Made by a program: the position numbers and the translations under genes. The notes below the pieces were generated by a model. It made no database searches. It saw only the letters and a list, made by a program, of their open reading frames with translations, and had not been told where the DNA came from. From positions 434,001 through 498,000 of the forward strand of contig NZ_JAFIQX010000003.1 in the NCBI RefSeq assembly GCF_017356035.1: a stretch of 64,000 nt of DNA. The letters run 5' to 3'. The DNA is from Longitalea luteola. GTDB lineage: Bacteria > Bacteroidota > Bacteroidia > Chitinophagales > Chitinophagaceae. Of this stretch, positions 1 through 64,000 are shown piece after piece (the stretch's first letter is position 1; every line of letters starts with the position of its first letter).

Positions 1-713
1 CCTTCGCCGGCTCGCCTTTATCGAAAGGACAGTTCCAGTTCGATCTTTGGAATGTACAACCTTCCAACCGGCATGACTGGAATTCCCTGCGTGCTGAAGT
101 AATGAAACATGGCGTTCGCAACTCACTGCTGGTGGCGCCCATGCCAACTGCTTCCACTTCGCAGATCCTGGGTAACAATGAATGTTTTGAACCATATACT
201 TCGAACATCTATGTACGCCGGGTATTGAGCGGTGAGTTTATCATTGTAAACAAACACCTGCTGAAAGACCTGGTACAACTGGGCCTGTGGAATGATACCA
301 TGAAGAACAAGATCATTGCAGCGAATGGTTCCATTCAGCATATCAACGAGATCCCGGCCGACATCAAAGCGCTGTATAAAACCGTATGGGAAATCAAACA
401 ACGTCATTTGATCGATATGGCGGCTGATCGCGGCGCCTTCATCTGCCAGTCACAATCGCTCAACCTGTTTGTTGATAATCCAACCGTGGCCAAACTTACC
501 TCCATGCATTTTTACGCCTGGAAAGTGGGTTTAAAAACAGGCATGTATTATTTACGCACACAGGCTGCAGCGCAGGCGGTACAGTTCACTGTTGAAAAAC
601 AGGGCAGCCGTCAAATGGAACCGGTTGTGCCTAAATCGGGTGAGAGCAATGACGAAATAATAACCGGCCAGGTATGCACCATGGAAGAAGGCTGCGTTAC
701 CTGTAGCTCATAG
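1..713 (+). CDS. nrdA: Ribonucleoside-diphosphate reductase alpha subunit, C-terminal part
   Basis: The gene enters from the left edge; codons are in frame from base 3, so only the last 236 residues or so are visible. The large subunit of class I ribonucleotide reductase reduces ribonucleoside diphosphates to deoxy forms in the cytoplasm, working with an NrdB radical subunit that is not in this window. The segment [19 protein letters not shown] is the conserved active-site barrel region containing one of the redox cysteines. The protein ends GCVTCSS, the flexible tail with the CxxC pair that passes electrons from thioredoxin or glutaredoxin. A strong terminator follows 28 bases after the stop, so this is the last gene of its transcript. 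Confidence 0.95.
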
Positions 714-740
714 TCTTCACGCTAACCTACTATATATCTG

Positions 741-778
741 AGAGAGGGTCTTCGCTGCAGCGAAGACCCTCTCTTTTT
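741..778 (+). terminator. Rho-independent terminator after nrdA
   Basis: A perfect 17-base inverted repeat (arms 741-757 and 758-774, beginning AGAGAGGG) with essentially no loop is followed by a short T run. Its position just after the nrdA stop supports a terminator. Confidence 0.9.
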
Positions 779-901
779 ACTCTGTGATCCGCGGGCAAAT
801 TAAAAAAGGTTAATATCTGGTTTTCTTTAACAATTCATAGACATTTTTTTATCAATTTTAAGCTATGAAAGCCATTAATTTGTTAAAAGTTAAATTGCCC
901 C

Positions 902-3385
902 ATGAATTGCAACCGAATTTATAGTTCCCTGATTACTTTGGTTTTACTTATAACCGGTGCAGGGGCCGGCTATGCACAACAGATCGATTCCATGGTGAAC
1001 CTGTATGGAGAAAGATATCCGCAGGAAAAAATATATGTTCACTTCGATAAACCCGCTTACAATACCGGCGAAACGCTTTGGTTCAAATCCTATTTATTTG
1101 CCGGTATAATGCCATCACCGGTGAGCAGGAATTTTTATGCAGAGCTTGTCGATCAGTCGGGCAAAGTGTTACAGCAAAAGGTATTGCCCATTTATGAAGG
1201 AACTTCGGCGGGCCATTTTGATCTGCCGGCCAATTTACCGCCTACGATCGTTTTCCGGGCTTATACTACCTGGATGCTGAATTTCGATACCAGCTTTTTG
1301 TTCACCAAGACAATACGCATATTAAATAAATCGGCTGCAACTGCGCAGGGCGGATCAACCGGTACTGCCGCGGTGAAGCAGACTGCCTCCAAACAATCAG
1401 CCAGTGCCGCCGGCAGCGTTCCGGCTGCTGTTAACTTGCGTTTCTTTCCTGAAGGTGGCGATCTGGTAACGGGCATTGAATCGGTAGTGGCCGTAAAAAT
1501 TACTGATGCATACGGATTGCCGGTATCGGCACAGGGTACTATAAAAGATGCTTCGGGAACTGCCGTAGCCAGCTTTGGAACAGTGCACGACGGCATGGGC
1601 CGTTTTACCATTGAACCGCAGGCCGGTAAAACCTATTATGCGGAGTGGGTAGATGAAAAAAAGCAAAGCCATAAAACACCGTTACCTGAAGCAAAACCCA
1701 TGGGCGTGGTACTGCAATGTGCCCCTACGGGTAGCCGCGAGGCGTTTATTATCAAACGGTCGCAGGATGCGCCCGATAATTTAAAGACCCTGTACCTGCT
1801 GGGTTATTTCAACTCGCAGGTTGTATATAAGGCAAGACTGAATTTGCAGCAGAATTTCATGGTGAGTGGTTCCATTCCGCTCGATGGCATTCCCACCGGG
1901 ATGCTGCAATTGACCTTGTTCGATGCCAACTGGAAACCAATGGCCGAACGCATCGCATTTGTAAATAAGGAAGATTATTTCTTTACCACCCGGATAGTGC
2001 CTGTAGCCAAAAACACGGAAAAGCGCGGCAAGAATACGTTGGTAATAGATGTACCTGATACCTTAAAATCGAACCTGAGCATTTCCATCACCGATGCAGC
2101 TTTAAGCAAGGCCGATCCCGATGCCGATAACATTGTATCCCATTTGTTATTGAGCGGTGACCTGCGCGGTTATATTCATAATCCCTATTATTATTTTACC
2201 GGCAACGATGATACGGTGCGGTCGCACCTCGACCTGGTAATGCTTACCAATGGCTGGCGCCGTTTTAAATGGGATGAGCTGGCGGCAGGCAAATTGCCAA
2301 CGATCAGGTTTCCCCGTGAAAATTATTTATCACTCAATGCTACCTTAACCGGCGTACTGCCAAGCCAGGTGCCTAAAAACACCCAGATCAACGTGTTCCT
2401 GCAGGCAAAGGATTCTTCCCGCCAGTTGTTCTTTTTGTCGATGGACTCAAGCGGTAAGTTCAAGCAGGACGGACTCGTATTCTTTGATACGGTAAGTGTG
2501 TTTTACTCGTTTAACAACAGTAAACACCTTGCCAGTAAGGCCATCGTCAATTTCAATAACGGAACCCTGAAAAGTCCGTCGGCAATCAAACCCGATACGG
2601 CCTGGCGTGTTCCCATGCCGCTGGATACAAGCCTGCTGAACAGAGGTAAATTCTTTGCTTCGGAAGCCGAGCGGTTAAAGCCGGAACTGGAGAAGAAAGT
2701 GAAGGTGTTGGAAGCCGTAACGGTAAAAGCAAAAACAAAGACCAAACAGCAGCAAATGGATGAGCGCTATACCAGTGGATTGTTCTCTGGCGGTGATGCC
2801 ACCACCTTTGACCTTACCGAGGATATGTCGGCCATGGGCGCTATGAACATATTTACTTATCTGCAGGGCCGGGTGGCCGGCTTACAGATCACTACCGGCG
2901 CCGGCGGCTCGAGGTTGCAATGGCGGGGAGCAACGCCCTCCCTGTTCCTGAATGAAATGCCGGTGGATGTAACTGCCATAGAAAACATTCCCGTGGCAGA
3001 TATCGCTTATGTAAAAGCATTCCGTCCGCCATTCTTTGGTGCAGTAGGCGGCGGTGCCGGTGGCGCCATTGCCATTTACACGAAGAAAGGAGGCGATGTT
3101 AGCGCTTCCAATTCAACTGTGGCCGGACTGGATAAAACGCGCCTGACGGGTTATGCCACGCCCAAAGAATTTTATTCACCCGATTACAGTAAGGAAGTCA
3201 CCAATGCCGATCTGCCCGATATCAGAACTACCTTATACTGGGCCCCTTACATTCTTACGGACAAGAATAATCATAAGATAACCCTGAACTTTTATAACAA
3301 TGATGTGTCGAAACGTTTGCGCATCATTCTGGAAGGGATGAACGAAGATGGTCAGCTGACGAGGGTGGAGAAGATCATTGAGTAA
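902..3385 (+). CDS. Secreted MG2-like protein with an isolated TonB-receptor plug domain
   Basis: An 827-residue protein with a signal peptide (about residues 1-25, ending YAQQ). Residues about 40-140 carry the stretch EKIYVHFDKPAYNTGETLWF, typical of macroglobulin MG2-like domains in Bacteroidota. Beta-rich domains follow, then at about 640-750 a segment like the plug of TonB-dependent receptors (LQGRVAGLQ, then a run ending GAIAIYTKKGG), without a following beta barrel. Such proteins are common and uncharacterised in Chitinophagaceae; an envelope role is inferred. Upstream bases 779-901 show no clear promoter box. It is transcribed alone, with a terminator 26 bases after the stop. Confidence 0.75.
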   Translation: MNCNRIYSSLITLVLLITGAGAGYAQQIDSMVNLYGERYPQEKIYVHFDKPAYNTGETLWFKSYLFAGIMPSPVSRNFYAELVDQSGKVLQQKVLPIYEGTSAGHFDLPANLPPTIVFRAYTTWMLNFDTSFLFTKTIRILNKSAATAQGGSTGTAAVKQTASKQSASAAGSVPAAVNLRFFPEGGDLVTGIESVVAVKITDAYGLPVSAQGTIKDASGTAVASFGTVHDGMGRFTIEPQAGKTYYAEWVDEKKQSHKTPLPEAKPMGVVLQCAPTGSREAFIIKRSQDAPDNLKTLYLLGYFNSQVVYKARLNLQQNFMVSGSIPLDGIPTGMLQLTLFDANWKPMAERIAFVNKEDYFFTTRIVPVAKNTEKRGKNTLVIDVPDTLKSNLSISITDAALSKADPDADNIVSHLLLSGDLRGYIHNPYYYFTGNDDTVRSHLDLVMLTNGWRRFKWDELAAGKLPTIRFPRENYLSLNATLTGVLPSQVPKNTQINVFLQAKDSSRQLFFLSMDSSGKFKQDGLVFFDTVSVFYSFNNSKHLASKAIVNFNNGTLKSPSAIKPDTAWRVPMPLDTSLLNRGKFFASEAERLKPELEKKVKVLEAVTVKAKTKTKQQQMDERYTSGLFSGGDATTFDLTEDMSAMGAMNIFTYLQGRVAGLQITTGAGGSRLQWRGATPSLFLNEMPVDVTAIENIPVADIAYVKAFRPPFFGAVGGGAGGAIAIYTKKGGDVSASNSTVAGLDKTRLTGYATPKEFYSPDYSKEVTNADLPDIRTTLYWAPYILTDKNNHKITLNFYNNDVSKRLRIILEGMNEDGQLTRVEKIIE

Positions 3386-3410
3386 CAGGAATGCTGAGCT
3401 ACCTAATTAT

Positions 3411-3438
3411 AGCCCTCGTTTTTAACGGGGGCTTTTTT
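3411..3438 (+). terminator. Terminator after the MG2/plug gene
   Basis: A 10-bp stem (arms 3411-3420 and 3424-3433, AGCCCTCGTT with one G-U pair) and 3-base loop is followed by a run of Ts. Confidence 0.85.
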
Positions 3439-3444
3439 ATGCTA

Positions 3445-3486
3445 AACGCCAAACGTTGAACGCTGAACGCAAAACGCGAAACGCAG
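3445..3486. repeat. Heptamer array, AACGCNN x6
   Basis: Six consecutive 7-base units of consensus AACGCNN (one reads AACGTTG) lie in perfect phase. The array is preceded by TATGCTA, exactly as is the array at 46038-46093. Confidence 0.9.
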
Positions 3487-3494
3487 AAAGGTGA

Positions 3495-3589
3495 ATGGGC
3501 AATGGTCAATGGTCAATGGGCAATGGCGAAAATGGGCAATGGTGAATAGGCGATGGGCCCATAGCCCAGTAACCGGCAACCGGTTACCG
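3495..3589. repeat. Heptamer arrays, ATGGNNA x9 then GNNACCG x3
   Basis: Nine units of ATGGGCA, ATGGTCA or ATGGTGA type run from 3495 to 3559 with a single 2-base slip at 3530. After nine bases, three units of GNNACCG follow at 3569-3589. Together with the preceding AACGCNN array this spacer strings three different 7-base families end to end. Confidence 0.88.
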
Positions 3590-3624
3590 GCCCTGCTCCC
3601 CCTTTATGGGCCTGGGGTGAGGTA

Positions 3625-4200
3625 TCAGTTCTTCAAGATGGTAATCGTCTTATTAGGATCATGCCCTCTGATAGCAGTGGAATCGGGCGGTGGTTGCGGT
3701 AATTTGTGATTGTAAGTAACTACAAACTTCGAGTACAATTCCATCATCGGACTTGCAAAATGGATGGCGTCGCCTTGCTGCGGCGTAATGAGTCCGTCTA
3801 TAATAAGCGTATCGCTGTCGCTCATGGGTTCAATCTCGAAATTGAGCGTGTACGCCATTTTGGGATCGGGCTTTTTCAGCTCCAGGTCATAAAACGAATG
3901 CTGGCCATATGTAATGAACAAGGTAATATTTGAATATTGCTTGCTCATGGTATCCTGCTCAACGCCGTTAAGCACCTGTCGCAGGGGTGTTGAATCAGCT
4001 TGCATCCATATACTATCCAGATACATTACTTCTTTTGGATCGTCGGCCACATACACTTTCAGTTTTTTAATAATGGAGTCGGGGGTGTTCTTGAAGACGA
4101 TGGTATCGTGATTGGCCGCTTTGGGTTTACGATTGAACCAAAAATACATGCCGACACCGGCAACGACCATGATCAATAAAATTATCCATGTTCCCCGCAT
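3625..4200 (-). CDS. Membrane-anchored hypothetical protein
   Basis: A 191-residue protein of unknown function. The N-terminus has a single hydrophobic helix (about residues 4-23, WIILLIMVVAGVGMYFWF) followed by basic residues, so the remainder probably faces the periplasm. The rest has no motif I recognise. The gene is alone on its strand, divergent from the Nif3-like gene and convergent with the MG2/plug gene. The start at 4200 is the only ATG that keeps the membrane helix. Confidence 0.7.
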   Translation of the reverse strand: MRGTWIILLIMVVAGVGMYFWFNRKPKAANHDTIVFKNTPDSIIKKLKVYVADDPKEVMYLDSIWMQADSTPLRQVLNGVEQDTMSKQYSNITLFITYGQHSFYDLELKKPDPKMAYTLNFEIEPMSDSDTLIIDGLITPQQGDAIHFASPMMELYSKFVVTYNHKLPQPPPDSTAIRGHDPNKTITILKN

Positions 4201-4339
4201 ATAGTTAGGTTACAGTTTGGTGTCAATAATTCATTTAAAGTAACAAATACCTTGCAATTAACATGCCTTGCTGTCAGGAAAATGTTTTATTAACAATGGG
4301 TTACCCGGCTTCGGGAACTTAATTGACATTGCTATCAAG

Positions 4340-4347
4340 TATCTTTG
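4340..4347 (+). promoter_or_regulatory. Bacteroidota -7 box TATCTTTG before the nif3-like gene
   Basis: TATCTTTG matches TAnnTTTG and ends 18 bases before the start codon, the same spacing as before tgt. No good TTG element was found at the expected upstream distance. Confidence 0.55.
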
Positions 4348-4364
4348 GCTACAATCATTTTGAA

Positions 4365-5465
4365 ATGAAAATTGCTGATATCATTGCCCTGCTCGAATCC
4401 ATAGCGCCGCCTTCCTTACAGGAAAGTTATGATAATGCCGGCTTGCTCACCGGGGATGCCGGCTGGTCGTGCACCGGCGCCCTGTGCACGCTGGATGCAA
4501 CAGAAGAAGTGATCTTTGAAGCGGTTCAACGCGGCTGTAACCTGGTGGTGGCGCATCACCCCATCATTTTTGGCGGCTTGAAAAAGATAACGGGCAGGAA
4601 CTATGTAGAAAAGACGATAATAACAGCTATAAAAAATGATATAGCGATTTATGCTATTCATACCAATCTCGACAACGTAATTGCCGGAGTGAACGGTATG
4701 ATGGCCGATAAACTGGGTTTGGTCTATCGCAAGATCCTGGCGCCTAAAGAAGCTACCCTCAAGAAACTGTACACATTTGTACCGGTTGCCCAGTTGGAAC
4801 AGGTACGTTCGGCCCTGTTTGAAGCCGGGGCGGGACATATTGGAAATTATAATGAATGCAGCTTTGGGGTTTCAGGCACCGGAACATTTAAAGGCGGCGA
4901 AGGCACCAATCCATTTGTTGGCCAGCCGGGCGAACGGCATTATGAACAGGAAGAAAAGATCGAGGTTATTTTCCCCTCATACCTGCAAACGGCCGTGGTA
5001 AGGGCACTGCGGACGGCCCACCCCTATGAAGAGGTGGCCTATGATATTGTGAGTCTGGCCAATACGCATCCCGGCATAGGATCGGGGCTGATAGGCGAAT
5101 TGCCGGATGCCCTGCCGGAAACCGCTTTTTTGAAGCAGTTGAAACAGGCTTTCGGGCTGCCGCTCATCAGGCATACCGCCCTGCGCGGCCGGCCGGTGAA
5201 AAAAGTAGCATTATGCGGCGGAGCGGGTAGTTTTCTGGTTTCCAAAGCCTTAGCTGCAGGGGCTGATGTCTATATCACCGGCGATATGAAATACCACGAG
5301 TTTTTCGATGCCAATGGCCGCCTGGTAATTGCAGATATAGGCCATTTCGAAAGTGAGCAATTTACCATAGATTTACTGGCTGGGATTTTGCACGAAAAAT
5401 TTCCTACCTTTGCCGTCCTTAAAACGGCTTTAAAAACCAATCCTGTGCATTATTTTGTTGATTAG
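4365..5465 (+). CDS. Nif3-like dinuclear metal centre protein (YqfO/GCH1-related family)
   Basis: A 366-residue member of the Nif3/DUF34 family, which forms hexameric rings with a two-metal site; its cellular role is still unsettled. The start is the ATG giving MKIADIIALLESIAPPSLQE, the conserved family N-terminus; a TTG 42 bases upstream would only add non-conserved residues. Metal-binding histidines are visible in VVAHHPIIF (about 63-71) and near the end in DIGHFESEQ. The length matches members that carry the PII-like insert (about 125-245, containing HPYEEVAYD). The zinc-ribbon gene follows after 143 bases, a pairing often seen in bacteria. Confidence 0.9.
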   Translation: MKIADIIALLESIAPPSLQESYDNAGLLTGDAGWSCTGALCTLDATEEVIFEAVQRGCNLVVAHHPIIFGGLKKITGRNYVEKTIITAIKNDIAIYAIHTNLDNVIAGVNGMMADKLGLVYRKILAPKEATLKKLYTFVPVAQLEQVRSALFEAGAGHIGNYNECSFGVSGTGTFKGGEGTNPFVGQPGERHYEQEEKIEVIFPSYLQTAVVRALRTAHPYEEVAYDIVSLANTHPGIGSGLIGELPDALPETAFLKQLKQAFGLPLIRHTALRGRPVKKVALCGGAGSFLVSKALAAGADVYITGDMKYHEFFDANGRLVIADIGHFESEQFTIDLLAGILHEKFPTFAVLKTALKTNPVHYFVD

Positions 5466-5608
5466 AGTACAAGGCGCTGAACGAGTGCGATGTGCCAAAG
5501 GCGACACGCAAAAAAGATGCACGGTATAGGAAATGAAGCCGGGGACTAACTTCACCCCGTCACAAGGGACCGAGGGGCGGGTTAAAACAACAAACTATAA
5601 ATTTCTTT

Positions 5609-6364
5609 ATGGCTAACGTTAAAGATTACTCTGTAGAAGAAAAATTAAGCTCACTCGTTGCATTGCAGAAGGTTGAATCGAAGATCGACGAGATACAGAT
5701 CCTGAAAGGGGAGTTGCCGATGGAAGTGAGCGACCTGGAAGACGAAATTCAGGGTTTACATGCCCGCCAGGTTCGGATCGAAGAAGAGATCAACGGCATA
5801 CAGGAGTTTATAAATCAGAAGAAGAATGCGATCAAGGAAGCCGAAGCCCTGATCAAAAAATATGAAAAGCAAAGCGAGAATGTAAAGAACAGCCGCGAGT
5901 TTGAGGCCATCAATAAAGAAATTGAAATGCAGCAGCTGGAGATAAAGCTGGCCGAAAAACACATTCGCGATGCCAATGAAGAAATAGCCGAGAAAGTGGT
6001 GGTGCTGGATAAAGCCAAAAAGAACATCGCTACCAAGGAAGGTGTATTGAACACCAAAAAAGGAGAGCTGGAAAAGATCATCGCTACTACCGAAAAAGAA
6101 GAAAAACACTTCAATAAACAGGCTTCTGAAGCCCGCGAGAAAGTAGAAGAGCGCCTGTTGTTGTCATACGATCGCATCCGTAAGAACTACCGGAATGGCC
6201 TGGGTGTTGTACCGGTTGAGCGCGATGCCTGCGGTGGTTGCTTTAACGCTATTCCTCCGCAACGTCAAAGTGAGATCCGCCAACGTAAAAAGATCATCGT
6301 TTGCGAAAACTGCGGCCGTATTCTGGTTGACCGCGATCTGTTCGACAGCGTAGATGTGAAATAA
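5609..6364 (+). CDS. Coiled-coil C4-type zinc-ribbon protein
   Basis: A 251-residue protein. About residues 10-175 form a long charged coiled coil. The C-terminal 45 residues carry a C4 zinc ribbon, with CGGCF at about 208 and CENCG at about 231. It belongs to the CT398/zf-RING_7 type family, found as a small hairpin-plus-ribbon protein next to Nif3-like genes. A nucleic-acid or secretion-related role has been proposed in the family but not settled. It probably shares a transcript with the preceding gene, and a strong terminator follows 20 bases after its stop. Confidence 0.88.
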   Translation: MANVKDYSVEEKLSSLVALQKVESKIDEIQILKGELPMEVSDLEDEIQGLHARQVRIEEEINGIQEFINQKKNAIKEAEALIKKYEKQSENVKNSREFEAINKEIEMQQLEIKLAEKHIRDANEEIAEKVVVLDKAKKNIATKEGVLNTKKGELEKIIATTEKEEKHFNKQASEAREKVEERLLLSYDRIRKNYRNGLGVVPVERDACGGCFNAIPPQRQSEIRQRKKIIVCENCGRILVDRDLFDSVDVK

Positions 6365-6384
6365 GCTATCATCAACATACTGAG

Positions 6385-6420
6385 CAGCCTCCCAGGTTCA
6401 ACCCGGGAGGCTGTTTGTTT
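6385..6420 (+). terminator. Terminator after the zinc-ribbon gene
   Basis: A 9-bp perfect stem (CAGCCTCCC at 6385-6393 with GGGAGGCTG at 6405-6413) is followed by a T-rich tail. Confidence 0.88.
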
Positions 6421-6436
6421 TAACTACCCCGTCATT

Positions 6437-6485
6437 GCCTTCCGCCCTTAGCCTTGCGCCTTGCGCCTTGAACCTTGTGCCTTAT
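6437..6485. repeat. Heptamer array, GCCTTNN x7
   Basis: Seven units of GCCTTGC, GCCTTGA, ACCTTGT type lie in unbroken 7-base phase. They end ten bases before the start codon of the TPR gene, so they occupy its leader or promoter. Confidence 0.92.
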
Positions 6486-6494
6486 ATTGCATCC

Positions 6495-7991
6495 ATGAAC
6501 CGGATGAGGCCAACCTGGTTGGCAGTTTTTTTATTGGCTTTGCTGTCTGTGCCTGCCAGGGCGCAAAAAGTATTTGATTTTAACGACCGGTGCCGCCAGG
6601 CCTATCATGAAATTATCCAGTTGAAATTGAGTAATGGCCAGCAATTGCTGAATGCCGAAAAAGCACAACATCCCAATAACCTCATTCCTTATTTTCTCGA
6701 AAACTATATTGATTTCTTTACCCTCTTCTTCAATGAAGACCCGCAGGAGTATAAAAAGCGGTTGCCCAATCGTGAGGCCCGGCTCGAGCTGTTAGGTGAG
6801 GGGCCCGAAAGTTCTCCCTTCCTGTTATTCACCCGGTCGGTCATTCACTTTCAATGGGCAGCTGTGAGGATAAAATTCGGCAATAACTGGGATGCCGGCT
6901 GGGAGTTCCGCCGCTCGTACCTGCAAATAAAAAAGAACCTGGCTGCGTTTCCAGAATTTACCCCGAACTTATTATATGCGGGCGCCATGCAGGTAGCTGC
7001 AGGCACCATTCCCGAAGGTTATAAATGGCTCAGCAATCTGCTGGGCATTAATGGCAGTATAAAAAAAGGAATGGATCGCATGCATAGTTTTCTGAAGAGC
7101 GGGGATGAATGGATGGCGCTTTTTCAGGATGAAGCGCTGTTCTATTATTGTTACCTGCGGTTTTATATTATGAATGATAAAGAGGGCGTTTTTGATCTTA
7201 TTGAAAAGAAACAGCTCGATATGGTGAACAATCACCTGTTTGCCTATCTGGGTGCTAACCTGGGCCGCAATAGCCAGCAATCTGCCTTTGCGGAAAAGGT
7301 CCTATTAAACAGGAATAACAGTCCGGAATACATGGTGTCAACGGTCTGGGATATGGAAATGGGTTATGCCAAAGTGCAGCACCTGGATCCTGCCGCTGCT
7401 TTATACCTCGAACGGTTTATAGCCACTTTTAAAGGCCGGTTCTATGTAAAAGATGTATTACAGAAATTAAGCTGGTTTTATTATTTGCAGGGTGACTATG
7501 CCAAAGCCAAAGCGTACCGGCAAAAGATCCTTACCAGCGGAAGTACCGATACGGAGGCGGATAAGCAGGCGCAAAAAGAAGCAGGATCCAACCATTGGCC
7601 AAACAAATTATTATTGCAGGCGCGTTTATTGAACGATGGTGGTTATTACCGCCAGGCGCTAGCCTTGTTACACGGAAAAAATACCGGCAGTTTTTCATTG
7701 CCCGAAGACAAACTGGAGTTCGCATACCGGGCCGGGCGGCTGTACGATGATGTGGCGAATGACAGTTTGGCCATTAGTTTTTATAAACAGGCCATCACGC
7801 TTGGTGAACAACGTAAAGAGCATTTTGCGGCCCGGGCTGCCTTGCAGATCGGTTTTATTTATGAAAAGCGGGGCGAAAAGCAAAACGCCATCAGCTGGTT
7901 CGAGCGGTGCATGAGCATGAAAGACCATGACTTCAAGAACAGCCTCGATCAAAGGGCGAAGGCTGGCGTTGCAAGGTGTAAAAATGAGTGA
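6495..7991 (+). CDS. Secreted tetratricopeptide-repeat protein
   Basis: A 498-residue protein starting MNRMRPTWLAVFLLALLSVP with a signal peptide cleaved near ARAQK. A TTG 60 bases upstream is also in frame but would translate the repeat array, so it is rejected. Helical repeat units of TPR type are clearest at about 320-490 (for example LQKLSWFYYLQGDYAKAKAY and the final AALQIGFIYEKRGEKQNAIS). The protein probably sits in the periplasm or outer membrane and binds other proteins; its partner is unknown. recN starts 88 bases downstream with its own promoter box. Confidence 0.8.
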   Translation: MNRMRPTWLAVFLLALLSVPARAQKVFDFNDRCRQAYHEIIQLKLSNGQQLLNAEKAQHPNNLIPYFLENYIDFFTLFFNEDPQEYKKRLPNREARLELLGEGPESSPFLLFTRSVIHFQWAAVRIKFGNNWDAGWEFRRSYLQIKKNLAAFPEFTPNLLYAGAMQVAAGTIPEGYKWLSNLLGINGSIKKGMDRMHSFLKSGDEWMALFQDEALFYYCYLRFYIMNDKEGVFDLIEKKQLDMVNNHLFAYLGANLGRNSQQSAFAEKVLLNRNNSPEYMVSTVWDMEMGYAKVQHLDPAAALYLERFIATFKGRFYVKDVLQKLSWFYYLQGDYAKAKAYRQKILTSGSTDTEADKQAQKEAGSNHWPNKLLLQARLLNDGGYYRQALALLHGKNTGSFSLPEDKLEFAYRAGRLYDDVANDSLAISFYKQAITLGEQRKEHFAARAALQIGFIYEKRGEKQNAISWFERCMSMKDHDFKNSLDQRAKAGVARCKNE

Positions 7992-8052
7992 AAATAGGGA
8001 CGGGGAGTGGCATGTGGGGAAAATCGCATTATAATTAATGGCCGGGGGCAAT

Positions 8053-8060
8053 TATATTTG
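8053..8060 (+). promoter_or_regulatory. -7 box TATATTTG before recN
   Basis: TATATTTG matches TAnnTTTG and ends 19 bases before the GTG start of recN. No clear upstream TTG element is seen. Confidence 0.5.
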
Positions 8061-8079
8061 TTACGCTCAAAATTGAAAC

Positions 8080-9738
8080 GTGCTTAGAAAACTTTTCATA
8101 CAGAACTACGCTATTATTGACGAGATAGAGATCGAATTCTCGCAAAAACTGAATATCATTACGGGAGAAACCGGCGCCGGTAAATCGATCCTAATGGGCG
8201 CTTTGTCATTGATCCTGGGCGACCGGGTAGATACCTCGGTATTGCAAAGCCGCGATAAGAAATGTTATGTAGAAGGCGTTTTTGAAATTGGGGAAAAGAA
8301 AGCGGTGAAGGTGTTTTTACGCGAACAGGACCTCGATGTAGAAGAGGAACTGGTCATTCGCCGGGAAATTGGCAGCAATGGTAAATCCCGGGCATTTGTA
8401 AACGATACGCCGGTGAATCTGGAACAATTGCGTCAGTTAAGTTCCATGCTGGTTGATCTGCATCGCCAGTTCGATACGCTGGAGCTCGGTGAAAGCGATT
8501 TCCAGCGGCAGGTGCTCGATGCCCTGGCCGGTCATGCCGATGTATTACAGCAATACCAGGGGGCGTATAACCAGTGGCAACAGGCGCAACACGAGCTGGC
8601 CGCTTTACAGCAACAAAAAGATCAGTTCACGAAGGAATACGATTACAATAAATTTTTATTTGATGAACTGCATGAGGCGGCGCTCAAAGAAAATGAGCTG
8701 GAAGAAGCAGATGCCAGTCTGCGGCTGCTCAGCAATACAGAAGGCATTAAAACGGCATTGAGTAAAGTGGCCTATGAATTGGGCGAAGGCGAGTCGCCCA
8801 TGGTGCAACAGTTGAAATCCTTATGTAATCAATTGAGCGCTTTTACCGATCACCATACTGCACTGCCGGCATTATTGCAACGGTTATTATCGGCGCAGAT
8901 AGAGCTGCAGGATATTGCCGATGAAGTAGAGCGCATAAACGACCAGGTGCAGTACGATCCTCAAAAAATAGAACAATTGAACGACCGCATTTCTACCGGG
9001 TATAAACTGCTGAAGAAACATGGTGTTCATACCACACAGGAGCTGCTGGCTATAAAAGATAACCTGGAGCAAAAATTACAGGCAGTGCTGAATATAGATG
9101 AAGCTATCCAGGCGCGTGAAACAGCCGTGCAGCAGTTATTGCAGAAGGCAACCGAACTGGCCGCCAAACTAACGGCTAACCGGGTTAAACAGGTAAAGCC
9201 ATTGCAGGATAAAGTGAACAAGCTGCTGGCGCAGGTGGGTATGCCCAATGCCCGTTTGCAGGTAGATGTTAAACAATTGGCTAACCTACAAGCAACGGGT
9301 GCCGACGATATTGAATTCTTATTTGATGCCAATAAAAGCAATCGCTTCGAACCCATTCGCAAAGTGGCTTCCGGGGGTGAGCTAAGCCGGTTGATGTTAT
9401 GTATTAAATCGCTGGTGGCCCAGTCGCTCGACCTGCCCACGCTGATCTTTGATGAAATTGATACCGGTATTTCGGGTGAGGCGGCCCGGCAGGTGGGTGT
9501 GATCATGAAAGACCTGGCCCGCAAACGGCAGGTGTTCAGCATAACCCATCAACCGCAGATCGCCGGCAAGGCCGATGCTCATTATTACGTTCATAAAGAA
9601 AGCAAAGGCAGTGCTATTAAAACAAATATCAGGTTATTGTCGCAGGACGAACGGATTACGGCCATCGCCAAAATGCTCAGCGGCGAAAAGCCCACGGCTG
9701 CTGCACTGGAGAATGCGCGGGAGATGGTGATGAATTGA
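8080..9738 (+). CDS. recN: DNA repair protein RecN
   Basis: A 552-residue SMC-like ATPase that helps repair double-strand breaks by tethering DNA ends. It begins at a GTG giving LRKLFIQNYAIIDEIEIEF, the conserved family start. The Walker A motif GETGAGKS is at 29-36. A long coiled coil fills about 150-390. The ABC signature ASGGELSRL is at about 430 and Walker B LIFDEIDTGISG at about 456. Length and domain order are normal. An 8-base repeat unit begins directly after the stop codon. Confidence 0.95.
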   Translation: MLRKLFIQNYAIIDEIEIEFSQKLNIITGETGAGKSILMGALSLILGDRVDTSVLQSRDKKCYVEGVFEIGEKKAVKVFLREQDLDVEEELVIRREIGSNGKSRAFVNDTPVNLEQLRQLSSMLVDLHRQFDTLELGESDFQRQVLDALAGHADVLQQYQGAYNQWQQAQHELAALQQQKDQFTKEYDYNKFLFDELHEAALKENELEEADASLRLLSNTEGIKTALSKVAYELGEGESPMVQQLKSLCNQLSAFTDHHTALPALLQRLLSAQIELQDIADEVERINDQVQYDPQKIEQLNDRISTGYKLLKKHGVHTTQELLAIKDNLEQKLQAVLNIDEAIQARETAVQQLLQKATELAAKLTANRVKQVKPLQDKVNKLLAQVGMPNARLQVDVKQLANLQATGADDIEFLFDANKSNRFEPIRKVASGGELSRLMLCIKSLVAQSLDLPTLIFDEIDTGISGEAARQVGVIMKDLARKRQVFSITHQPQIAGKADAHYYVHKESKGSAIKTNIRLLSQDERITAIAKMLSGEKPTAAALENAREMVMN

Positions 9739-9790
9739 TGTGATAATCCCGCAAAGCGGGACAAGTTGTAATAATTTGATAATTTGATAA
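9739..9790. repeat. Octamer array TGTGATAA with internal hairpin after recN
   Basis: One TGTGATAA unit directly follows the recN stop. It is followed by a small perfect hairpin (TCCCGC, AAA, GCGGGA at 9747-9761) and then two TTTGATAA units at 9775-9790. The array ends in TGGAAA, as does the one after the M1 peptidase gene. Confidence 0.85.
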
Positions 9791-9802
9791 TGGAAATCAG
9801 TG

Positions 9803-9830
9803 CCCTGAGCCTTCTGCCTTGAGCCTTCTA
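9803..9830. repeat. Heptamer array, CCTTNNG type x4
   Basis: Four in-phase units (CCCTGAG, CCTTCTG, CCTTGAG, CCTTCTA) lie just upstream of the DUF2059 gene. The words resemble the GCCTTNN family at 6437-6485. Confidence 0.8.
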
Positions 9831-9846
9831 AAATAAATCCATTTAT

Positions 9847-10521
9847 ATGAAAAAATCCCTTGCCCGCCTTATTTGTATGATGTTCCTGCTTACGGTCACA
9901 GTGAGCAGTATTGCCCAAAGCAAACCCACGCCCAGGACCAAACCGGCTGCCGGTGCAAAAAGACCGGCTAAGCCCGTTGCAAAAGAAGAGGATGAAGTAA
10001 TTAAGATAGGCGCAAATCCCAATGAAGACGAGAAACCACCGGAAATAGAAAAGTTGGAAGAAACCAGGACCGGTTCAGCGCCCAGCCCTGCGCTTCCTCC
10101 GTTGCCTGATATTGATACGGTAGCTGCACCCAATGATGATCTTACGAAAGAGATCAAGAAACTGCTGTTGGTATCAAACGCTTTAGGTAATGCTAATATG
10201 GTGGGCAGAAATTTTATTGAAACGCAACGAAAAAGTAATTCCGGTCTGCCCGATGAGTTCTTTGAGCGGATATTGCAGAAGTTCGATAACGGAACAGTTA
10301 GTGGTTTTACCGAGAATGTGATCATCAAATTATACCGTCAGAAGTTTACACTGGAAGAAATTCGCGAGGCGCTTAAATTCTATGAAACACCCCTTGGTAA
10401 AAAGATCGCGGTTGAATTAGGGCCCATCATGACGAAGGCGGGTACGGAAGGTGAAAAATTTGGCCGGTACCTGGCAATAAAGATAATTGAGGACATGATG
10501 AAGGAAGGGAAATGGAAATGA
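9847..10521 (+). CDS. Secreted DUF2059 domain protein
   Basis: A 224-residue protein with a signal peptide (about 1-23, ending SSIAQ). A proline- and lysine-rich linker with an acidic patch covers 24-100. The C-terminal helical region, about 135-215, contains the DUF2059 hallmark EEIREALKFYETPLGKKIA. Function is unknown for the family; a periplasmic location is inferred. fabI starts 37 bases downstream, so the two may be co-transcribed. Confidence 0.82.
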   Translation: MKKSLARLICMMFLLTVTVSSIAQSKPTPRTKPAAGAKRPAKPVAKEEDEVIKIGANPNEDEKPPEIEKLEETRTGSAPSPALPPLPDIDTVAAPNDDLTKEIKKLLLVSNALGNANMVGRNFIETQRKSNSGLPDEFFERILQKFDNGTVSGFTENVIIKLYRQKFTLEEIREALKFYETPLGKKIAVELGPIMTKAGTEGEKFGRYLAIKIIEDMMKEGKWK

Positions 10522-10558
10522 TGTTATTTTGCCGTTTCTAATTAAAAAACAAAATTCT

Positions 10559-11371
10559 ATGGCATATAACCTGCTTAAAGGAAAGAAAGGGATCATATTT
10601 GGCGCTTTGGACGAAAAATCAATAGCCTGGAGAACCGCATTGCGTTGCCATGAAGAAGGCGCGCAGCTGGTCTTGACCAATGCGCCGGTGGCTTTGCGGA
10701 TGGGCGAGATCAATAAACTGGCGGAAGCGGTAAAGGCTCCGGTAATTGGCGCCGATGTTACCAACATGGATGATCTTAAGAATTTATTCGACGGCGCCAT
10801 AAAACATTTTGGCGGCAAGATAGATTTCATTCTGCATTCTATTGGGATGAGCCTTAATGTGCGCAAGAACAAGCATTATACCGAGATCGATTATGGATTT
10901 AATCAAAAGACCCTTGATATATCGGCTATGTCGCTGCACCGTGTGCTGCGTACCGCATGGGATCTGGATGCTATCAACGATTGGGGCAGTGTAGTTGCCC
11001 TAACCTATATTGCTGCACAGCGCGTATTCCCCGATTATAACGAAATGGCAGATGCGAAAGCGTTGCTGGAAGGTGTATCGCGTAATTTTGGTTATCACTA
11101 CGGTGTTAAAAAGAAAGTGCGCATAAATACCGTATCGCAGTCACCTACCAAAACCACTGCAGGTAGCGGGGTAAAAGGTTTCGATGGCTTTATTTCCTAT
11201 GCTGAAAAAATGAGTCCGCTGGGCAATGCCACAGCCGATCAGTGCGCTGATTATTGCGTTACCTTATTCAGTGACCTTACCAGGATGGTTACCATGCAGA
11301 ACCTGTTCCATGATGGTGGTTTCTCCTTTACCGGGGTAACGCAGGCGGTCATTGAGCAGATGGAGAAGTAG
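10559..11371 (+). CDS. fabI: Enoyl-[acyl-carrier-protein] reductase (NADH), FabI
   Basis: A 270-residue short-chain dehydrogenase that performs the last reduction step of fatty-acid elongation. The ATG giving MAYNLLKGKKGIIFGALDEK is chosen over an upstream in-frame TTG because the family starts here. The nucleotide-binding segment lies at the N-terminus. The FabI-type catalytic pair Y-x6-K is seen as Y160 and K167 in DYNEMADAK. Length is typical. A long heptamer array begins two bases after the stop codon. Confidence 0.95.
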   Translation: MAYNLLKGKKGIIFGALDEKSIAWRTALRCHEEGAQLVLTNAPVALRMGEINKLAEAVKAPVIGADVTNMDDLKNLFDGAIKHFGGKIDFILHSIGMSLNVRKNKHYTEIDYGFNQKTLDISAMSLHRVLRTAWDLDAINDWGSVVALTYIAAQRVFPDYNEMADAKALLEGVSRNFGYHYGVKKKVRINTVSQSPTKTTAGSGVKGFDGFISYAEKMSPLGNATADQCADYCVTLFSDLTRMVTMQNLFHDGGFSFTGVTQAVIEQMEK

Positions 11372-11373
11372 TG

Positions 11374-11450
11374 GTCGGAGGTCTGTAGTCGAAAGTCCGA
11401 ATTCGGAAATCAGAAGTCTGAGGTCAGAAATCGGAGGTCGGAAATCAGAC
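11374..11450. repeat. Heptamer array, RTCNGRR x11
   Basis: Eleven consecutive 7-base units such as GTCGGAG, GTCTGAG, GTCAGAA and ATCGGAG stay in perfect phase over 77 bases, although neighbouring units are mostly not identical. It follows fabI directly. Confidence 0.95.
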
Positions 11451-11485
11451 AATACAGTGAAATAATTTTACTCGATAGAAACTGG

Positions 11486-11518
11486 AAGGGTGAATAGCTG
11501 AACAAGCTGTTCACCCTT
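11486..11518. terminator. Bidirectional hairpin between fabI and the DUF2795 gene
   Basis: Arms AAGGGTGAA (11486-11494) and TTCACCCTT (11510-11518) pair perfectly, with a further AGCT pairing inside. It most likely ends fabI transcription. Confidence 0.75.
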
Positions 11519-11598
11519 TGTTATTTTCTTGTATCCGGTCTCAGATATTCAGGCCAGCTCACACCGCCGCCTTAGGCCTTTGGTTTCCGGTCTCAGAT

Positions 11599-11630
11599 AA
11601 AAAAACCGCCCGCTTTAACTGCGGCCGGTT
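11599..11630 (-). terminator. Terminator of the DUF2795 gene
   Basis: Read on the minus strand, a 10-bp stem (one mismatch) with arms at 11621-11630 and 11606-11614 is followed by a run of seven Ts. It lies 24 bases past the stop of the minus-strand DUF2795 gene. Confidence 0.8.
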
Positions 11631-11653
11631 TGCACTATTTTTTAGCCATGGGC

Positions 11654-11875
11654 TTAATACTCATCTTCATTAAAGAAGAAATCATCCTGGCTTGGGTAAT
11701 CCGGCCAGATATCTTCTATACCTTCATAAATCTCTCCTTCATCTTCCAGTTCCTGAAGATTTTCTACCACTTCAATGGGTGCACCGCTACGGATGGCGTA
11801 GTCAATAAGCTCATCTTTGGTGGCAGGCCACGGTGCATCTTCGAGATAGGATGCAAGTTCTAATGTCCAAAACAT
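11654..11875 (-). CDS. Small acidic DUF2795 protein
   Basis: A 73-residue strongly acidic protein. The core ATKDELIDYAIRSGAPIEVV is the DUF2795 hallmark; the family is small, widespread in Bacteroidota and Actinobacteria, and of unknown function. It has its own terminator and divergent neighbour lolD, so it is a single-gene transcript. Start ATG at 11875 gives MFWTLELASYLEDAPWPAT, which matches the family length. Confidence 0.85.
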   Translation of the reverse strand: MFWTLELASYLEDAPWPATKDELIDYAIRSGAPIEVVENLQELEDEGEIYEGIEDIWPDYPSQDDFFFNEDEY

Positions 11876-12122
11876 GTGATTAGCCTGTTTAAAGTTTTAA
11901 ATCCACGAACAGTTACTGAATTCAGGGTCGGAGAAATTACGGTAGTTCCTGTCCCCATTTACCCCTCAATTTTTCGCAAAAGTAACCTTCCTAACGAAAA
12001 AACCAAATCTATCTTTGAAAGATAATGGAAGGTTTTCTTAAAAAGTTTCCCCAAACGGGTACTATGAACGGGAAGCCAATGGTTTGTAGTATCTTGACGG
12101 CTATATTAGTAATTCACCACAC

Positions 12123-12773
12123 ATGTTAACAGCGACAAATATTCAAAAATATTATGGTCAGTTATGGGTTTTGAAAGGGGTTGACCTGGAAATAAAGCAG
12201 GGTGAAATTGCCTCTATTGTAGGCCCATCAGGTTCTGGAAAAAGTACGTTGTTGCACATCCTTGGCACACTCGATAAGCCTGATAAAGGAGAGGTACGGG
12301 TAGGAACCCAACGCATCGATTTCCTGAACGAGAAGCAAATGGCCGCTTTTCGTAACCAGCGTGTGGGATTTGTATTTCAATTCCATCACCTGTTGCCCGA
12401 ATTCACTGCGCTGGAAAATGTGTGTATTCCAGGATGGATGGCGGGTCGCCGCAAGAAGGAAGTAGAGGAAAATGCGTTATCGCTGTTACAAATGTTGGGC
12501 CTGGGAGATCGTATCGATAATAAACCAAATGCATTATCGGGTGGCGAGCAGCAACGGGTAGCCGTAGCCCGCGCCCTGATCAATAAGCCGGCCATTATTT
12601 TTGCCGATGAACCAACAGGCAATCTCGATTCGGCCAATGCCCGGGAACTGCACCAGCTGTTCTTTACCCTGCGGCAGCAATTCAACCAAACCTTTTTAAT
12701 AGTCACGCATAATGAAGAACTGGCCCAAATGAGCGACCGGATACTGCATATGAAAGACGGGAAGATCGTTTAA
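12123..12773 (+). CDS. lolD: Lipoprotein-releasing ABC transporter ATP-binding protein LolD-like
   Basis: A 216-residue ABC ATPase. It has Walker [10 protein letters not shown] at about 33-41, the signature LSGGEQQRVAVARAL at about 138 and Walker [13 protein letters not shown] at about 157. The sequence around the Q-loop and its short length fit the LolD/FtsE/MacB branch. LolD powers release of lipoproteins from the inner membrane with LolC/E permeases; no permease gene is next to it, so the exact partner is inferred. The stop codon is followed at once by an octamer array. Confidence 0.85.
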   Translation: MLTATNIQKYYGQLWVLKGVDLEIKQGEIASIVGPSGSGKSTLLHILGTLDKPDKGEVRVGTQRIDFLNEKQMAAFRNQRVGFVFQFHHLLPEFTALENVCIPGWMAGRRKKEVEENALSLLQMLGLGDRIDNKPNALSGGEQQRVAVARALINKPAIIFADEPTGNLDSANARELHQLFFTLRQQFNQTFLIVTHNEELAQMSDRILHMKDGKIV

Positions 12774-12805
12774 TGTGATAATGTGATAATTCGATGATGT
12801 GATAA
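12774..12805. repeat. Octamer array TGTGATAA x4, left arm of an inverted pair
   Basis: Four 8-base units (TGTGATAA with one TTCGATGA) begin directly after the lolD stop codon, in lolD sense orientation. They are the inverted counterpart of the array at 12932-12967. Confidence 0.9.
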
Positions 12806-12931
12806 TGAATCCACCCGTTTTTCAACCAACTGATCAAGATCAAGTCTAATGCATGCCGTGAGTTAGGAAAGTATTGGTGTTGAAGGTCTTTAGGTTGGTG
12901 TTCAATAGGCCGCCCGCAAGGTTGAGGTATC

Positions 12932-12967
12932 CATTATCACATTATCACATTATCTAATCATCACATT
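12932..12967. repeat. Octamer array, right arm of the inverted pair
   Basis: Four units of CATTATCA type (reverse complement of TGTGATAATG) run directly into the stop codon of the convergent adenosyltransferase gene. Each of the two convergent genes therefore ends in the same sense-oriented octamer array, and the 126-base spacer could form a long hairpin loop. Confidence 0.9.
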
Positions 12968-13526
12968 AGATCCTCGCTTTCCACGGAATTTCTTCTACAT
13001 TCAATTGATGACCGGTATAACGGGCCAGCACAAACAAATAATCGCTCAGTCGGTTGAGGTATTTGAGGATAACGCCATCCACTTCCAGGCTTTCCTGGTC
13101 GAGGCGAACGCAGCAGCGTTCGGCACGGCGGCAAACGCAGCGGGCTATGTGTAATTGGGAAAGCACCGGATGACCACCGGGTAAAATAAAACTTTTCATG
13201 GGCGGAATGACCTCATTCATACGGTCCATTTCCTTTTCCAGCAGGGTAATATCTTCATCACGCAGGTCGGGTATGCGCATTTTAGGTTCTTTCACCGGGT
13301 CGCAGGCAAGCGATGCGTTCATGGTAAACAAACGGTCCTGTACTTCCTGTAAAATAGACCTGCCGGCTTCATCGGTGAGCAGGTCGCGGCACAGGCCTAC
13401 CCAGGAGCTTAATTCATCAACGGTTCCATACGCTTCTATGCGCAAATGCGATTTGGGAACTTTTGTTCCGCCGATCAATGAGGTAGAACCTTTATCTCCG
13501 GTTTTGGTGTATATCTTTTGTGCCAT
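12966..13526 (-). CDS. Cob(I)yrinic acid a,c-diamide adenosyltransferase (PduO type)
   Basis: A 186-residue ATP:cob(I)alamin adenosyltransferase, which makes adenosylcobalamin from corrinoid and ATP. The N-terminal motif IYTKTGDKGSTSLIGG binds ATP. The helix CVCRRAERCCVRL holds the family signature RRAER. Length is normal for PduO-type enzymes. No cobalamin riboswitch was seen upstream; instead a heptamer array begins one base before its start codon (13528-13576), leaving little room for an ordinary leader. Confidence 0.92.
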   Translation of the reverse strand: MAQKIYTKTGDKGSTSLIGGTKVPKSHLRIEAYGTVDELSSWVGLCRDLLTDEAGRSILQEVQDRLFTMNASLACDPVKEPKMRIPDLRDEDITLLEKEMDRMNEVIPPMKSFILPGGHPVLSQLHIARCVCRRAERCCVRLDQESLEVDGVILKYLNRLSDYLFVLARYTGHQLNVEEIPWKARI

Positions 13527-13527
13527 G

Positions 13528-13576
13528 ATGGTGAATGGTCAATGGTGAATGGTCAATGGTGAATGGTGAATGGGTT
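13528..13576. repeat. Heptamer array, ATGGTSA x7, abutting a start codon
   Basis: Seven 7-base units alternate ATGGTGA and ATGGTCA in perfect phase. On the minus strand this sits immediately upstream of the adenosyltransferase ATG and so must be its leader or promoter region. Confidence 0.93.
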
Positions 13577-13680
13577 GCTCAACTTCAAAGCTTCAAAATT
13601 AATTCCAAAACGCCGTATGCTTTGAATCCTGCATTTAGTGCCCTGGAACCTTAGAATCTGAAACCGTTGCTTGGCAGGCT

Positions 13681-13729
13681 GAACTATAAACTGTGAACTG
13701 TGAACTATAAACTATGAACTGTAAACTTT
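13681..13729. repeat. Heptamer array, RAACTNT x7
   Basis: Seven in-phase units such as GAACTAT, AAACTGT and GAACTGT run up to the stop codon of the minus-strand ABC ATPase. Confidence 0.93.
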
Positions 13730-14430
13730 TAGGCAATGACCAGCTCTTCTCTTAATTTGTCGCTTTCGATGAGGCCGTCGCGCAACCGCACGATCCGTTT
13801 GGCATAATGCGCTATATCTTCTTCATGGGTTACCAGCACCACCGTATTGCCGGCTGCCTGGATCTGACTGAAGATCTCCATGATCTCTTTGGAAGTTTTT
13901 GTATCCAGGTTACCGGTGGGCTCATCGGCCAGAATGATGGATGGATTATTCACCAGGGCTCTTGCAATGGCCACCCGTTGACATTGACCGCCCGACAGCT
14001 CATTGGGTTTATGGTGGCTTCTTTCTTCCAACCCTACTTTTTTGATCACTTCCATCGCCATCTCGTTACGCATCTTGCGCGAAATACCGGCGTATACCAG
14101 CGGCAACGCTACATTCTCCAGCGCAGTGAGGCGGGGCAGCAGGTTGAATTGCTGGAATACAAAACCAATTTCTTTGTTACGTACGTCGGCCAGGTTGTCA
14201 TCAGGCATTTTGCTTACGTCCTGCCCGTTCAAGATATACTTGCCGGCAGAAGGGGAATCAAGGCAGCCCAGTATATTCATCAGGGTACTTTTGCCGGAAC
14301 CGGAAGGCCCCATGAGCGCTACATATTCGTTCTTATAGATATCCAGGTCGATGCCTTTGAGTACCTGCAATTCCTGTTTACCCATGTGGTAGCTCTTGCG
14401 AATACCCTCGAGATGAATGATTGAATTCAT
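13729..14430 (-). CDS. MacB-type ABC transporter ATP-binding protein
   Basis: A 233-residue ABC ATPase with Walker [11 protein letters not shown] at about 38-47, signature [15 protein letters not shown] at about 143 and Walker [13 protein letters not shown] at about 163. The close match to the MacB/LolD/YknY branch suggests it energises an export or lipoprotein permease, but no permease gene is adjacent. gatC ends 71 bases upstream on the same strand. Confidence 0.85.
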
Positions 14431-14500
14431 AGAAAAAGTTTAAGCCGGTCGATACGGGGTGGCCGCCGGAACAGATTATTGTCCGGGTCGGTACCGTTAT

Positions 14501-14797
14501 CTAGTCCTGTTTTTTGATAACCTTGGGCACTTTGAAAAATGTACCGTCTGAATCGGGTGCATTCTTAAGCGCTTCTTCCCGGGAAATGGAGCCTTTTACT
14601 TCATCTTCACGCAACACATTGATAGCGTCTGTCATATGTAACAGCGGTTCTACTCCCTCGGTATTCAATTCATTCAGTTTGTCGACAAATTGAATCATTC
14701 GTTGCAGGTCATTCTTGATTATTTCTTTTTCCTGATCGTTGAACTGCAGGCGGGCCAGGTTGGCCAGGTTCTGAACCAATGCGTCATTTACTTCCAT
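14501..14797 (-). CDS. gatC: Asp-tRNA(Asn)/Glu-tRNA(Gln) amidotransferase subunit C
   Basis: A 98-residue protein with the GatC layout: the N-terminal helix LVQNLANLARLQFNDQEKE, the middle segment NELNTEGVEPLLH, and the late conserved stretch LREDEVKGSISREEALKNAP. GatC holds together the GatA-GatB complex that amidates mischarged tRNA. gatA and gatB are not in the window, as is usual for scattered gat genes in this phylum. Length is typical. Confidence 0.92.
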   Translation of the reverse strand: MEVNDALVQNLANLARLQFNDQEKEIIKNDLQRMIQFVDKLNELNTEGVEPLLHMTDAINVLREDEVKGSISREEALKNAPDSDGTFFKVPKVIKKQD

Positions 14798-14838
14798 ACA
14801 AACAAAAATAACTGATTATTTGCAATAGAGGGCCTGCA

Positions 14839-14922
14839 AGGTGTGAGTGGTGAGTTGTGACCGGTGAGTGGGGCTAAAGGCTAAAAGCTAAAGGCTTAAG
14901 GCGGAAGGTGAAAGGCGAAAGG
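14839..14922. repeat. Heptamer arrays, AGTGGTG x5 then CTAAAGG x7
   Basis: Twelve 7-base units stay in one phase while the word changes from AGTGGTG type (14839-14873) to CTAAAGG type (14874-14922). The shared phase across the change of word is the striking part. Confidence 0.9.
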
Positions 14923-14936
14923 AAAGGCAGCAGGCC

Positions 14937-14957
14937 TCACCGCTCACCATTGACCTT
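14937..14957. repeat. Short heptamer array upstream of trpS
   Basis: Three units (TCACCGC, TCACCAT, TGACCTT) resemble the ATGGTGA family in reverse orientation. Weaker 7-base words (AAACTGG, TAACTGG, CAACGGG) continue to about 15027, so most of the gatC-trpS spacer is repetitive. Confidence 0.65.
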
Positions 14958-15051
14958 GCATCTGTAAATTATTAACTATAAACTTTCAACCAAAACTGCC
15001 AGCTGCAAACTGGTAACTGGCAACGGGGTATTTCTTATCTTCGCGCTCCTT

Positions 15052-16080
15052 ATGGAGAGTGTTAAGAAAGATACCCTGCCTGCAGACAGGCAGGTCGTCA
15101 TGGGCGGTATACGCCCCACCGGGTTTTTGCACCTCGGCAACTATTTTGGCGCTTTGCGCAATTTTGTGCGGATGCAGGATGAGTATCCCTGCTTTTTTAT
15201 GCTGGCCGACCTGCATTCACTTACTACCCACCCCGATACAAAAGAGTTAAAAAATAATATTCACCGGGTATTGGCCGAACACCTCGCCAGTGGTTTAAAC
15301 CCTGATAAATGCGCCCTGTACTGCCAGAGCCATGTTTATGAAACCTCCGAGCTGTACCTGTACCTGACCATGTTGTCAATGGTAGGGGAGCTGGAAAAAA
15401 CGCCCACCTTTAAAGACAAGGTTCGCCAGCACCCGCAGAACGTTAATGCCGGCTTGTTGACCTACCCCGTCTTACAGGCTGCGGACATTCTTTTACACCG
15501 GGCCAGGCTGGTACCTGTTGGGAAGGACCAGGAGCAGCACCTGGAAATGGCCCGGAATATTGTAGATCGCTTTCACCATCGTTATGGTGAAGTGTTCCCC
15601 CAACCGGTGGCCTTTAATTATGGCAGTGAACTGGTAAAAGTGCCCAGCCTCGACGGCAGCGGTAAAATGAGCAAAAGCGAAAACCAGTATGCTACTTTAT
15701 ACCTCAGCGATCCCGACGACCTCATACGCAAAAAAGTAATGAAAGCCACTACCGATAGTGGTCCCAAAGAGCCCAACTCACCCAAGCCCGATTACATTGA
15801 GAACCTGTTTTTACTGATGAAGCTGGTAAGCGCGCCGGATGTGCTGCAGAAGTTTGAAGAAGATTACAACGCATGTACCATCAGGTATGGTGATATGAAA
15901 AAACAACTGGCCGAAGACATGGTACAGTTTATAGCGCCCATCCGCGAAAAGGCGGCCGCCATTCAACAGGACACCGAATACCTGAAGAAAGTAATGATCC
16001 AGGGTGCCGAAAAGGCACGGATCAGCGCTCAGGCTACCCTGAAAGTGGTGCGTGAGGCCATAGGGTTGAATTATTATTAA
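15052..16080 (+). CDS. trpS: Tryptophanyl-tRNA synthetase
   Basis: A 342-residue class I synthetase that charges tRNA-Trp. The HIGH-type motif LHLGN is at 26-30 and KMSKS at 205-209. The first 15 residues are longer than usual and include LPADRQ, encoded by a perfect palindrome (15075-15094), so the insertion looks like a mobile or slipped sequence. An ATG at 15100 just before GGIRPTG could be the ancestral start. A near-consensus box TATCTTCG lies 15-22 bases upstream of the start. Confidence 0.94.
   Translation: MESVKKDTLPADRQVVMGGIRPTGFLHLGNYFGALRNFVRMQDEYPCFFMLADLHSLTTHPDTKELKNNIHRVLAEHLASGLNPDKCALYCQSHVYETSELYLYLTMLSMVGELEKTPTFKDKVRQHPQNVNAGLLTYPVLQAADILLHRARLVPVGKDQEQHLEMARNIVDRFHHRYGEVFPQPVAFNYGSELVKVPSLDGSGKMSKSENQYATLYLSDPDDLIRKKVMKATTDSGPKEPNSPKPDYIENLFLLMKLVSAPDVLQKFEEDYNACTIRYGDMKKQLAEDMVQFIAPIREKAAAIQQDTEYLKKVMIQGAEKARISAQATLKVVREAIGLNYY
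15075..15094. repeat. Palindrome CCTGCCTG-CAGA-CAGGCAGG inside trpS
   Basis: Eight-base perfect arms around a 4-base loop lie within the non-conserved N-terminal codons of trpS. Similar CTGCCTG/CAGGCAG hairpins occur at 27249-27264, 39556-39584 and 40516-40533. Confidence 0.8.
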
Positions 16081-16179
16081 AAAACAGCGTTCAGGCAGTT
16101 TAAAACCGGAAAGAATTAATATCTTAAATTTTTGATAGCCCCGGCATGGCCGGAATAAAACGGGATAGAACTCTAAATA

Positions 16180-16815
16180 ATGGCAAAAACTAAGAAACCG
16201 AAGCATATTGCTGTAGCGGGTAATATCGGCGCGGGCAAAACTACGCTCACTGAACTGCTCAGCAAACATTATCGCTGGATACCCCAGTTCGAAGATGTAG
16301 ACCACAACCCCTATTTATTCGATTTTTATGAGGATATGCCCAGGTGGAGTTTTAACCTGCAGATCTACTTCCTGAACAGCCGGCTTCGGCAGCTCAATGA
16401 TATTTTTCGTGGTACCGAAACAGTGGTGCAGGACAGAACCATTTATGAAGATGCTTATATCTTCGCTCCCAACCTGCATGAAATGGGGCTGATGAGCAAA
16501 CGTGATTTCGATAACTATTTCATGTTCTTCGAAACCTTAAAAACAATGGTGCAACCACCCGATCTGCTTATATACCTGAAAGCATCGGTGCCTACGCTGG
16601 TTGCACAAATTCAAAAACGCGGCCGCGAATACGAAGAGAATATCCGGCTCGATTACCTGAAACGCCTCAACGACTTCTACAATAAATGGATCGACGGATA
16701 CAAAGAAGGTCCCCTGTTGGTGGTGGATATAGACAAGAACAAGTTCCCCGAAAACGACGAACACCTCGGTGAGATCATCCGCAAGATTGATTCCCAGTTA
16801 TACGGTCTGTTCTAG
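16180..16815 (+). CDS. Deoxynucleoside kinase
   Basis: A 211-residue kinase of the dCK/dGK family, which phosphorylates deoxynucleosides for salvage. The P-loop GNIGAGKTT is at about 14-22. The DR(S/T) motif appears as QDRTIYED at about 86. The lid segment with its arginines is RGREYEENIRLDYLKRL. Substrate preference (dA/dG versus dC) cannot be read from this. It follows trpS by 99 bases and may have its own promoter. Confidence 0.9.
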   Translation: MAKTKKPKHIAVAGNIGAGKTTLTELLSKHYRWIPQFEDVDHNPYLFDFYEDMPRWSFNLQIYFLNSRLRQLNDIFRGTETVVQDRTIYEDAYIFAPNLHEMGLMSKRDFDNYFMFFETLKTMVQPPDLLIYLKASVPTLVAQIQKRGREYEENIRLDYLKRLNDFYNKWIDGYKEGPLLVVDIDKNKFPENDEHLGEIIRKIDSQLYGLF

Positions 16816-16835
16816 CATTTGCTGCCTGTTCAATT

Positions 16836-17372
16836 TTATTGTGCCTGCTGGTAGTTGGCAAATGGCTCCAGGATTGTAAGATCACTGGTGATCTTTTTCA
16901 GCCATTCCTCCTGCTTTGGTTTATTCCGCGAGTAGTCGGTTTCCTGGTCGTATAACAACTGGGTTTGCCGGTGCTGCTTCATGGCATTTTCATACAGCTG
17001 GTTAATGTCCTGGCTGGCCGTTTTTATATTGAAGCGGTAAGATCTCATGAGTTTATTCAGCTTGCGCGCATAGATTTCTGCAATATCAAAATGGCCCTGT
17101 TCATGAACAAGTACGTCATTGTTCTTTATGCGCACCCATGACCGGTTCTTATCAAAACTGCATTTGATGGAATAGGTAAAGCCTTTTTCGTCATAGCCAA
17201 ATTCAATATTGATATTACTGCTGGTAAGCGCAGCGTTGGAGGAATGCGGATCGGGTTCACCTTTAAAATCGCTCCAGGTAAGCTTTCTGGAAGCGCTCCA
17301 GGGAATCAGGTTATTCGGTTGTTGTATAACGGTAACCCACAAAAGTAATAATGAAATTACAGCTTTGCTCAT
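16836..17372 (-). CDS. DUF922-type putative zinc protease
   Basis: A 178-residue protein with an N-terminal hydrophobic signal segment. The key motif VHEQGHFDIAE fits HExxH, and the preceding WSDFKGEP is the usual family landmark. DUF922 proteins are predicted secreted metal-dependent peptidases; no substrate is known. The gene is convergent with the deoxynucleoside kinase, with only 20 bases between stops and no clear terminator there. Confidence 0.82.
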   Translation of the reverse strand: MSKAVISLLLLWVTVIQQPNNLIPWSASRKLTWSDFKGEPDPHSSNAALTSSNINIEFGYDEKGFTYSIKCSFDKNRSWVRIKNNDVLVHEQGHFDIAEIYARKLNKLMRSYRFNIKTASQDINQLYENAMKQHRQTQLLYDQETDYSRNKPKQEEWLKKITSDLTILEPFANYQQAQ

Positions 17373-17499
17373 AATTGGTTTCCCGCCTGGTTTATGTGGC
17401 TGAAGGAATGGGAAAAGACCTGTAAATACAATGGCAACTTAAATCAAATCCGCGGAAACAATTCCCTAAAATTGATGAAAATAGCCGAATGGTAAATGT

Positions 17500-17532
17500 A
17501 AAGGGTTGTCCCATTTTATGAGACAACCCTTT
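17500..17532. terminator. Hairpin downstream of pckA
   Basis: Perfect 11-base arms (AAAGGGTTGTC at 17500-17510 and its complement at 17522-17532). The T run is weak, so it could also be an mRNA 3'-end stabiliser for pckA. Confidence 0.7.
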
Positions 17533-17580
17533 CTATGGCAAAGTAATCGTTGAGACCGAAATGCTTTAGTTAAAAAGCGT

Positions 17581-17610
17581 TCTAATTTCATTAAAAAAAT
17601 TGAAATTAGA
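17581..17610. other. AT-rich perfect inverted repeat just past pckA
   Basis: TCTAATTTCA at 17581-17590 and its exact complement at 17601-17610 flank a 10-base AT-rich loop, 14 bases beyond the pckA stop on the minus strand. It may act with the stronger hairpin at 17500-17532 in transcript ending. Confidence 0.6.
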
Positions 17611-17624
17611 TCAAAACAGGCTGA

Positions 17625-19229
17625 CTATATTTTTGGCGCTGCTGCCAGCACTTCCGGCGTAACGCCCGACGCATATTTCTCAAAGTTGGTAATGAACTGT
17701 TTAGCCAGGTTTTCGGCTGCTTTATCGTAAGCGGCTTTGTCGGCCCAGGTATCACGCGGGTTAAGTATAGCCGAAGGTACGCCGGGACAACTGGTAGGGA
17801 CCTCCATACCAAATACAGGATGGGTTTCATATTGAACCTGGTCAAGGGCGCCTTCCAGCGCGGCGCTGATCATGGCGCGGGTGTACGGTAATTTCATCCG
17901 GCTGCCGGTACCGTATGAACCGCCCGTCCAACCGGTATTGATCAACCATACTTTGGCGTTGTGCTTTTTCAGTTTCTCGCCCAGCATACTTGCATAAAAG
18001 CCGGGGTGAAGGGGTAAAAAGGGAGCACCAAAGCAGGCGCTGAAAGTAGATTTCGGCTCTGTAACGCCGGCTTCGGTTCCTGCTACCTTGGCGGTATAAC
18101 CCGATATGAACTGGTACATGGCCTGGGCCGGTGTTAGTCTTGATACCGGGGGCAGCACGCCATAGGCATCGCAGGTTAAAAAGAAAATATTTTCAGGAAT
18201 ACCGCCAGTGGCTGGTTCTACCGCATTGCAGATATAATGCAACGGGTACGAAACGCGGGTATTCTCGGTAATGCTTTTATTGGTGAAATCAATTTCGTTG
18301 GTGCCATTGTAAAAAGTGGTGTTCTCTACCAGCGCGCCGCCGCGGATGGCCGCAAAGATGGCCGGTTCTTTTTCCTGGCTCAGGTCAATACATTTGGCAT
18401 AACAACCACCTTCAAAGTTGAACACGCCGTGATCGTTCCAGCCATGTTCATCATCTCCAATAAGTTTACGGTTGGGGTCGGCGCTCAGGGTGGTTTTGCC
18501 GGTTCCACTTAAACCAAAGAAAAGCGCTGTATCGCCATCGCTGCCCATATTGGCTGAGCAGTGCATGCTTAATACACCTTTATCGTGGGGTAAAATGTAA
18601 TTAAGGATAGAAAAAATACCTTTTTTGATCTCGCCGGTATAACCGCTGCCGGCAATAAGAATAGTGCGATGTTTAAAACTGATCACCGATGCATTATGCT
18701 GGCGTACGCCGTTTTCTTTTGCATCCAGCTTTAAGCCGGGCGCTGCCAGGATATGCCATTCGGGGGTGAAATGGTCCAGTTCCTCTTCTTCGGGGCGAAG
18801 GAACATATTATAAGCAAAAAGGTTGCTCCAGGGATTGTCGTTAATGACGCGAATGTTCAGGCGGTACCTGGGTTCCGCACAGGCATAGCCGTCGCGCACC
18901 CATAGTTCAGGTTGAGCGTTCAGGTGATCGATGATCTTTTTGCGAATGCTATGAAAATATTTTTCTTCCAGCGGAATGTTAAATTCATTCCAGTGTACGG
19001 AGTTTTCAGTGATCTCGTCTTTTACAATGAACTTGTCTTTGGGACTACGGCCGGTAAATTCACCTGTTTTTACGACAAGGGCGCCGGTGTTGTTCAGTTC
19101 ACCCTGGTTTAACCGTAATGTGTCCTGTACTAACTCATCTGCACTTAGCTGATAATGCAATGTGTTGGTTGAGTGAAGCCCCAGCTCCTCTAATCCTCTC
19201 GTTGGGATGGCAATAGTAGATAATGACAT
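17625..19229 (-). CDS. pckA: Phosphoenolpyruvate carboxykinase (ATP)
   Basis: A 534-residue enzyme that converts oxaloacetate and ATP to phosphoenolpyruvate, CO2 and ADP, the first step of gluconeogenesis. The P-loop GLSGTGKTT and the metal/ATP segment LIGDDEHGW lie at about 236-265. TGEFTGRSPKDKFIV near residue 65 is the conserved substrate-binding stretch. The ATG at 19229 is used; an upstream TTG at 19256 falls inside the -7 promoter box. The length is typical of the ATP-dependent type. Confidence 0.95.
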   Translation of the reverse strand: MSLSTIAIPTRGLEELGLHSTNTLHYQLSADELVQDTLRLNQGELNNTGALVVKTGEFTGRSPKDKFIVKDEITENSVHWNEFNIPLEEKYFHSIRKKIIDHLNAQPELWVRDGYACAEPRYRLNIRVINDNPWSNLFAYNMFLRPEEEELDHFTPEWHILAAPGLKLDAKENGVRQHNASVISFKHRTILIAGSGYTGEIKKGIFSILNYILPHDKGVLSMHCSANMGSDGDTALFFGLSGTGKTTLSADPNRKLIGDDEHGWNDHGVFNFEGGCYAKCIDLSQEKEPAIFAAIRGGALVENTTFYNGTNEIDFTNKSITENTRVSYPLHYICNAVEPATGGIPENIFFLTCDAYGVLPPVSRLTPAQAMYQFISGYTAKVAGTEAGVTEPKSTFSACFGAPFLPLHPGFYASMLGEKLKKHNAKVWLINTGWTGGSYGTGSRMKLPYTRAMISAALEGALDQVQYETHPVFGMEVPTSCPGVPSAILNPRDTWADKAAYDKAAENLAKQFITNFEKYASGVTPEVLAAAPKI

Positions 19230-19253
19230 ACAAGCGTTCGTTTGTTGAGGATT

Positions 19254-19284
19254 CAAAGGTATAATTAAAATTTATCCATTCCAA
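19254..19284 (-). promoter_or_regulatory. Promoter of pckA, TTG-N20-TACCTTTG
   Basis: On the minus strand TTG (19284-19282) is followed after 20 bases by TACCTTTG (19261-19254). This is the best match in the window to the Bacteroidota sigma factor consensus, 24 bases before the pckA ATG. Confidence 0.75.
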
Positions 19285-19713
19285 TGGCGGCATTTCGCGC
19301 ATTTTTGAATATAATCTAATGCGATAGATAATTTGTTGTAAATTATTTAGCTAACATGTGTTAGTGTAAAATTGCATTGATCGGTCCCGGGGTTTTGGTG
19401 AATGGGTGCGAAACCTGTTTTTATTGAAATATTGATCGATGTTTAGTGCTTTTTTGCGGGTAAAGAAGTGCCCCGAAGGGCGCCGCCAGCCAGGTACAAC
19501 GGCCTAATCGTTAAAGTGCCGGTTTAAGCTCCATTGCGTAAAAGGGCTCTAATGCCGGTTGCCACCGGCGGGCGGTGACTGCTTTATTTCTGTACGACCA
19601 TGTTGATCAGACTGATTTTCTGCATTATGCGTTTAGCGTTCGGCGTTTTGCCTTGCTTGCCGCTTGCCCCTTTTACTCTATTTTTACGGTTCATTCAATG
19701 AAACTATTACTAC
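19285..19713. other. Long spacer between divergent pckA and Xaa-Pro peptidase genes
   Basis: No convincing gene is seen. It holds a small hairpin (GCCGGT at 19554-19559 with ACCGGC at 19564-19569) and the heptamer array at 19629-19670. Confidence 0.6.
19629..19670. repeat. Heptamer array, GCGTTNN x3 then TTGC-rich units x3
   Basis: Six in-phase units: three of GCGTTTA type (reverse complement of the AACGCNN family) pass into GCCTTGC and TTGCCNC words. It links two families seen separately elsewhere. Confidence 0.82.
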
Positions 19714-21003
19714 ATGAAATACCTGCCGCTCGATCCTGCCATCTTTGTCCAGAACCGCAAGAATTTTGTGGCCCGGATGGAAAAGAATTCCATTGCCATC
19801 TTCAACAGCAACGATGAACTGCCTACCAATGGCGATGCCCTGCACCGCTTCAAGCAGAACAGCGACCTGTACTGGCTGTGTGGCATTGATCAGGAAGATA
19901 CCATGGTCATTCTGTTCCCCGGTAATCCCGATCCGAAGTATCGGGAAGTGCTGGTATTGGTTCGACCCAATGAATTAAAAGAAAAATGGGATGGGAAGAG
20001 ATTGCGTGCGGAGGAAGCCAGAAAGATCTCGGGTATGCAAACGGTGATCTGGCTCGATAGCCTTGACGCTGTTTTACAGGGCTGGATCCATATGGCCGAT
20101 ACGATTTACCTGAATACAAATGAAAATGACCGCAAGGCCAGTGTTGTGCCGGTACGCGATTACCGGTATGCGGAAGCCATGCGCAAGCGCTATCCTTTGC
20201 ATCAGTACAGGCGCAGTGCCCGTATTATGAAAGAGCTGCGGGCGATCAAATCGCCCCAGGAAGTTGCTGTTATGCAACGCGCAATAGATATTACGCATAA
20301 GACGTTTGAACGACTGCTGAAATTCATCAGGCCGGGTGTTATGGAGTATGAGATCGAGGCGGAGATCTGGCATTCGTTCCTGTCGCAGCGGGCCACAGGG
20401 CCGGCATACAGCAGCATCATTGCCAGTGGCGACCGGGCGCGCATCCTGCATTATGTTTCCAACAACCAGGAATGTAAAGACGGTGAGCTTGTGCTGATGG
20501 ATTTTGGCGCTGAATATGGTGGTTATTGTGCCGACCTTACGCGTACAGTACCGGTAAATGGAAAGTTCAGCAAACGGCAGCGGGAAGTGTATACCGGTTG
20601 CTTACGCCTGCATGAATATGCGAAAAGTATTCTGAAACCCGGCATCAGTATTATGGATTATACTGATAAAGTAGGGGTGGAAGCCACTAAAGTGTTTGTA
20701 AAGCTGGGTTTGTTATCGCCCAGTGATATCAGGAATGAAGACAAGGAAAACCGGGCTTACCGGAAATATTTATACCATGGCATTTCGCATCACCTGGGTA
20801 TTGATGTGCATGACCTGGGCACACGTACGGAACCAATAAAACCAGGTATGGTATTCACTATTGAGCCGGGTATTTATATAGAGGAAGAGCAAATGGGCAT
20901 CCGCATTGAAAATAATGTGTGGATCACCCGTACCGGCAACAAAGACCTGATGGCGAAAATCCCGATTACCACTGAGGATATTGAATCGATAATGAGGAAA
21001 TAA
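19714..21003 (+). CDS. Aminopeptidase P family protein (Xaa-Pro aminopeptidase, M24B)
   Basis: A 429-residue two-domain metallopeptidase that removes N-terminal residues preceding proline. About residues 1-165 form the creatinase-like AMP_N domain. The C-terminal pita-bread domain shows the metal ligands in LMDFGAEYGGYCADLTRT, HGISHHLGIDVHD, FTIEPGIY and GIRIENN. A second, more diverged family member lies at 42975-44378. Start ATG gives MKYLPLDPAIF, the family norm. Confidence 0.93.
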   Translation: MKYLPLDPAIFVQNRKNFVARMEKNSIAIFNSNDELPTNGDALHRFKQNSDLYWLCGIDQEDTMVILFPGNPDPKYREVLVLVRPNELKEKWDGKRLRAEEARKISGMQTVIWLDSLDAVLQGWIHMADTIYLNTNENDRKASVVPVRDYRYAEAMRKRYPLHQYRRSARIMKELRAIKSPQEVAVMQRAIDITHKTFERLLKFIRPGVMEYEIEAEIWHSFLSQRATGPAYSSIIASGDRARILHYVSNNQECKDGELVLMDFGAEYGGYCADLTRTVPVNGKFSKRQREVYTGCLRLHEYAKSILKPGISIMDYTDKVGVEATKVFVKLGLLSPSDIRNEDKENRAYRKYLYHGISHHLGIDVHDLGTRTEPIKPGMVFTIEPGIYIEEEQMGIRIENNVWITRTGNKDLMAKIPITTEDIESIMRK

Positions 21004-21022
21004 TCACTTTTAAATTGTATTT

Positions 21023-21058
21023 CATTGCACATTTGCACATTTACTAATTTTCACATTA
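21023..21058. repeat. Degenerate octamer array running into the pssA start
   Basis: Units CATTGCA, CATTTGCA, CATTTACT, AATTTTCA and CATTA keep an 8-base step and merge with the pssA ATG. They resemble the right arm at 26208-26239. Confidence 0.7.
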
Positions 21059-21823
21059 ATGAAACATATACCAAATCTGTTTACACTGATCAATTTGTTC
21101 TTTGGCTGTATTGCGATCATTTACATACTGCAAAACGGAATTATAATTGTTAGTGATGAACAGGGTACCCAATTGATCGAGATACCCGAGAAACTATGGA
21201 TGGCCTCATTGTTTATAGGCCTGGCTGCTGTTGTTGATTTCCTGGATGGATTTGTTGCCCGCTTGTTCAACGCAACCTCTGCTTTGGGCAAACAACTCGA
21301 TTCACTGGCCGATGTGGTGAGCTTTGGCGTGGCGCCGGGTTTGATCGTTTATCAGTTCCTGCGTTTAAGTTATGCTTCACAACCCAATGGCATTGAAGTG
21401 GCGGCCATTTGGTTAATGCCGGCGCTGCTGATACCCTGTGCGGCTGCTTACCGGCTGGCCAAGTTCAATATCGACGATTCACAGCAATATGGATTCAAAG
21501 GCGTTCCCACGCCGGCTGCAGGTTTATTGATAGCCTCTTTTCCGCTTATTTACTGGTATTCGCAAAGTGCGGAAGCGGTAAGTCTCATGCAGAATAAATG
21601 GTTGTGGTATGCCATTATCGTTACGGTAAGCTATTTAATGGTGAGCAATCTGCCCCTGATGGCGCTGAAATTTAAAAACTTTTCGGTAAAAAGCAATTTA
21701 CCCAAGCTTATTTTGCTGATATCAGCCATAATTGCAGCCATATTATTAAAATGGCTGGCTGTACCGGTTGTATTTATTCTTTACATCATCTTATCTTTGG
21801 CGTTCAAAAATAAAACCACATGA
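21059..21823 (+). CDS. pssA: CDP-diacylglycerol-serine O-phosphatidyltransferase
   Basis: A 254-residue integral membrane enzyme that makes phosphatidylserine, precursor of phosphatidylethanolamine. The CDP-alcohol phosphotransferase motif DG-x2-AR-x8-G-x3-D-x3-D is read from DGFVARLFNA to LDSLAD (about residues 65-87). Several hydrophobic helices follow. Its stop overlaps the purS start by four bases (ATGA), so the two are translationally coupled. Confidence 0.92.
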   Translation: MKHIPNLFTLINLFFGCIAIIYILQNGIIIVSDEQGTQLIEIPEKLWMASLFIGLAAVVDFLDGFVARLFNATSALGKQLDSLADVVSFGVAPGLIVYQFLRLSYASQPNGIEVAAIWLMPALLIPCAAAYRLAKFNIDDSQQYGFKGVPTPAAGLLIASFPLIYWYSQSAEAVSLMQNKWLWYAIIVTVSYLMVSNLPLMALKFKNFSVKSNLPKLILLISAIIAAILLKWLAVPVVFILYIILSLAFKNKTT

Positions 21824-22065
21824 CCTATACAGTTCAGGTGAAGGTAATGCCGTTAAAAGAATTGCTCGATCCGCAGGGAAAAGCCGTAATGGGTGGATTA
21901 CAAAACCTGGGATTAGGAAATATTCAGGATGTTCGGGTAGGTAAAAATATCACCCTGCAGGTAGAAGCCAACACCCCTGACCAGGCAAAAGCCATTGCCG
22001 AAGAAGCTTCCAAAAAGTTACTCGCAAATCCAGTGATGGAATACTTTGAACTTTCAATTAGCTGA
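21820..22065 (+). CDS. purS: Phosphoribosylformylglycinamidine synthase subunit PurS
   Basis: An 81-residue small subunit that bridges PurL and PurQ in the fourth step of purine synthesis. The whole length aligns with the family: VQVKVMPLKELLDPQGKAV near the start and a C-terminal AEEASKKLLANPVMEYFEL. purL and purQ are not nearby. It starts inside the pssA stop, and an octamer array follows its own stop without a gap. Confidence 0.92.
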   Translation: MTYTVQVKVMPLKELLDPQGKAVMGGLQNLGLGNIQDVRVGKNITLQVEANTPDQAKAIAEEASKKLLANPVMEYFELSIS

Positions 22066-22097
22066 TTTGATAATTTGATAATGTGATAATTTGATAA
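22066..22097. repeat. Octamer array TTTGATAA x4, left arm around the four-helix gene
   Basis: Four 8-base units (TTTGATAA, one TGTGATAA) begin directly after the purS stop. The reverse-complement array lies at 22526-22561 on the far side of the four-helix-bundle gene. Confidence 0.9.
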
Positions 22098-22140
22098 TTG
22101 GGCACCCTCTGGTAGTAGCAACCTTTATTAATATAATTAT

Positions 22141-22512
22141 ATGAAAAAAGAGTTGCTGGATCAAAATGTCATTTTGAAGCTGTCTTTGGATTTTTCTTTG
22201 ATGTTGATAGCTTATTGTGAAGAATTGGATGCCCTTAGAAAATTCGTAATTTCCAAACAATTACTCAGGTCGGGAACATCTATAGGTGCAAATACTGTTG
22301 AAGCTCAAAACGCCGAAAGCAAAGCTGACTTCATTCACAAGATGAAGTTAGCAGCTAAAGAGGCTGAAGAAACCCAATACTGGCTTATGTTGTGCGAATA
22401 TTCACAGAACTTTCCGGAGTGTAAGGCGCTTGTTTTAAAATTAGAGCAGATCCAGCGGGTTTTGGCCAAGATATTGTCAACTTCAAAAAAGAATAACCGT
22501 ATCGCACAGTAG
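22141..22512 (+). CDS. Four-helix-bundle protein of the 23S rRNA intervening-sequence family
   Basis: A 123-residue all-helical protein. The stretch LLRSGTSIGANTVEAQNAES and the later HKMKLAAKEAEETQYWL are hallmarks of the family first met inside intervening sequences of 23S rRNA genes; a homopentameric bundle with unknown function. Here the gene is free-standing between purS and rsmI. It is enclosed by inverted octamer arrays (22066-22097 and 22526-22561), so it looks like the cargo of a hairpin element inserted into the operon. Start ATG at 22141. Confidence 0.88.
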   Translation: MKKELLDQNVILKLSLDFSLMLIAYCEELDALRKFVISKQLLRSGTSIGANTVEAQNAESKADFIHKMKLAAKEAEETQYWLMLCEYSQNFPECKALVLKLEQIQRVLAKILSTSKKNNRIAQ

Positions 22513-22525
22513 CCAACTTGTATTC

Positions 22526-22561
22526 CATTATCACATTATCGAATCATCACATTATCACATT
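22526..22561. repeat. Octamer array CATTATCA, right arm, running into the rsmI start
   Basis: Four 8-base units (CATTATCA, CATTATCG, AATCATCA, CATTATCA) lead straight into the ATG of rsmI. They are inverted relative to 22066-22097. Confidence 0.9.
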
Positions 22562-23227
22562 ATGTTGTATTTGGTTCCCACTCCTATCGGCAATTTGCAG
22601 GATATCACGCTCAGGGCCCTGGAGGTGTTGAAGCAGGTGGATCTGATCCTGGCTGAAGATACACGCACGTCGGCCAAATTATTAAATCACTATCAGATCT
22701 CGCGCCCGATTACAGCCTATCATCAACATAATGAGCACCAGGTATTGCAACACCTCATCAACCAGTTGCAGGAAGGAAAGACCATGGCCATGGTATCGGA
22801 TGCCGGTACGCCGGGTATTTCCGACGCAGCTTTCCTGTTGGTGCGCGAATGTATTAAACAGGGAATAAAAGTGGAATGTCTGCCCGGCGCCACCGCCTTT
22901 GTGCCCGCCCTGGTGAACAGCGGATTACCCATGAACCGCTTTGTATTTGAAGGTTTTCTTCCCACCAAAAAAGGCCGGCAGACCATGTTGAAAAAACTGG
23001 CTGAAGAAGATCGTACCATGATCATTTATGAATCGCCGCACCGGCTGGTTAAAACCCTGCAGGAGTTTGTGCAATACTTCGGGGCCGACCGCCTCTGCAG
23101 TGTCAGCCGCGAGCTCACTAAAATGTTTGAAGAAAATGCCCACGGCACCTTGCAGCAGTTAGTAGAACATTTTCAAATGAAAGAAGTGAAAGGGGAGATT
23201 GTTATTGTGCTTGCTGGTAAAGAATAA
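22562..23227 (+). CDS. rsmI: 16S rRNA (cytidine-1402-2'-O)-methyltransferase
   Basis: A 221-residue tetrapyrrole-methylase-fold enzyme that methylates C1402 in 16S rRNA with SAM. Family landmarks are LYLVPTPIGNLQDITLRALE at the N-terminus, LAEDTRTSAKLL, VSDAGTPGISD and YESPHRLV. It lacks the extra C-terminal helical tail of the E. coli protein, as is common outside Proteobacteria. The start codon is embedded in an octamer array, so its leader is unusual. Confidence 0.94.
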   Translation: MLYLVPTPIGNLQDITLRALEVLKQVDLILAEDTRTSAKLLNHYQISRPITAYHQHNEHQVLQHLINQLQEGKTMAMVSDAGTPGISDAAFLLVRECIKQGIKVECLPGATAFVPALVNSGLPMNRFVFEGFLPTKKGRQTMLKKLAEEDRTMIIYESPHRLVKTLQEFVQYFGADRLCSVSRELTKMFEENAHGTLQQLVEHFQMKEVKGEIVIVLAGKE

Positions 23228-23353
23228 TTACCGGTTGCCGTTACCAGGCGCCAGATGCAAATTAACAGGTACTTTAAAATTGTTTCGGTTTTCCGAAGCA
23301 AAACCCCGAAACCGGTATCCTGTAACCGGTAACTTTTTCACGATTCCCGCCTT

Positions 23354-23385
23354 TATTAACATATTACCACATTAGCCAATTACCA
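23354..23385. repeat. Degenerate octamer array ATTACCAC type
   Basis: Units ATTAACAT, ATTACCAC, ATTAGCCA and ATTACCAA keep an 8-base step. The rest of the 226-base spacer (23228-23453) holds GGTAACC-like words near 23230 and 23325 but no gene. Confidence 0.6.
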
Positions 23386-23453
23386 ATTTTATGTTTTTCT
23401 TTTCACGTCACGGTTTGAAATTTGCAAGGTATTAATCAATAAATACTATTAGT

Positions 23454-23909
23454 ATGAAAAAAACTATGTATTACTGTCTGATGCTTTTTTTTGCGCTCAC
23501 CTTATACAGTACCGTTGATGCACAGGTGCGTAAGGTTCCGGCGGAAGTAACCGAAGCTTTCAGACGTAAATACCCCATGGCCACTAACCTCGAATGGCGT
23601 GACCGCTTAAGCGGCTTTACCGCTTCTTTCGACCTGGATAATGTACATTACGAAGCAAAGTTTACCAATAAAGGCGATTGGCAGAATACCGAGAACAAGA
23701 TCCCGGAAAGTGAACTGAGCCCTGCCATTAAAGACGGTTTTCAGAAAAGTAAATATGCCGAAGAGTGGACCATTAAAGAAGCCTACAAGATAGCATTACG
23801 CGAAGCCAGGACGCAATATCGCCTCGAAATCCAGAAGAATGATATTCAGAAAAAGCATCTGTATTTCGACAGCACCGGCCGCCTTTTAAGAGACAATATA
23901 AAATTATAG
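23454..23909 (+). CDS. Secreted PepSY-like protein
   Basis: A 151-residue protein with a signal peptide (about 1-23, ending VDAQ). It shows two repeats of the PepSY-like fold used by small periplasmic Bacteroidota proteins: VPAEVTEAFRRKYP with LEWRDRLSGFTASF, and SPAIKDGFQKSKYAEEWTI. PepSY-like domains are thought to inhibit or bind peptidases, but no function is shown for this group. It is a single-gene unit with its own terminator. Confidence 0.78.
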   Translation: MKKTMYYCLMLFFALTLYSTVDAQVRKVPAEVTEAFRRKYPMATNLEWRDRLSGFTASFDLDNVHYEAKFTNKGDWQNTENKIPESELSPAIKDGFQKSKYAEEWTIKEAYKIALREARTQYRLEIQKNDIQKKHLYFDSTGRLLRDNIKL

Positions 23910-23953
23910 CCAGGGCCATTGACGGCATAATCAATAACTCCACCATATATCAT

Positions 23954-23988
23954 GATCCCTTCGGCTTAACCGGAGGGATCTTTCTTTT
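23954..23988 (+). terminator. Terminator after the PepSY-like gene
   Basis: An 11-bp stem with one G-U pair (GATCCCTTCGG with CCGGAGGGATC), a 5-base loop and a T-rich tail. Confidence 0.88.
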
Positions 23989-23993
23989 ACGGC

Positions 23994-24042
23994 ACTTAGA
24001 ACTTACAACTTAAAACTTTGAACTTTAAACTTTGAACTTATA
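23994..24042. repeat. Heptamer array, ACTTNNA x7
   Basis: Seven in-phase units such as ACTTAGA, ACTTACA, ACTTTGA and ACTTTAA begin just after the preceding terminator and end 52 bases before the M1 peptidase start. Confidence 0.93.
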
Positions 24043-24094
24043 AGATTTGCCTACCTTCCGCACCAGAAAATTATTTTAATATAAAACTTCAGGA

Positions 24095-26116
24095 ATGATG
24101 CGAAAAAGGTTTTATACTCTTTGCACCTGTACCCTTTTGGCCGTGGCGGCATGGGGTCAGCCCGACAGGTGGCAACAGCGGGTGAAATACACAATGGATA
24201 TTGCCATGAACGTGACCACCAACCGGTTTACCGGTAAACAGCGTTTGGAGTACACCAATAACTCACCCGATACCCTCAAGAAAGTATTCTATCATTTGTA
24301 CTGGAACGCTTTTCAGCCAAACAGCATGATGGATAACCGGAGCAGGGCGCTGGGGCAGAAAAAGATCAATAACAGGCCCGACTGGGATGGCCGGGTGCGC
24401 GATCGCATTTTGCATCTGAAAGAGGATGAGATCGGTTATCAAAAGATCCTTTCGTTGAAAATGAACGGGGTGGCGCAGAAATTCAAGATGCAGGAAACGA
24501 TCCTTGAAGTGCCGCTTAGCCAACCGATTCTGCCCAAAGCAAAAGTGGTGTTTGACATGGATTTCGAAGCGCAGGTGCCCTTGCAGATCCGCCGCAGTGG
24601 CCGGGATAATCCGCAAACCGGCGTACGTTATTCCATGAGCCAGTGGTATCCCAAAATGTGCGAATACGATTATGAAGGCTGGCATCCTACGCCCTACGTA
24701 GCCCGTGAGTTCTATGGCGTTTGGGGCGATTATGAAGTGAACATTACCATCGACAGGAACTATATGATCGGGGGCACCGGTTATTTGCAAAATGCCAACC
24801 AGGTAGGTTTCGGTTACGAAGCTCCCGGGGTAAAAGTAGCCAAACCCGCCGGAGCAACACTTACCTGGCGGTTTGTAGCTCCCAATGTGCATGATTTTAT
24901 GTGGGCAGCCGATCCGGATTATGCGCATTTGACGCGTACCATTGCCGGCGGGCCGGTAGTGCATGTTATTTATAACAATGATGCCGAGCATTTGCGCAGG
25001 GTGTTCGCTGCCATGACTGATGACAACAAAAAGAAATATGGTACGGCCGAGAACTATATTAAAGATTTTCAGGAGCAATGGAAACGCGTGGCCGATATGG
25101 CGGTGATCGTATTGCCATACATTGAAAAGAAATTCGGTGCTTATCCCTACAAGCAATATACGTTTATTCATGGCGGCGATGGGGGTATGGAATATCCAAT
25201 GAGCACCCTGCTGGTAGGACCCAGTGTGAGCACTGCCATTCACGAATGGATGCACAGCTGGTACCAGATGATGCTGGGCACCAATGAATCGCAATATGCG
25301 TGGATGGATGAAGGTTTTACGAGCTATGCATCAACGCTTGTGACCAACTATTACCAAACCGTTTCAGGCACTATAGCGGAACAGAGTGCCGTAGGCACTG
25401 GTCCGCGCAAAAAAGTGCTGGTCGATTCGCTGGCCACCAGCAGGTCTTACGTGGGGGCTGCTAACCCGCATGAAGATGCTTATGATAGTTATTTTGGACT
25501 GGTAGCCAGCCGGCTGGAAGAACCGTTGACCACACATGCCGATCATTTTGAGACCAACCTGGCCTACAGTATTGCATCGTACTCGAAAGGAGAAGTGTTC
25601 ATGGAGCAGCTGGGGTATATTGTAGGCGCGCCGGTACGGGATAAGATCCTGCTTAATTATTACAATCAATGGCGGTATAAACATCCCAATGTAAATGATT
25701 TCATCCGTGTTGCTGAAAAGACCAGCGATATCAAGCTCGACTGGTACCGCGAATATTTCGTGAATACCACCAAGACCATCGATTACGGTATTGATAGTTT
25801 GTGGGAAGAAGCTGGTAAAACAAAGATCAGGCTAAGGCGACTGGGTAATATGCCCATGCCCATGGATGTATTGATCACCTTTAAGGACGGCAGCAAGCTG
25901 ATGGCTTATGTGCCCATGTATTTGATGTTTGGAGAAAAGCCGGTTGAAGATGCTGCCATCCCACGCAATGTTTATGAGCCCTGGAAATGGACGCATCCGC
26001 AGTATACGTTTGAGATCGACCGCAGGCTGATCGACCTGAAAATAATAGAGATCGATCCTTCCATGCGACTCGCAGATATAGACAGAAAGAATAACAAACT
26101 TGATATACCCTGGTAG
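24095..26116 (+). CDS. Secreted M1-family metallopeptidase
   Basis: A 673-residue zinc aminopeptidase-like protein with a signal peptide (cleavage near AAWGQ). The zinc motif HEWMH begins at H383 and is followed by 18 residues and the third ligand E406 in WMDEGF. The upstream substrate motif reads GGMEY instead of GAMEN, a variant seen in several secreted M1 members. The N-terminal beta domain spans about 25-280. It probably degrades peptides in the periplasm or outside the cell. Confidence 0.9.
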   Translation: MMRKRFYTLCTCTLLAVAAWGQPDRWQQRVKYTMDIAMNVTTNRFTGKQRLEYTNNSPDTLKKVFYHLYWNAFQPNSMMDNRSRALGQKKINNRPDWDGRVRDRILHLKEDEIGYQKILSLKMNGVAQKFKMQETILEVPLSQPILPKAKVVFDMDFEAQVPLQIRRSGRDNPQTGVRYSMSQWYPKMCEYDYEGWHPTPYVAREFYGVWGDYEVNITIDRNYMIGGTGYLQNANQVGFGYEAPGVKVAKPAGATLTWRFVAPNVHDFMWAADPDYAHLTRTIAGGPVVHVIYNNDAEHLRRVFAAMTDDNKKKYGTAENYIKDFQEQWKRVADMAVIVLPYIEKKFGAYPYKQYTFIHGGDGGMEYPMSTLLVGPSVSTAIHEWMHSWYQMMLGTNESQYAWMDEGFTSYASTLVTNYYQTVSGTIAEQSAVGTGPRKKVLVDSLATSRSYVGAANPHEDAYDSYFGLVASRLEEPLTTHADHFETNLAYSIASYSKGEVFMEQLGYIVGAPVRDKILLNYYNQWRYKHPNVNDFIRVAEKTSDIKLDWYREYFVNTTKTIDYGIDSLWEEAGKTKIRLRRLGNMPMPMDVLITFKDGSKLMAYVPMYLMFGEKPVEDAAIPRNVYEPWKWTHPQYTFEIDRRLIDLKIIEIDPSMRLADIDRKNNKLDIPW

Positions 26117-26124
26117 GAGAACAA

Positions 26125-26172
26125 TGTGATAATGTGATAATTCAATAATGTGATAATTCGATAATGTGATAA
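26125..26172. repeat. Octamer array TGTGATAA x6, left arm
   Basis: Six 8-base units (TGTGATAA alternating with TTCAATAA/TTCGATAA) begin eight bases after the M1 peptidase stop, in its sense orientation. Confidence 0.92.
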
Positions 26173-26207
26173 TGGAAACATTCCAGTTATAGCATCAAAA
26201 GGTATTT

Positions 26208-26239
26208 CATTATCACATTATCACATTTGCTAATTATCA
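26208..26239. repeat. Octamer array CATTATCA, right arm
   Basis: Four units (CATTATCA twice, CATTTGCT, AATTATCA) are inverted relative to 26125-26172, with 35 bases between. The pair could fold into one long imperfect hairpin between convergent genes. Confidence 0.88.
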
Positions 26240-26265
26240 CATTGCATTTTAGGTATAACCAATCT

Positions 26266-26300
26266 AACAAAAAAAGCCATTCAAATTAATGAATGGCTTT
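26266..26300 (-). terminator. Terminator downstream of the NarL-type regulator
   Basis: Perfect 10-base arms (26273-26282 and 26291-26300, AAAGCCATTC). On the minus strand the stem is followed by a run of Ts. Confidence 0.82.
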
Positions 26301-26450
26301 CCCTTACTAATAAGGTTATCGATAACAGAGCACAGGGAAGGTAAAATGGCATGTAAGTATTTGATGTGACAACCAGGTGCAAAGCTAGGATCGCATTATA
26401 ATTAAAACAATACTACAAACTGGGTAATTTTGCTGCACACAGTTGCTCTA

Positions 26451-27095
26451 TTACCGTCCGAAGAATTTGTTAATAGCCTCAACCCGGTTATTGACATGCA
26501 GTTTTTCGTATATGTGATATACGTGTTTGCGAACGGTTTCCTGGCTGATAAACAAACTGGCTGCTATTTCTTTATATAACATGCCTTTAGCCAGTAATTC
26601 CAGGATCTCTTTTTCACGGTTCGACAGAACGCTGAGTGAGTTTTCAGCGGCTTCGGCGCCTGCTGCTTTGGTTTGAAAAGCGGCAACTACCTTACGGGCG
26701 ATCTGGCTGCTCATAGGCGCACCGCCTTCCTGTAATTCCCTGATCGCTTCGAGTAATTTATGGGGGGCTGTTTTCTTAAGAATGTATCCACTGGCGCCGG
26801 CGCTCAGGGCTTCAAAGATCTTTTCATCATCTTCGTATACGGTACACATCATAAAAAGGATATCGGCATATTCTGCTTTCAGCTGCCGCACCACGTCTAT
26901 CCCGCTTTCGCCTTCGCCGAGGTTAATGTCCATCAGCACAATATTCGGCTTCAGCTCAGGGATCTTCACCAGCGCTTCTTCTGCCGTGGCACAACTTCCC
27001 AACAACCGGTATCCTTCCGACATAGTCACGATCTGTTCCAGGGCAGACCGAATATCTTTCGTATCATCTACGATACATACAGTAATATCCATCAT
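26451..27095 (-). CDS. NarL/FixJ-type response regulator (orphan)
   Basis: A 214-residue two-domain regulator. The receiver domain (about 1-125) has the acidic pair VDD at 9-11, the phosphorylation site D56 in VLMDINLG and the conserved K in ILKKTAP. The C-terminal LuxR-type helix-turn-helix (about 150-210) reads LSNREKEILELLAKGM then EIAASLFISQETVRKHVYHI. No sensor kinase gene is adjacent. The alternative start at the second Met changes only one residue. Confidence 0.9.
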   Translation of the reverse strand: MMDITVCIVDDTKDIRSALEQIVTMSEGYRLLGSCATAEEALVKIPELKPNIVLMDINLGEGESGIDVVRQLKAEYADILFMMCTVYEDDEKIFEALSAGASGYILKKTAPHKLLEAIRELQEGGAPMSSQIARKVVAAFQTKAAGAEAAENSLSVLSNREKEILELLAKGMLYKEIAASLFISQETVRKHVYHIYEKLHVNNRVEAINKFFGR

Positions 27096-27159
27096 GGTAC
27101 AAAGTTCCTTTTTTTGCTGAAACGTAAAATACCACTAATAGGTAGTTTTGAATATGTCT

Positions 27160-27330
27160 CCGGTTGCCGGTTTCCGGTTACCGGGTGCTTATCAAGTGGC
27201 AGTTACAGGGTACAAGTTTCAGGTTACAGGGATTCAATATCAAGCTCATGCCTGCTTGCAGGCAGCTTTAAATGAAAGTCGGCAACCTGGTAACTGGTAA
27301 CCTGCAACCTGTAACTTGCAACCTGCAACG
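27160..27330. repeat. Three heptamer arrays in one spacer
   Basis: CCGGTTN x4 (27160-27187), RGTTACA type x5 (27201-27235) and GCAACCT/GGTAACT type x7 (27282-27330) are each in 7-base phase. A palindrome TGCCTGC-TT-GCAGGCA (27249-27264) sits between the second and third. The spacer separates the regulator from rsmG. Confidence 0.9.
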
Positions 27331-27356
27331 GTTAATTAGTTTACAAGTTTCACGTA

Positions 27357-28007
27357 TCAGGAAGAAATGTATAACAAATACTTTTCTTTAAAGTACTCTT
27401 CGCCAAAGATCTCAAACACCTCCATAACCCTCGGCCTGCAACCGCTTTCGGCGATCTCGGTGTTCAGGTCGCCGCCTTTGAGGCAAATGAGCCCTGGTTT
27501 TTGATTGGTGCTGTTGGCATCCGGTTTCTTTAACAATGGCTTCGACCATTTCCAGAGATCTTTCAGGGGAGCTACCGCTCTTGATACAACAAAGTCGAAC
27601 TTTTTGTCTTTAACGTCTTCTATGCGGCTATGGGCAGTGGTTACGTTTTTCAGCTCCAGTGCTTCGGCTACGGCGTTCACCACTTTGATCTTTTTGCCGA
27701 TGCTGTCGACCAGGTGGAATTTAACGTTGGGGTAAAAAATGGCCAATGGTATGCCGGGGAAACCGCCACCGGTACCCAGGTCAACAATGGTTGAACCGGC
27801 TGCAAACTCAAATGCAGCGGCAATGGCCAAGGAATGCAGGACATGCTTTTCGTAAAGACTTTCCATGTCTTTACGGGAAATAACGTTGATCTTGCTGTTC
27901 CAGTCGTTATACAGCTCGTCAAGGGCACTGAACTGTTGTAGCTGAACAGGGCTGAAATCACTGAAATACTTGGTGATCAGTTCCAGTTTTTGTTGGGCTT
28001 TCTCCAT
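27357..28007 (-). CDS. rsmG: 16S rRNA (guanine-527-N7)-methyltransferase
   Basis: A 216-residue SAM-dependent methyltransferase acting on G527 of 16S rRNA. The start MEKAQQKLELITKYFSDFSP is chosen over an in-frame codon 57 bases upstream because family members begin here. The SAM site is VDLGTGGGFPGIPLAI at about 70-85; NDWNSKINVISRKD is the usual N-terminal signature. Its first 31 bases overlap the 3' end of the glycosyltransferase gene, so the two are likely coupled. Confidence 0.93.
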   Translation of the reverse strand: MEKAQQKLELITKYFSDFSPVQLQQFSALDELYNDWNSKINVISRKDMESLYEKHVLHSLAIAAAFEFAAGSTIVDLGTGGGFPGIPLAIFYPNVKFHLVDSIGKKIKVVNAVAEALELKNVTTAHSRIEDVKDKKFDFVVSRAVAPLKDLWKWSKPLLKKPDANSTNQKPGLICLKGGDLNTEIAESGCRPRVMEVFEIFGEEYFKEKYLLYISS

Positions 28008-29137
28008 ATTGAAGGAGCAAAGATGAAATAATGTATGAACATCCAGATATCTAAAATCCACCACCAGTAAAAAAGATCTTTTTCATTCATCTTTTTCATG
28101 GCATTGTAATATACCACTGCCTGCCAGATGAATCGGAGGCCGAATACGCCCAGTGTCAACCGCCAGTCGAAAAAGAACAGGCACAACACAAAAAGGGGAT
28201 ACAGCAAAAAGTGGGAAGTGGAATATAATCCTAACAGGAACTTATGAACGGGTTTATAGAATTTGCCGGTGCTGTAATGGCGGTTCTTCTGGCGGATCCA
28301 GTCGCTGAACCGGCGTTTGGGTTCCGATAAGGTGAACGCATCAGGATCGAGCACCACATTTACATTGTGTTTGTTGGCTACCTGGTTAATGAACAGATCA
28401 TCATCACCGCTGGCCACGTGGTTCAGCGAAGAAAAACCTTTGGTACGGAAGAAGAGTTCCCGTTTGTAGGAGAGATTTCTTCCCACACCCATATACGGTA
28501 GTCCGGCCAACGCAAAGGACATGTATTGCAGGGCTGAATGAAAAGTCTCGAAGCGGATGAGTTTGTTCAGGATGCCGGGCTTTTTATTGTAAGCGCCGTA
28601 TCCCAGCACGATCTCCACGCCATCGTCATAGCCATCCTGCATTTTTTGTAGCCAGAACTCCGATGCAGGAACACAGTCTGCATCGGTGAGTAATAATATT
28701 TCGTGTTTTGCTTCTTTAATGCCAATGGAGAGCGGGTATTTCTTTCCCGGAATACCCAATGCTTCCTGCTCCAGGTTGATGGCCTGCAGGTTCTTAAAGG
28801 TCTTTTTAAACTCATCGAGCAGGTACCGTGTTTCATCCTGGCTGTTGTGGTTTACCACGATCAATTCATGGGTGGTAGGATAGGTTTGAACCAACACGCC
28901 GGGTAAATATCTGGTGAGATTATTGGCTTCATCCCGGGCGCAAACAATGATACTCACGGGATGTGTTTGCGATTTGGCTTTAGCGGCGGGTTTGAAGAAA
29001 GCCACGCGCCGGAAAAAAACAATGTAGTAAATTAACTGGATAAGCGTTACCAGGCAAAATAATGAAAACAGGATCCAAGGCCACCAAGTAATGAAAAACG
29101 TTGATATCTCGCCCATAAGAGAAATTAATTTAGGCAC
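27977..29137 (-). CDS. Membrane glycosyltransferase family 2
   Basis: A 386-residue processive-type GT2 enzyme. A membrane helix at about 15-40 precedes the catalytic domain, which has the N-terminal nucleotide-sugar segment PVSIIVCARDEANNLTRYLP, the DxD-type LLTDADCVP, SGDDDLFIN and the QxxRH-like QKNRHYSTGKF. Two or three helices close the protein (about 295-375). It probably adds sugars to a lipid or polysaccharide at the inner membrane; the acceptor is unknown. It is transcribed with rsmG. Confidence 0.85.
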   Translation of the reverse strand: MPKLISLMGEISTFFITWWPWILFSLFCLVTLIQLIYYIVFFRRVAFFKPAAKAKSQTHPVSIIVCARDEANNLTRYLPGVLVQTYPTTHELIVVNHNSQDETRYLLDEFKKTFKNLQAINLEQEALGIPGKKYPLSIGIKEAKHEILLLTDADCVPASEFWLQKMQDGYDDGVEIVLGYGAYNKKPGILNKLIRFETFHSALQYMSFALAGLPYMGVGRNLSYKRELFFRTKGFSSLNHVASGDDDLFINQVANKHNVNVVLDPDAFTLSEPKRRFSDWIRQKNRHYSTGKFYKPVHKFLLGLYSTSHFLLYPLFVLCLFFFDWRLTLGVFGLRFIWQAVVYYNAMKKMNEKDLFYWWWILDIWMFIHYFIFAPSIWRKPNKNWN

Positions 29138-29383
29138 GGTCCGTGAAGGTTTTGCACGAAAATAGGATAAACTAATGAGTTTTTAATCCCAAGTTGTTCA
29201 GGTTTGAGAGCGTAGAATGTTGAATAATCAATGTTGCGTACACCGTGTGTTGATTGTTGAAAATATTGAGCTGTTACAGGTTTCATGATACAGGTTGCAG
29301 GGGAAGAATTCAAAACTCGAAAGCAAGCAGTTGCCGGTACCGGTTGCCCGGCTTTTACTTCGCAAGCCGCAAACTAATTTGAA

Positions 29384-29418
29384 GCAACCTGTAACCTGAA
29401 CCTTGTAACCTGCAACTT
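29384..29418. repeat. Heptamer array, GNAACCT x5
   Basis: Five in-phase units (GCAACCT, GTAACCT, GAACCTT, GTAACCT, GCAACTT) lie upstream of tgt. The same words appear at 27282-27330. Confidence 0.85.
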
Positions 29419-29466
29419 CATGCTTAATAACTTGAAGCTGGCAATTAAGAACAGGTAACTTAGAAC

Positions 29467-29474
29467 TATCTTTG
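29467..29474 (+). promoter_or_regulatory. -7 box TATCTTTG before tgt
   Basis: TATCTTTG matches TAnnTTTG and ends 18 bases before the tgt ATG, identical in sequence and spacing to the nif3-like promoter box. Confidence 0.6.
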
Positions 29475-29492
29475 CGCCCAATTTCAACAAAC

Positions 29493-30632
29493 ATGGCCGC
29501 TTTACAATTCACTTTACAACATACCGATGACCAGTCAAAAGCCCGGGCAGGACATATTGTCACCGATCATGGTGAAATACCCACGCCAATCTTTATGCCT
29601 GTAGGAACGGTTGGCAGTGTAAAGGCGGTTTCTCAGCAGCAGCTGAAAGAAGAGATCAATGCGCAGATCATCCTGGGCAATACCTACCATCTGTACCTGC
29701 GGCCCGGTACCGATGTGCTGCAAAAAGCGGGTGGTTTGCACCGCTTCAAAGGGTGGGACCGGCCCATTCTCACCGATAGCGGTGGTTACCAGGTGTTCTC
29801 CCTGGCCGGCACCCGCAAGATCACAGACGATGGCGTATTATTTCAATCACATATTGACGGTTCACGCCATTTGTTTACGCCTGAGTCGGTCATGGATATT
29901 CAACGGAGCATTGGGGCCGATATCATCATGGCATTTGACGAATGTCCACCCTATCCCAGCGATTATAAATATGCCGAGAAGTCGATGCACCTGACCCATC
30001 GGTGGCTCGACCGTTGTTTCAAACGCTTCAACGAGACGCCCGACAAATACGGCTATACCCAAAACCTGTTTCCCATTGTACAGGGCAGTACTTATACAGA
30101 TCTGCGTAAGGCCTCCTGCGAATACATAGCTTCCAAAGATGCTACCGGTAACGCTATTGGCGGCTTAAGTGTAGGGGAACCCGATAACATGTTGTACGAG
30201 CTTTGTGGTTTATGCTGCGACAACCTGCCAGTGCATAAGCCGCGCTACCTGATGGGCGTGGGTACGCCCTGGAACATCCTGGAATGTATTGCGCTTGGTG
30301 TAGATATGTTCGACTGCGTGATGCCTACCCGCAATGGCCGTAATGCCATGCTGTTCACTTCGCAAGGGGTTATAAATATCGATAATAAGAAATGGGAGCA
30401 CGATTTTTCACCCATCGATGATGGGATCGACTGCCACATCAGCAATCACTATAACAAAGCCTATCTGCGGCATCTGGTGAAATCTAAGGAAATACTGGGA
30501 CTTACGATTGCCAGTGTGCATAACCTCGCTTTTTATCTGTGGCTCGTGCGCGAAGCCCGGCGACGGATCTTACAGGGCGATTTTCTTTCCTGGAAGAATG
30601 AAATGGTAACGAGGCTACAAACACGTCTGTAA
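29493..30632 (+). CDS. tgt: tRNA-guanine transglycosylase
   Basis: A 379-residue enzyme that exchanges guanine-34 for a queuine precursor in GUN-anticodon tRNAs. The ATG giving MAALQFTLQHTDDQSKARAG is preferred to an upstream TTG that lies in the promoter box. Catalytic landmarks are LTDSGGYQVFSL, ADIIMAFDECPPYP, GGLSVGEP and FDCVMPTRNGRNAM. The zinc-site region reads IDCHISNHYNKAYLRHL, so two of the three usual cysteines (CxCxxC) are replaced, while the later HNL is kept. I believe other Bacteroidota enzymes share this, but could not check. Confidence 0.93.
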   Translation: MAALQFTLQHTDDQSKARAGHIVTDHGEIPTPIFMPVGTVGSVKAVSQQQLKEEINAQIILGNTYHLYLRPGTDVLQKAGGLHRFKGWDRPILTDSGGYQVFSLAGTRKITDDGVLFQSHIDGSRHLFTPESVMDIQRSIGADIIMAFDECPPYPSDYKYAEKSMHLTHRWLDRCFKRFNETPDKYGYTQNLFPIVQGSTYTDLRKASCEYIASKDATGNAIGGLSVGEPDNMLYELCGLCCDNLPVHKPRYLMGVGTPWNILECIALGVDMFDCVMPTRNGRNAMLFTSQGVINIDNKKWEHDFSPIDDGIDCHISNHYNKAYLRHLVKSKEILGLTIASVHNLAFYLWLVREARRRILQGDFLSWKNEMVTRLQTRL

Positions 30633-30633
30633 G

Positions 30634-30719
30634 GGTTTATGGTTTATGGTTTGTGGTTCTTTAATTCTGCAGCGTCACTTTCCGTAGATCAACAAACCAC
30701 AAACAACAAACAACAAACT
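30634..30719. repeat. Inverted heptamer arrays between convergent tgt and esterase genes
   Basis: GGTTTAT-type units x4 (30634-30661) face ACAAACA-type units x4 (30692-30719). The core GTTTGTGGTT pairs exactly with AACCACAAAC, so the spacer can fold into a hairpin shared by both convergent transcripts. Confidence 0.85.
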
Positions 30720-30724
30720 TGTTA

Positions 30725-31510
30725 TTATCTTTTTTGCTTAAACAGCCAGGGTAAAAGTTCTGGTTCCCGGAACGCATTGTTCCAGCTATCATGACCTACG
30801 CCGGGGTATTCAGTATATTTTGCTTTGGCGCCTGCCGCTTTCAGCGAATTGTACATAAGCCGAGAATTACCCACGGGTACTGCCTGGTCGTTATCGCCAT
30901 GAAATAGCCAGATCGGAAACTTCTTTGCATATACCGTCACCTTCTGTGGATCGCCGCCGCCGCAGATGGGGATGGCCGCCGCAAAGAATCCCGGCTTCCG
31001 CCATAAAAGCTCAAACGTGCCCATGCCGCCCATGGACAATCCGGCCAGGTAGATCTTTTTCGTTTTTACCAGTCTGCTGGCCACCAGTGAATCGAGCAGG
31101 CGGCTTACCAGGTCAAGGCTTTTGCCAATGGGCTGGTCGGAAGGAAAGGTAAAAGCGCCGAGTGAATCTTTTTTATCGGGCTCTCTTCTAATGCGCGACC
31201 AGAAATCGTTCTGAGGGCATTGGGGAAAGATGACAATGGCAGGGAATTTTTGGCGATTGGCGGAGTCGGCAAACAGGCTGCCGCCATGTTTTAATTGCGC
31301 TTCGTTATTGCTGCCCCGTTCGCCGGAGCCATGGAGGAATACGATCAGCGGGTATTTTTTACTGGCTTTGTAATCGATAGGGTACAATACACGATACCGC
31401 AACGTATCGTTACCACTGATAAACTCTTTTTTTTCATACGCGTCATTCAACTGTGCCGATAGGTTTTGCATGGCAATAAGCCAGAATAAGGTAGCCAGGT
31501 ATTTATGCAT
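30725..31510 (-). CDS. Secreted alpha/beta hydrolase (carboxylesterase / prolyl-oligopeptidase-like)
   Basis: A 261-residue secreted esterase with signal peptide MHKYLATLFWLIAMQNLSAQ; an upstream Met (31540) would spoil the signal and is rejected. The oxyanion segment is VFLHGSGERGSN. The catalytic serine is in GLSMGG, the aspartate in HGDNDQAVP and the histidine in GVGHDSW. The architecture resembles dienelactone-hydrolase or feruloyl/acetyl esterases often linked to polysaccharide breakdown; the substrate is not evident. Confidence 0.85.
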   Translation of the reverse strand: MHKYLATLFWLIAMQNLSAQLNDAYEKKEFISGNDTLRYRVLYPIDYKASKKYPLIVFLHGSGERGSNNEAQLKHGGSLFADSANRQKFPAIVIFPQCPQNDFWSRIRREPDKKDSLGAFTFPSDQPIGKSLDLVSRLLDSLVASRLVKTKKIYLAGLSMGGMGTFELLWRKPGFFAAAIPICGGGDPQKVTVYAKKFPIWLFHGDNDQAVPVGNSRLMYNSLKAAGAKAKYTEYPGVGHDSWNNAFREPELLPWLFKQKR

Positions 31511-31553
31511 ATTAGTACTTAGTTTACAGAATCGTTTCAATGGAGCGATTCAG

Positions 31554-31601
31554 GGTACAAGTTACAGGTTTCGCGGAATAGTTACCAGTTTCCGGTTTCC
31601 G
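31554..31601. repeat. Heptamer array, GTTACAG to GTTTCCG type
   Basis: Units GGTACAA, GTTACAG, GTTTCGC, then after one 6-base step GTTACCA, GTTTCCG, GTTTCCG. They lie between divergent genes; a short GGTAACC pair also occurs near 31670. Confidence 0.8.
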
Positions 31602-31752
31602 GGGCTTTTGCTTTGAAAGCCGAACAGGTTTACGGCTGCCAGCGCATATTAGCCTGCAACCAGTGCCTGGTAACCGGTAACCGGCAGCCATTACTTTTTC
31701 TTAAAGTTGTATTAGAACTCGTTAATCTCACCCAACTGCCCGAATTTTCTGC

Positions 31753-31760
31753 TACATTTG
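31753..31760 (+). promoter_or_regulatory. -7 box TACATTTG before the LptF/G gene
   Basis: TACATTTG matches TAnnTTTG, 27 bases before the chosen ATG. Confidence 0.5.
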
Positions 31761-31787
31761 CCCCGCCGTACAGTGCGTTTTTACCGA

Positions 31788-32888
31788 ATGATAAAAAAAA
31801 TCGACTGGTACATATTAAAAAAGTTCATTTCTACTACTGTGTTCATGGTATTGATCTTTTCGGTAATTGCCGTGGCGATCGATACCAGTGAAAAGGCCGA
31901 CGATTTCGTAAAATCAGGCTTGTCAACATCCCAGATCATTACCAAATATTATTTCGGCTTTGTTCCGTTCATCATCTCCATGATCTTTCCGCTGATGGTT
32001 TTCATCGCGGTCATTTTCTTCACCTCGAAAATGGCAGGTAAAAGTGAGCTGGTGGCCATTCTGGCCGGTGGGGTTCGGTTCAACCGCATGCTGCGCCCAT
32101 ATTTTTTAGGCGCACTATTGCTGGGCGGCATTTTCTGGATAGCTACCCAGTATTTTATTCCCAAAGCCCAGTTGCTGCGTGGTAACTTCCAGGCAACGTA
32201 TATCGACAGCAAAAGCTCATATGAACAGGGCGAAATGGCCAAACGTACCCGTAATTACTATTTTCGCATAGATGCCAATACGTTTGCCGGCATGCGGAAT
32301 TACGATACAACTACAAAGTCGGCCAACGATTTTTATATGAACCGGCTGAACGGAACCAAATTAACCTATAACCTGCGGGCCGATTACCTGCGCTGGGATA
32401 CTGCTAAAAAGACCTGGAAATTGCAGAATGCAACGGAACGCAGGATCCTGGGGGTGAAGGAAGTTTCGAAAGTGATCCCGGAAATGAGTTTGAACCTTAA
32501 CCTGAAGCCGAATGAGATCAAGTTTGACAAATACCTGAAAGATAAAATGACTACCCCGGAGTTGAACCGCTATATCAAGGGGGAGGAGGCACGGGGTGCA
32601 GAAGGTTTGAACGATTATAAAGTAGAAAGATACCGGAGAGACGCTACACCTACATCAGTTTTCATTCTCACCATGATCGGAGCTGTAGTAGCCTCGCGCA
32701 AGACCCGTGGCGGCAGTGGCCTTCACCTGGCAGTTGGAATTATTACAGCAGCTTTCTTTGTAGTGATGGACAAGTTCTCCCTTACCTTTTCAACAAAAGG
32801 GAATTTTCCGCCGCTGCTGGCTGCCTGGACACCGAATATTATTTTTTCTATTGTTGCTATCTGGTTGTATCGTATTGCACCAAAATAA
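31788..32888 (+). CDS. LptF/LptG family permease
   Basis: A 366-residue inner-membrane protein of the YjgP/YjgQ family, part of the ABC machine that extracts lipopolysaccharide for transport to the outer membrane. The start MIKKIDWYILKKFISTT is chosen because family members begin with IDxYIxKxF; an earlier in-frame Met at 31758 overlaps the promoter box. Membrane helices are seen at about 12-35, 55-78 and 98-118, a periplasmic beta domain at about 125-270, and three helices at the end. tgt lies upstream, a common neighbour in this phylum. Confidence 0.9.
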   Translation: MIKKIDWYILKKFISTTVFMVLIFSVIAVAIDTSEKADDFVKSGLSTSQIITKYYFGFVPFIISMIFPLMVFIAVIFFTSKMAGKSELVAILAGGVRFNRMLRPYFLGALLLGGIFWIATQYFIPKAQLLRGNFQATYIDSKSSYEQGEMAKRTRNYYFRIDANTFAGMRNYDTTTKSANDFYMNRLNGTKLTYNLRADYLRWDTAKKTWKLQNATERRILGVKEVSKVIPEMSLNLNLKPNEIKFDKYLKDKMTTPELNRYIKGEEARGAEGLNDYKVERYRRDATPTSVFILTMIGAVVASRKTRGGSGLHLAVGIITAAFFVVMDKFSLTFSTKGNFPPLLAAWTPNIIFSIVAIWLYRIAPK

Positions 32889-33045
32889 AGCACGCATAAG
32901 GAAAATATTAATATAGGCTAACGATTGTTGTTTATTTCTATATAAGTCATTGCTGAATTAATTTTACTGTTTTGGGTGGGTTTGTTATAACTTTAGCAAA
33001 CTTTTTCCCTCATTATTACATATTTACAAATAATTATACAGCATC

Positions 33046-34371
33046 ATGGGAATTCTAAAGGATAGGTTTAAGGTAAAGGCAGAGGCCTCTTCAGCCGAGT
33101 TAAAAGATCTGTTAAAGCAACATGGTAATAAAAAGATCGGCGAGGTTCAGCTGTCTCAGATCTACCAGGGCATGCGCGGAATAACCGGCCTGGTTTCGGA
33201 AACTTCATTACTCGATGCAAAAGAAGGTATTCGTTTTCGCGGGTATTCAATCCCCGAACTGCAGGAAAAACTGCCAAAGATCCCTGGTGGTACCGAACCT
33301 TTACCTGAAGGACTTTTCTACCTGATGTTAATTGGCGAGCTGCCCGATGATGAAGCGGTGGCCTATATCACTTCAAGCTGGCAGCGCCGTTCTCATGTTC
33401 CCAATCACGTATTTGCCGCCATTGACGCATTGCCGGTTACCGCTCACCCCATGACCATGTTCGTGACAGGGATCATGGCCCTGCAAACCGAAAGCAATTT
33501 TGCCCGCCGCTATGCCGAGGGAATGAATAAGAAAGATTACTGGGAGGCTGTATTTGACGATTCAATGGACCTGCTGGCCCGCCTGCCCCGTGTAGCTGCT
33601 TATATCTATCGCCGTAAATATCGCAACAATCAACATATTCAGCCTAATGGCCTGCTCGACTGGGCTGGTAACCTGGCGCACATGCTCGGTTATGAAGATG
33701 AAAGCTTCAAAGAACTGATGCGTTTATACATGACCATTCACGCCGACCATGAAGGCGGTAACGTGTCGGCCCATACGACGCACCTGGTAGGTTCAGCCCT
33801 GAGCGATCCTTACCTGAGCCTGGCTGCAGGTATGAACGGACTGGCTGGTCCTTTACACGGCCTGGCAAACCAGGAAGTGGTGAAATGGATCATGGAAATG
33901 CAAAAAGAGTTGAAAACGGAAGTTCCTACCAAAAAACAAATTGAGACCTACGTTCGCAAAACATTGAGCGAAGGAAAGGTAGTGCCTGGTTACGGACACG
34001 CCGTACTGCGTAAAACCGACCCCCGCTTCACTGCGCAGATGGATTTTGCAAAACGTCATTTTCCTGAGGATCCGCTGGTGCAAATTGTATGGAACGTGTA
34101 TGATGTAGTTCCACCGATCCTGGAATCACTGGGCAAGGTTAAGAACCCCTGGCCTAACGTAGATGCGCACAGCGGTGCACTGCTGGTTCATTACGGAATG
34201 GTTGAGTATGAGTTCTACACCGTGCTGTTTGGGGTAAGCCGCGCGCTGGGTGTACTGGCCAGCCTTATTTGGGACAGGGCATTGGGTTTTGCCATCGAGC
34301 GTCCGAAGTCGGTAACAACCGAACTGGTAAAAAGCTGGCTGCAGGGAAAAGACGAGATCTGGGGCGAGTAG
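33046..34371 (+). CDS. gltA: Citrate synthase, mitochondrial-like type
   Basis: A 441-residue citrate synthase that condenses oxaloacetate and acetyl-CoA. The catalytic triad can be read as H271 in GPLHGLANQE, H318 in GYGHAVLRKTDPR and D373 in NPWPNVDAHSG. The sequence follows the animal mitochondrial enzyme closely over long stretches (for example DHEGGNVSAHTTHLVGSALS and YTVLFGVSRALGVLA), with catalytic residues only two or three positions off the pig numbering. This differs from the hexameric GltA of enteric bacteria. A terminator follows 31 bases after the stop. Confidence 0.95.
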   Translation: MGILKDRFKVKAEASSAELKDLLKQHGNKKIGEVQLSQIYQGMRGITGLVSETSLLDAKEGIRFRGYSIPELQEKLPKIPGGTEPLPEGLFYLMLIGELPDDEAVAYITSSWQRRSHVPNHVFAAIDALPVTAHPMTMFVTGIMALQTESNFARRYAEGMNKKDYWEAVFDDSMDLLARLPRVAAYIYRRKYRNNQHIQPNGLLDWAGNLAHMLGYEDESFKELMRLYMTIHADHEGGNVSAHTTHLVGSALSDPYLSLAAGMNGLAGPLHGLANQEVVKWIMEMQKELKTEVPTKKQIETYVRKTLSEGKVVPGYGHAVLRKTDPRFTAQMDFAKRHFPEDPLVQIVWNVYDVVPPILESLGKVKNPWPNVDAHSGALLVHYGMVEYEFYTVLFGVSRALGVLASLIWDRALGFAIERPKSVTTELVKSWLQGKDEIWGE

Positions 34372-34402
34372 GATCTTTTTACAGATCTTTTTATATAACA
34401 GG

Positions 34403-34433
34403 CCCTTCTGCCAATTGGTGGAAGGGTTTTTTT
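34403..34433 (+). terminator. Terminator after gltA
   Basis: A 10-bp stem with two G-U pairs (arms 34403-34412 and 34417-34426, loop AATT) is followed by seven Ts. Confidence 0.92.
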
Positions 34434-34435
34434 AA

Positions 34436-34483
34436 TGTGATAATGTGATGATTTGATGATGTGATGATGTGATGATGTGATGA
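34436..34483. repeat. Octamer array TGTGATGA x6
   Basis: Six 8-base units (TGTGATAA, TGTGATGA, TTTGATGA and three more TGTGATGA) start two bases after the T run of the gltA terminator. No inverted partner is visible in this spacer. Confidence 0.92.
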
Positions 34484-34601
34484 AATACACAGCAGCGCGA
34501 AATGCAGTATGCGGAAAATTGTGAAGTTGAGGCGGCGCAAAGGATTGGTGATAAGACTCAAATGTCGCGAGCCATTGACCCATTCACCAGTTGAGTGTTC
34601 T

Positions 34602-34634
34602 GCGTTGCGTTTTGCGTTCAGCGTTCAGCGTTTA
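34602..34634. repeat. Heptamer array, GCGTTNN x4 plus a short unit
   Basis: One 5-base GCGTT is followed by four in-phase units (GCGTTTT, GCGTTCA twice, GCGTTTA), the reverse complement of the AACGCNN family. It ends at the stop codon of the convergent lipoprotein gene. Two CCATTGA-like words lie just upstream at 34572-34590. Confidence 0.85.
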
Positions 34635-34635
34635 C

Positions 34636-35316
34636 TTACAGCTTTACTTTTTTGCTCGTAAGCCTGGCCAGGTGAATGTATTTTTCGGGCAGTTCTTCTT
34701 TATCAGCAAAGATGGTATCTATCTTGTCTTTCGACAGATCGAGCAGGGTAAAATAATCTTTCTCAACAGTTGTCGTGTCGTTGGCGTCATCAACGCTATT
34801 GTCGTGTCCCCGGGTAACATCGATGAATGCCTGTAACCGGTTACTGGTATCGCGGAAGAGCCAGCTGTTCCTGATCATCCAGTCGCCGGCATCGCCCCAT
34901 TTTTCACCCAGTTCAATATAGGAACCAAGGCTGTCGTTCCGTCTGTCGTAAATGAATAATTTGATCGAAGAAGGCTCATACTCTGAAGGGGTTCTGGTGA
35001 GCAGTGCCAGCCGGTTTTGATCTATGGCGAATTTATAAATGGCAAAAAAACCTGGTTCGTTGAAATGTTGTTTTGCCATTTCCTGCGGAAAGAACAAAGC
35101 GTTTACACTATCAATTGCCCGGCCCTGATACACATCGTTTGCGCTATCGGGCGAATAGACCCATAAAGTGTCAATGGCGATATTTGGATACAATTCAAAA
35201 AGGCTGTTGTATTTGCTATTGAGGGGCTGCTGCCGTTTTACTCCTGATTTAACAGGCTTGGGTTGCTCGCAGCTGGTCAGGCCGGCGAGGCAGACCAGGT
35301 AAAATAGCTTTTTCAT
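34636..35316 (-). CDS. Hypothetical lipoprotein
   Basis: A 226-residue protein starting MKKLFYLVCLAGLTSCEQP, a lipoprotein signal with lipobox LTSC; an upstream in-frame Met at 35346 would disrupt this. The mature part has no motif I recognise; it holds several acidic patches. It follows another lipoprotein gene by 33 bases on the same strand, so the two probably form a small operon. Confidence 0.75.
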   Translation of the reverse strand: MKKLFYLVCLAGLTSCEQPKPVKSGVKRQQPLNSKYNSLFELYPNIAIDTLWVYSPDSANDVYQGRAIDSVNALFFPQEMAKQHFNEPGFFAIYKFAIDQNRLALLTRTPSEYEPSSIKLFIYDRRNDSLGSYIELGEKWGDAGDWMIRNSWLFRDTSNRLQAFIDVTRGHDNSVDDANDTTTVEKDYFTLLDLSKDKIDTIFADKEELPEKYIHLARLTSKKVKL

Positions 35317-35349
35317 TGGGAGTTCGGGGTTAATTGTTTGTAGCAAAGC

Positions 35350-35874
35350 CTAACAGCCACCTTCGCCGCGCACTTTATAGGTAACTTTTAGTTTCTTGCC
35401 GGTTATCTGTAAGATGCCTGAGTATTCATAGAGCTGGTCAACCATTTTTACCTCTTTTTTGCGCAGCACCACTTTATAGCCTACGGCATAATACACTTCA
35501 ACAGAATTGGTGGCATTTATTTGCTTTGATTCGCGGAGGCTTTTTTTAAGTTGTACATCTTTTCCTTTGATGCGAATGATGGCCATTTCGCCCATATCGG
35601 ATAGGAAGATATATTTTTCGTCGGAAAGTTTAACGGTGTCGTAGGTAAAGAATTCACCACAGCCATCAATAGAGCCGGGAATGGATTGAATGAAATCCAG
35701 TTTCGACTTGGGAGCAGCCTTGGCGGCTGTAGTCGTTTTGGCTTTGTCTTTATTAGCCGTTTTGGTTTTTGTTGTACTGGTCTTTTGTTTGGTTTCTTTA
35801 GCTTTTTCCTTTTCGTCAGGCGTACAATTTATCAAAAAGGGTAATACCAGTAGCACCACAACAAATCTTTTCAT
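35350..35874 (-). CDS. Hypothetical lipoprotein with lysine/threonine-rich linker
   Basis: A 174-residue protein starting MKRFVVVLLVLPFLINCTP, with lipobox LINC. Residues about 20-55 form a KTxK-rich, low-complexity linker. The rest is a beta-rich domain ending in GEGGC and containing IDGCGEFFTYD, so a disulphide between the early and final cysteines is possible. Function unknown. It is the first gene of the pair with the lipoprotein at 34636-35316. Confidence 0.72.
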   Translation of the reverse strand: MKRFVVVLLVLPFLINCTPDEKEKAKETKQKTSTTKTKTANKDKAKTTTAAKAAPKSKLDFIQSIPGSIDGCGEFFTYDTVKLSDEKYIFLSDMGEMAIIRIKGKDVQLKKSLRESKQINATNSVEVYYAVGYKVVLRKKEVKMVDQLYEYSGILQITGKKLKVTYKVRGEGGC

Positions 35875-36062
35875 TATCATATTCGGGGTTAGGATACCGT
35901 AATTTTATTGACTGAAACCGATGTTCGAAATCGCCTGTAAGATAGTAATTGCCCGATGAAATCCATAATGTACCGCCGAACTTTGTCATTAGAGTTATAT
36001 TAGATTCGAAAAGCCTTGAAAGGGTGTGGTTATGATGTCTAAAAAGGGGGCAAAAAAGGTTT

Positions 36063-36824
36063 CTACCGGTCGCCCAGCCATTGTAAAAACGCGGAGGTCT
36101 TTTCTTTTCCGATCAACAATTCATCCGGCGTGGGCAGCACCAGCTTTACAAATAATTTACGGGCAGAATAATGCTCTACTTCCTTGATAGCACTGAAGTT
36201 CACCAGGTACTGCCGGTTCAACCGGTAAAACTGGCGGGGCGGGAGCTGCTCCTGCACCTGTTCCATTGACTGGGTGAGCGGGTAGGACTGTCCCTGAAAA
36301 GTCATAATGGTAGTGGTTTCATACCTGATATAAATAAACGCGATGTGCTCGGTTTGTACGGTAAGGTATTTATTTTCTTTAAAGACCAGGAAACTGGTTT
36401 TCCATTTTGGCGGGCCTGCCTTTTCAAATAAGCTGTTGAGATCAGGCAAGCTGTTTTGCTGGAAAAAGTTTTTAAAATTGTCTACTTTATCAAGAGCTTT
36501 TTCTACCTCCTCTTTCGAGAATGGTTTCAGGATATAATCTATACCGTTAGCCTTGATGGCATCCATGGCGTATTCGCCAAATGCGGTGCAAAATACCACG
36601 GGACAGTTGAGTTTGACGGAAGCGAATATTTCAAAGCACAATCCATCCGACAGTTGAATGTCCATAAACACCAGGTCGGGGTGTTCATTGGCTGTAAAAT
36701 AATTTACCGCGCTTTCAATACTTTGTAAGCTGGCCAGCACCTTTGCCTCGGGTCGTACTGCTGCGATCATATTGCCGAGCGATTTGGCCGCTTTTATTTC
36801 ATCTTCAACGATGACGATTCTCAT
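36063..36824 (-). CDS. LytTR-family response regulator
   Basis: A 253-residue two-domain regulator. The receiver domain has EDE at 7-9 and phosphorylation site D55 in VFMDIQLSD, with the conserved lysine in ILKPFSKEEVEKAL. The C-terminal LytTR DNA-binding domain (about 155-253) includes FYRLNRQYLVNFSAIKEVE. The start overlaps the 3' end of the sensor kinase gene by 20 bases, so kinase and regulator are co-translated. A Met two codons upstream is possible. Confidence 0.92.
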   Translation of the reverse strand: MRIVIVEDEIKAAKSLGNMIAAVRPEAKVLASLQSIESAVNYFTANEHPDLVFMDIQLSDGLCFEIFASVKLNCPVVFCTAFGEYAMDAIKANGIDYILKPFSKEEVEKALDKVDNFKNFFQQNSLPDLNSLFEKAGPPKWKTSFLVFKENKYLTVQTEHIAFIYIRYETTTIMTFQGQSYPLTQSMEQVQEQLPPRQFYRLNRQYLVNFSAIKEVEHYSARKLFVKLVLPTPDELLIGKEKTSAFLQWLGDR

Positions 36825-37824
36825 ATGCAACAGGTAATTTTATAGTAAAGGTAGATGGAGCAGGTTCAACTATGACCTTTTTGTCTAACAGGTGCAAGTA
36901 CCGCTGGTGAATATTTTCGAGTCCCACGCCTATGGAGGATTCCTTTGTTCTTTTCAGCTGGATCTGATTTTCAACAATGATAAACTCGCCTTGCGAATAC
37001 AACCTGATGTGCAGCGGTTTGTCGAGCGATACGATATTATGCTTGATGCAATTTTCGATCAGCAGCTGCAGGGTGAAAGGTGGCATATAAGAAGAATGGT
37101 GCGCCTTGCCGATATCGATCGAAATATTAAGCCCATCTTCAAACCGCGCTTTTAACAGGAAAATGTAAGCATCCAGGATATTCAGTTCTTCTGAAACCGG
37201 GATCAGGTCCAGCTTGCGGCTTTCCAGGGTAAAGCGGTAAAAGTCAGACAGCTTCAGAATAAAATCAACCGAATGTTCGTCCTTATTCTCCACCATATAT
37301 TTCAGCGAATTCAAACTATTGAACAGGAAATGCGGGTTTACCTGTTGCTTTAACAATTCATATTGAGCCGCCAGGTTATCCATCCGGGTGCGCTCCAGTT
37401 CAATGCTTACTTTTTGATGCAGGTAATTCTGGTACAGAAAGTGAATGAACATGTAAAACATTACATTCACGAGCACCCCGCGGATCTCAAACATTAACAT
37501 GGCAGGGCCGAAATCGATCGTTGAGATCAGTAACTGCTGCAACAAGGCCAGTAAGAACATTACGCCAATCCCCATCAACAGGCTAATGAGCAGCCGTTTA
37601 ACTGAAAAGCCTTTGGCAATATCGCGGTAGCTGTATTTCGGCAGGGTAAGAATGTTAAAATACCATACAAACAGGGCAAACGCAGCCGTAACGCCCGAAT
37701 TAACCAGTGTTTCATACAGGTTAAAATGCCGCTCTGCAAATTTGGGAACAGCCATCAGCAGGCCGAGCGCCAGTGAGCTCAGCCAGATTATCTTACCGGA
37801 TATAGTGAAGTTTTCGTTCTTCAT
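36805..37824 (-). CDS. LytS/YehU-type sensor histidine kinase
   Basis: A 339-residue membrane kinase. The start MKNENFTISGK is preferred to an in-frame codon 48 bases upstream. Four hydrophobic helices fill about 8-140. The PF06580 histidine-kinase motif QQVNPHFLFNSLNSLKYMV (about 175) holds the phospho-accepting histidine. The ATP-binding part shows LQLLIENCIKHNI and GVGLENIHQRY. It is the cognate partner of the LytTR regulator encoded immediately downstream. The signal sensed is not evident. Confidence 0.92.
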   Translation of the reverse strand: MKNENFTISGKIIWLSSLALGLLMAVPKFAERHFNLYETLVNSGVTAAFALFVWYFNILTLPKYSYRDIAKGFSVKRLLISLLMGIGVMFLLALLQQLLISTIDFGPAMLMFEIRGVLVNVMFYMFIHFLYQNYLHQKVSIELERTRMDNLAAQYELLKQQVNPHFLFNSLNSLKYMVENKDEHSVDFILKLSDFYRFTLESRKLDLIPVSEELNILDAYIFLLKARFEDGLNISIDIGKAHHSSYMPPFTLQLLIENCIKHNIVSLDKPLHIRLYSQGEFIIVENQIQLKRTKESSIGVGLENIHQRYLHLLDKKVIVEPAPSTFTIKLPVAYENRHR

Positions 37825-38003
37825 TCGATGGGTCAAAAGTAGAATTAAATGGTTGATTATTGAACCGCTCAATTGCCCATTTCAGGTGCCAATTTGCCTA
37901 CTATACGGCTTTCCCCCTTTTCATGTGAATGGTTTGCTTTCAATTTGCATCATCAATTACGCATCAGCAATTGATCTCAATAAAAAATAAAATCGATAAT
38001 ACG

Positions 38004-38771
38004 ATGGTAACATACAAAAAAACAAAAGCAGGTATCCTGTCCGCTTTTATGGGGCTTGTTTTAATAAGCAGTTGTAATCAGGCTTCAGGGGAATATATGA
38101 AAGAGGCGCCAGGCGATAGCACAGGCTTTGCGCTGGTAGAGCTTTTTACGTCGGAAGGTTGTTCCAGTTGTCCGCCAGCAGACAAACTGCTCGAAAAGTT
38201 ACAGCAGGAAAATGCCGGCCAACCGGTATATGTGATCGCTTTTCATGTTGACTATTGGGATCACCAGGGCTGGAAGGACAGGTTCAGTAACCGCAGTTAT
38301 ACCGATCGTCAGCGCCGGTATGCCGATTGGCTGCGCGTGCAATCAATTTATACGCCGCAGGTAGTAGTGAACGGAACGAGTGAATATGTTGGTTCAGACG
38401 AACGAAGGATTGTAAAAGCCGTGACTGCAGCGGTAAGCAAGGGGACAGATAATAGACTCTCACTGATCAGCCAGCTGAACGATAACCAGCTAAAAGTGAA
38501 TTACGAACTGACCGGTCAAACAGGAAATAAAACGTTATTCCTGGCTTTGGTACAAAAGAAGGCAAATTCCCAGGTAATGGCTGGCGAAAATGAAGGTCGT
38601 GCCTTAACGCATGTGCAGATCGTACGGCAATTGATCGCGGTAGAATTAAAAGCAGTTGGCCAAACCATTATCAGCCTGCCTGCTGATTATAATAAGGAAG
38701 GTTGGGAACTGATCGGCTTTGTACAGCATAAAGGTAATGGACGAATCACTGCTGCTGCACGGGCTAACTAA
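38004..38771 (+). CDS. DUF1223 thioredoxin-like lipoprotein
   Basis: A 255-residue protein with a lipoprotein signal (MVTYKKTKAGILSAF to LISSC). The domain begins ALVELFTSEGCSSCPPADK, where the CxxC pair is the family landmark, and continues with VIAFHVDYWDHQGWKDRFS. DUF1223 proteins have a thioredoxin-like fold; a redox role outside the cytoplasm is inferred. An earlier TTG-type start (37929) is rejected because it precedes the signal peptide. The remains of a hydrolase gene follow after seven bases. Confidence 0.88.
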   Translation: MVTYKKTKAGILSAFMGLVLISSCNQASGEYMKEAPGDSTGFALVELFTSEGCSSCPPADKLLEKLQQENAGQPVYVIAFHVDYWDHQGWKDRFSNRSYTDRQRRYADWLRVQSIYTPQVVVNGTSEYVGSDERRIVKAVTAAVSKGTDNRLSLISQLNDNQLKVNYELTGQTGNKTLFLALVQKKANSQVMAGENEGRALTHVQIVRQLIAVELKAVGQTIISLPADYNKEGWELIGFVQHKGNGRITAAARAN

Positions 38772-38778
38772 CAGTTAT

Positions 38779-39006
38779 GTACACGGAAAGTGTTTCGGCG
38801 CACCTGTGACCAATGCAGCGTGGAAGACCAAACCAAGCTATGGCATTGTAGCAACAGAAGATAAAGCCCTCTATCCTGGCTATTGAACGCAATATATATG
38901 AACGCGCCGGTGCAAAGGTGCCCGAAATAAAAGACAGTCCTGTTTATTCCTATCGAAAGCGAATGCGGTGGCTGACGTGATCATCGAAGCCGCGGCCGGG
39001 CAATAA
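38779..39006 (+). pseudogene. 3' remnant of an alpha/beta hydrolase gene
   Basis: Translating in shifting frames gives VHGKCFGAPVTNAAWKTKPS then GIVATEDKALYP, a break, AIERNIYERAGAKV, another break, and SKANAVADVIIEAAAGQ with a stop at 39004-39006. This matches the last third of alpha/beta hydrolases of the group often found beside ohr genes. At least two frameshifts and the missing N-terminal two thirds mark it as dead. It fills the DUF1223-ohr spacer. Confidence 0.75.
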
Positions 39007-39042
39007 ATAAAAAAAAATTACATAACGTAAAAGTAAACACCA

Positions 39043-39477
39043 ATGAACACTTTAGCATTTACAGGCAACAAGGTCGACAAAGTATTATATACCGGTAAAA
39101 CATATACCACAGGCGGCCGTGATGGCGCTTCACAAAGTGCTGATGGCAATTTACAGGTGAGGCTGTCGACACCCGGTTTAGGCACCGGAACAAATCCAGA
39201 ACAATTGTTTGCAGCCGGCTGGTCGGCCTGTTTCCTTGGCGCCCTGGGCATTGCCGCCGCCAAAAAGAGAATCAAATTGTCGCCCGATACGGCGATCGAT
39301 GCAGAAGTAGATCTGGGCACAACGGGTGGCGGCTACTTTTTACAGGCAAGGTTGAATGTAAGTTTGCCGGGATTGGATACTGAAACCGCAAAAGAACTGG
39401 TGGAAGAAGCGCATCAAACCTGTCCGTATTCAAAAGCTACGCGCGGTAACATCAATGTGCAGATCAATTTAGTATAG
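39043..39477 (+). CDS. ohr: Organic hydroperoxide resistance protein Ohr
   Basis: A 144-residue OsmC-superfamily peroxidase that reduces organic hydroperoxides. The two catalytic cysteines are visible in GWSACFLGAL (about 60) and EAHQTCPYSKAT (about 126), and the conserved N-terminal TGGRDG holds the active-site arginine. Length and start are normal. No MarR-type OhrR gene is adjacent. Confidence 0.93.
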   Translation: MNTLAFTGNKVDKVLYTGKTYTTGGRDGASQSADGNLQVRLSTPGLGTGTNPEQLFAAGWSACFLGALGIAAAKKRIKLSPDTAIDAEVDLGTTGGGYFLQARLNVSLPGLDTETAKELVEEAHQTCPYSKATRGNINVQINLV

Positions 39478-39636
39478 GCGAACCGGAAGCAGGGATCATA
39501 AGGGCTCATAAGACTTGTCTTATGGGCTTTCCTGTTGTTGAGCATAAAGATAATGACAGGCAGGGCGTCACAGCATCTGCCTGTTGTACATTTGCGCTAT
39601 AGTTCGTTACTTGTGGATTGTTTTAAGATTGAGAAC

Positions 39637-40062
39637 ATGGCAGATAAAAAAATACATACAACCAATTACTTCGACACATTCATTGAAGTTGCAGAAGACA
39701 CAAAAGCGAATAGAGGCACGATACCGCCTTCAAAAGGCGACAAAAAGACCGTTGCTGAAATGCAGTATGAATTGATCGCAAAAAATCCATACCGGTTCAC
39801 TTCCGACGACGTATTATTCCAGGTATATGCGCACCGGAATGAGCTGACAAAAGAAGAGCAAAAGAAAGCAAGGGAGGAGTTTTTCTCAAAAGGGCAACCA
39901 TGTTTAAGAGCATCACCATTGACCAAAACCTATGGTTTTGGTGTGCATTGCGACAGCAATGGTAAAGTGGCGTTGTATGGAGTTGAGACGGACAGATATC
40001 AGCATTTTCTGTCAGATCGTACGATCAAGAAAGTAAAAGCAATGCGAACATCAAAAAAATAA
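39637..40062 (+). CDS. DUF6157-like protein
   Basis: A 141-residue cytoplasmic protein of unknown function. The stretches TTNYFDTFIEVAEDTKANRG and LTKTYGFGVHCDSNGKVALY look like the small DUF6157 family; this assignment is from memory. The ATG at 39637 is chosen; an upstream in-frame TTG (39535) would include an inverted repeat (39556-39584) and non-conserved residues. It ends ten bases before the broken monooxygenase gene. Confidence 0.7.
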   Translation: MADKKIHTTNYFDTFIEVAEDTKANRGTIPPSKGDKKTVAEMQYELIAKNPYRFTSDDVLFQVYAHRNELTKEEQKKAREEFFSKGQPCLRASPLTKTYGFGVHCDSNGKVALYGVETDRYQHFLSDRTIKKVKAMRTSKK

Positions 40063-40072
40063 ACCAGCGGAT

Positions 40073-40376
40073 ATGTATTTACTTCACGGAAAATTGACAG
40101 CGAAAGCAGGGCACGCAGACGAACTGGCGAACATCTTACTGGAAGCGTCGGCCCTTGTTGCAACGGTAAAAGGGGTGCAAAGTGTATGCAATTGGTAAAG
40201 ATCCAAAAGATGGCAACGCTGTATATGTAACAGAGATTTGGGACAGTAAGGAAGATCATGATAATTCACTAAAACTCGAAGCAGTAAGAGCGCTGATCAT
40301 GAAAGCCATGCCCATCATAGATGGTCCGCCGCAAAAAGGACAGGAGCTTGAGATACTGGGCGGTGCAGGCGTATAG
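40073..40376 (+). pseudogene. Antibiotic-biosynthesis-monooxygenase domain gene with a frameshift
   Basis: The first frame encodes MYLLHGKLTAKAGHADELAN and on to ATVKG before running out of frame. The downstream frame continues VYAIGKDPKDGNAVYVTEIW and ends at 40376. Together they give an about 100-residue ABM-type dimeric alpha-beta-barrel monooxygenase. Removing one G from the GGGG run near 40172 restores a single frame, so this is either a natural mutation in a homopolymer or a sequencing error. Confidence 0.8.
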
Positions 40377-40416
40377 CAGGCCGGGACCCTATTAGGATGT
40401 TACTAATATTTTCAAG

Positions 40417-40800
40417 ATGAGTACCTGGAGAAAAAAAGCTATTGAGTGTGCGCCGGAATTAAGAACGGCATTTCAAGCGGCCAACCTGACGCCATATACT
40501 GTTTTTATGGAACTTCTGCCTGTTGCCAGGCAGGCTCATATAGACAACGACAGCGAAAGGCTGGAGAGAATTTATTCGTTTGCAGCATGGTGTCTTAAAC
40601 AGAAAGACAAAGAACTGTGGAATGCTGCTGGCGTTGGTTTTTATGAGCATTTGGTTGATACGGAGGAAACATTTCAACAATTGACAAATTGGGTTACCAA
40701 AGAAATATATGTAGAGGTCAGGGAACTGCTGTATCAGCGAGCAGATGATGAACAAATAAAACGGCTTGATGAATACTATGGGTTTAAAGCGGGAAAATGA
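40417..40800 (+). CDS. Small hypothetical protein
   Basis: A 127-residue, mostly helical cytoplasmic protein that I do not recognise with certainty; its layout (ELRTAFQAANLTPYTVFMEL, then FAAWCLKQKDKELWNAAGVG) recalls small immunity-like or DUF7674-type proteins. A palindrome CTGCCTG-TTGC-CAGGCAG (40516-40533) lies inside the gene and encodes LPVARQ, like the palindrome inside trpS. Convergent with the SnoaL-like gene. Confidence 0.65.
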   Translation: MSTWRKKAIECAPELRTAFQAANLTPYTVFMELLPVARQAHIDNDSERLERIYSFAAWCLKQKDKELWNAAGVGFYEHLVDTEETFQQLTNWVTKEIYVEVRELLYQRADDEQIKRLDEYYGFKAGK

Positions 40801-40905
40801 AAAATGAAGCGAATGGCGCAGCAACAAATGACAAAGAGATCGCTACCATGGCAGGTGCTTCCCCACAGTTTATCAGTGCAGTTTTATCTTTATTTTATGC
40901 TGTTC

Positions 40906-41328
40906 TCAACCGGCGGCCTCTTCTTTCTCAGGGCTGGTAAGCACTTGTCCCAGTTGCTGGTACATGTTCAGGAAATCAAAATGGTTCCAGGCTTCTGCAA
41001 TTTTTCCGTTTTCTATCCTCACCAGGGCAAGCCCGGAAAAGTTTACGCGCCTGCCGGTTTCAGCATGTATTGCTGAAACTTCAACATGAGCGCATTCCAT
41101 ATCGTCCTGCGAGATCACATCCAGCACGTCGATTTTAATTTCCTGAAACTGCCCTTTGAAGTTGTGGTAAAAAACTTTGAATCCTTCAATTCCTTTCGGG
41201 CCATCTTCTGAATTTATTCCATGAGCATAACAGTCAGGGTCAAGCAATTCGTCAATTGTTTCTTCCTGATTTTGATTCCATACTTCCTGGAACCAGCGGA
41301 AGCAGACTGATCTTGTTACATCACGCAT
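40906..41328 (-). CDS. SnoaL-like ester-cyclase fold protein
   Basis: A 140-residue NTF2-fold protein. Landmarks are the N-terminal FRWFQEVWNQNQEETIDELL, the middle GPKGIEGFKVFYHNFKGQFQ and the end GKIAEAWNHFDFLNMYQQLG, which match SnoaL-like polyketide-cyclase relatives. Such proteins bind small hydrophobic ligands; the substrate is unknown. Single gene, 105 bases from the convergent stop at 40800. Confidence 0.83.
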   Translation of the reverse strand: MRDVTRSVCFRWFQEVWNQNQEETIDELLDPDCYAHGINSEDGPKGIEGFKVFYHNFKGQFQEIKIDVLDVISQDDMECAHVEVSAIHAETGRRVNFSGLALVRIENGKIAEAWNHFDFLNMYQQLGQVLTSPEKEEAAG

Positions 41329-41690
41329 AGCTGTAGATTTATGATTGTAGAAATTATGGTTGTTTGGGCAGCGGGATGGCGGAGAGCACGAAGCAGAATA
41401 AAGGTTAAAATTCAGTCTTGAATATTACGTAGATTTTGAGAAATGAAACAGGGTGTTTTTCACGTATTTTCGATATATAAGTATTATGGCAACAAGCAAG
41501 CTGTAAACAGTATTTCCAGCGGTGGTAATTATGTATGTCCTTAAGTAAAGTAGCGTAGGATACAACTCCATTAAAGTGCTTACCGATTGGTTGACTATGG
41601 CAGGAAGATGATAGGATAGTGGTAGGATAATGGTAAGGTAATGCATTCCCTACAATTCCTGTACGTCTTGTCTCAAGTCTCGTACTGAAA
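41329..41690. other. Non-coding spacer before the tRNA-like array
   Basis: No convincing gene. Open frames here on the minus strand arise from translating tRNA-like DNA. Loosely repeated GGATAAT/GGTAATG words occur at about 41605-41645. Confidence 0.55.
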
Positions 41691-41721
41691 GGACGCTCGC
41701 CGCCAACTGCGCTAACCCCAA
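41691..41721 (-). pseudogene. 5' fragment of a tRNA-like module
   Basis: Only the acceptor 5' strand and D arm (GGGGTTAGCGCAGTTGGC and a few more bases) of the tRNA-like module remain; the sequence diverges at the anticodon arm. It is the start of a 148-base direct repeat (41691-41838 and 41925-42072). Confidence 0.75.
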
Positions 41722-41722
41722 C

Positions 41723-41748
41723 AAAAAAGGCCCGCATTGCTGCAGACC
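41723..41748 (-). terminator. Terminator-like hairpin in the tRNA-like array, copy 1
   Basis: On the minus strand an 8-bp stem with G-U pairs (GGTCTGCA with TGCGGGCC) around GCAA is followed by six Ts. The identical copy lies 234 bases away at 41957-41982. Confidence 0.75.
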
Positions 41749-41808
41749 TTTGAAAGTATCTTTTGTTGTTGAAAGTACCGCCTTTGCAAAAGCTTTGGCG
41801 GTCGAATG

Positions 41809-41887
41809 TGGAGAATATCGGAGTCGAACCGACGACCTTCCCGACATTACATGTCGGGACGCTCGCCGCCAACTGCGCTAACTCCAA
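41809..41887 (-). pseudogene. tRNA-like module B, chimeric with the tRNA-Ala 3' half
   Basis: 79 bases that read as a tRNA. The D arm is GCGC/GAGC, the T arm is GTCGG-TTCGACT-CCGAT, and the 3' half is identical to the tRNA-Ala at 42043-42116. The anticodon arm has a 7-bp stem (TCCCGAC with GTCGGGA) around loop ATGTAAT, against the usual 5 bp. The acceptor strand TTGGAGT pairs at only five of seven positions. The GTA triplet would suggest Tyr, but there is no long variable arm, so normal function is doubtful. Confidence 0.65.
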
Positions 41888-41924
41888 CGAGTCGAACCGA
41901 CGACCTTCCCGACATTACATGTCG

Positions 41925-42116
<192 letters not shown>

Positions 42117-42179
42117 ATTTATTTTTGAGTTTGCAAATATAGAGCTATCTGGCATTTTCACCAAATAAAACCCAATTTC

Positions 42180-42845
42180 CTACTTTGCCTTCTTATTTAT
42201 TTTCTCCACCCATTCTCCCGTGGCCTTTACCAGTAAACTCATGGTATCCTGTTTGCCGGCCTTAAAACTGTGATCGGCGCCTTCCAGTTTTACCAGTTTG
42301 GCCTTTTTCAGTCCCCCACACACTTCTTCAATCAGGTCCCATTGTGCCAGCGTGTCCTTCGTGCCCTGTAAAAAAAGCATCGGTACTTTCACTGCCTTTA
42401 GATGTTCGGCCCGCTCTATGGATGGTTTGCCGGCTGCATGTAAGGGAAAACCATAAAAAACAATGCCGTTAACCGGTGCTTCCGGGTGGTCGCTCAAATA
42501 CTGCGAGCTCATGCGGCCGCCAAATGATTTACCGCTGGCAAATAAAGGAAGTTCCGGTTGCAGTTCCTGCGCTTTCTTAATAGCTGCTTCAATAGTTTGA
42601 TGAGCCACGGCAGGCGTATCGGGCCTCCCTTTTTTGTTTTCTGCAAAAGGGAAATTGAATCGCAGCGTGCCGATACCGATCGCTGCCAGAGAAGCTGACA
42701 GGTTCACCATAAAGGAATGGTCCATACCTGCACCGGCTCCGTGTGCCAGGGTAAACAGGCAGGTTGCATTGGTTGGCAGATTGTATTCCGCTGATACTTT
42801 ACCTATAGTAGATGACACCGGTATGCTGATGCGTTTACTGCTCAT
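42180..42845 (-). CDS. Alpha/beta hydrolase (dienelactone-hydrolase-like, KANL3/Tex30 group)
   Basis: A 221-residue cytoplasmic hydrolase. It shows [17 protein letters not shown] at about 30-46, the nucleophile region [14 protein letters not shown], the aspartate segment [10 protein letters not shown] and the histidine in [10 protein letters not shown]. This matches the Tex30-like group of small alpha/beta proteins; the substrate is unknown. It is transcribed on the same strand as, and upstream of, the tRNA-Ala, 63 bases away. Confidence 0.85.
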
Positions 42846-42974
42846 AATGGCTGATTGAAGATGCTAAGGTAATTTATAAATGGCACTGGTGTATTCAGGG
42901 ATGAAGAGCGCCGGCCGGTTAAGTTCCTTATCAATGGCCGGCGTTCTGCATCATGAAATGTTTCACGCTTTTAG

Positions 42975-44378
42975 CTAAATGCCATTGCGCAGGGCTTCTA
43001 TTTCGTTCAGGGACTTTGGCAGTGATTTCCCTAACTTTTTGCTTCCGGTATCAGTAATAACATAATTGTCTTCTATGCGTATACCGCCGAAATCGCGGTA
43101 GCTGTTCAGCAGCCCATAATTGATAAAAGCGCTGTGCTTCTGCTCTGCCTTCCACCGGTCAATGAGTTCGGGAATAATATAAATGCCGGGCTCAACGGTA
43201 AGCGTAAATCCCGCCTTTAACGTCTTGCCCAGGCGCAGCGACTTCCAGCCAAATTCGGTGCTTTTTTTCAACTGGTCGTCATAACCTACGAGGGGTTCTC
43301 CCAGGTCTTCCATATCATGCACATCGAGACCGATCATATGGCCCAGGCCGCATTGAAAGAACATGGTATGGGCACCCGCTTCTACTGCTTCGGCCGCATT
43401 GCCTTTCATCAGTCCAACGGCTGTCAGTCCTTCCGCCAGTTTAATACAGGCCTGGGTATGCACTTCCTTATATTGAATACCGGGGCGAAGCAGGCTTACG
43501 GCATGGTCAAGGGCATGCAGCACTATGTTGTATAGATCCCGCTGGCGGCTGGTGAATTGTTTACCAACGGGGAAGGTGCGGGTAAGGTCGCCGGCATAAT
43601 GCATGGTGGTTTCTGCGCCGGCATCAACCAGTACCATATCTCCTTCCTGCATGGTGTTACCATGGTAATGATTGTGCAGGGTTTGTCCGTTTATGGTGAG
43701 AATAACCGGGTAGGAAAGCCGTCCGTAATTGGCCAGGGCTATGGCTTCTACCGTGGCTGCCAGTTCATATTCTTTCATGCCGGGCCTGGCCTGTTGAATG
43801 GCCGCCAGGTGCATGTCGGCGCTGATGGATACTGCTCTGTCCATTTCGGCTATTTCCCGCTCTTCTTTGATTTCACGTTGCGCTATAACCGAACGGATAA
43901 GGGTTTCTGAAACAAAGGTCTGCAATTGCGGAATGGACGTGTTCAGCCAGCTGGCCAGTTTTATTTTGTTTTCCGGCCGGTAGGGCGGAAGAATATGGAT
44001 GGGGCGTTTGGCCTCGCGGGCAGCTGCCAGGAGGCTGGCCAGTTTGGCCAGGTTATCACTGGCAGTTATACCTACCGATTCGGCCAGTTCCTGAACCAGC
44101 GGTTGGGGACCCGTCCAGATGATGTCATCGATACTGGCATTCTCGCCAAACAGAATTTCCCTGTTTTCATCCAGGTCGAAGATGACGGCCAGGCCGGGCT
44201 GGTCAATACCGACATAGTATAAAAAGGTGCTGTCCTGCCTGAACGGGTAACAGTTGTCTTTATAATTCATGCTGCTGTCTTCATTGCCCAGCAACAACAC
44301 GATGCCATTGGTAAGTTTTGATTGTAACTGCCGGCGGCGTTGTACGTACACCTGGCGTTCGAAAAGAGGTTGATGCAT
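42975..44378 (-). CDS. Aminopeptidase P family protein (second M24B copy)
   Basis: A 467-residue Xaa-Pro aminopeptidase-like protein. The N-terminal AMP_N domain spans about 1-170 (YVQRRRQLQSKL, GNEDSSMNYKDNCYPFRQDS). The metal ligands lie in VLVDAGAETTMHYAGDLTRT, GLGHMIGLDVHDME, LTVEPGIYI and GGIRIEDNYVIT. It is longer than the copy at 19714-21003, with an insert after the histidine motif. It is on its own transcript, with the T9SS gene terminator just upstream. Confidence 0.92.
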   Translation of the reverse strand: MHQPLFERQVYVQRRRQLQSKLTNGIVLLLGNEDSSMNYKDNCYPFRQDSTFLYYVGIDQPGLAVIFDLDENREILFGENASIDDIIWTGPQPLVQELAESVGITASDNLAKLASLLAAAREAKRPIHILPPYRPENKIKLASWLNTSIPQLQTFVSETLIRSVIAQREIKEEREIAEMDRAVSISADMHLAAIQQARPGMKEYELAATVEAIALANYGRLSYPVILTINGQTLHNHYHGNTMQEGDMVLVDAGAETTMHYAGDLTRTFPVGKQFTSRQRDLYNIVLHALDHAVSLLRPGIQYKEVHTQACIKLAEGLTAVGLMKGNAAEAVEAGAHTMFFQCGLGHMIGLDVHDMEDLGEPLVGYDDQLKKSTEFGWKSLRLGKTLKAGFTLTVEPGIYIIPELIDRWKAEQKHSAFINYGLLNSYRDFGGIRIEDNYVITDTGSKKLGKSLPKSLNEIEALRNGI

Positions 44379-44418
44379 GTAGTTTTGGGCCGAATTTACG
44401 AAGATGCCACTTCAAAAA

Positions 44419-44449
44419 TAAAAAAGCCATCCTGTAGAAACAGGACGGC
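44419..44449 (-). terminator. Terminator of the T9SS cargo gene
   Basis: On the minus strand GCCGTCCTGT pairs with ACAGGATGGC (one G-U pair) around a 4-base loop and is followed by a T run, 30 bases past the stop at 44479. Confidence 0.88.
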
Positions 44450-44478
44450 GTTATTGATCGTACCCTTAAAAACTATCT

Positions 44479-45759
44479 TTAATGTCTTGATTTTACTATG
44501 GTATGTGTGCTGATCTCCCTGCCCTTAACTACTTTGATATAATAAGTGCCCGGGGGTACGTCCCTCATGGAGATCACAGCACCTGTAGTTATATTGAATC
44601 TCTTGATAACGCTGCCAACTGTATTCAATAACTGGCCGGTAACAGTTTCGTTTTGCCAGTTCTGCGGAATTGATATACGTAGCTCGTTTAGTACAGGGTT
44701 GGGATAGGCTGCGATCTTTGCTGTTTCGTTTCCGTTTCCCAACCGAACGCTCCTTACTTCAGAGTAGGTAAACTTCCCATCTTTATCTACCATCTTCAGG
44801 CGGTAGTAGATCACTGCCGCTGCTGCATTCTTAATGGGATCTTTATATGAATAGTTATTGATTGCCGCAGGATTTTCTGCTGAGAACATCAGGGCCACCT
44901 GGTCAAATTGCTTGTTATCGTAACTTCTTTCAATGGTATAGTGGCTCAGATTCGCTTCCTTGCTGGTGCTCCAGGCCAGCCATACTTTTTCATTGGCCAG
45001 CTGCGCCGTAAAGCTGAGCAGTTGTACGGGTAGGATTATCGGCTCCAACTCAGCGCCTCTCATATTCAGGCTGAACAGGTCGTTACCTCTCCAACCGGGC
45101 TGGTTTTGATAATAACCCACGCGCATGATAACGGATGCAGGTGCTGGAGAACTAACCCTGAACATTTGCGTAGAATCGGTTTCATCGATGCCCGCTCCAC
45201 CGGTGGGGGTGTTACTGGTGGCATTGCCCCATATCATATCGCCTTCCCTGGTAACGGACACTTTAGGGGTGCTGCTGCAGTATTCCCATACAGGGTTATC
45301 AACGGTAATGGCGTTAAACTCCGTCATTTGGTTGCTGCCGTCGAGCCCCATGAACACGCTGCTGAAATTATACACGGGCGAAGGCACGGTTGAGGCAACG
45401 TTTACAAAGGTGATCGTTAACACCGCATAATGCCAACCTTCGCCGCCCAAAGACTGCAATTGCGGCTGAAGAGCTGTAGTAGAAGCGCCCGAGGGTGTAG
45501 CGTCAATGTCATACAACGTAACGCCTATCAAACTATCCACTTTAACCAGGGCGTCTATCAATCCACCACCTGTTACCGCTTTAAACCGGTATACACATCC
45601 TGGCTGGTTCGCTGTTCCTGACTCAAGGACCGGTGCATTGAAATTCAGGCTTTGTGCTTCCGCAACAGCATTATAAATAATAACGACAATAATTAATGTC
45701 AATCTTTTAATTACAGGGGATCCAATGCCGGATACCAATTCAGGGTACAAATGTTTCAT
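44479..45759 (-). CDS. T9SS type A sorted surface protein
   Basis: A 426-residue secreted protein. The signal segment is VIKRLTLIIVVIIYNAVAEA (about 17-35). The region 36-240 is beta-rich with no recognised motif. About 245-340 is the fibronectin-like segment LLSFTAQLANEKVWLAWSTS, YTIERSYDNKQFDQV and YYRLKMVDKDGKF. The last 80 residues, AAYPNPVLNELRISIP to the C-terminus, are a type IX secretion sorting domain, so the protein is exported and possibly attached to the surface. Cargo function unknown. Confidence 0.85.
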   Translation of the reverse strand: MKHLYPELVSGIGSPVIKRLTLIIVVIIYNAVAEAQSLNFNAPVLESGTANQPGCVYRFKAVTGGGLIDALVKVDSLIGVTLYDIDATPSGASTTALQPQLQSLGGEGWHYAVLTITFVNVASTVPSPVYNFSSVFMGLDGSNQMTEFNAITVDNPVWEYCSSTPKVSVTREGDMIWGNATSNTPTGGAGIDETDSTQMFRVSSPAPASVIMRVGYYQNQPGWRGNDLFSLNMRGAELEPIILPVQLLSFTAQLANEKVWLAWSTSKEANLSHYTIERSYDNKQFDQVALMFSAENPAAINNYSYKDPIKNAAAAVIYYRLKMVDKDGKFTYSEVRSVRLGNGNETAKIAAYPNPVLNELRISIPQNWQNETVTGQLLNTVGSVIKRFNITTGAVISMRDVPPGTYYIKVVKGREISTHTIVKSRH

Positions 45760-46037
45760 ACTTGTGGTTGTAAGGGTGATTCAATGACCACAGGTATTGG
45801 AAGTAAATTGACTTCTCAGGGGGAGATTGGAGTTGGTATAGGAAGAATCAGGCCGTAAAATGGATTACGTAAAATTTACCTGGCGGAATGTGTTATGCGG
45901 CTGGTCGGCCTGTCAGTAGGAGATTGGGTACGGTTAGTTGATTTATTTTCTTAATACAAATATTAAGACGATTTTTTACATATGCAAGCCTGCAGTTATA
46001 TTTTCAGGGAATATTGATCCTGGATAAGAATATGCTA

Positions 46038-46093
46038 AACGCAAAACGCAAAACGCGGAACGCAAAACGCAGAACGCAAAACGCTGAACGCAC
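46038..46093. repeat. Heptamer array, AACGCNN x8
   Basis: Eight units (AACGCAA, AACGCGG, AACGCAG, AACGCTG and others) in perfect 7-base phase, preceded by TATGCTA as at 3445. It is the last heptamer array in the window. Confidence 0.95.
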
Positions 46094-46202
46094 CTCCAGC
46101 CGGCCTTAGTTCGCAATGGCACAGCAGGGAGGCGCTGACCGCAGAATGCAAACGCTTAGCCAAAGACACCTGGCGTTCAATAAGATAGTATATAAAATAA
46201 GA

Positions 46203-46230
46203 AAAAGGTGGATCAACCGGTCCACCTTTT
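46203..46230. terminator. Bidirectional terminator after the NHL-repeat gene
   Basis: Perfect 10-base arms AAAAGGTGGA and TCCACCTTTT around an 8-base loop, with T runs on both strands. Confidence 0.88.
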
Positions 46231-46253
46231 TTTATACTATGAATCCCAGAATA

Positions 46254-48410
46254 TTATCGAACTAAGTATACGCTTCCTTTTGAATTGATCTTAGCCAATC
46301 TGAGCTGACCGGTGATTGCATAAGTATACATACCGGGCTTTGCTTTGGCGCCACTGATCGTTCCATCCCATCCTTTGTTGATATCGGTTGTTGAGAAAAC
46401 AACTTTGCCGGTGGCGTCCATTACCTTGAAAGAAGCCAGGCTGAATTCTGAATCGGTAGGAGGGATCTGGAAGACATCCGCTTTGCCATCACCATTGGGG
46501 GTGAACGTTCTTGGCATTACAATTCTGTTCACAACGGTTACAGTAACCTCGGCTGTACCTGCGCAACCACTGGCATTTCTTGCCGTTACTTTATAGGTGG
46601 TGGTCTTGGTTGGTTTAACGATCGGGCTGGCTGTATTGGCTGCTGTTACACCAACGGTAGGCGTCCAGGAATAGCTGCTGATCTGGCTTTCGCTGATAGC
46701 CGATAATTTGGCGCTGTAGCCTTCGAAGATCTTGATTTCTGAATTTGTTCTGATCTCAGGGGCAGATCCCATGTTCACTTCAATAACGTTTGAAGAGATC
46801 TGGCCGCCGGTACAACCAGCAGAGCTTGTCAGTACGGCGCTTACTTTATCTCCATTACCTAAAGAAGGATTGCTGTAGGTAGGCGTGGTTACACCTGCAT
46901 CGTTACCGTTCACCAGCCATTTGAAGGTGGGTGCGGTACCGCCATTAGCTACTTTAACAGTGAAGGTAGCAGGAGAACCGGCACACATACCATTCGGAGC
47001 AGGTGCAATAGTAAGGGTAGGGCTTGCTCCACCGGTAACATTCAATGATGCTTTGTTCGAGAACAGGGTGCGGCAGGCATTATTGGCCACGCAACGATAC
47101 TGGTAGTTATTCATCTTGTCGCCAACGTTGATCACCGTAAGCGTAGTGGTAGTGGCGCCCGAGTAGTTGGCTCCGTCGGTTACATCGCTCCATTCTCCAT
47201 TGGAATACACCTGCCATTGATAGGCTTCGGCATGAGTGGCATTTACGCTGAAAACGACGTTACCGCCTTTACAAACGCTTTTGTTCGCAGGTTGCAGTTC
47301 AAAAGAAGGCATGGGTGCGTTACAGCTGGAAACTATTTCACGGATGGTATTGTTATAGCTGTCGGTGATGAATACGTTACCGGCTATGTCGGTAGCGATA
47401 CCGATGGGGTACCAGATCTTTGCCAGGATGGCGGGACCGCCGTCACCAGCGTAATCAGGAGCACCTGTACCGGCGATGGTAGTGATGATACCTTTGGTGT
47501 TGATCTTTCTGATGGCGTGGTTCTGATAGTCAGAGGCATACACGTTACCAGCAGGGTCAACCGCCAAGCCTTGCGGAGAACCGATCTGGAACTGGGCTTT
47601 GGTTGCAGGGCCGTTATCGCCGCTGTAACCGGCCGTTCCGTTTCCGGCGAAGGTGCTGATGATACCGGCAGGGTTTACCTTGCGGATCACCGAGTTCGAT
47701 GGATCGGCTATATAAATATTACCTGAGTTATCTACAGCTATGCCTGCAGGTTGGGTGAGCAGGGCTTTGGTGGCCGGGCCGCCATCGCCTGCATAACCTG
47801 CTCTTCCGGGTACGCCGGCAACGGTCGTAATGACACCTGATTTGCTAACTTTTCTGATCACTTTGTTAGAAGCGTCGGAGATGAACACGTTACCGTCTTT
47901 GTCTACCGCTACGGCAGTGGGGCGATACAGCTTGGCTTGTGAGGCAGGACCGCCGTCACCGCTGAAGCCTTCTGTACCGGTACCGGCGAAGATGGTCATG
48001 ATGCCCGAGGTAGTAACTTTTTTAATTACCGAGCTATTGTAGTCAGCAATGTAAACGTTGCCTTCATTGTCGATGGTCATACCAGTTGGCTGGGCTAACT
48101 GGGCTGCGGTGGCAGGCCCTCCGGCACCGGCATTACCTGCTGTACCATTTCCGGCAACCGTGTTAACGATACCGTTGTTATTCACTTTACGGATAACGCG
48201 ATTACGCATATCCGCAATGTACAGATTTCCTTCAGCGTCGGTGGCAACCGCCCGGGGTTGGTTAAAGCGGGCATTGTTGGCCGGGCCTCCGTCTCCCGCA
48301 TATCCGGGAGAACCGATAACACCGGCTACAGTTGTAATTGTTTGTGAGTACGCTACAGAACTGCCTACGATCATTAGCAGGCTGCTAAATACGATCTGGT
48401 TGAGTTTCAT
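46254..48410 (-). CDS. Six-bladed NHL-repeat protein with gliding-motility (T9SS type B) C-terminal domain
   Basis: A 718-residue secreted protein. After a signal peptide (about 1-22), six repeats of about 56 residues follow to residue 360, each shaped like TVAGNGTAGNAG, GGPA, a P-x-G/A-x-A turn and GNVYIADYNSSVIKKV; this predicts a six-bladed beta propeller. About 370-620 hold Ig- or PKD-like domains (YQWQVYSNGEWSDV, CAGSPATFTV). The end, FTPNGDGKADVFQI to YLVR, is the gliding-motility-associated C-terminal sorting domain. It is probably a surface adhesin or binding protein. Confidence 0.9.
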   Translation of the reverse strand: MKLNQIVFSSLLMIVGSSVAYSQTITTVAGVIGSPGYAGDGGPANNARFNQPRAVATDAEGNLYIADMRNRVIRKVNNNGIVNTVAGNGTAGNAGAGGPATAAQLAQPTGMTIDNEGNVYIADYNSSVIKKVTTSGIMTIFAGTGTEGFSGDGGPASQAKLYRPTAVAVDKDGNVFISDASNKVIRKVSKSGVITTVAGVPGRAGYAGDGGPATKALLTQPAGIAVDNSGNIYIADPSNSVIRKVNPAGIISTFAGNGTAGYSGDNGPATKAQFQIGSPQGLAVDPAGNVYASDYQNHAIRKINTKGIITTIAGTGAPDYAGDGGPAILAKIWYPIGIATDIAGNVFITDSYNNTIREIVSSCNAPMPSFELQPANKSVCKGGNVVFSVNATHAEAYQWQVYSNGEWSDVTDGANYSGATTTTLTVINVGDKMNNYQYRCVANNACRTLFSNKASLNVTGGASPTLTIAPAPNGMCAGSPATFTVKVANGGTAPTFKWLVNGNDAGVTTPTYSNPSLGNGDKVSAVLTSSAGCTGGQISSNVIEVNMGSAPEIRTNSEIKIFEGYSAKLSAISESQISSYSWTPTVGVTAANTASPIVKPTKTTTYKVTARNASGCAGTAEVTVTVVNRIVMPRTFTPNGDGKADVFQIPPTDSEFSLASFKVMDATGKVVFSTTDINKGWDGTISGAKAKPGMYTYAITGQLRLAKINSKGSVYLVR

Positions 48411-48821
48411 GGGATTAACAGGATTAGTTTAATAACAGTTAAGTTATATACTATGAAAAAATATAAAAACTTTCTTAATCAGCAAATACCGGTCTCAAAT
48501 TGATATCAACAGTGAAAAATTTTTCTGTTTTGATTCGTAGTTTTTCTATGCGTATTTCACCACGAATAACTGTTATAGGAAGCCTTAAGATGGGAGCGGA
48601 AAATACGGCGTGTGCAATCGAATTGTACTTTTCTCGTAAGCCGATGTGTTTCTCGCTGATCACCTGAAAGGCCCGGTGCAACTTGAATATATTATGATCT
48701 GGTACTCAATTTTCGGTTTCTGGCTTGTTCACAGTGCGCTTGCTTCAATCCCCGGTAGTGAGAACTAAAGAACGGGTAAATATTTATATTATTGTTCCAA
48801 TAAGGGGTTCCAGTAGTTTTA
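48411..48821. other. Spacer upstream of the NHL gene
   Basis: No secure gene. A minus-strand open frame (48475-48681, TTG start, 68 codons) has no recognisable motif and may be the decayed tail of a former gene. No heptamer or octamer arrays occur here. Confidence 0.45.
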
Positions 48822-49619
48822 CTATGAAAACAGGTTTTTTTGCTCCGTACTTTCATCAACGCCCAGTGGTGGCAGGTTTGGCCAGGCATAGGGGGCGGTT
48901 TTTACGTTATTGTCGGGCCGTGGTTTAGTAGAACGGATGGTAAAGACGGGCCAGTAATCCAATTCCTCAGAAGGCATTTCAAAGTCAAGGATCTGCTGGA
49001 TCTCTTCATCGGTGAGATCGGGCAGTAACCATTTAGTTTCAAGTTCCTTCGGCAGGAACAACGGCATGCGAAACACATTCGGTCCGCCATTGTGAATTTG
49101 CCGCATGACGGAATTGGCGGCGCGGGTGATAAGTGTGAAGGTGCCGTTTATTTCGCCGGTTTCCACATCCGGAATGGGGGAGTAATGATATAAACCGGGA
49201 ATACAGAATAAAGGTCTGTCCTTCAAATGCACATAATACGGTACTTTGTTCTTCCAGCCTTTTATTTCGCGGTGCTCATAAATGCCGTTCACCGGAATGA
49301 GGCATCTTTTTGAACGGATCCTGCGCCAGAATGATTTTTTGTCGTTGATGATCTTTTCACTCTGCGCATTGCACATGTACTGCCGGCTTTGTTTTACTTT
49401 TTCCGGCGTATTCATGTAATCGGCAATGACGCCCCATTCAAAGGGTTTTAATTTGTATCGGGCATCTTCAAAAATAATGACGGGGTATTTTCTGTAAGCC
49501 TGTGCCTGCACGTGAATGGTAAGGTCGAAATCGATCGACAACTGTGGATCGATCACCAGATCGGGCAGGTAATCTGTAATTAATTCAATATTCGATGTAA
49601 AAGATATATCGTAACACAT
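48822..49619 (-). CDS. SOS-response-associated peptidase (SRAP/HMCES-YedK family)
   Basis: A 265-residue member of the family that caps abasic sites in single-stranded DNA through a thiazolidine link to Cys2. Cys2 is present (MCYDISF). Other landmarks are the asparagine in CNAQSEKI, the glutamate in LIPVNGIYEHRE and the histidine in RQIHNGGPNVFRMPLFLP. It is the last gene of the umuD'-umuC cassette: the gene before it ends four bases away, so they are one transcript. The role is damage tolerance next to a translesion polymerase. Confidence 0.93.
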   Translation of the reverse strand: MCYDISFTSNIELITDYLPDLVIDPQLSIDFDLTIHVQAQAYRKYPVIIFEDARYKLKPFEWGVIADYMNTPEKVKQSRQYMCNAQSEKIINDKKSFWRRIRSKRCLIPVNGIYEHREIKGWKNKVPYYVHLKDRPLFCIPGLYHYSPIPDVETGEINGTFTLITRAANSVMRQIHNGGPNVFRMPLFLPKELETKWLLPDLTDEEIQQILDFEMPSEELDYWPVFTIRSTKPRPDNNVKTAPYAWPNLPPLGVDESTEQKNLFS

Positions 49620-49622
49620 GCA

Positions 49623-50114
49623 TCAAAAATTTTCAATGTCAGCAAGCGGTAATTTCACCTCATGGATCCCGCACTTTAAGGTAATGAAAAGTTCGCCAAA
49701 CTGAACAAAAAGATCAGCCTTTACATTGTCGTTCCGGCGTAGCGCCCAGTTTAATTTTTCATTAATATATGTGCGTATCCTGGCGGCGATCACCGGCGTG
49801 GGTTTCCAGGGCTGTTGTATTATCGGACTGTAGATATGAAATCCTTCCGGCTGACTGGCTGCAATGAACAATTTTTCATAGTGTTCTGCTTCATTCAAAT
49901 TATATAAAAAACGGTTGGGGTCGTTATCAAGCGTATCGTAGTGGGTCTTTGCCCGGCTGTAATCAGTATAATGGGTGAATAAGAAAGCAGCTTTGTTGAG
50001 CGGGTCGAGCTGATTTTTGCCGCGCATATAAGTTTGACGTATAAAAAAAGTATTGCCCGCCTGGATGAGCGATTCCAGCAACCGGGTGGTGAGTAAAACA
50101 AACGGATTGTGCAT
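49623..50114 (-). CDS. Unknown protein of the umuDC-SRAP cassette
   Basis: A 163-residue protein without a motif I recognise. It is rich in basic and aromatic residues, with NKAAFLFTHYTDYSRAKTHY in the middle and ITLKCGIHEVKLPLADIENF at the end. It sits between umuC and SRAP with gaps of three bases on each side, so translation is coupled. By position it should act in translesion synthesis or repair, for example as an accessory factor of the polymerase; this is inference. Confidence 0.75.
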   Translation of the reverse strand: MHNPFVLLTTRLLESLIQAGNTFFIRQTYMRGKNQLDPLNKAAFLFTHYTDYSRAKTHYDTLDNDPNRFLYNLNEAEHYEKLFIAASQPEGFHIYSPIIQQPWKPTPVIAARIRTYINEKLNWALRRNDNVKADLFVQFGELFITLKCGIHEVKLPLADIENF

Positions 50115-50117
50115 GGC

Positions 50118-51380
50118 TCAGATCTTTATTGTCAATACTTCATCGATGCGGGTGGTATAACAGGGCGATAATTTCAACTGCCGCAATTTCCACCGCGTAC
50201 CAAATCCCTGCAAGGCAAACCGTACGGCATTTTTTCCAAACGTTCTGTTCACCATATCCAACACCTGCATCAGCTGCGAATTCCGTGCCCTGTTCTCCTC
50301 GTCGAATGCATTGCTTTGGACTTCAGTGGCCGGGCTCAGTTCCATGGCTGTGCAGCCGGTTTTATTGTAATTGTAACCCGGCCGGTAAATGGTTTCCAAC
50401 CCCTGCCGCGCATGGCTTATCAGCTCGTTGGTGCTGTTGGTAGGCACAGGCAGGCGAATGGTGAGTGAGCGGAAATACTGTGGTTCCTGGCTGCGATGAG
50501 CGTTGGTTTGCACAAAGATCTGAATGGTACTGGTGACCAGGTTCTCACTGCGCAGCTTAGCCGCAACCATAGCCGTGAAATTTGCCAGCGCTTCCATTAC
50601 TTCGTGCTTTTCACTTAATACCTTGCCGAATCCGCGCGCCACGCAGATCATTTTCTTTTTGGGGGGCATGTCTTCAAAGGTTATGCAGGAAATGCCTTTA
50701 AGTTCATTATACATTCGTTGACCCACTACCGAAAGGTTCTTGCGGATCCATTCCTCCGGCGCCCGGGATACATCCCAGGCAGTGATAAATCCATTCTTAT
50801 TGAGCAATTTCGTGTATTGCGGGCCGATACCCCAGATGTCTTTTACCTGCGTATTCTGCAAGGCAAATTGAATTTTTTCCATTGTATCGATGGCATATAC
50901 ACCAAGTTGTTTGTTCCTTTTTTTCACGAGCCGGTTGGCTATTTTCGCCAGTGTTTTAGAGGGCGCAATGCCAATGGATACCGGGATGCCTGTATGCTGC
51001 ATCACCGTGTTGCGGATGGTATGAGCATATTCTGTTAAATTATAATGCCTGAAGGCGGTTAGATCGAGGAAGGCTTCATCGATGGAATACACTTCCACCT
51101 GGTCGCAGAACTGTGATAAGGTTGTCATGACCCGGTCGCTCAGATCGCCGTACAAGGTATAGTTGGAAGAAAAAACAGATACGTTGTGTTGTTGCAGCAC
51201 CTGCTCGATGAGAAAGGAGGGGGCGCCCATTTCGATCCCCAGCTCCTTGGCCTCGTCGGACCGGGCAATTACACAACCATCGTTGTTGCTTAAAACCACG
51301 ATGGGCTTTTGTTGCAGCCGGGGCTGAAATAGCCGTTCGCACGATGCATAAAAATTATTACAGTCAACCAGCGCAATCAT
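50118..51380 (-). CDS. umuC: Y-family DNA polymerase V catalytic subunit (UmuC-like)
   Basis: A 420-residue translesion polymerase. Catalytic acidic residues are in MIALVDCNNFYASCERLFQP (D6) and VYSIDEAFLDL. The helix-hairpin-helix part is WGIGPQYTKLLNKNGF, and the little-finger domain fills the last 190 residues. The start at 51380 is used (an alternative Met lies three codons upstream). It overlaps the 3' end of umuD' by 17 bases, indicating coupled translation of the Pol V partners. Confidence 0.93.
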   Translation of the reverse strand: MIALVDCNNFYASCERLFQPRLQQKPIVVLSNNDGCVIARSDEAKELGIEMGAPSFLIEQVLQQHNVSVFSSNYTLYGDLSDRVMTTLSQFCDQVEVYSIDEAFLDLTAFRHYNLTEYAHTIRNTVMQHTGIPVSIGIAPSKTLAKIANRLVKKRNKQLGVYAIDTMEKIQFALQNTQVKDIWGIGPQYTKLLNKNGFITAWDVSRAPEEWIRKNLSVVGQRMYNELKGISCITFEDMPPKKKMICVARGFGKVLSEKHEVMEALANFTAMVAAKLRSENLVTSTIQIFVQTNAHRSQEPQYFRSLTIRLPVPTNSTNELISHARQGLETIYRPGYNYNKTGCTAMELSPATEVQSNAFDEENRARNSQLMQVLDMVNRTFGKNAVRFALQGFGTRWKLRQLKLSPCYTTRIDEVLTIKI

Positions 51381-51741
51381 TTGTATCATATTTATACTTC
51401 ACCACCACTGCGGTTACAACGCCCCACACCTGCATATTCATTTCTTCTGTGACTACCAATGGTTTGTAAAGAGGGTTTTCGGCATGGAGCACCAGCGACC
51501 GGCGGGTTTGCACCAGGCGCCGAACGGTAAATTCGCCGCTTACCACGGCCAGCACGATCATGCCACTGGCGGGTTTTATGGAGCGGTCAACCACCAACAG
51601 CGAGCCGTGTGGCATACAGGCATTGATCATACTATCGCCCGACACCCGGAAATAGAAGGTTGCGGTAGGGTGCTGCACCAGGTATTTCGACAAGTCAATA
51701 ACATCCTCCTGGTAATCTTTTGCCGGAGACGGAAAGCCCAT
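51364..51741 (-). CDS. umuD: UmuD'-like S24 protein, apparently born in processed form
   Basis: A 125-residue LexA-fold protein. It begins MGFPSPAKDY; the glycine corresponds to G25 of E. coli UmuD, the first residue left after RecA-stimulated self-cleavage. An in-frame stop lies 17 codons upstream of this ATG with no other start between, so the 24-residue tail is absent. The nucleophile S37 (SGDSMI) is kept and aligns with S60. The general-base lysine K97 is replaced by R74 (GEFTVRRL). With no gap in the alignment, it appears to be a permanent UmuD' form that pairs with UmuC. Confidence 0.9.
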   Translation of the reverse strand: MGFPSPAKDYQEDVIDLSKYLVQHPTATFYFRVSGDSMINACMPHGSLLVVDRSIKPASGMIVLAVVSGEFTVRRLVQTRRSLVLHAENPLYKPLVVTEEMNMQVWGVVTAVVVKYKYDTNDCAG

Positions 51742-52046
51742 AAATATTTGTTTGGTTGCAGTACAAAAATACTAAGATTATTAGTAAATTTGTACTAATG
51801 AATTTAGTGGAAAACTTTATGATTTTCGTTTTCCGCTTTCGTTCTCCGGAAACGCATACATGGGGATGATGCGCCTAAAATACAGATGCTGAGCGGGTTT
51901 GGTAACAAAGATCATCCGGATGGCCACTGTATCGATCGTAACGAAATTAGTTATAAACGCAGCAGAAAAAAGTTCAGCTTATAACAAAAAAAGTACAAAG
52001 CATCCTTTATGCAATTTGAATTCGAATTTGTTTTTTTCTTTGATAC
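51742..52046. other. Divergent control region between umuD' and a small regulator gene
   Basis: Contains the dyad operators near 51760-51798 and otherwise AT-rich sequence without a gene. A near-match box TTTCTTTG lies just before the start of the divergent gene at 52047. Confidence 0.6.
51760..51798 (-). promoter_or_regulatory. Promoter and paired dyad operators of the umuD'C cassette
   Basis: Two dyads share AGTA-N6-TACT: 51760-51773 and 51783-51796 (the second extended to TTAGTA-N6-TACTAA at 51781-51798). Their centres are 23 bases apart. On the minus strand TATTTTTG (51771-51764), a TAnnTTTG box, lies inside the first dyad, 22 bases before the start codon. A repressor bound there would block the promoter. 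Confidence 0.6.
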
Positions 52047-52328
52047 ATGGAAAAAGATCCACGATATAAAGCTGTAAAAATTTTGATTGAGGGGAAACAT
52101 ATATCCGAATTCAAGGAAATCTTTACCCATGTTCCTAAAACTATTATGGCTCATGACCTGGGTACCAACAATAACCGAATGACGCGTTTGATCTCAAACG
52201 TTGAACAGTTTACGTTAGCTGAATTATACAAGATCAGTGATCTGTTGGATGTAGATTATAAGACGATCTTTTCATTGGCGCACACGCAGCATTTCGGTAA
52301 CGACAAAAGAGGTAAAAAAAAACCTTAA
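52047..52328 (+). CDS. Small putative helix-turn-helix regulator
   Basis: A 93-residue protein. The arrangement KHISEFKEIFTHVPKTIMAH then NNRMTRLISNVEQFTLAELY and ISDLLDVDYKTIFSLAH resembles Cro/XRE-type helix-turn-helix proteins of Bacteroidota, though weakly. It is divergent from the umuD'C cassette across 305 bases. By position it is a candidate to bind the AGTA-N6-TACT dyads; that link is inference. Confidence 0.6.
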   Translation: MEKDPRYKAVKILIEGKHISEFKEIFTHVPKTIMAHDLGTNNNRMTRLISNVEQFTLAELYKISDLLDVDYKTIFSLAHTQHFGNDKRGKKKP

Positions 52329-52480
52329 CCGGCACTTAATGTAATAGGTAACCGGTAATCCTGTTTCTTCTACCCTTATCCTACTTTACCCGTCGAATCT
52401 GCCACCTGGCATCGTAAGCAGGTAAAGCGCAAAACTCCTCCCCATGTCCATAAATGATTAGTAGCCCGGAGGGGTATCAG

Positions 52481-52502
52481 GGGCCATCGCAAGATGGCCC
52501 TT
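52481..52502 (+). terminator. Hairpin GGGCCATC-GCAA-GATGGCCC
   Basis: A perfect 8-bp stem with a GCAA tetraloop and a short T tail; may end the transcript of the small regulator gene or an unannotated RNA. Confidence 0.55.
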
Positions 52503-52639
52503 CATATTTATAGTAAATGTGTTCAACTCTTTTTTTATGAAAGTGTACCACTCTTTCCATGCTGCTTCAGCGATGTGTGGCTCACCTGTCACGGTAATTT
52601 CGACCGGGGCAAAATGTTTTTCCTATACAGTTAGTTTAT

Positions 52640-52700
52640 AAAGGAGGTGATCTTTGTGTCGCCTCCGCTTCTAAAACGCAATGCCAAAATAGCTGAATAA
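52640..52700 (+). promoter_or_regulatory. Extended Shine-Dalgarno in a hairpin before a 14-codon open frame
   Basis: AAAGGAGGTGATC (52640-52652) is complementary to 13 bases of the usual 16S rRNA 3' end. Eight bases after GGAGG a GTG opens a 14-codon frame (52656-52700, MSPPLLKRNAKIAE). GGAGGTGA can also pair with TCGCCTCC (52659-52666) inside that frame, so the site could be masked by a hairpin. Such strong sites are rare in this phylum; a leader-peptide or ribosome-binding switch is only inferred. Confidence 0.4.
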
Positions 52701-52831
52701 ATAGCGATTTGATTATAGAAAGGCTGTCGTAATAATTCTTTGCTTGCATTATGAAGTCCAGCCATGTTTTCGTTTATGCCGACCGTTAACGTAGACGATT
52801 GCCTCATTTAACCAATTGTAAAACTTGCTGT

Positions 52832-54750
52832 ATGTTAACAACTTCAACACTGCTACAAAGGAGAAGGTATGGGCATGCATTTTTAAACCATGCATTGCCA
52901 TTCTTGTGTATACTATTATATTCCTTACTGCCTGCTCTTCTACACGCCCAGGAACCCGCCGGCAGGAACGTTACTATAAAAGGAACCATAAGAACGGAGG
53001 CCGGTGAACCACTATCCGGCGTTTCCGTAGTTGTTAAAGGAACTTCCAATGGAACAACTACCAGAGAAGATGGCGCTTTTCACCTCAGCGTCCCCGAAAA
53101 CAGTACACTGTCCATTTCCATGGTGGGTTTTGTAAACAAAGAAATAAAAGTTGGCAGGAGCGATCAGCTGCACCTTGCCATTTCACTGAATTCAGATAAG
53201 CTGGAAATGGATAAGGTGATCGTGGTTGGATATGGTACCCGCCGTAAGTCAGATGTAACCGGTTCCATTGTGTCCATCAGCGAACAATCCATCAAAGACA
53301 TTCCTTCCAGCAACCTGGCAGCGGCCATTCAGGGCCAGGGCGCTGGTATCGATATTCAGCGAAGCGGCGCCAACAGTAAACCAGGCGCTACGCCCAATAT
53401 TCTCATCAGGGGCTCAAGATCGCTAGGCGCCAGCAATGACCCGCTGATCGTTGTAGATGGTATTCCGTTCAACGGCAGTATTAACGACCTTAACCAGGAC
53501 GATGTAGCTTCTGTAGAAATTTTAAAGGACGGTTCGTCTACGGCTATCTATGGTTCAAGAGGGGCTAACGGCGTCATCCTGATCACGACAAAACGCGGCA
53601 AAACTTCGAAACCAATATTTACTTACAGCGGTTATGTAGGCTCCAGCCGGGTAACCAGGAAATTTCCGGTGATGAATGCCGAGGAATTTACCAACCTGAA
53701 AAAATGGGCTAACATTATTGCCAACCCGGGAAAATATACCGGTCTCGATGACCAGCAGTTCTTAACCAATGGCGTATTTGATCCTGCAGAAGTAGAAGGT
53801 ATAAAGACCGGCCGTAATACCGACTGGCAGGAGCTGATGTTTAAAACCGGTATTATTACCGATCACCAGTTAGGGGTAACCGGCGGAACTGATCAAACAC
53901 AATATGCCATTTCCGGTGGTTACTTTACTCAAACAGGAATTTATCAGGGGCAGAGCTTTGAGCGATACACCGTTAAGTTAAGTTTGGATCAGCAATTGGG
54001 CAGGATGTTCAAAGTGGGGTTGAATTCATTGAATACGTATACGCTGCGGAAAGGCGAGAGCGCCAACCCGATGGGGCAGGCACTGCGTGCCAGTCCGCTG
54101 GCGTCACCATACGATAGTGCCGGTAATATCCTGAACGCCTATGTTCCGGGAAGCGCCAACCAGGTATGGAATCCGCTGGCCGATCTTATTCCCGGCGCTG
54201 CAGTAGAAAACAGGAAGCGGCTGGGCACGTTTACCACTTTGTACCTGGAAGCAAATCTGTTCAAAGGATTGAAATACCGGTTGAATGCAGGCGCAGAGAT
54301 GGTTTTATGGGCTTCGATCTAACGGTGGTTGCATTTGCCAGATGGGGCGCTACCATGAACAGCAGCCTGCATGGCGGCGGCTTTGTGAATACCTATCAGG
54401 GCACTTACAATAATCTGAAAACAAATTACTGGACACCCGAAAATCGCGAGCAATGGAATCCCAAGGCGAATTCCGCTGCTACCAATCCACTAAACCGTTC
54501 CGTGATGAGTTACTTCGACGGATCGTTCGTTAAGATCAGAAGCATCAGCCTTGGCTATAACCTCGATGTTTCGCAGGTAAAACGCATGGGCCCCAGGAAT
54601 TGCCGCGTATATGCCACTGCTGCAGATCCGTTCATCCTGTTTTCGCCTTTCAGGCGGGCAGGAGGTATTGATCCCGAAGGTACGGGCGCAGTAGGCGCCG
54701 ATACACCGCCTACGTGGTCATTGATCTTTGGTCTTAACCTGTCGTTTTAA
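52832..54750 (+). pseudogene. SusC/RagA-family outer-membrane receptor with internal deletion
   Basis: The N-terminal 496 codons (signal peptide; carboxypeptidase-like domain with VTIKGTIRTEAGEPLSGVSV; plug with VIVVGYGTRRKSDVTGSI, PLIVVDGIPFNGSI and SRGANGVILITTKRG) run in one frame to a stop at 54320-54322. The C-terminal end (GFDLTVVAFARWGATMN to FGLNLSF) continues in another frame to 54750. About 350 residues of beta barrel are missing at the junction near 54300. The partner susD and a GH105 gene downstream are intact, so the loss looks recent. Confidence 0.88.
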
Positions 54751-54774
54751 TTTTTACAACCCAAAAAGTGATTT

Positions 54775-56511
54775 ATGAAAAAGATCTTACTATTCTGCAG
54801 CGGGTTGCTGATCGCTTTAACCGGCTGTAACAAGAAACTGAAAGAAGAACCAAACTCTATATTGGTACCAGCATTTTTTAAGACCAGTCAGGGCCTGCAG
54901 GCCGGGCTGGATGCAGCTTATGCGGGTACGCGTAATTTCTGGGGCGCGCAGGAATTGTTTACTGCCACTGTAATAGGAACAGATGAATTTATGCGGGGTG
55001 TAGATGGAAACAGCGATATCAACCTGTACAGTTATACGTCTACCCATGGCACGGTGCTCACGCTTTGGCGGGCGGCTTATCTTTTCATCAATACCTGTAA
55101 TGGCATTATCGACAATGCTGAGGAGGTGGAGCTGCCGGCTGCAACGAAGAACAGTCTCGTGGCGCAGGCAAAATTCCTGCGGGCCAATTACTATTTTATC
55201 CTGGTGCAGTTCTGGGGCGATGTTGCCCTGAGTAAAAACTTTCAATCAGGATCCACTACATCCGCTAAACGCGATCCCATGGCAGATGTATATGATTTCA
55301 TCATCCATGACCTGAAAGATGCGATCGCTGTGTTGCCGGCGGGTCCCAAAAGCAATGGGGTATTGCCGGGGAAAGCAACTGCTGTTGCAGCCAAACATGT
55401 GCTGGCTAAGGTATACCTCACCCGCGCCGGCTCCACTGCAAAAAAGGCCACCGATTACCAGGACGCTTACAATACAGCAGTTGATATTATCAACACAAGA
55501 GCCTCGTTGGGTTTGAACCTGTTACCTGATTTTGGAAAGATCTTCGCAGAAGGCAATGAGGAAAATGAAGAAGTGCTCTGGACTGTGCAACATACAGCTA
55601 ATCTGGCGTACAACGGTCCGAACAACAGCGGCATCAGCTCCAGTGGTGGCGTTAGCACTTATAGTGCCGACAATGTATTGAATCATATGTGGGTGGGGCA
55701 ATATGAAAAAAGACCGGGTATGATCCGTAGCACAGCTTATGGCCGCCCATATATTCGTTGTATTCCTACCCGGTGGTTAACTGATACCGCTTTTAAAGAA
55801 AGAGTGAACGACACGCGCTACAGCAAAACATTCCAAACTGTTTGGTATGCGAATAATCCAGATCCGAAGGGATACCCGGTTTGGCCCGATCCACTGCCTG
55901 CGGGTGCGCCTGCCGGCGCCGTTGCCGGACAACCGAAATTCAGGTTAGGGGATACGGCCATCTATATGCCGGGCGTGGATGCAAGCGCTTCACAAATAGC
56001 TGCGAGTCCTTACCTGCTGGTGCCGCCCCGGAAATACGACAACACCCTGTCGGCCACCATGATCAAGTTTTTCGATTCTAAACGTGCCGACCTGAATTCA
56101 CCTTCCATAAGACCGGTGATCGTATACCGCCTGGCGGAAACTTATCTCATAGCGGCAGAAGCGGCTTTTATGATGGGCAATATACCTGATGCCGTAAAAT
56201 ATATCAATACCGTTCGCCAAAGAGCTGCTTACCCAACCGGTAATGCAACGGCTATGGACATAACTGCTGCCGATCTTTCGCAGGACTTCATACTTGACGA
56301 ACGTACCCGCGAACTGTGCGGTGAGAATATGCGGTGGTGGGACCTGGTGCGTACCGGCAAATTATTGCCACGGGTAAAAATGCACAACAGGGAAGCCGCT
56401 GCCAACATTGAAAACAAGCATGTATTGCGGCCCATACCGCAGGCGCAGATCGATGCTACCACCACCGGCGAACCGTATAACAATAGTTTGTATTTTCCAT
56501 TATGGAATTAG
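54775..56511 (+). CDS. SusD/RagB-family outer-membrane lipoprotein
   Basis: A 578-residue surface lipoprotein (lipobox LTGC, about residue 18) that binds glycans with its SusC partner. Family features: TLWRAAYLFINTCNGIIDN, AQAKFLRANYYFILVQFWGD, YRLAETYLIAAEAAFMMG and ERTRELCGENMRWWDLVRTG. Helical TPR-like units frame the molecule. It lies 24 bases after the broken susC gene and 35 bases before the GH105 gene; the set looks like a rhamnogalacturonan/pectin utilisation locus. Confidence 0.93.
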   Translation: MKKILLFCSGLLIALTGCNKKLKEEPNSILVPAFFKTSQGLQAGLDAAYAGTRNFWGAQELFTATVIGTDEFMRGVDGNSDINLYSYTSTHGTVLTLWRAAYLFINTCNGIIDNAEEVELPAATKNSLVAQAKFLRANYYFILVQFWGDVALSKNFQSGSTTSAKRDPMADVYDFIIHDLKDAIAVLPAGPKSNGVLPGKATAVAAKHVLAKVYLTRAGSTAKKATDYQDAYNTAVDIINTRASLGLNLLPDFGKIFAEGNEENEEVLWTVQHTANLAYNGPNNSGISSSGGVSTYSADNVLNHMWVGQYEKRPGMIRSTAYGRPYIRCIPTRWLTDTAFKERVNDTRYSKTFQTVWYANNPDPKGYPVWPDPLPAGAPAGAVAGQPKFRLGDTAIYMPGVDASASQIAASPYLLVPPRKYDNTLSATMIKFFDSKRADLNSPSIRPVIVYRLAETYLIAAEAAFMMGNIPDAVKYINTVRQRAAYPTGNATAMDITAADLSQDFILDERTRELCGENMRWWDLVRTGKLLPRVKMHNREAAANIENKHVLRPIPQAQIDATTTGEPYNNSLYFPLWN

Positions 56512-56546
56512 AAACTGAGTCAATAAATAATAACAACAAAGAGAAC

Positions 56547-57686
56547 ATGAAAAAAACGATTCGATGCCTGTTATTCGTGGCGGTGGTTTTGCAAATGCAA
56601 CCCGATACCTGTGAGGCGCAATCAAAAAAAACAATAACCGAAAAATGGCCGGCAGGAACATCGCCACAGGAAGTGGGTAAGCGGGTGGCAGCGCATTTTG
56701 TGCAAACGCCGCATACCAATTTCAATCGTCCAACGCCACCCAAGGTGATCACTTACCCCGAAACCTGTACCTGGTATGGGGCGCTCACTTTTGCCAAACA
56801 AACCAATGATGCAGCATTGATGAAAAAGCTGGCTGAACGTTTTGAGCCTTTGTTCGGCGCACGGGATACGCTGATCCCCAAACCAGACCATGTTGATTAT
56901 ACCGTGTTTGGCGCAGTACCGCTCGAGCTGTACATGCAAACAAAAGATAAACGATACCTGGAACTGGGGCAACGTTTTGCCGACAAACAATGGGGCCCGC
57001 CCGAAGGACCACGCGTTAAACCGGAGTCGCAACTGTTTTACAACCAGGGACTAACCTGGCAAACGCGGATGTGGATCGACGATATGTTCATGATCACCGC
57101 CGTACAGGCACAGGCCTACCGGGCTACCGGCGATAAAAAATATATTGAAAGGGCTGCCAGGGAAATGGTGGTGTATCTCGACTCGCTGCAAAAGCCGAAT
57201 GGACTGTTCTATCACGCGCCTGATGTGCCTTTCTTCTGGGGCAGGGGCGATGGCTGGATGGCAGTTGGTATGGCGGAACTGCTACGCTCATTGCCGGAAG
57301 ACAATCCGAACCGCGAACGTATTATGCGGGGGTACAAGACCATGATGGCTTCTTTGCTGAAATACCAGGCAGAGACCGGTATGTGGCGGCAGCTGATCGA
57401 TGATCCTGAGGCATGGCCGGAAACATCCTGCACCGGCATGTTCACCTTTGCCATGATCACAGGTGTAAAAAATGGATGGCTCGATGCGGCTACTTATGGC
57501 CCGGCTGCCCGCAAAGGCTGGCTCGCATTGGTATCGTATATCGATGAAAATGCCGATATGCGGGAAGTATGCGAAGGCACAAATAAAAAGAATGACCGGC
57601 AATACTACCTCGATCGTAAACGCAATATCGGCGACCTGCATGGCCAGGCCCCGGTGTTATGGTGCGCTACGGCGTGGTTGCGCTAA
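56547..57686 (+). CDS. Unsaturated rhamnogalacturonyl hydrolase (GH105/GH88-like)
   Basis: A 379-residue secreted glycoside hydrolase. The ATG giving MKKTIRCLLFVAVVLQMQPD supplies a signal peptide; an upstream in-frame ATG (56502) overlaps the susD stop and is rejected. The alpha/alpha-barrel landmarks are WIDDMFMITAVQAQAYRATG, the segment HAPDVPFFWGRGDGWMAVGM and SCTGMFTFAMITG. GH105 enzymes remove unsaturated galacturonic acid from lyase products of rhamnogalacturonan. It completes the SusC/SusD locus. Confidence 0.9.
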   Translation: MKKTIRCLLFVAVVLQMQPDTCEAQSKKTITEKWPAGTSPQEVGKRVAAHFVQTPHTNFNRPTPPKVITYPETCTWYGALTFAKQTNDAALMKKLAERFEPLFGARDTLIPKPDHVDYTVFGAVPLELYMQTKDKRYLELGQRFADKQWGPPEGPRVKPESQLFYNQGLTWQTRMWIDDMFMITAVQAQAYRATGDKKYIERAAREMVVYLDSLQKPNGLFYHAPDVPFFWGRGDGWMAVGMAELLRSLPEDNPNRERIMRGYKTMMASLLKYQAETGMWRQLIDDPEAWPETSCTGMFTFAMITGVKNGWLDAATYGPAARKGWLALVSYIDENADMREVCEGTNKKNDRQYYLDRKRNIGDLHGQAPVLWCATAWLR

Positions 57687-58018
57687 TATGTACTTTGACC
57701 TGTAAGTTGGTCGTGAACAGGTTGGGGAACGGTAAACCGCGAATGGCGATCAAAGCTGGGAAAAAGCAAAAAAATTGGGTAGTTAAAGAAGGCGCTACAC
57801 AGTTGATCCGGTTATAAGCGGCACAGTAATTTCACTATTTTGCAGAGTATAATAACGGAATATTCAAACCGAAATATACGAATTTACATTTGGCAATATA
57901 ATTAGCACGCTGAAAGACAATAGAGGCCAGTTTTCTATTGTTATGTATACAATAAACGGGCATCATTTTTGGACTACTCAATGGCAACCATTATTCAATA
58001 ACAGCTATTGAGAATACT
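57687..58018. other. Spacer between the GH105 and DUF5063 genes
   Basis: No gene or repeat array seen. A small hairpin (CAATAGA with TCTATTG, about 57919-57943) lies in the AT-rich second half. Confidence 0.5.
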
Positions 58019-58555
58019 TTGCCACTCTCTGACAAGATACTAGTATCAAAGATTATTGCGACAAACGAGTTCACGAACTTTATTGATGCCGCAAAAAAAT
58101 ATTGTTCCTTCATTGAATCGCATGAGGCGGAAACGCCCCGGCAGTTTGTCCTGCTTTCCCAAAACCATTTGCTCAGCCTGTATAACCTGGGTAATTGCAT
58201 GATGTTGATGGAAGAGAAAAGCGATCAAAAATTCGAGGTGAAGCTGGACGAACTTGAATTTCAAAAGACACTCCATTTTATAGCCGACCGGTTATGGGAT
58301 TATCGCTATTACTGGTATGTGTTTGATCCCACGACAAAGAAAAAAGATACAGGTATTGTTTATGGCGACCTGTACGAAGACCTGGGTGCCATTTATAAAT
58401 ACCTGAAGCAATCCCTGCTCTTGTATGCGCTGAAATCTTCAGACGCGAAACAGAATGCCGTTTGGGATTTTAAGTGGAACTTCGATACACATTGGAGCGG
58501 CCACTGCGCCAACGCCATTTGCGCCATGCATTATTTTCTTCAAAAAGGTAGATAA
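58019..58555 (+). CDS. DUF5063 protein
   Basis: A 178-residue, mostly helical protein. The C-terminal WDFKWNFDTHWSGHCANAIC and the middle IVYGDLYEDLGAIYKYLKQS are typical of DUF5063, a family of unknown function common in Bacteroidota. The start is uncertain: the frame is open from 57956 with no ATG, and the TTG at 58019 gives a reasonable length. Possibly co-transcribed with the CYTH gene 76 bases downstream. Confidence 0.75.
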   Translation: MPLSDKILVSKIIATNEFTNFIDAAKKYCSFIESHEAETPRQFVLLSQNHLLSLYNLGNCMMLMEEKSDQKFEVKLDELEFQKTLHFIADRLWDYRYYWYVFDPTTKKKDTGIVYGDLYEDLGAIYKYLKQSLLLYALKSSDAKQNAVWDFKWNFDTHWSGHCANAICAMHYFLQKGR

Positions 58556-58631
58556 CGTACAAACCTGGCTGCCAAACAGGTTGCTGCCATAACTGGAGCT
58601 GCAAAGGCATTAAAGAACTAGCTTTGTCATT

Positions 58632-59105
58632 ATGGGTATAGAAATAGAAAGAAAATTCCTGGTGAATAAAGAAAAATGGAACCAGGTGGTAAAAGCGCAA
58701 AGATCGCTTTTCAGGCAGGGTTATATGGTTTCAGATCCAGAGAAGACGATCCGTGTGCGCCTTACTGATGCGGCCGGTTACTTAACCATAAAAGGACGAA
58801 CGGTGGGCGCTTCAAAACCGGAATACGAATACGCGATTCCGCGGGAAGATGCAGAACAGTTGCTTGACATGTTTTGCAGCTCGGAGATCAGCAAAATAAG
58901 GAACTTCATTACCCATGACGGCAAGCTGTGGGAAGTTGATGAGTTCCTGGGCGAGAATGAGGGGCTTATTGTTGCTGAAATAGAACTGGATGATGAGCGC
59001 GAAACTTTTTCTCTTCCCGATTGGATCGACAGGGAAGTGACCCACGAAAAAAAGTATTCCAATTCGAACCTGTCAGTAAACCCGTATAAGAACTGGCGTT
59101 CATAA
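58632..59105 (+). CDS. CYTH-domain triphosphatase-like protein
   Basis: A 157-residue protein with the signature EIERKFLV at residues 4-11. Basic and acidic tunnel residues continue in KTIRVRLT, YLTIKGRT, EYEYAIP and IVAEIELDDE. CYTH tunnel-fold proteins hydrolyse inorganic triphosphate or related compounds with Mg2+. The short length fits the bacterial single-domain type (YgiF/NeuTTM-like). A terminator follows 16 bases after the stop. Confidence 0.92.
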   Translation: MGIEIERKFLVNKEKWNQVVKAQRSLFRQGYMVSDPEKTIRVRLTDAAGYLTIKGRTVGASKPEYEYAIPREDAEQLLDMFCSSEISKIRNFITHDGKLWEVDEFLGENEGLIVAEIELDDERETFSLPDWIDREVTHEKKYSNSNLSVNPYKNWRS

Positions 59106-59121
59106 CAAACAGTACAAACAA

Positions 59122-59166
59122 AACGGTAAACCATCCGCAGGCGCGTTTGATTTACCGTTTTTTATT
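59122..59166. terminator. Shared terminator between convergent CYTH and acidic-protein genes
   Basis: AACGGTAAA (59122-59130) pairs with TTTACCGTT (59151-59159) around a 20-base loop; T-rich tails occur on the plus strand and weakly on the minus strand. Confidence 0.7.
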
Positions 59167-59183
59167 TTGATGTTGATACCTGG

Positions 59184-59807
59184 TTATTTCTCGTCGTCGT
59201 CTCTTCTGCCTTCGTTCAGGGCATCATTGTCACCACTGCCGAAACTGTAATAATCATTTTCTTCATCGTCAATCGGCTTTTTCAGGTCCTGATCATTCTC
59301 ATCAGGCATGTCGAGGTCCTCGCCGGTGCTGTCTTCAGAAACGGCTGCTTCATTTAATGGATCACCATCGAGGTCTGTATCGTCGAGTCCTTCCTTCCTG
59401 AACAATTCATCTTCATTCATATCCATATCCTGGTCTTTTTCACCCAGCATGGCCAGGTCCTCAGGTGTTACATCGGCATCGGTTCCCATAACGATCTCAA
59501 CCTCGTCGTCCCCCTCCTCAAAAATATCCTTACCATCGCGAATACCTTCCTCATCGTCTGATGCGGCTGTGGTATCGCCCATGGCGGCCGGAACACCTGC
59601 ATTTGTAATATGTTCCTGGCCCGGAATATCCGATACATCAGGAATTTCTATATATGACCCGTCCTGCCCCAGCTGTGCTTTTTTTCTTTTACTGGCTGTT
59701 GAGTCCTTCGCACTGGCCTGTTCCTGATTCAGCTCATTATTGAATTCATTGGTATCGTTAAGCTCTTGATCCGAGCGTTTGGTTTTATCATTTTTTGTTC
59801 GTGGCAT
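59184..59807 (-). CDS. Highly acidic low-complexity protein
   Basis: A 207-residue protein starting MPRTKNDKTKRSDQELNDTN; an upstream in-frame Met (59828) is less likely. A short basic head is followed by asparagine-, aspartate- and glutamate-rich sequence with many DxD and EDE runs (for example GKDIFEEGDDEVEIVMG), and no hydrophobic core. It is probably disordered; such proteins may bind cations or basic proteins. No family recognised. Convergent with the CYTH gene. Confidence 0.72.
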   Translation of the reverse strand: MPRTKNDKTKRSDQELNDTNEFNNELNQEQASAKDSTASKRKKAQLGQDGSYIEIPDVSDIPGQEHITNAGVPAAMGDTTAASDDEEGIRDGKDIFEEGDDEVEIVMGTDADVTPEDLAMLGEKDQDMDMNEDELFRKEGLDDTDLDGDPLNEAAVSEDSTGEDLDMPDENDQDLKKPIDDEENDYYSFGSGDNDALNEGRRDDDEK

Positions 59808-60113
59808 AACACATTTTTTTAACAACATGCCTGAAAAAACTATGCCTTGCTGCTTTCCGCATAACTGTCAGAAAAACATTGATTAAGGCTTTGTATGCAA
59901 GTGAACATGACAGTGTTACACCTAATAAAAAAATGAGCATCGAAGGCCTTGTCTTAATGCTAATATAGCTTACCACTATGTCAATTTAGCAAAATTGATT
60001 ATGCCAAATAGTAGCGTACTTGCAAGCGTATTACTGCGAAAACTATATTGTTAAACTCTAGCGATCTGTCATCGGCCTGCTGGCTGTATGACCCGTAAAA
60101 AACTGACTGCTGT
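59808..60113. other. Spacer between the acidic-protein gene and the second susC
   Basis: No gene, repeat array or clear promoter box recognised; it must hold the divergent promoters of both genes. Confidence 0.5.
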
Positions 60114-63100
60114 ATGGAAAAGAATTCAAATTCTTCACGGCATTTATTTGCCCCACTACGACAGGTACTTGTTCTCCTCCTTCTTCTTACTGGTTGTTTA
60201 CACACGGTGGTAGGCCAAAACACTACAATCCACGGAACGGTAAATGATGCCAATGGAAAAGGATTGGGCGCGGTTACTGTCAGCTTAAAAGGGAGCAACA
60301 CAGGTACCAGTACGAACAACCAGGGTAAATTTTCCCTGATGGTGCCTGGCGCCAATGCTGTTCTTGTTTTTTCTTCGGTTGGATTTACCACAAAGGAAGT
60401 ACCGGTAGGTGCGCAATCGGAGATCACCGTTGTATTATCCCCCGCTAACCTTTCAATGGATGAAGTGGTTGTGGTAGGTTACGGCACGCAGCGTAAGAAA
60501 GATGTTACCGGCGCCATTTCTTCTGTTACATCCAAACAGATCCAGGAGCGGCAGGCGATAGATGTGCTGGATGCCATGCAGGGGCAGGCGCCTGGTCTGC
60601 AGATCGCCCAGGAATCGGGCCGTCCGGGGGCAGGTAACTCGGTGCGCATCCGTGGTATTGGAACCTTTCAGGGCGGCGCCGATCCGCTGTACATTGTAGA
60701 CGGTGCGCAAGGCGTGAATATCGACGGCATCAATCCCAACGACATTGAATCAATTGAAATATTAAAAGATGCGGCTTCAGCAGCCATCTATGGATCACGT
60801 TCGGCCAACGGGGTGGTGATCATCACTACCAAAAAGGGCAGGGAAGGAAAACCTACGCTCGATGTGCGTTATCTGACCAGTATGAGCCAGCTGGCGCACA
60901 AGATACCACAGGCCAATGCAGCCGAACGCCGGCTGCTCGAGTTGAAGCGAAATGGCTCAGGCGGTTTAAGCCCTGATTCGCTGAATCCCTCCTTCAATGC
61001 CGATAACGATTACCAGGACATGCTTACCCGAACGGCTACGCGGCAGCAGGTAGATGTAAGCCTGGGCGGCGCTTCGCACAATTTGAATTATTACGGAAGC
61101 CTTGGTTACCTGCAGGATGAGGGTATCATACTCAACAGCTGGGCCAAGATCATGCGCGGGCGATTCAATATAGATTACAGAGCAACGGACAAGCTTACCT
61201 ACGGTAACCGCATCCAGTTCTCCTATCAAACCGAAAACCGCATCAATGAAGGCAATACCCTGAACCAGGCCATTCAGCGCCCACCGCATTTTCGGGTATA
61301 TTTTCCCAATGGAACCCTGGCAGGCCAGATCGGCGGCCGTAGAAATCCCGTGGCGGAAGCCTTGCTGAGGAAGAATGAATACCAGATCATGGACGGTAAC
61401 TTCTATAATTATATCAGTTATCAATTCCTGCCCTCCCTGAAAATGACGGTGGATGCCAACGTAAAGTCCAATTACACACATCACGAGCAGTTTGCGCCAA
61501 AATTACTAAGCAATACAGGCAACGACAATGATGGCAGCGATGAACAGGACCTCACCACTTACTGGATGCTGCAGGCTTATTTGAACTACAATAAAACTCT
61601 GGGCGATCATACCTTAACAGGCGTGTTAGGCGTAAGTGCCGACCGAAATTTCTTCCGGGGTTCAGAGATATCAGGAACCAATTTTGTAACGGAAGAGGTC
61701 ACCACACTGAATTCACCGCAGGTATACAATATTCCCAATACCAGGGAAAGAAGATACACTTCTACTTCGGCTTTTGGCCGCCTCGGTTATAGCTACAAAG
61801 GAAAATATCTCATTAACAGTAATTTCAGGGCAGATGCTTCTTCTAAGTTCGGTAAACAGAACCGCTGGGGTTATTTTCCCTCTGTATCGGCAGGATGGCG
61901 CTTCAGCGAAGAATCATTTATGCAATGGGCTTACAAATACCTGGACGATGGTAAGATCCGCGCGAGTTATGGCGTTACCGGTAATGACCGCATAGGAGAA
62001 TATGATGCCATCAGGACCTATACATTTGGTGAAAGTGAAGATAACGAGAATGGTAACTGGTACAATGGCGTTTCAGGCGTTGCCCCCTCAGGAACCTTTG
62101 GTAATCCTGCTCTAAGCTGGGAAGAAACAAAACAATTCAACGTGGGCCTTGACCTGTCGTTTTTGCGCGGCCGCCTTACGATCACCGCTGATTATTATAA
62201 TAAGATAACAGATAAACTCCTGTACCAGGCGCCTTTACCCTATGAAACAGGTTTCAATGAAGTGAATGTAAATATCGGTTCTATTCAAAACAAAGGTTTT
62301 GAGTTTGTGATCAACAGTTATCCGGTACGTAATAATACTTTCTCCTGGAACCTAATCTATAATATGTCGTTCAACAACGCTACCATTAAAAGCCTGTATG
62401 GAGGTATTCCCATTGCATCCGGCAACTGGATCACCCAGGAAGGACAGCGTTTAGGCGATTTCTATGGCTGGAAGGCCCTTGGCGTTTACCAGTATGACGA
62501 ATCCAACGCATATACGGATGAGTGGGAACAATTGACCCCTGTATTTATAAGCGGTGTATTCAATGGTTATACGCTCGATGGCAAAGCCTACAATGGTCCG
62601 GTGAACAGAATGAAGACACAGGGTAATATCTTGAAAGGCGGCGACATGATCTGGGAGAATAACAACCGCGACAGTGTGATAGACGACTCAGACCGTATTC
62701 CATTGGGTAATGCGCAGCCCAAATGGGTAGCAGGCCTCGCCAACCAGTTTAGCTATAAAAATGTCAGTCTTTCCTTCAACGTGTATGTGAGCTGGGGCGG
62801 GTTATTGTACAACCGCGGCCGCCAGCAGTTGAATACGAATGCCACCACGAACGTAACGCCCGATCCGGAATACATTCGCGGTTCATGGTGGAATCCCGGC
62901 GATATTACCAAATGGCCGGTGGCAAAAAATAATGGTATGGGTAATGCGCGTGAATTAAGCAGCCTGTACCTGGAAGATGCTTCGTTCATTCGCTTACGTA
63001 ATGTGCGTTTGACGTATGGACTGCCGAAAAACGTCACTTCCAAAATAAAGATGAAAGGCGCCAGCGTGTATGTGTACGGCAATAATTTGCTTACCTGGAC

Positions 63101-63218
63101 GAATTACTTCTGGTATGATCCTGAGATCGCTTTTAACAATGCGTTGCAAATGGGTCAGGACAATGGCCGCTATCCGCGAAAAAGAGAATTTGGCGCTGGT
63201 ATTAACCTGAACTTTTAA
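60114..63218 (+). CDS. SusC/RagA-family TonB-linked outer-membrane receptor
   Basis: A complete 1034-residue receptor. Signal peptide about 1-35 (ending VVGQ); carboxypeptidase-like domain about 36-115 (TTIHGTVNDANGKGLGAVTV); the SusC-type motif MDEVVVVGYGTQRKKDVTG about 117-135; plug to about 240 (ADPLYIVDGAQGVNIDGINP, SRSANGVVIITTKKG); then a 22-strand barrel ending in GINLNF. It imports an oligosaccharide with the SusD protein encoded 10 bases downstream; the glycan is unknown. No sigma/anti-sigma pair precedes it. Confidence 0.94.
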   Translation: MEKNSNSSRHLFAPLRQVLVLLLLLTGCLHTVVGQNTTIHGTVNDANGKGLGAVTVSLKGSNTGTSTNNQGKFSLMVPGANAVLVFSSVGFTTKEVPVGAQSEITVVLSPANLSMDEVVVVGYGTQRKKDVTGAISSVTSKQIQERQAIDVLDAMQGQAPGLQIAQESGRPGAGNSVRIRGIGTFQGGADPLYIVDGAQGVNIDGINPNDIESIEILKDAASAAIYGSRSANGVVIITTKKGREGKPTLDVRYLTSMSQLAHKIPQANAAERRLLELKRNGSGGLSPDSLNPSFNADNDYQDMLTRTATRQQVDVSLGGASHNLNYYGSLGYLQDEGIILNSWAKIMRGRFNIDYRATDKLTYGNRIQFSYQTENRINEGNTLNQAIQRPPHFRVYFPNGTLAGQIGGRRNPVAEALLRKNEYQIMDGNFYNYISYQFLPSLKMTVDANVKSNYTHHEQFAPKLLSNTGNDNDGSDEQDLTTYWMLQAYLNYNKTLGDHTLTGVLGVSADRNFFRGSEISGTNFVTEEVTTLNSPQVYNIPNTRERRYTSTSAFGRLGYSYKGKYLINSNFRADASSKFGKQNRWGYFPSVSAGWRFSEESFMQWAYKYLDDGKIRASYGVTGNDRIGEYDAIRTYTFGESEDNENGNWYNGVSGVAPSGTFGNPALSWEETKQFNVGLDLSFLRGRLTITADYYNKITDKLLYQAPLPYETGFNEVNVNIGSIQNKGFEFVINSYPVRNNTFSWNLIYNMSFNNATIKSLYGGIPIASGNWITQEGQRLGDFYGWKALGVYQYDESNAYTDEWEQLTPVFISGVFNGYTLDGKAYNGPVNRMKTQGNILKGGDMIWENNNRDSVIDDSDRIPLGNAQPKWVAGLANQFSYKNVSLSFNVYVSWGGLLYNRGRQQLNTNATTNVTPDPEYIRGSWWNPGDITKWPVAKNNGMGNARELSSLYLEDASFIRLRNVRLTYGLPKNVTSKIKMKGASVYVYGNNLLTWTNYFWYDPEIAFNNALQMGQDNGRYPRKREFGAGINLNF

Positions 63219-63228
63219 AAAAAATCAG

Positions 63229-64000
63229 ATGAAAAAAATCCTTTATTATATACTGATCCCGGGCGTGCTTGCAAGTACAGGCTGTAAAAAATTCCTGGAT
63301 CAGGAACCCATTTCCGATCTGTCGCCCGAAAGTTTCTGGAAATCACCCGATGATGCCCGAACCGGGGTGGCAGCGATATACGATGGGATCCAAAGAACAC
63401 TGAACGGCAATTATACCGATTGGGGCGATGCCCGGTCAGACAACTTTACGTATGGTGGTACGGGTGAGAACCAGATCAATGTGACCCTGAATGGATTGAA
63501 TTCACTGACCGGAGCGGCCAACTGGAACAATTTATATTTGACGATCGGCCGTGCCAACCTGGCCATTAAATACCTTCCGGATATTGCTTTGAGCGGCAAC
63601 TTCACCGAGCTGCAGCGGAATAATTACCTGGCGCAGGCATATGCCATCCGGGCCTATATGTATTTTTTTGCCATCAGGCTGTGGGGTGGTGTACCGGTTA
63701 GCCTGGAACCTTATGAAGACCTGAACGAAGAACCTTTGGCGCCAAGAACACCCGCTGATGAGGTGCTCAACAATGTTATAATACCTGATCTTACAAAAGC
63801 TTACAGCCTGGTTGATAAGACCAGCACCAATATTTGGGAAATGAACGCCGGCGCTATCCTGGCCCTGCTTACGGACGTGTATATGTGGAAGAAGGATTAC
63901 ACCAAAGCGCTGGAATCCTCGCAGAATTTCATCAGCCTGTCTTATAGATACGACGTTTCTGCCAGCAACTCTACTGACTGGAAAAAGATCTTTCTCGATC
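63229..64000 (+). CDS. SusD/RagB-family lipoprotein, N-terminal part
   Basis: The gene runs off the right edge; 257 codons are visible. It begins MKKILYYILIPGVLASTGCK, a lipoprotein signal with lipobox STGC. SusD landmarks are KKFLDQEPISDLSPESFWKS, YLTIGRANLAIKYLP and AQAYAIRAYMYFFAIRLWGG. It is the partner of the SusC receptor at 60114-63218, ten bases upstream, and would bind glycan at the cell surface. Confidence 0.92.
   Translation, partial: MKKILYYILIPGVLASTGCKKFLDQEPISDLSPESFWKSPDDARTGVAAIYDGIQRTLNGNYTDWGDARSDNFTYGGTGENQINVTLNGLNSLTGAANWNNLYLTIGRANLAIKYLPDIALSGNFTELQRNNYLAQAYAIRAYMYFFAIRLWGGVPVSLEPYEDLNEEPLAPRTPADEVLNNVIIPDLTKAYSLVDKTSTNIWEMNAGAILALLTDVYMWKKDYTKALESSQNFISLSYRYDVSASNSTDWKKIFLD

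Follow-up and report, generated by a model that had tools for sequence, protein, structure and literature searches.

Genes for small four-helix-bundle proteins of the rRNA intervening-sequence family (IVP/S23, PF05635) regularly lie between two short arrays of tandem 7- or 8-base units that are inverted copies of each other. The gene found between purS and rsmI in the stretch of Longitalea luteola DNA analyzed here (the window, 64,000 nucleotides) is one case of this general pattern of an IVP gene plus its cognate arms. The recurrence of this gene-plus-repeat arrangement suggests that a widespread class of mobile DNA has been overlooked. We consider it probable that an IVP gene and its arms constitute a minimal mobile hairpin element, operating by a logic like that of REPIN/RAYT systems with an unrelated protein. 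On a wider scale, we lean slightly towards a reading in which IVP/S23 proteins are repeat-reading drivers of mobile hairpins in many phyla and at least one archaeal bin, the heptamer arrays of cyanobacteria, Xanthomonas, Beggiatoaceae, and Bacteroidota represent the non-autonomous populations of these elements, and 23S rRNA intervening sequences (IVSs) are copies that landed in rRNA. If true, three puzzles become one (the role of the IVP/S23 gene, the origin of the heptamer arrays, and the nature of the 23S IVS), and sets of IVPs and units would offer natural protein/short-repeat pairs whose recognition direct binding assays could reveal. Heptamer arrays themselves had already been described; here, the IVP gene family is their regular companion.

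The window gene (22141-22512, + strand) encodes a protein of 123 aa that matches PF05635 (6.6e-19; 68.5 bits, cut-off 33.8) and TIGR02436 (3.4e-23), in agreement with the original prediction, made from the sequence alone, that it belongs to the four-helix-bundle rRNA intervening-sequence family. PDB 2RLD, an entry with five chains, is the only solved relative by sequence (4.9e-21); a single-sequence structure prediction had a mean pLDDT of 58.8, and no reading was drawn from that model. The upstream arm (22066-22097, + strand) consists of four tandem octamers of the type TKTGATAA in the order TTTGATAA, TTTGATAA, TGTGATAA, TTTGATAA (three of them exact and one a variant), seen in the sequence and by pattern search, and begins at the first base past the purS stop codon (22063-22065). 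This stop codon is contained in the preceding octamer, TTAGCTGA (22058-22065, + strand), which looks like a further, degenerate unit of the array; the equivalent position in genome G001 (locus L108) reads TTAGCTAA TTAGCTAA. Four inverted octamers form the downstream arm (22528-22559, - strand), which ends two bases before the rsmI ATG (22562), so that the bracketing originally described, with four octamers after purS and an inverted array up to rsmI, is borne out by the sequence. In the predicted RNA fold, both arms pair with the gene in the loop (z = -3.31), and none of 100 shuffles was equally stable. The neighbors of the gene are purS and rsmI, not an rRNA gene, and no reverse transcriptase adjoins it.

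The octamer is abundant beyond this locus. A 16-base octamer pattern with up to three mismatches has 25 matches in the window, compared to 1.54 expected and a maximum of five in 100 shuffles, and GTGATAATKTGATAA has 139 matches genome-wide, compared to none for the reversed control. Two further inverted pairs, which had been noted as enclosing 126 and 35 bases, were recovered as gene-less octamer pairs at 12774-12965 (spacer about 120–128 bases; pattern search) and 26125-26241 (spacer about 35 bases; pattern and array searches). Additional octamer arrays are located at 9767-9790 (+ strand, short; pattern search), at 34428-34483 (+ strand, lacking an inverted partner; pattern and array searches), and at 21025-21057 (- strand, TGTGCAAA type; array search), just before pssA. 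In genomes G002 and G004, this site holds an IVP gene from the window gene's clade (L090 and L091), directly followed by pssA (tblastn).

A profile search identified nine PF05635 genes in the genome of the window, and by eye all nine lie between an array and its inverted copy, with a unit that varies between genes: mostly 7 bases, and 8 at the window gene. We compared the best local inverted match between the 300-base flanks of each gene with those of dinucleotide-shuffled flanks (200 shuffles in this genome); for eight of the nine genes, no shuffle was as good, and the ninth (L003) was reached by 7/200. Across ten genomes of the genus, 73 PF05635 matches, including two second fragments of genes already counted, yielded 71 loci, of which 62 beat 100/100 shuffles. 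The nine failures comprise seven broken or cut frames, plus L003 and L087. When orientation was controlled for at p ≤ 0.01 in 69 genus loci (two on short contigs excluded), inverted matches were found for 52/55 intact and 11/14 broken genes, compared to direct matches for 7/55 and 0/14, respectively. On the question of whether other family members are also enclosed by octamer arrays, inverted arrays are indeed present at the homologs, but the octamer is one of many units. We also rejected the notion that all arrays belong to the octamer family.

Units follow proteins. By eye, protein clades within the genus carry clade-typical units, including AGTTCAC and GTTACCGG. Over 61 loci, and using only pairs at non-orthologous sites, protein similarity shows a modest correlation with unit similarity (r = 0.25, with 0/2000 label permutations as good), which falls to r = 0.03 when the unit is reversed; the ten loci excluded from the 71 were two on short contigs, seven with frames <75 aa, and one with a weak arm. 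Every pair among the 61 loci with a protein similarity ≥0.8 has its outer flanks in common, indicating that the genes are inherited in place, and since close relatives in the genus occupy the same site, the IVP gene itself moves rarely. The IVP protein is under purifying selection, with pN/pS values of 0.06–0.26 over 26 chosen pairs and dN/dS values of 0.03–0.16 in the 16 pairs allowing computation; in the window gene's clade, dS is saturated and pN/pS is 0.15–0.22. The original prediction regarded the gene as cargo, which is unlikely given that unit and protein clade go together and that the protein is under purifying selection. Its more specific form, in which the gene is the cargo of the window octamer, was rejected, as IVP clades have their own units. 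At one locus (L078 in G007, which shares its site with L069 and L072), the unit of the relatives surrounds the gene in the opposite orientation.

Most arrays in these genomes do not flank an IVP gene. We sampled 1.74 Mb from nine of the ten genus genomes, taking one continuous region from the genome of the window and one or two contigs from each of the others, and found 286 arrays of 7–9-base units, 282 of which are located away from IVP genes. Only 45/286 arrays lie inside mechanical open reading frames (ORFs) of ≥150 aa, though such ORFs cover 81% of the bases. An inverted partner occurs within 600 bases of 106 of the 282 free arrays (with shuffled flanks, of none), and 221 match some IVP-flank unit of the genus, compared to between 27 and 60 for six permuted unit sets. 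With set size taken into account, the match of free arrays to the IVP units of their own genome was equaled in 6/20000 permutations. In raw counts, a genome's own units are the best set in only three of the nine genomes (G003, G005, and G009), because the larger sets of other genomes match more; they exceed the mean of the others in seven of the nine and fall below it in G007 and G008. Genomes with more IVP genes have a higher array density (Spearman rho 0.79, p = 0.01, nine genomes). Polarity was assessed in 39 gene-less array pairs, not all of which are independent: 34 are arranged as around the gene, two are opposite, and three are ambiguous. The two opposite pairs look like neighboring arms of adjacent elements. 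The core letters of free octamer arrays show no clear agreement with the IVP-flank letters of the same genome, and the candidate explanation that the octamer core drifts in concert with each genome's IVP gene was rejected as not clear; for instance, free arrays in G004 read GATAA, though its IVP flanks mostly read GCAAA, GAAAA, and GCTAA.

The arrangement can be pictured as follows. An element would consist of about four tandem 7- or 8-base units, an IVP gene, and about four inverted units, with the units being lineage-specific. The IVP ring (five four-helix bundles in a solved relative) may bind its own unit on single-stranded RNA or DNA, perhaps with one unit per subunit, and about four units per arm would suit a ring of five. 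Transcribed together with the upstream gene, the element would fold with its own gene in the loop and might be processed by RNase III. IVP, which contains no known catalytic domain, would then let the hairpin be copied or inserted elsewhere, helped by a separate enzyme. Gene-less inverted pairs and single arrays would represent non-autonomous derivatives, and an element inside 23S rRNA would be a classical IVS. The model resembles REPIN/RAYT systems, which combine a vertically inherited gene with many short inverted pairs, diverse spacers, and single-arm remnants (PMC8049555). The IVP system likewise has short inverted pairs of variable spacer and a gene that is vertically inherited at a fixed site (61 genus loci). 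In contrast to RAYTs, IVP is a PF05635 four-helix bundle rather than a Y1 tyrosine (HUH) transposase, and its repeats are tandem arrays of 7- or 8-base units.

The purifying selection on IVP and its stable position in the genus could also be explained if IVP were a repeat-binding post-transcriptional regulator, similar to TRAP or CsrA, with the arrays acting as operators near gene ends; the arrays flanking its own gene would then be autoregulatory, and spread would occur by ordinary recombination and slippage. Arrays do abut stop and start codons, a Xanthomonas relative of IVP is cited as a ring-shaped homopentamer (PMC4990558), and a translational role was proposed for TAACTGA arrays by MacGregor 2015 (PMC4679880). 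We nevertheless consider this explanation unlikely, as a simple operator needs no inverted, paired form of fixed polarity, and sites with and without gene-less pairs exist. Moreover, the spacers of seven gene-less octamer pairs have no common core; in comparisons of the sequence inside gene-less pairs, 1/45 beats 100 shuffles.

The separate enzyme in our mobile hairpin model might itself be the principal mover. In that case, an HUH (RAYT-like) transposase or a reverse transcriptase encoded elsewhere would move the element and IVP would be an accessory, as Avd is in diversity-generating retroelements, a scenario that we regard as quite unlikely. A likeness of PF05635 to Avd, both in sequence and in structure, has been reported (PMC10053308), and among 24 IVP-bearing genomes, 17 have reverse transcriptase matches and 18 have Y1_Tnp matches. 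However, unlike in a diversity-generating retroelement, no reverse transcriptase lies beside the window IVP gene, and four of the 24 carriers (G124, G127, G038, and G158) have neither enzyme at the search threshold. The flank test covered three of these carriers: in G158, one locus beats every shuffle and two do not; in G038, where 5/9 loci were tested, no shuffle reaches one locus and a single shuffle in 100 reaches another; and in G127, the locus is reached five times in 100. Free arrays are sparse in G038 (17 in 280 kb, two of them paired with an inverted array).

Comparison of sites with and without the element bears on which component came first. Between purS and rsmI, the gene lies between arrays in G000, G001, and G003, and a frame-broken copy is present in G004. 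A gene-less inverted octamer hairpin occupies the site in G005, G006, G007, and G009 (71–103 bases in all), and G002 and G008 have 58–70 bases with single TTTGAAAA-like octamers and no arrays. The expected purS-rsmI junction without the gene does exist in the form of these gene-less variants, but none of the ten genus genomes has a fully clean empty site, as G002 and G008 keep octamers. Element-free sites are found elsewhere. The 12774-12965 pair has counterparts with differing inner parts in G001, G003, G004, and G007, is absent from G005, G008, G006, and G009 (2, 12, 44, and 48 bases between the anchors, respectively), and its site is rearranged in G002; both ends of the gap in G005 coincide with array edges. 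Similarly, the L043 element of G009 has counterparts in G003, G004, G005, and G007 (640–780 bases between the anchors), compared to 54–81 bases in G001, G002, and G008, and 112 bases with GTTAAC-like units remaining in G000. A check for target-site duplications showed that the element edges share TAA/TAAT with the unit itself, and no insertion event was observed among the compared genomes. Taken together, the recurring gene with inverted arms, the gene-less forms, and the element-free sites support the mobile hairpin originally proposed for the window feature.

A gene-less purS-rsmI hairpin in 4/10 genomes, together with free arrays that far outnumber IVP genes, might suggest that inverted arrays spread independently of IVP and that IVP genes settled inside them later. 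This order of events appears improbable to us: IVP clades retain their units from genome to genome, and the arrangement is found again and again in many phyla. In addition, gene-bearing and other states alternate within clades of the rsmI and purS tree, a pattern expected from repeated loss of the inner part but also compatible with repeated gain, with one node having a support of 0.28.

Beyond the genus, PF05635 matches occur in 116/148 genomes of the phylum; among the 30 best-scoring loci, 14 beat all shuffles and 16 fail. A plasmid protein search returned 35 records with IVP, mostly cyanobacterial, and 11 of the 15 loci that were fetched pass the inverted-arm test (four fail), with examples including GGGAACA arrays in Nostoc edaphicum and AAAGCTA arrays in Pseudanabaena. 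We further scanned named genomes for the motif S[IV][PC][AS]NIAEG and tested the best 80 among the matches listed: 49 beat all shuffles and 31 fail this strict test, and at p ≤ 0.01, 50/80 pass in inverted orientation compared to 9/80 in direct orientation. The passing loci include some with titles of Acidobacteria, Chloroflexi, Planctomycetota, Verrucomicrobiota, Clostridia, and candidate phyla, and one from an archaeal bin, for which binning errors are possible. An rRNA search in 20 of the 31 failing loci gave no match, with one tRNA found. Another run covered 17 loci, five of which had already been counted (one additional locus was too short); 10 of the 12 previously uncounted loci pass. 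Phage records searched with one IVP protein returned no match.

The best period in the 49 passing named loci is 7 in 32 and 8 in nine, with arms of about four units. G exceeds C in the upstream arm in 41 of these 49 loci (the reverse in six), as it does in 50/61 genus loci (the reverse in 9/61). In raw counts, IVP genes are co-directional with their upstream neighbor in 56/57 genus, 57/67 named, and 12/15 plasmid loci. Neighboring ORFs served as an additional control. In and around the window, 3/110 tests on ORFs of ≥90 aa pass, one being the IVP gene itself and the other two (2/109 for non-IVP ORFs) a single ORF counted twice in overlapping stretches. ORFs neighboring the best 80 named loci pass in 4/92 cases (seven off-centre loci excluded), and three of these four have a tested flank that extends into the IVP element. 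These genomes are rich in arrays of various kinds, but the dinucleotide shuffles, the neighboring ORFs, and the direct-orientation control leave practically no room for a chance effect of AT-rich, simple-repeat-rich intergenic DNA around any small gene.

Three elements (L229, L230, and L242) are located inside CRISPR operons on cyanobacterial plasmids, in the arrangements cas6-IVP-cas4 and cas10-IVP-cmr3. A published figure legend lists IVP as one of several CRISPR-linked proteins (PMC10910872), and some of these links may reflect insertions, not a CRISPR function.

The closest described relatives of the window element are the IVSs of 23S rRNA genes, such as those of Leptospira and Coxiella, which similarly contain an IVP/S23 ORF inside terminal inverted repeats of similar size whose arms pair (in the window, by prediction). 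The Coxiella IVS spans 428 bases and is reported to have a 28-bp stem, with tandem GACAGAT heptamers preceding the S23p ORF; RNase III cuts at the first repeat, and the repeat number differs between strains (PMC4990558). The authors of that study argue against production of S23p, and cite an older idea in which the ORF served mobility (PMC4990558). The heptamers of this IVS are reported at the place equivalent to the window arm. The link originally drawn between the window gene and rRNA IVSs is supported. Unlike these, the window element lies outside 16S and 23S rRNA genes, and has genome-wide gene-less relatives with several parallel unit families per genome. In the open-access literature searched, we found no paper that makes a general connection between IVP genes and heptamer arrays; the Coxiella paper provides a partial precedent, for the heptamers of that single element (PMC4990558).

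Heptamer arrays have been described in several lineages, including the STRR sequences of cyanobacteria, which are heptamers. STRR arrays have been used as a fingerprint (PMC5088731), Geobacter metallireducens has two heptanucleotide families (PMC2700814), and TAACTGA arrays occur in Beggiatoaceae, cyanobacteria, and Bacteroidota, with a transfer mechanism that was not evident (MacGregor 2015, PMC4679880). GGGAATC heptamers in Xanthomonas prefer four units, form 70 inverted pairs in one genome and 75 in another, and are generally without a link to mobile elements (Rehm 2015, PMC4692102). As described, these arrays resemble IVP arms in having a 7-base unit, often about four units, a mostly intergenic location, and a partial organization in inverted pairs. 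In contrast to our findings, in which IVP is their regular companion, the accounts of these arrays consulted here do not connect them with an IVP gene.

If such arrays belong to IVP genes, a genome with GGGAATC arrays is expected to hold an IVP gene within GGGAATC arrays. Among 369 genomes of the class of genome G157, three consecutive GGGAATC units occur only in G527, and the reversed control unit, AGGGCTA, matches only in G315. Both genomes have one PF05635 match each. The G527 gene has a broken frame; it starts with GGGAATC GGCAATG GGGAATC GGGAATC and carries at its end the inverse of GGGAATC GGGAATG GGGAGTA GGGAATC. The automatic flank test fails here (35/100), as the open frame extends into the arrays; judged by eye, the prediction held in the sole carrier genome among the 369. 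In G315, the IVP gene lies between AGGGCCA/AGGGCTG units and their inverse, with 0/100 shuffles as good.

The window also contains 7-base arrays of several units at 3441-3558, 6437-6483, 11375-11449, 13528-13573, 13680-13727, and 14843-14922, and further ones at 23994-24040, 27160-27329, 29386-29416, 30634-30718, and 46037-46092. Since many of them match IVP-flank units of the same genome or a relative, they look like the remains of several parallel families. A 16-base period at 26129-26173 alternates TGTGATAA with TTCGATAA or TTCAATAA, and the 7-base arrays, too, show super-periods, of 14 and 21 bases. Finally, a 68-base unit that resembles a tRNA fragment occurs twice at 41821-41956 (98% identical); the only tRNA that ARAGORN reports in the window is tRNA-Ala at 42042-42116.
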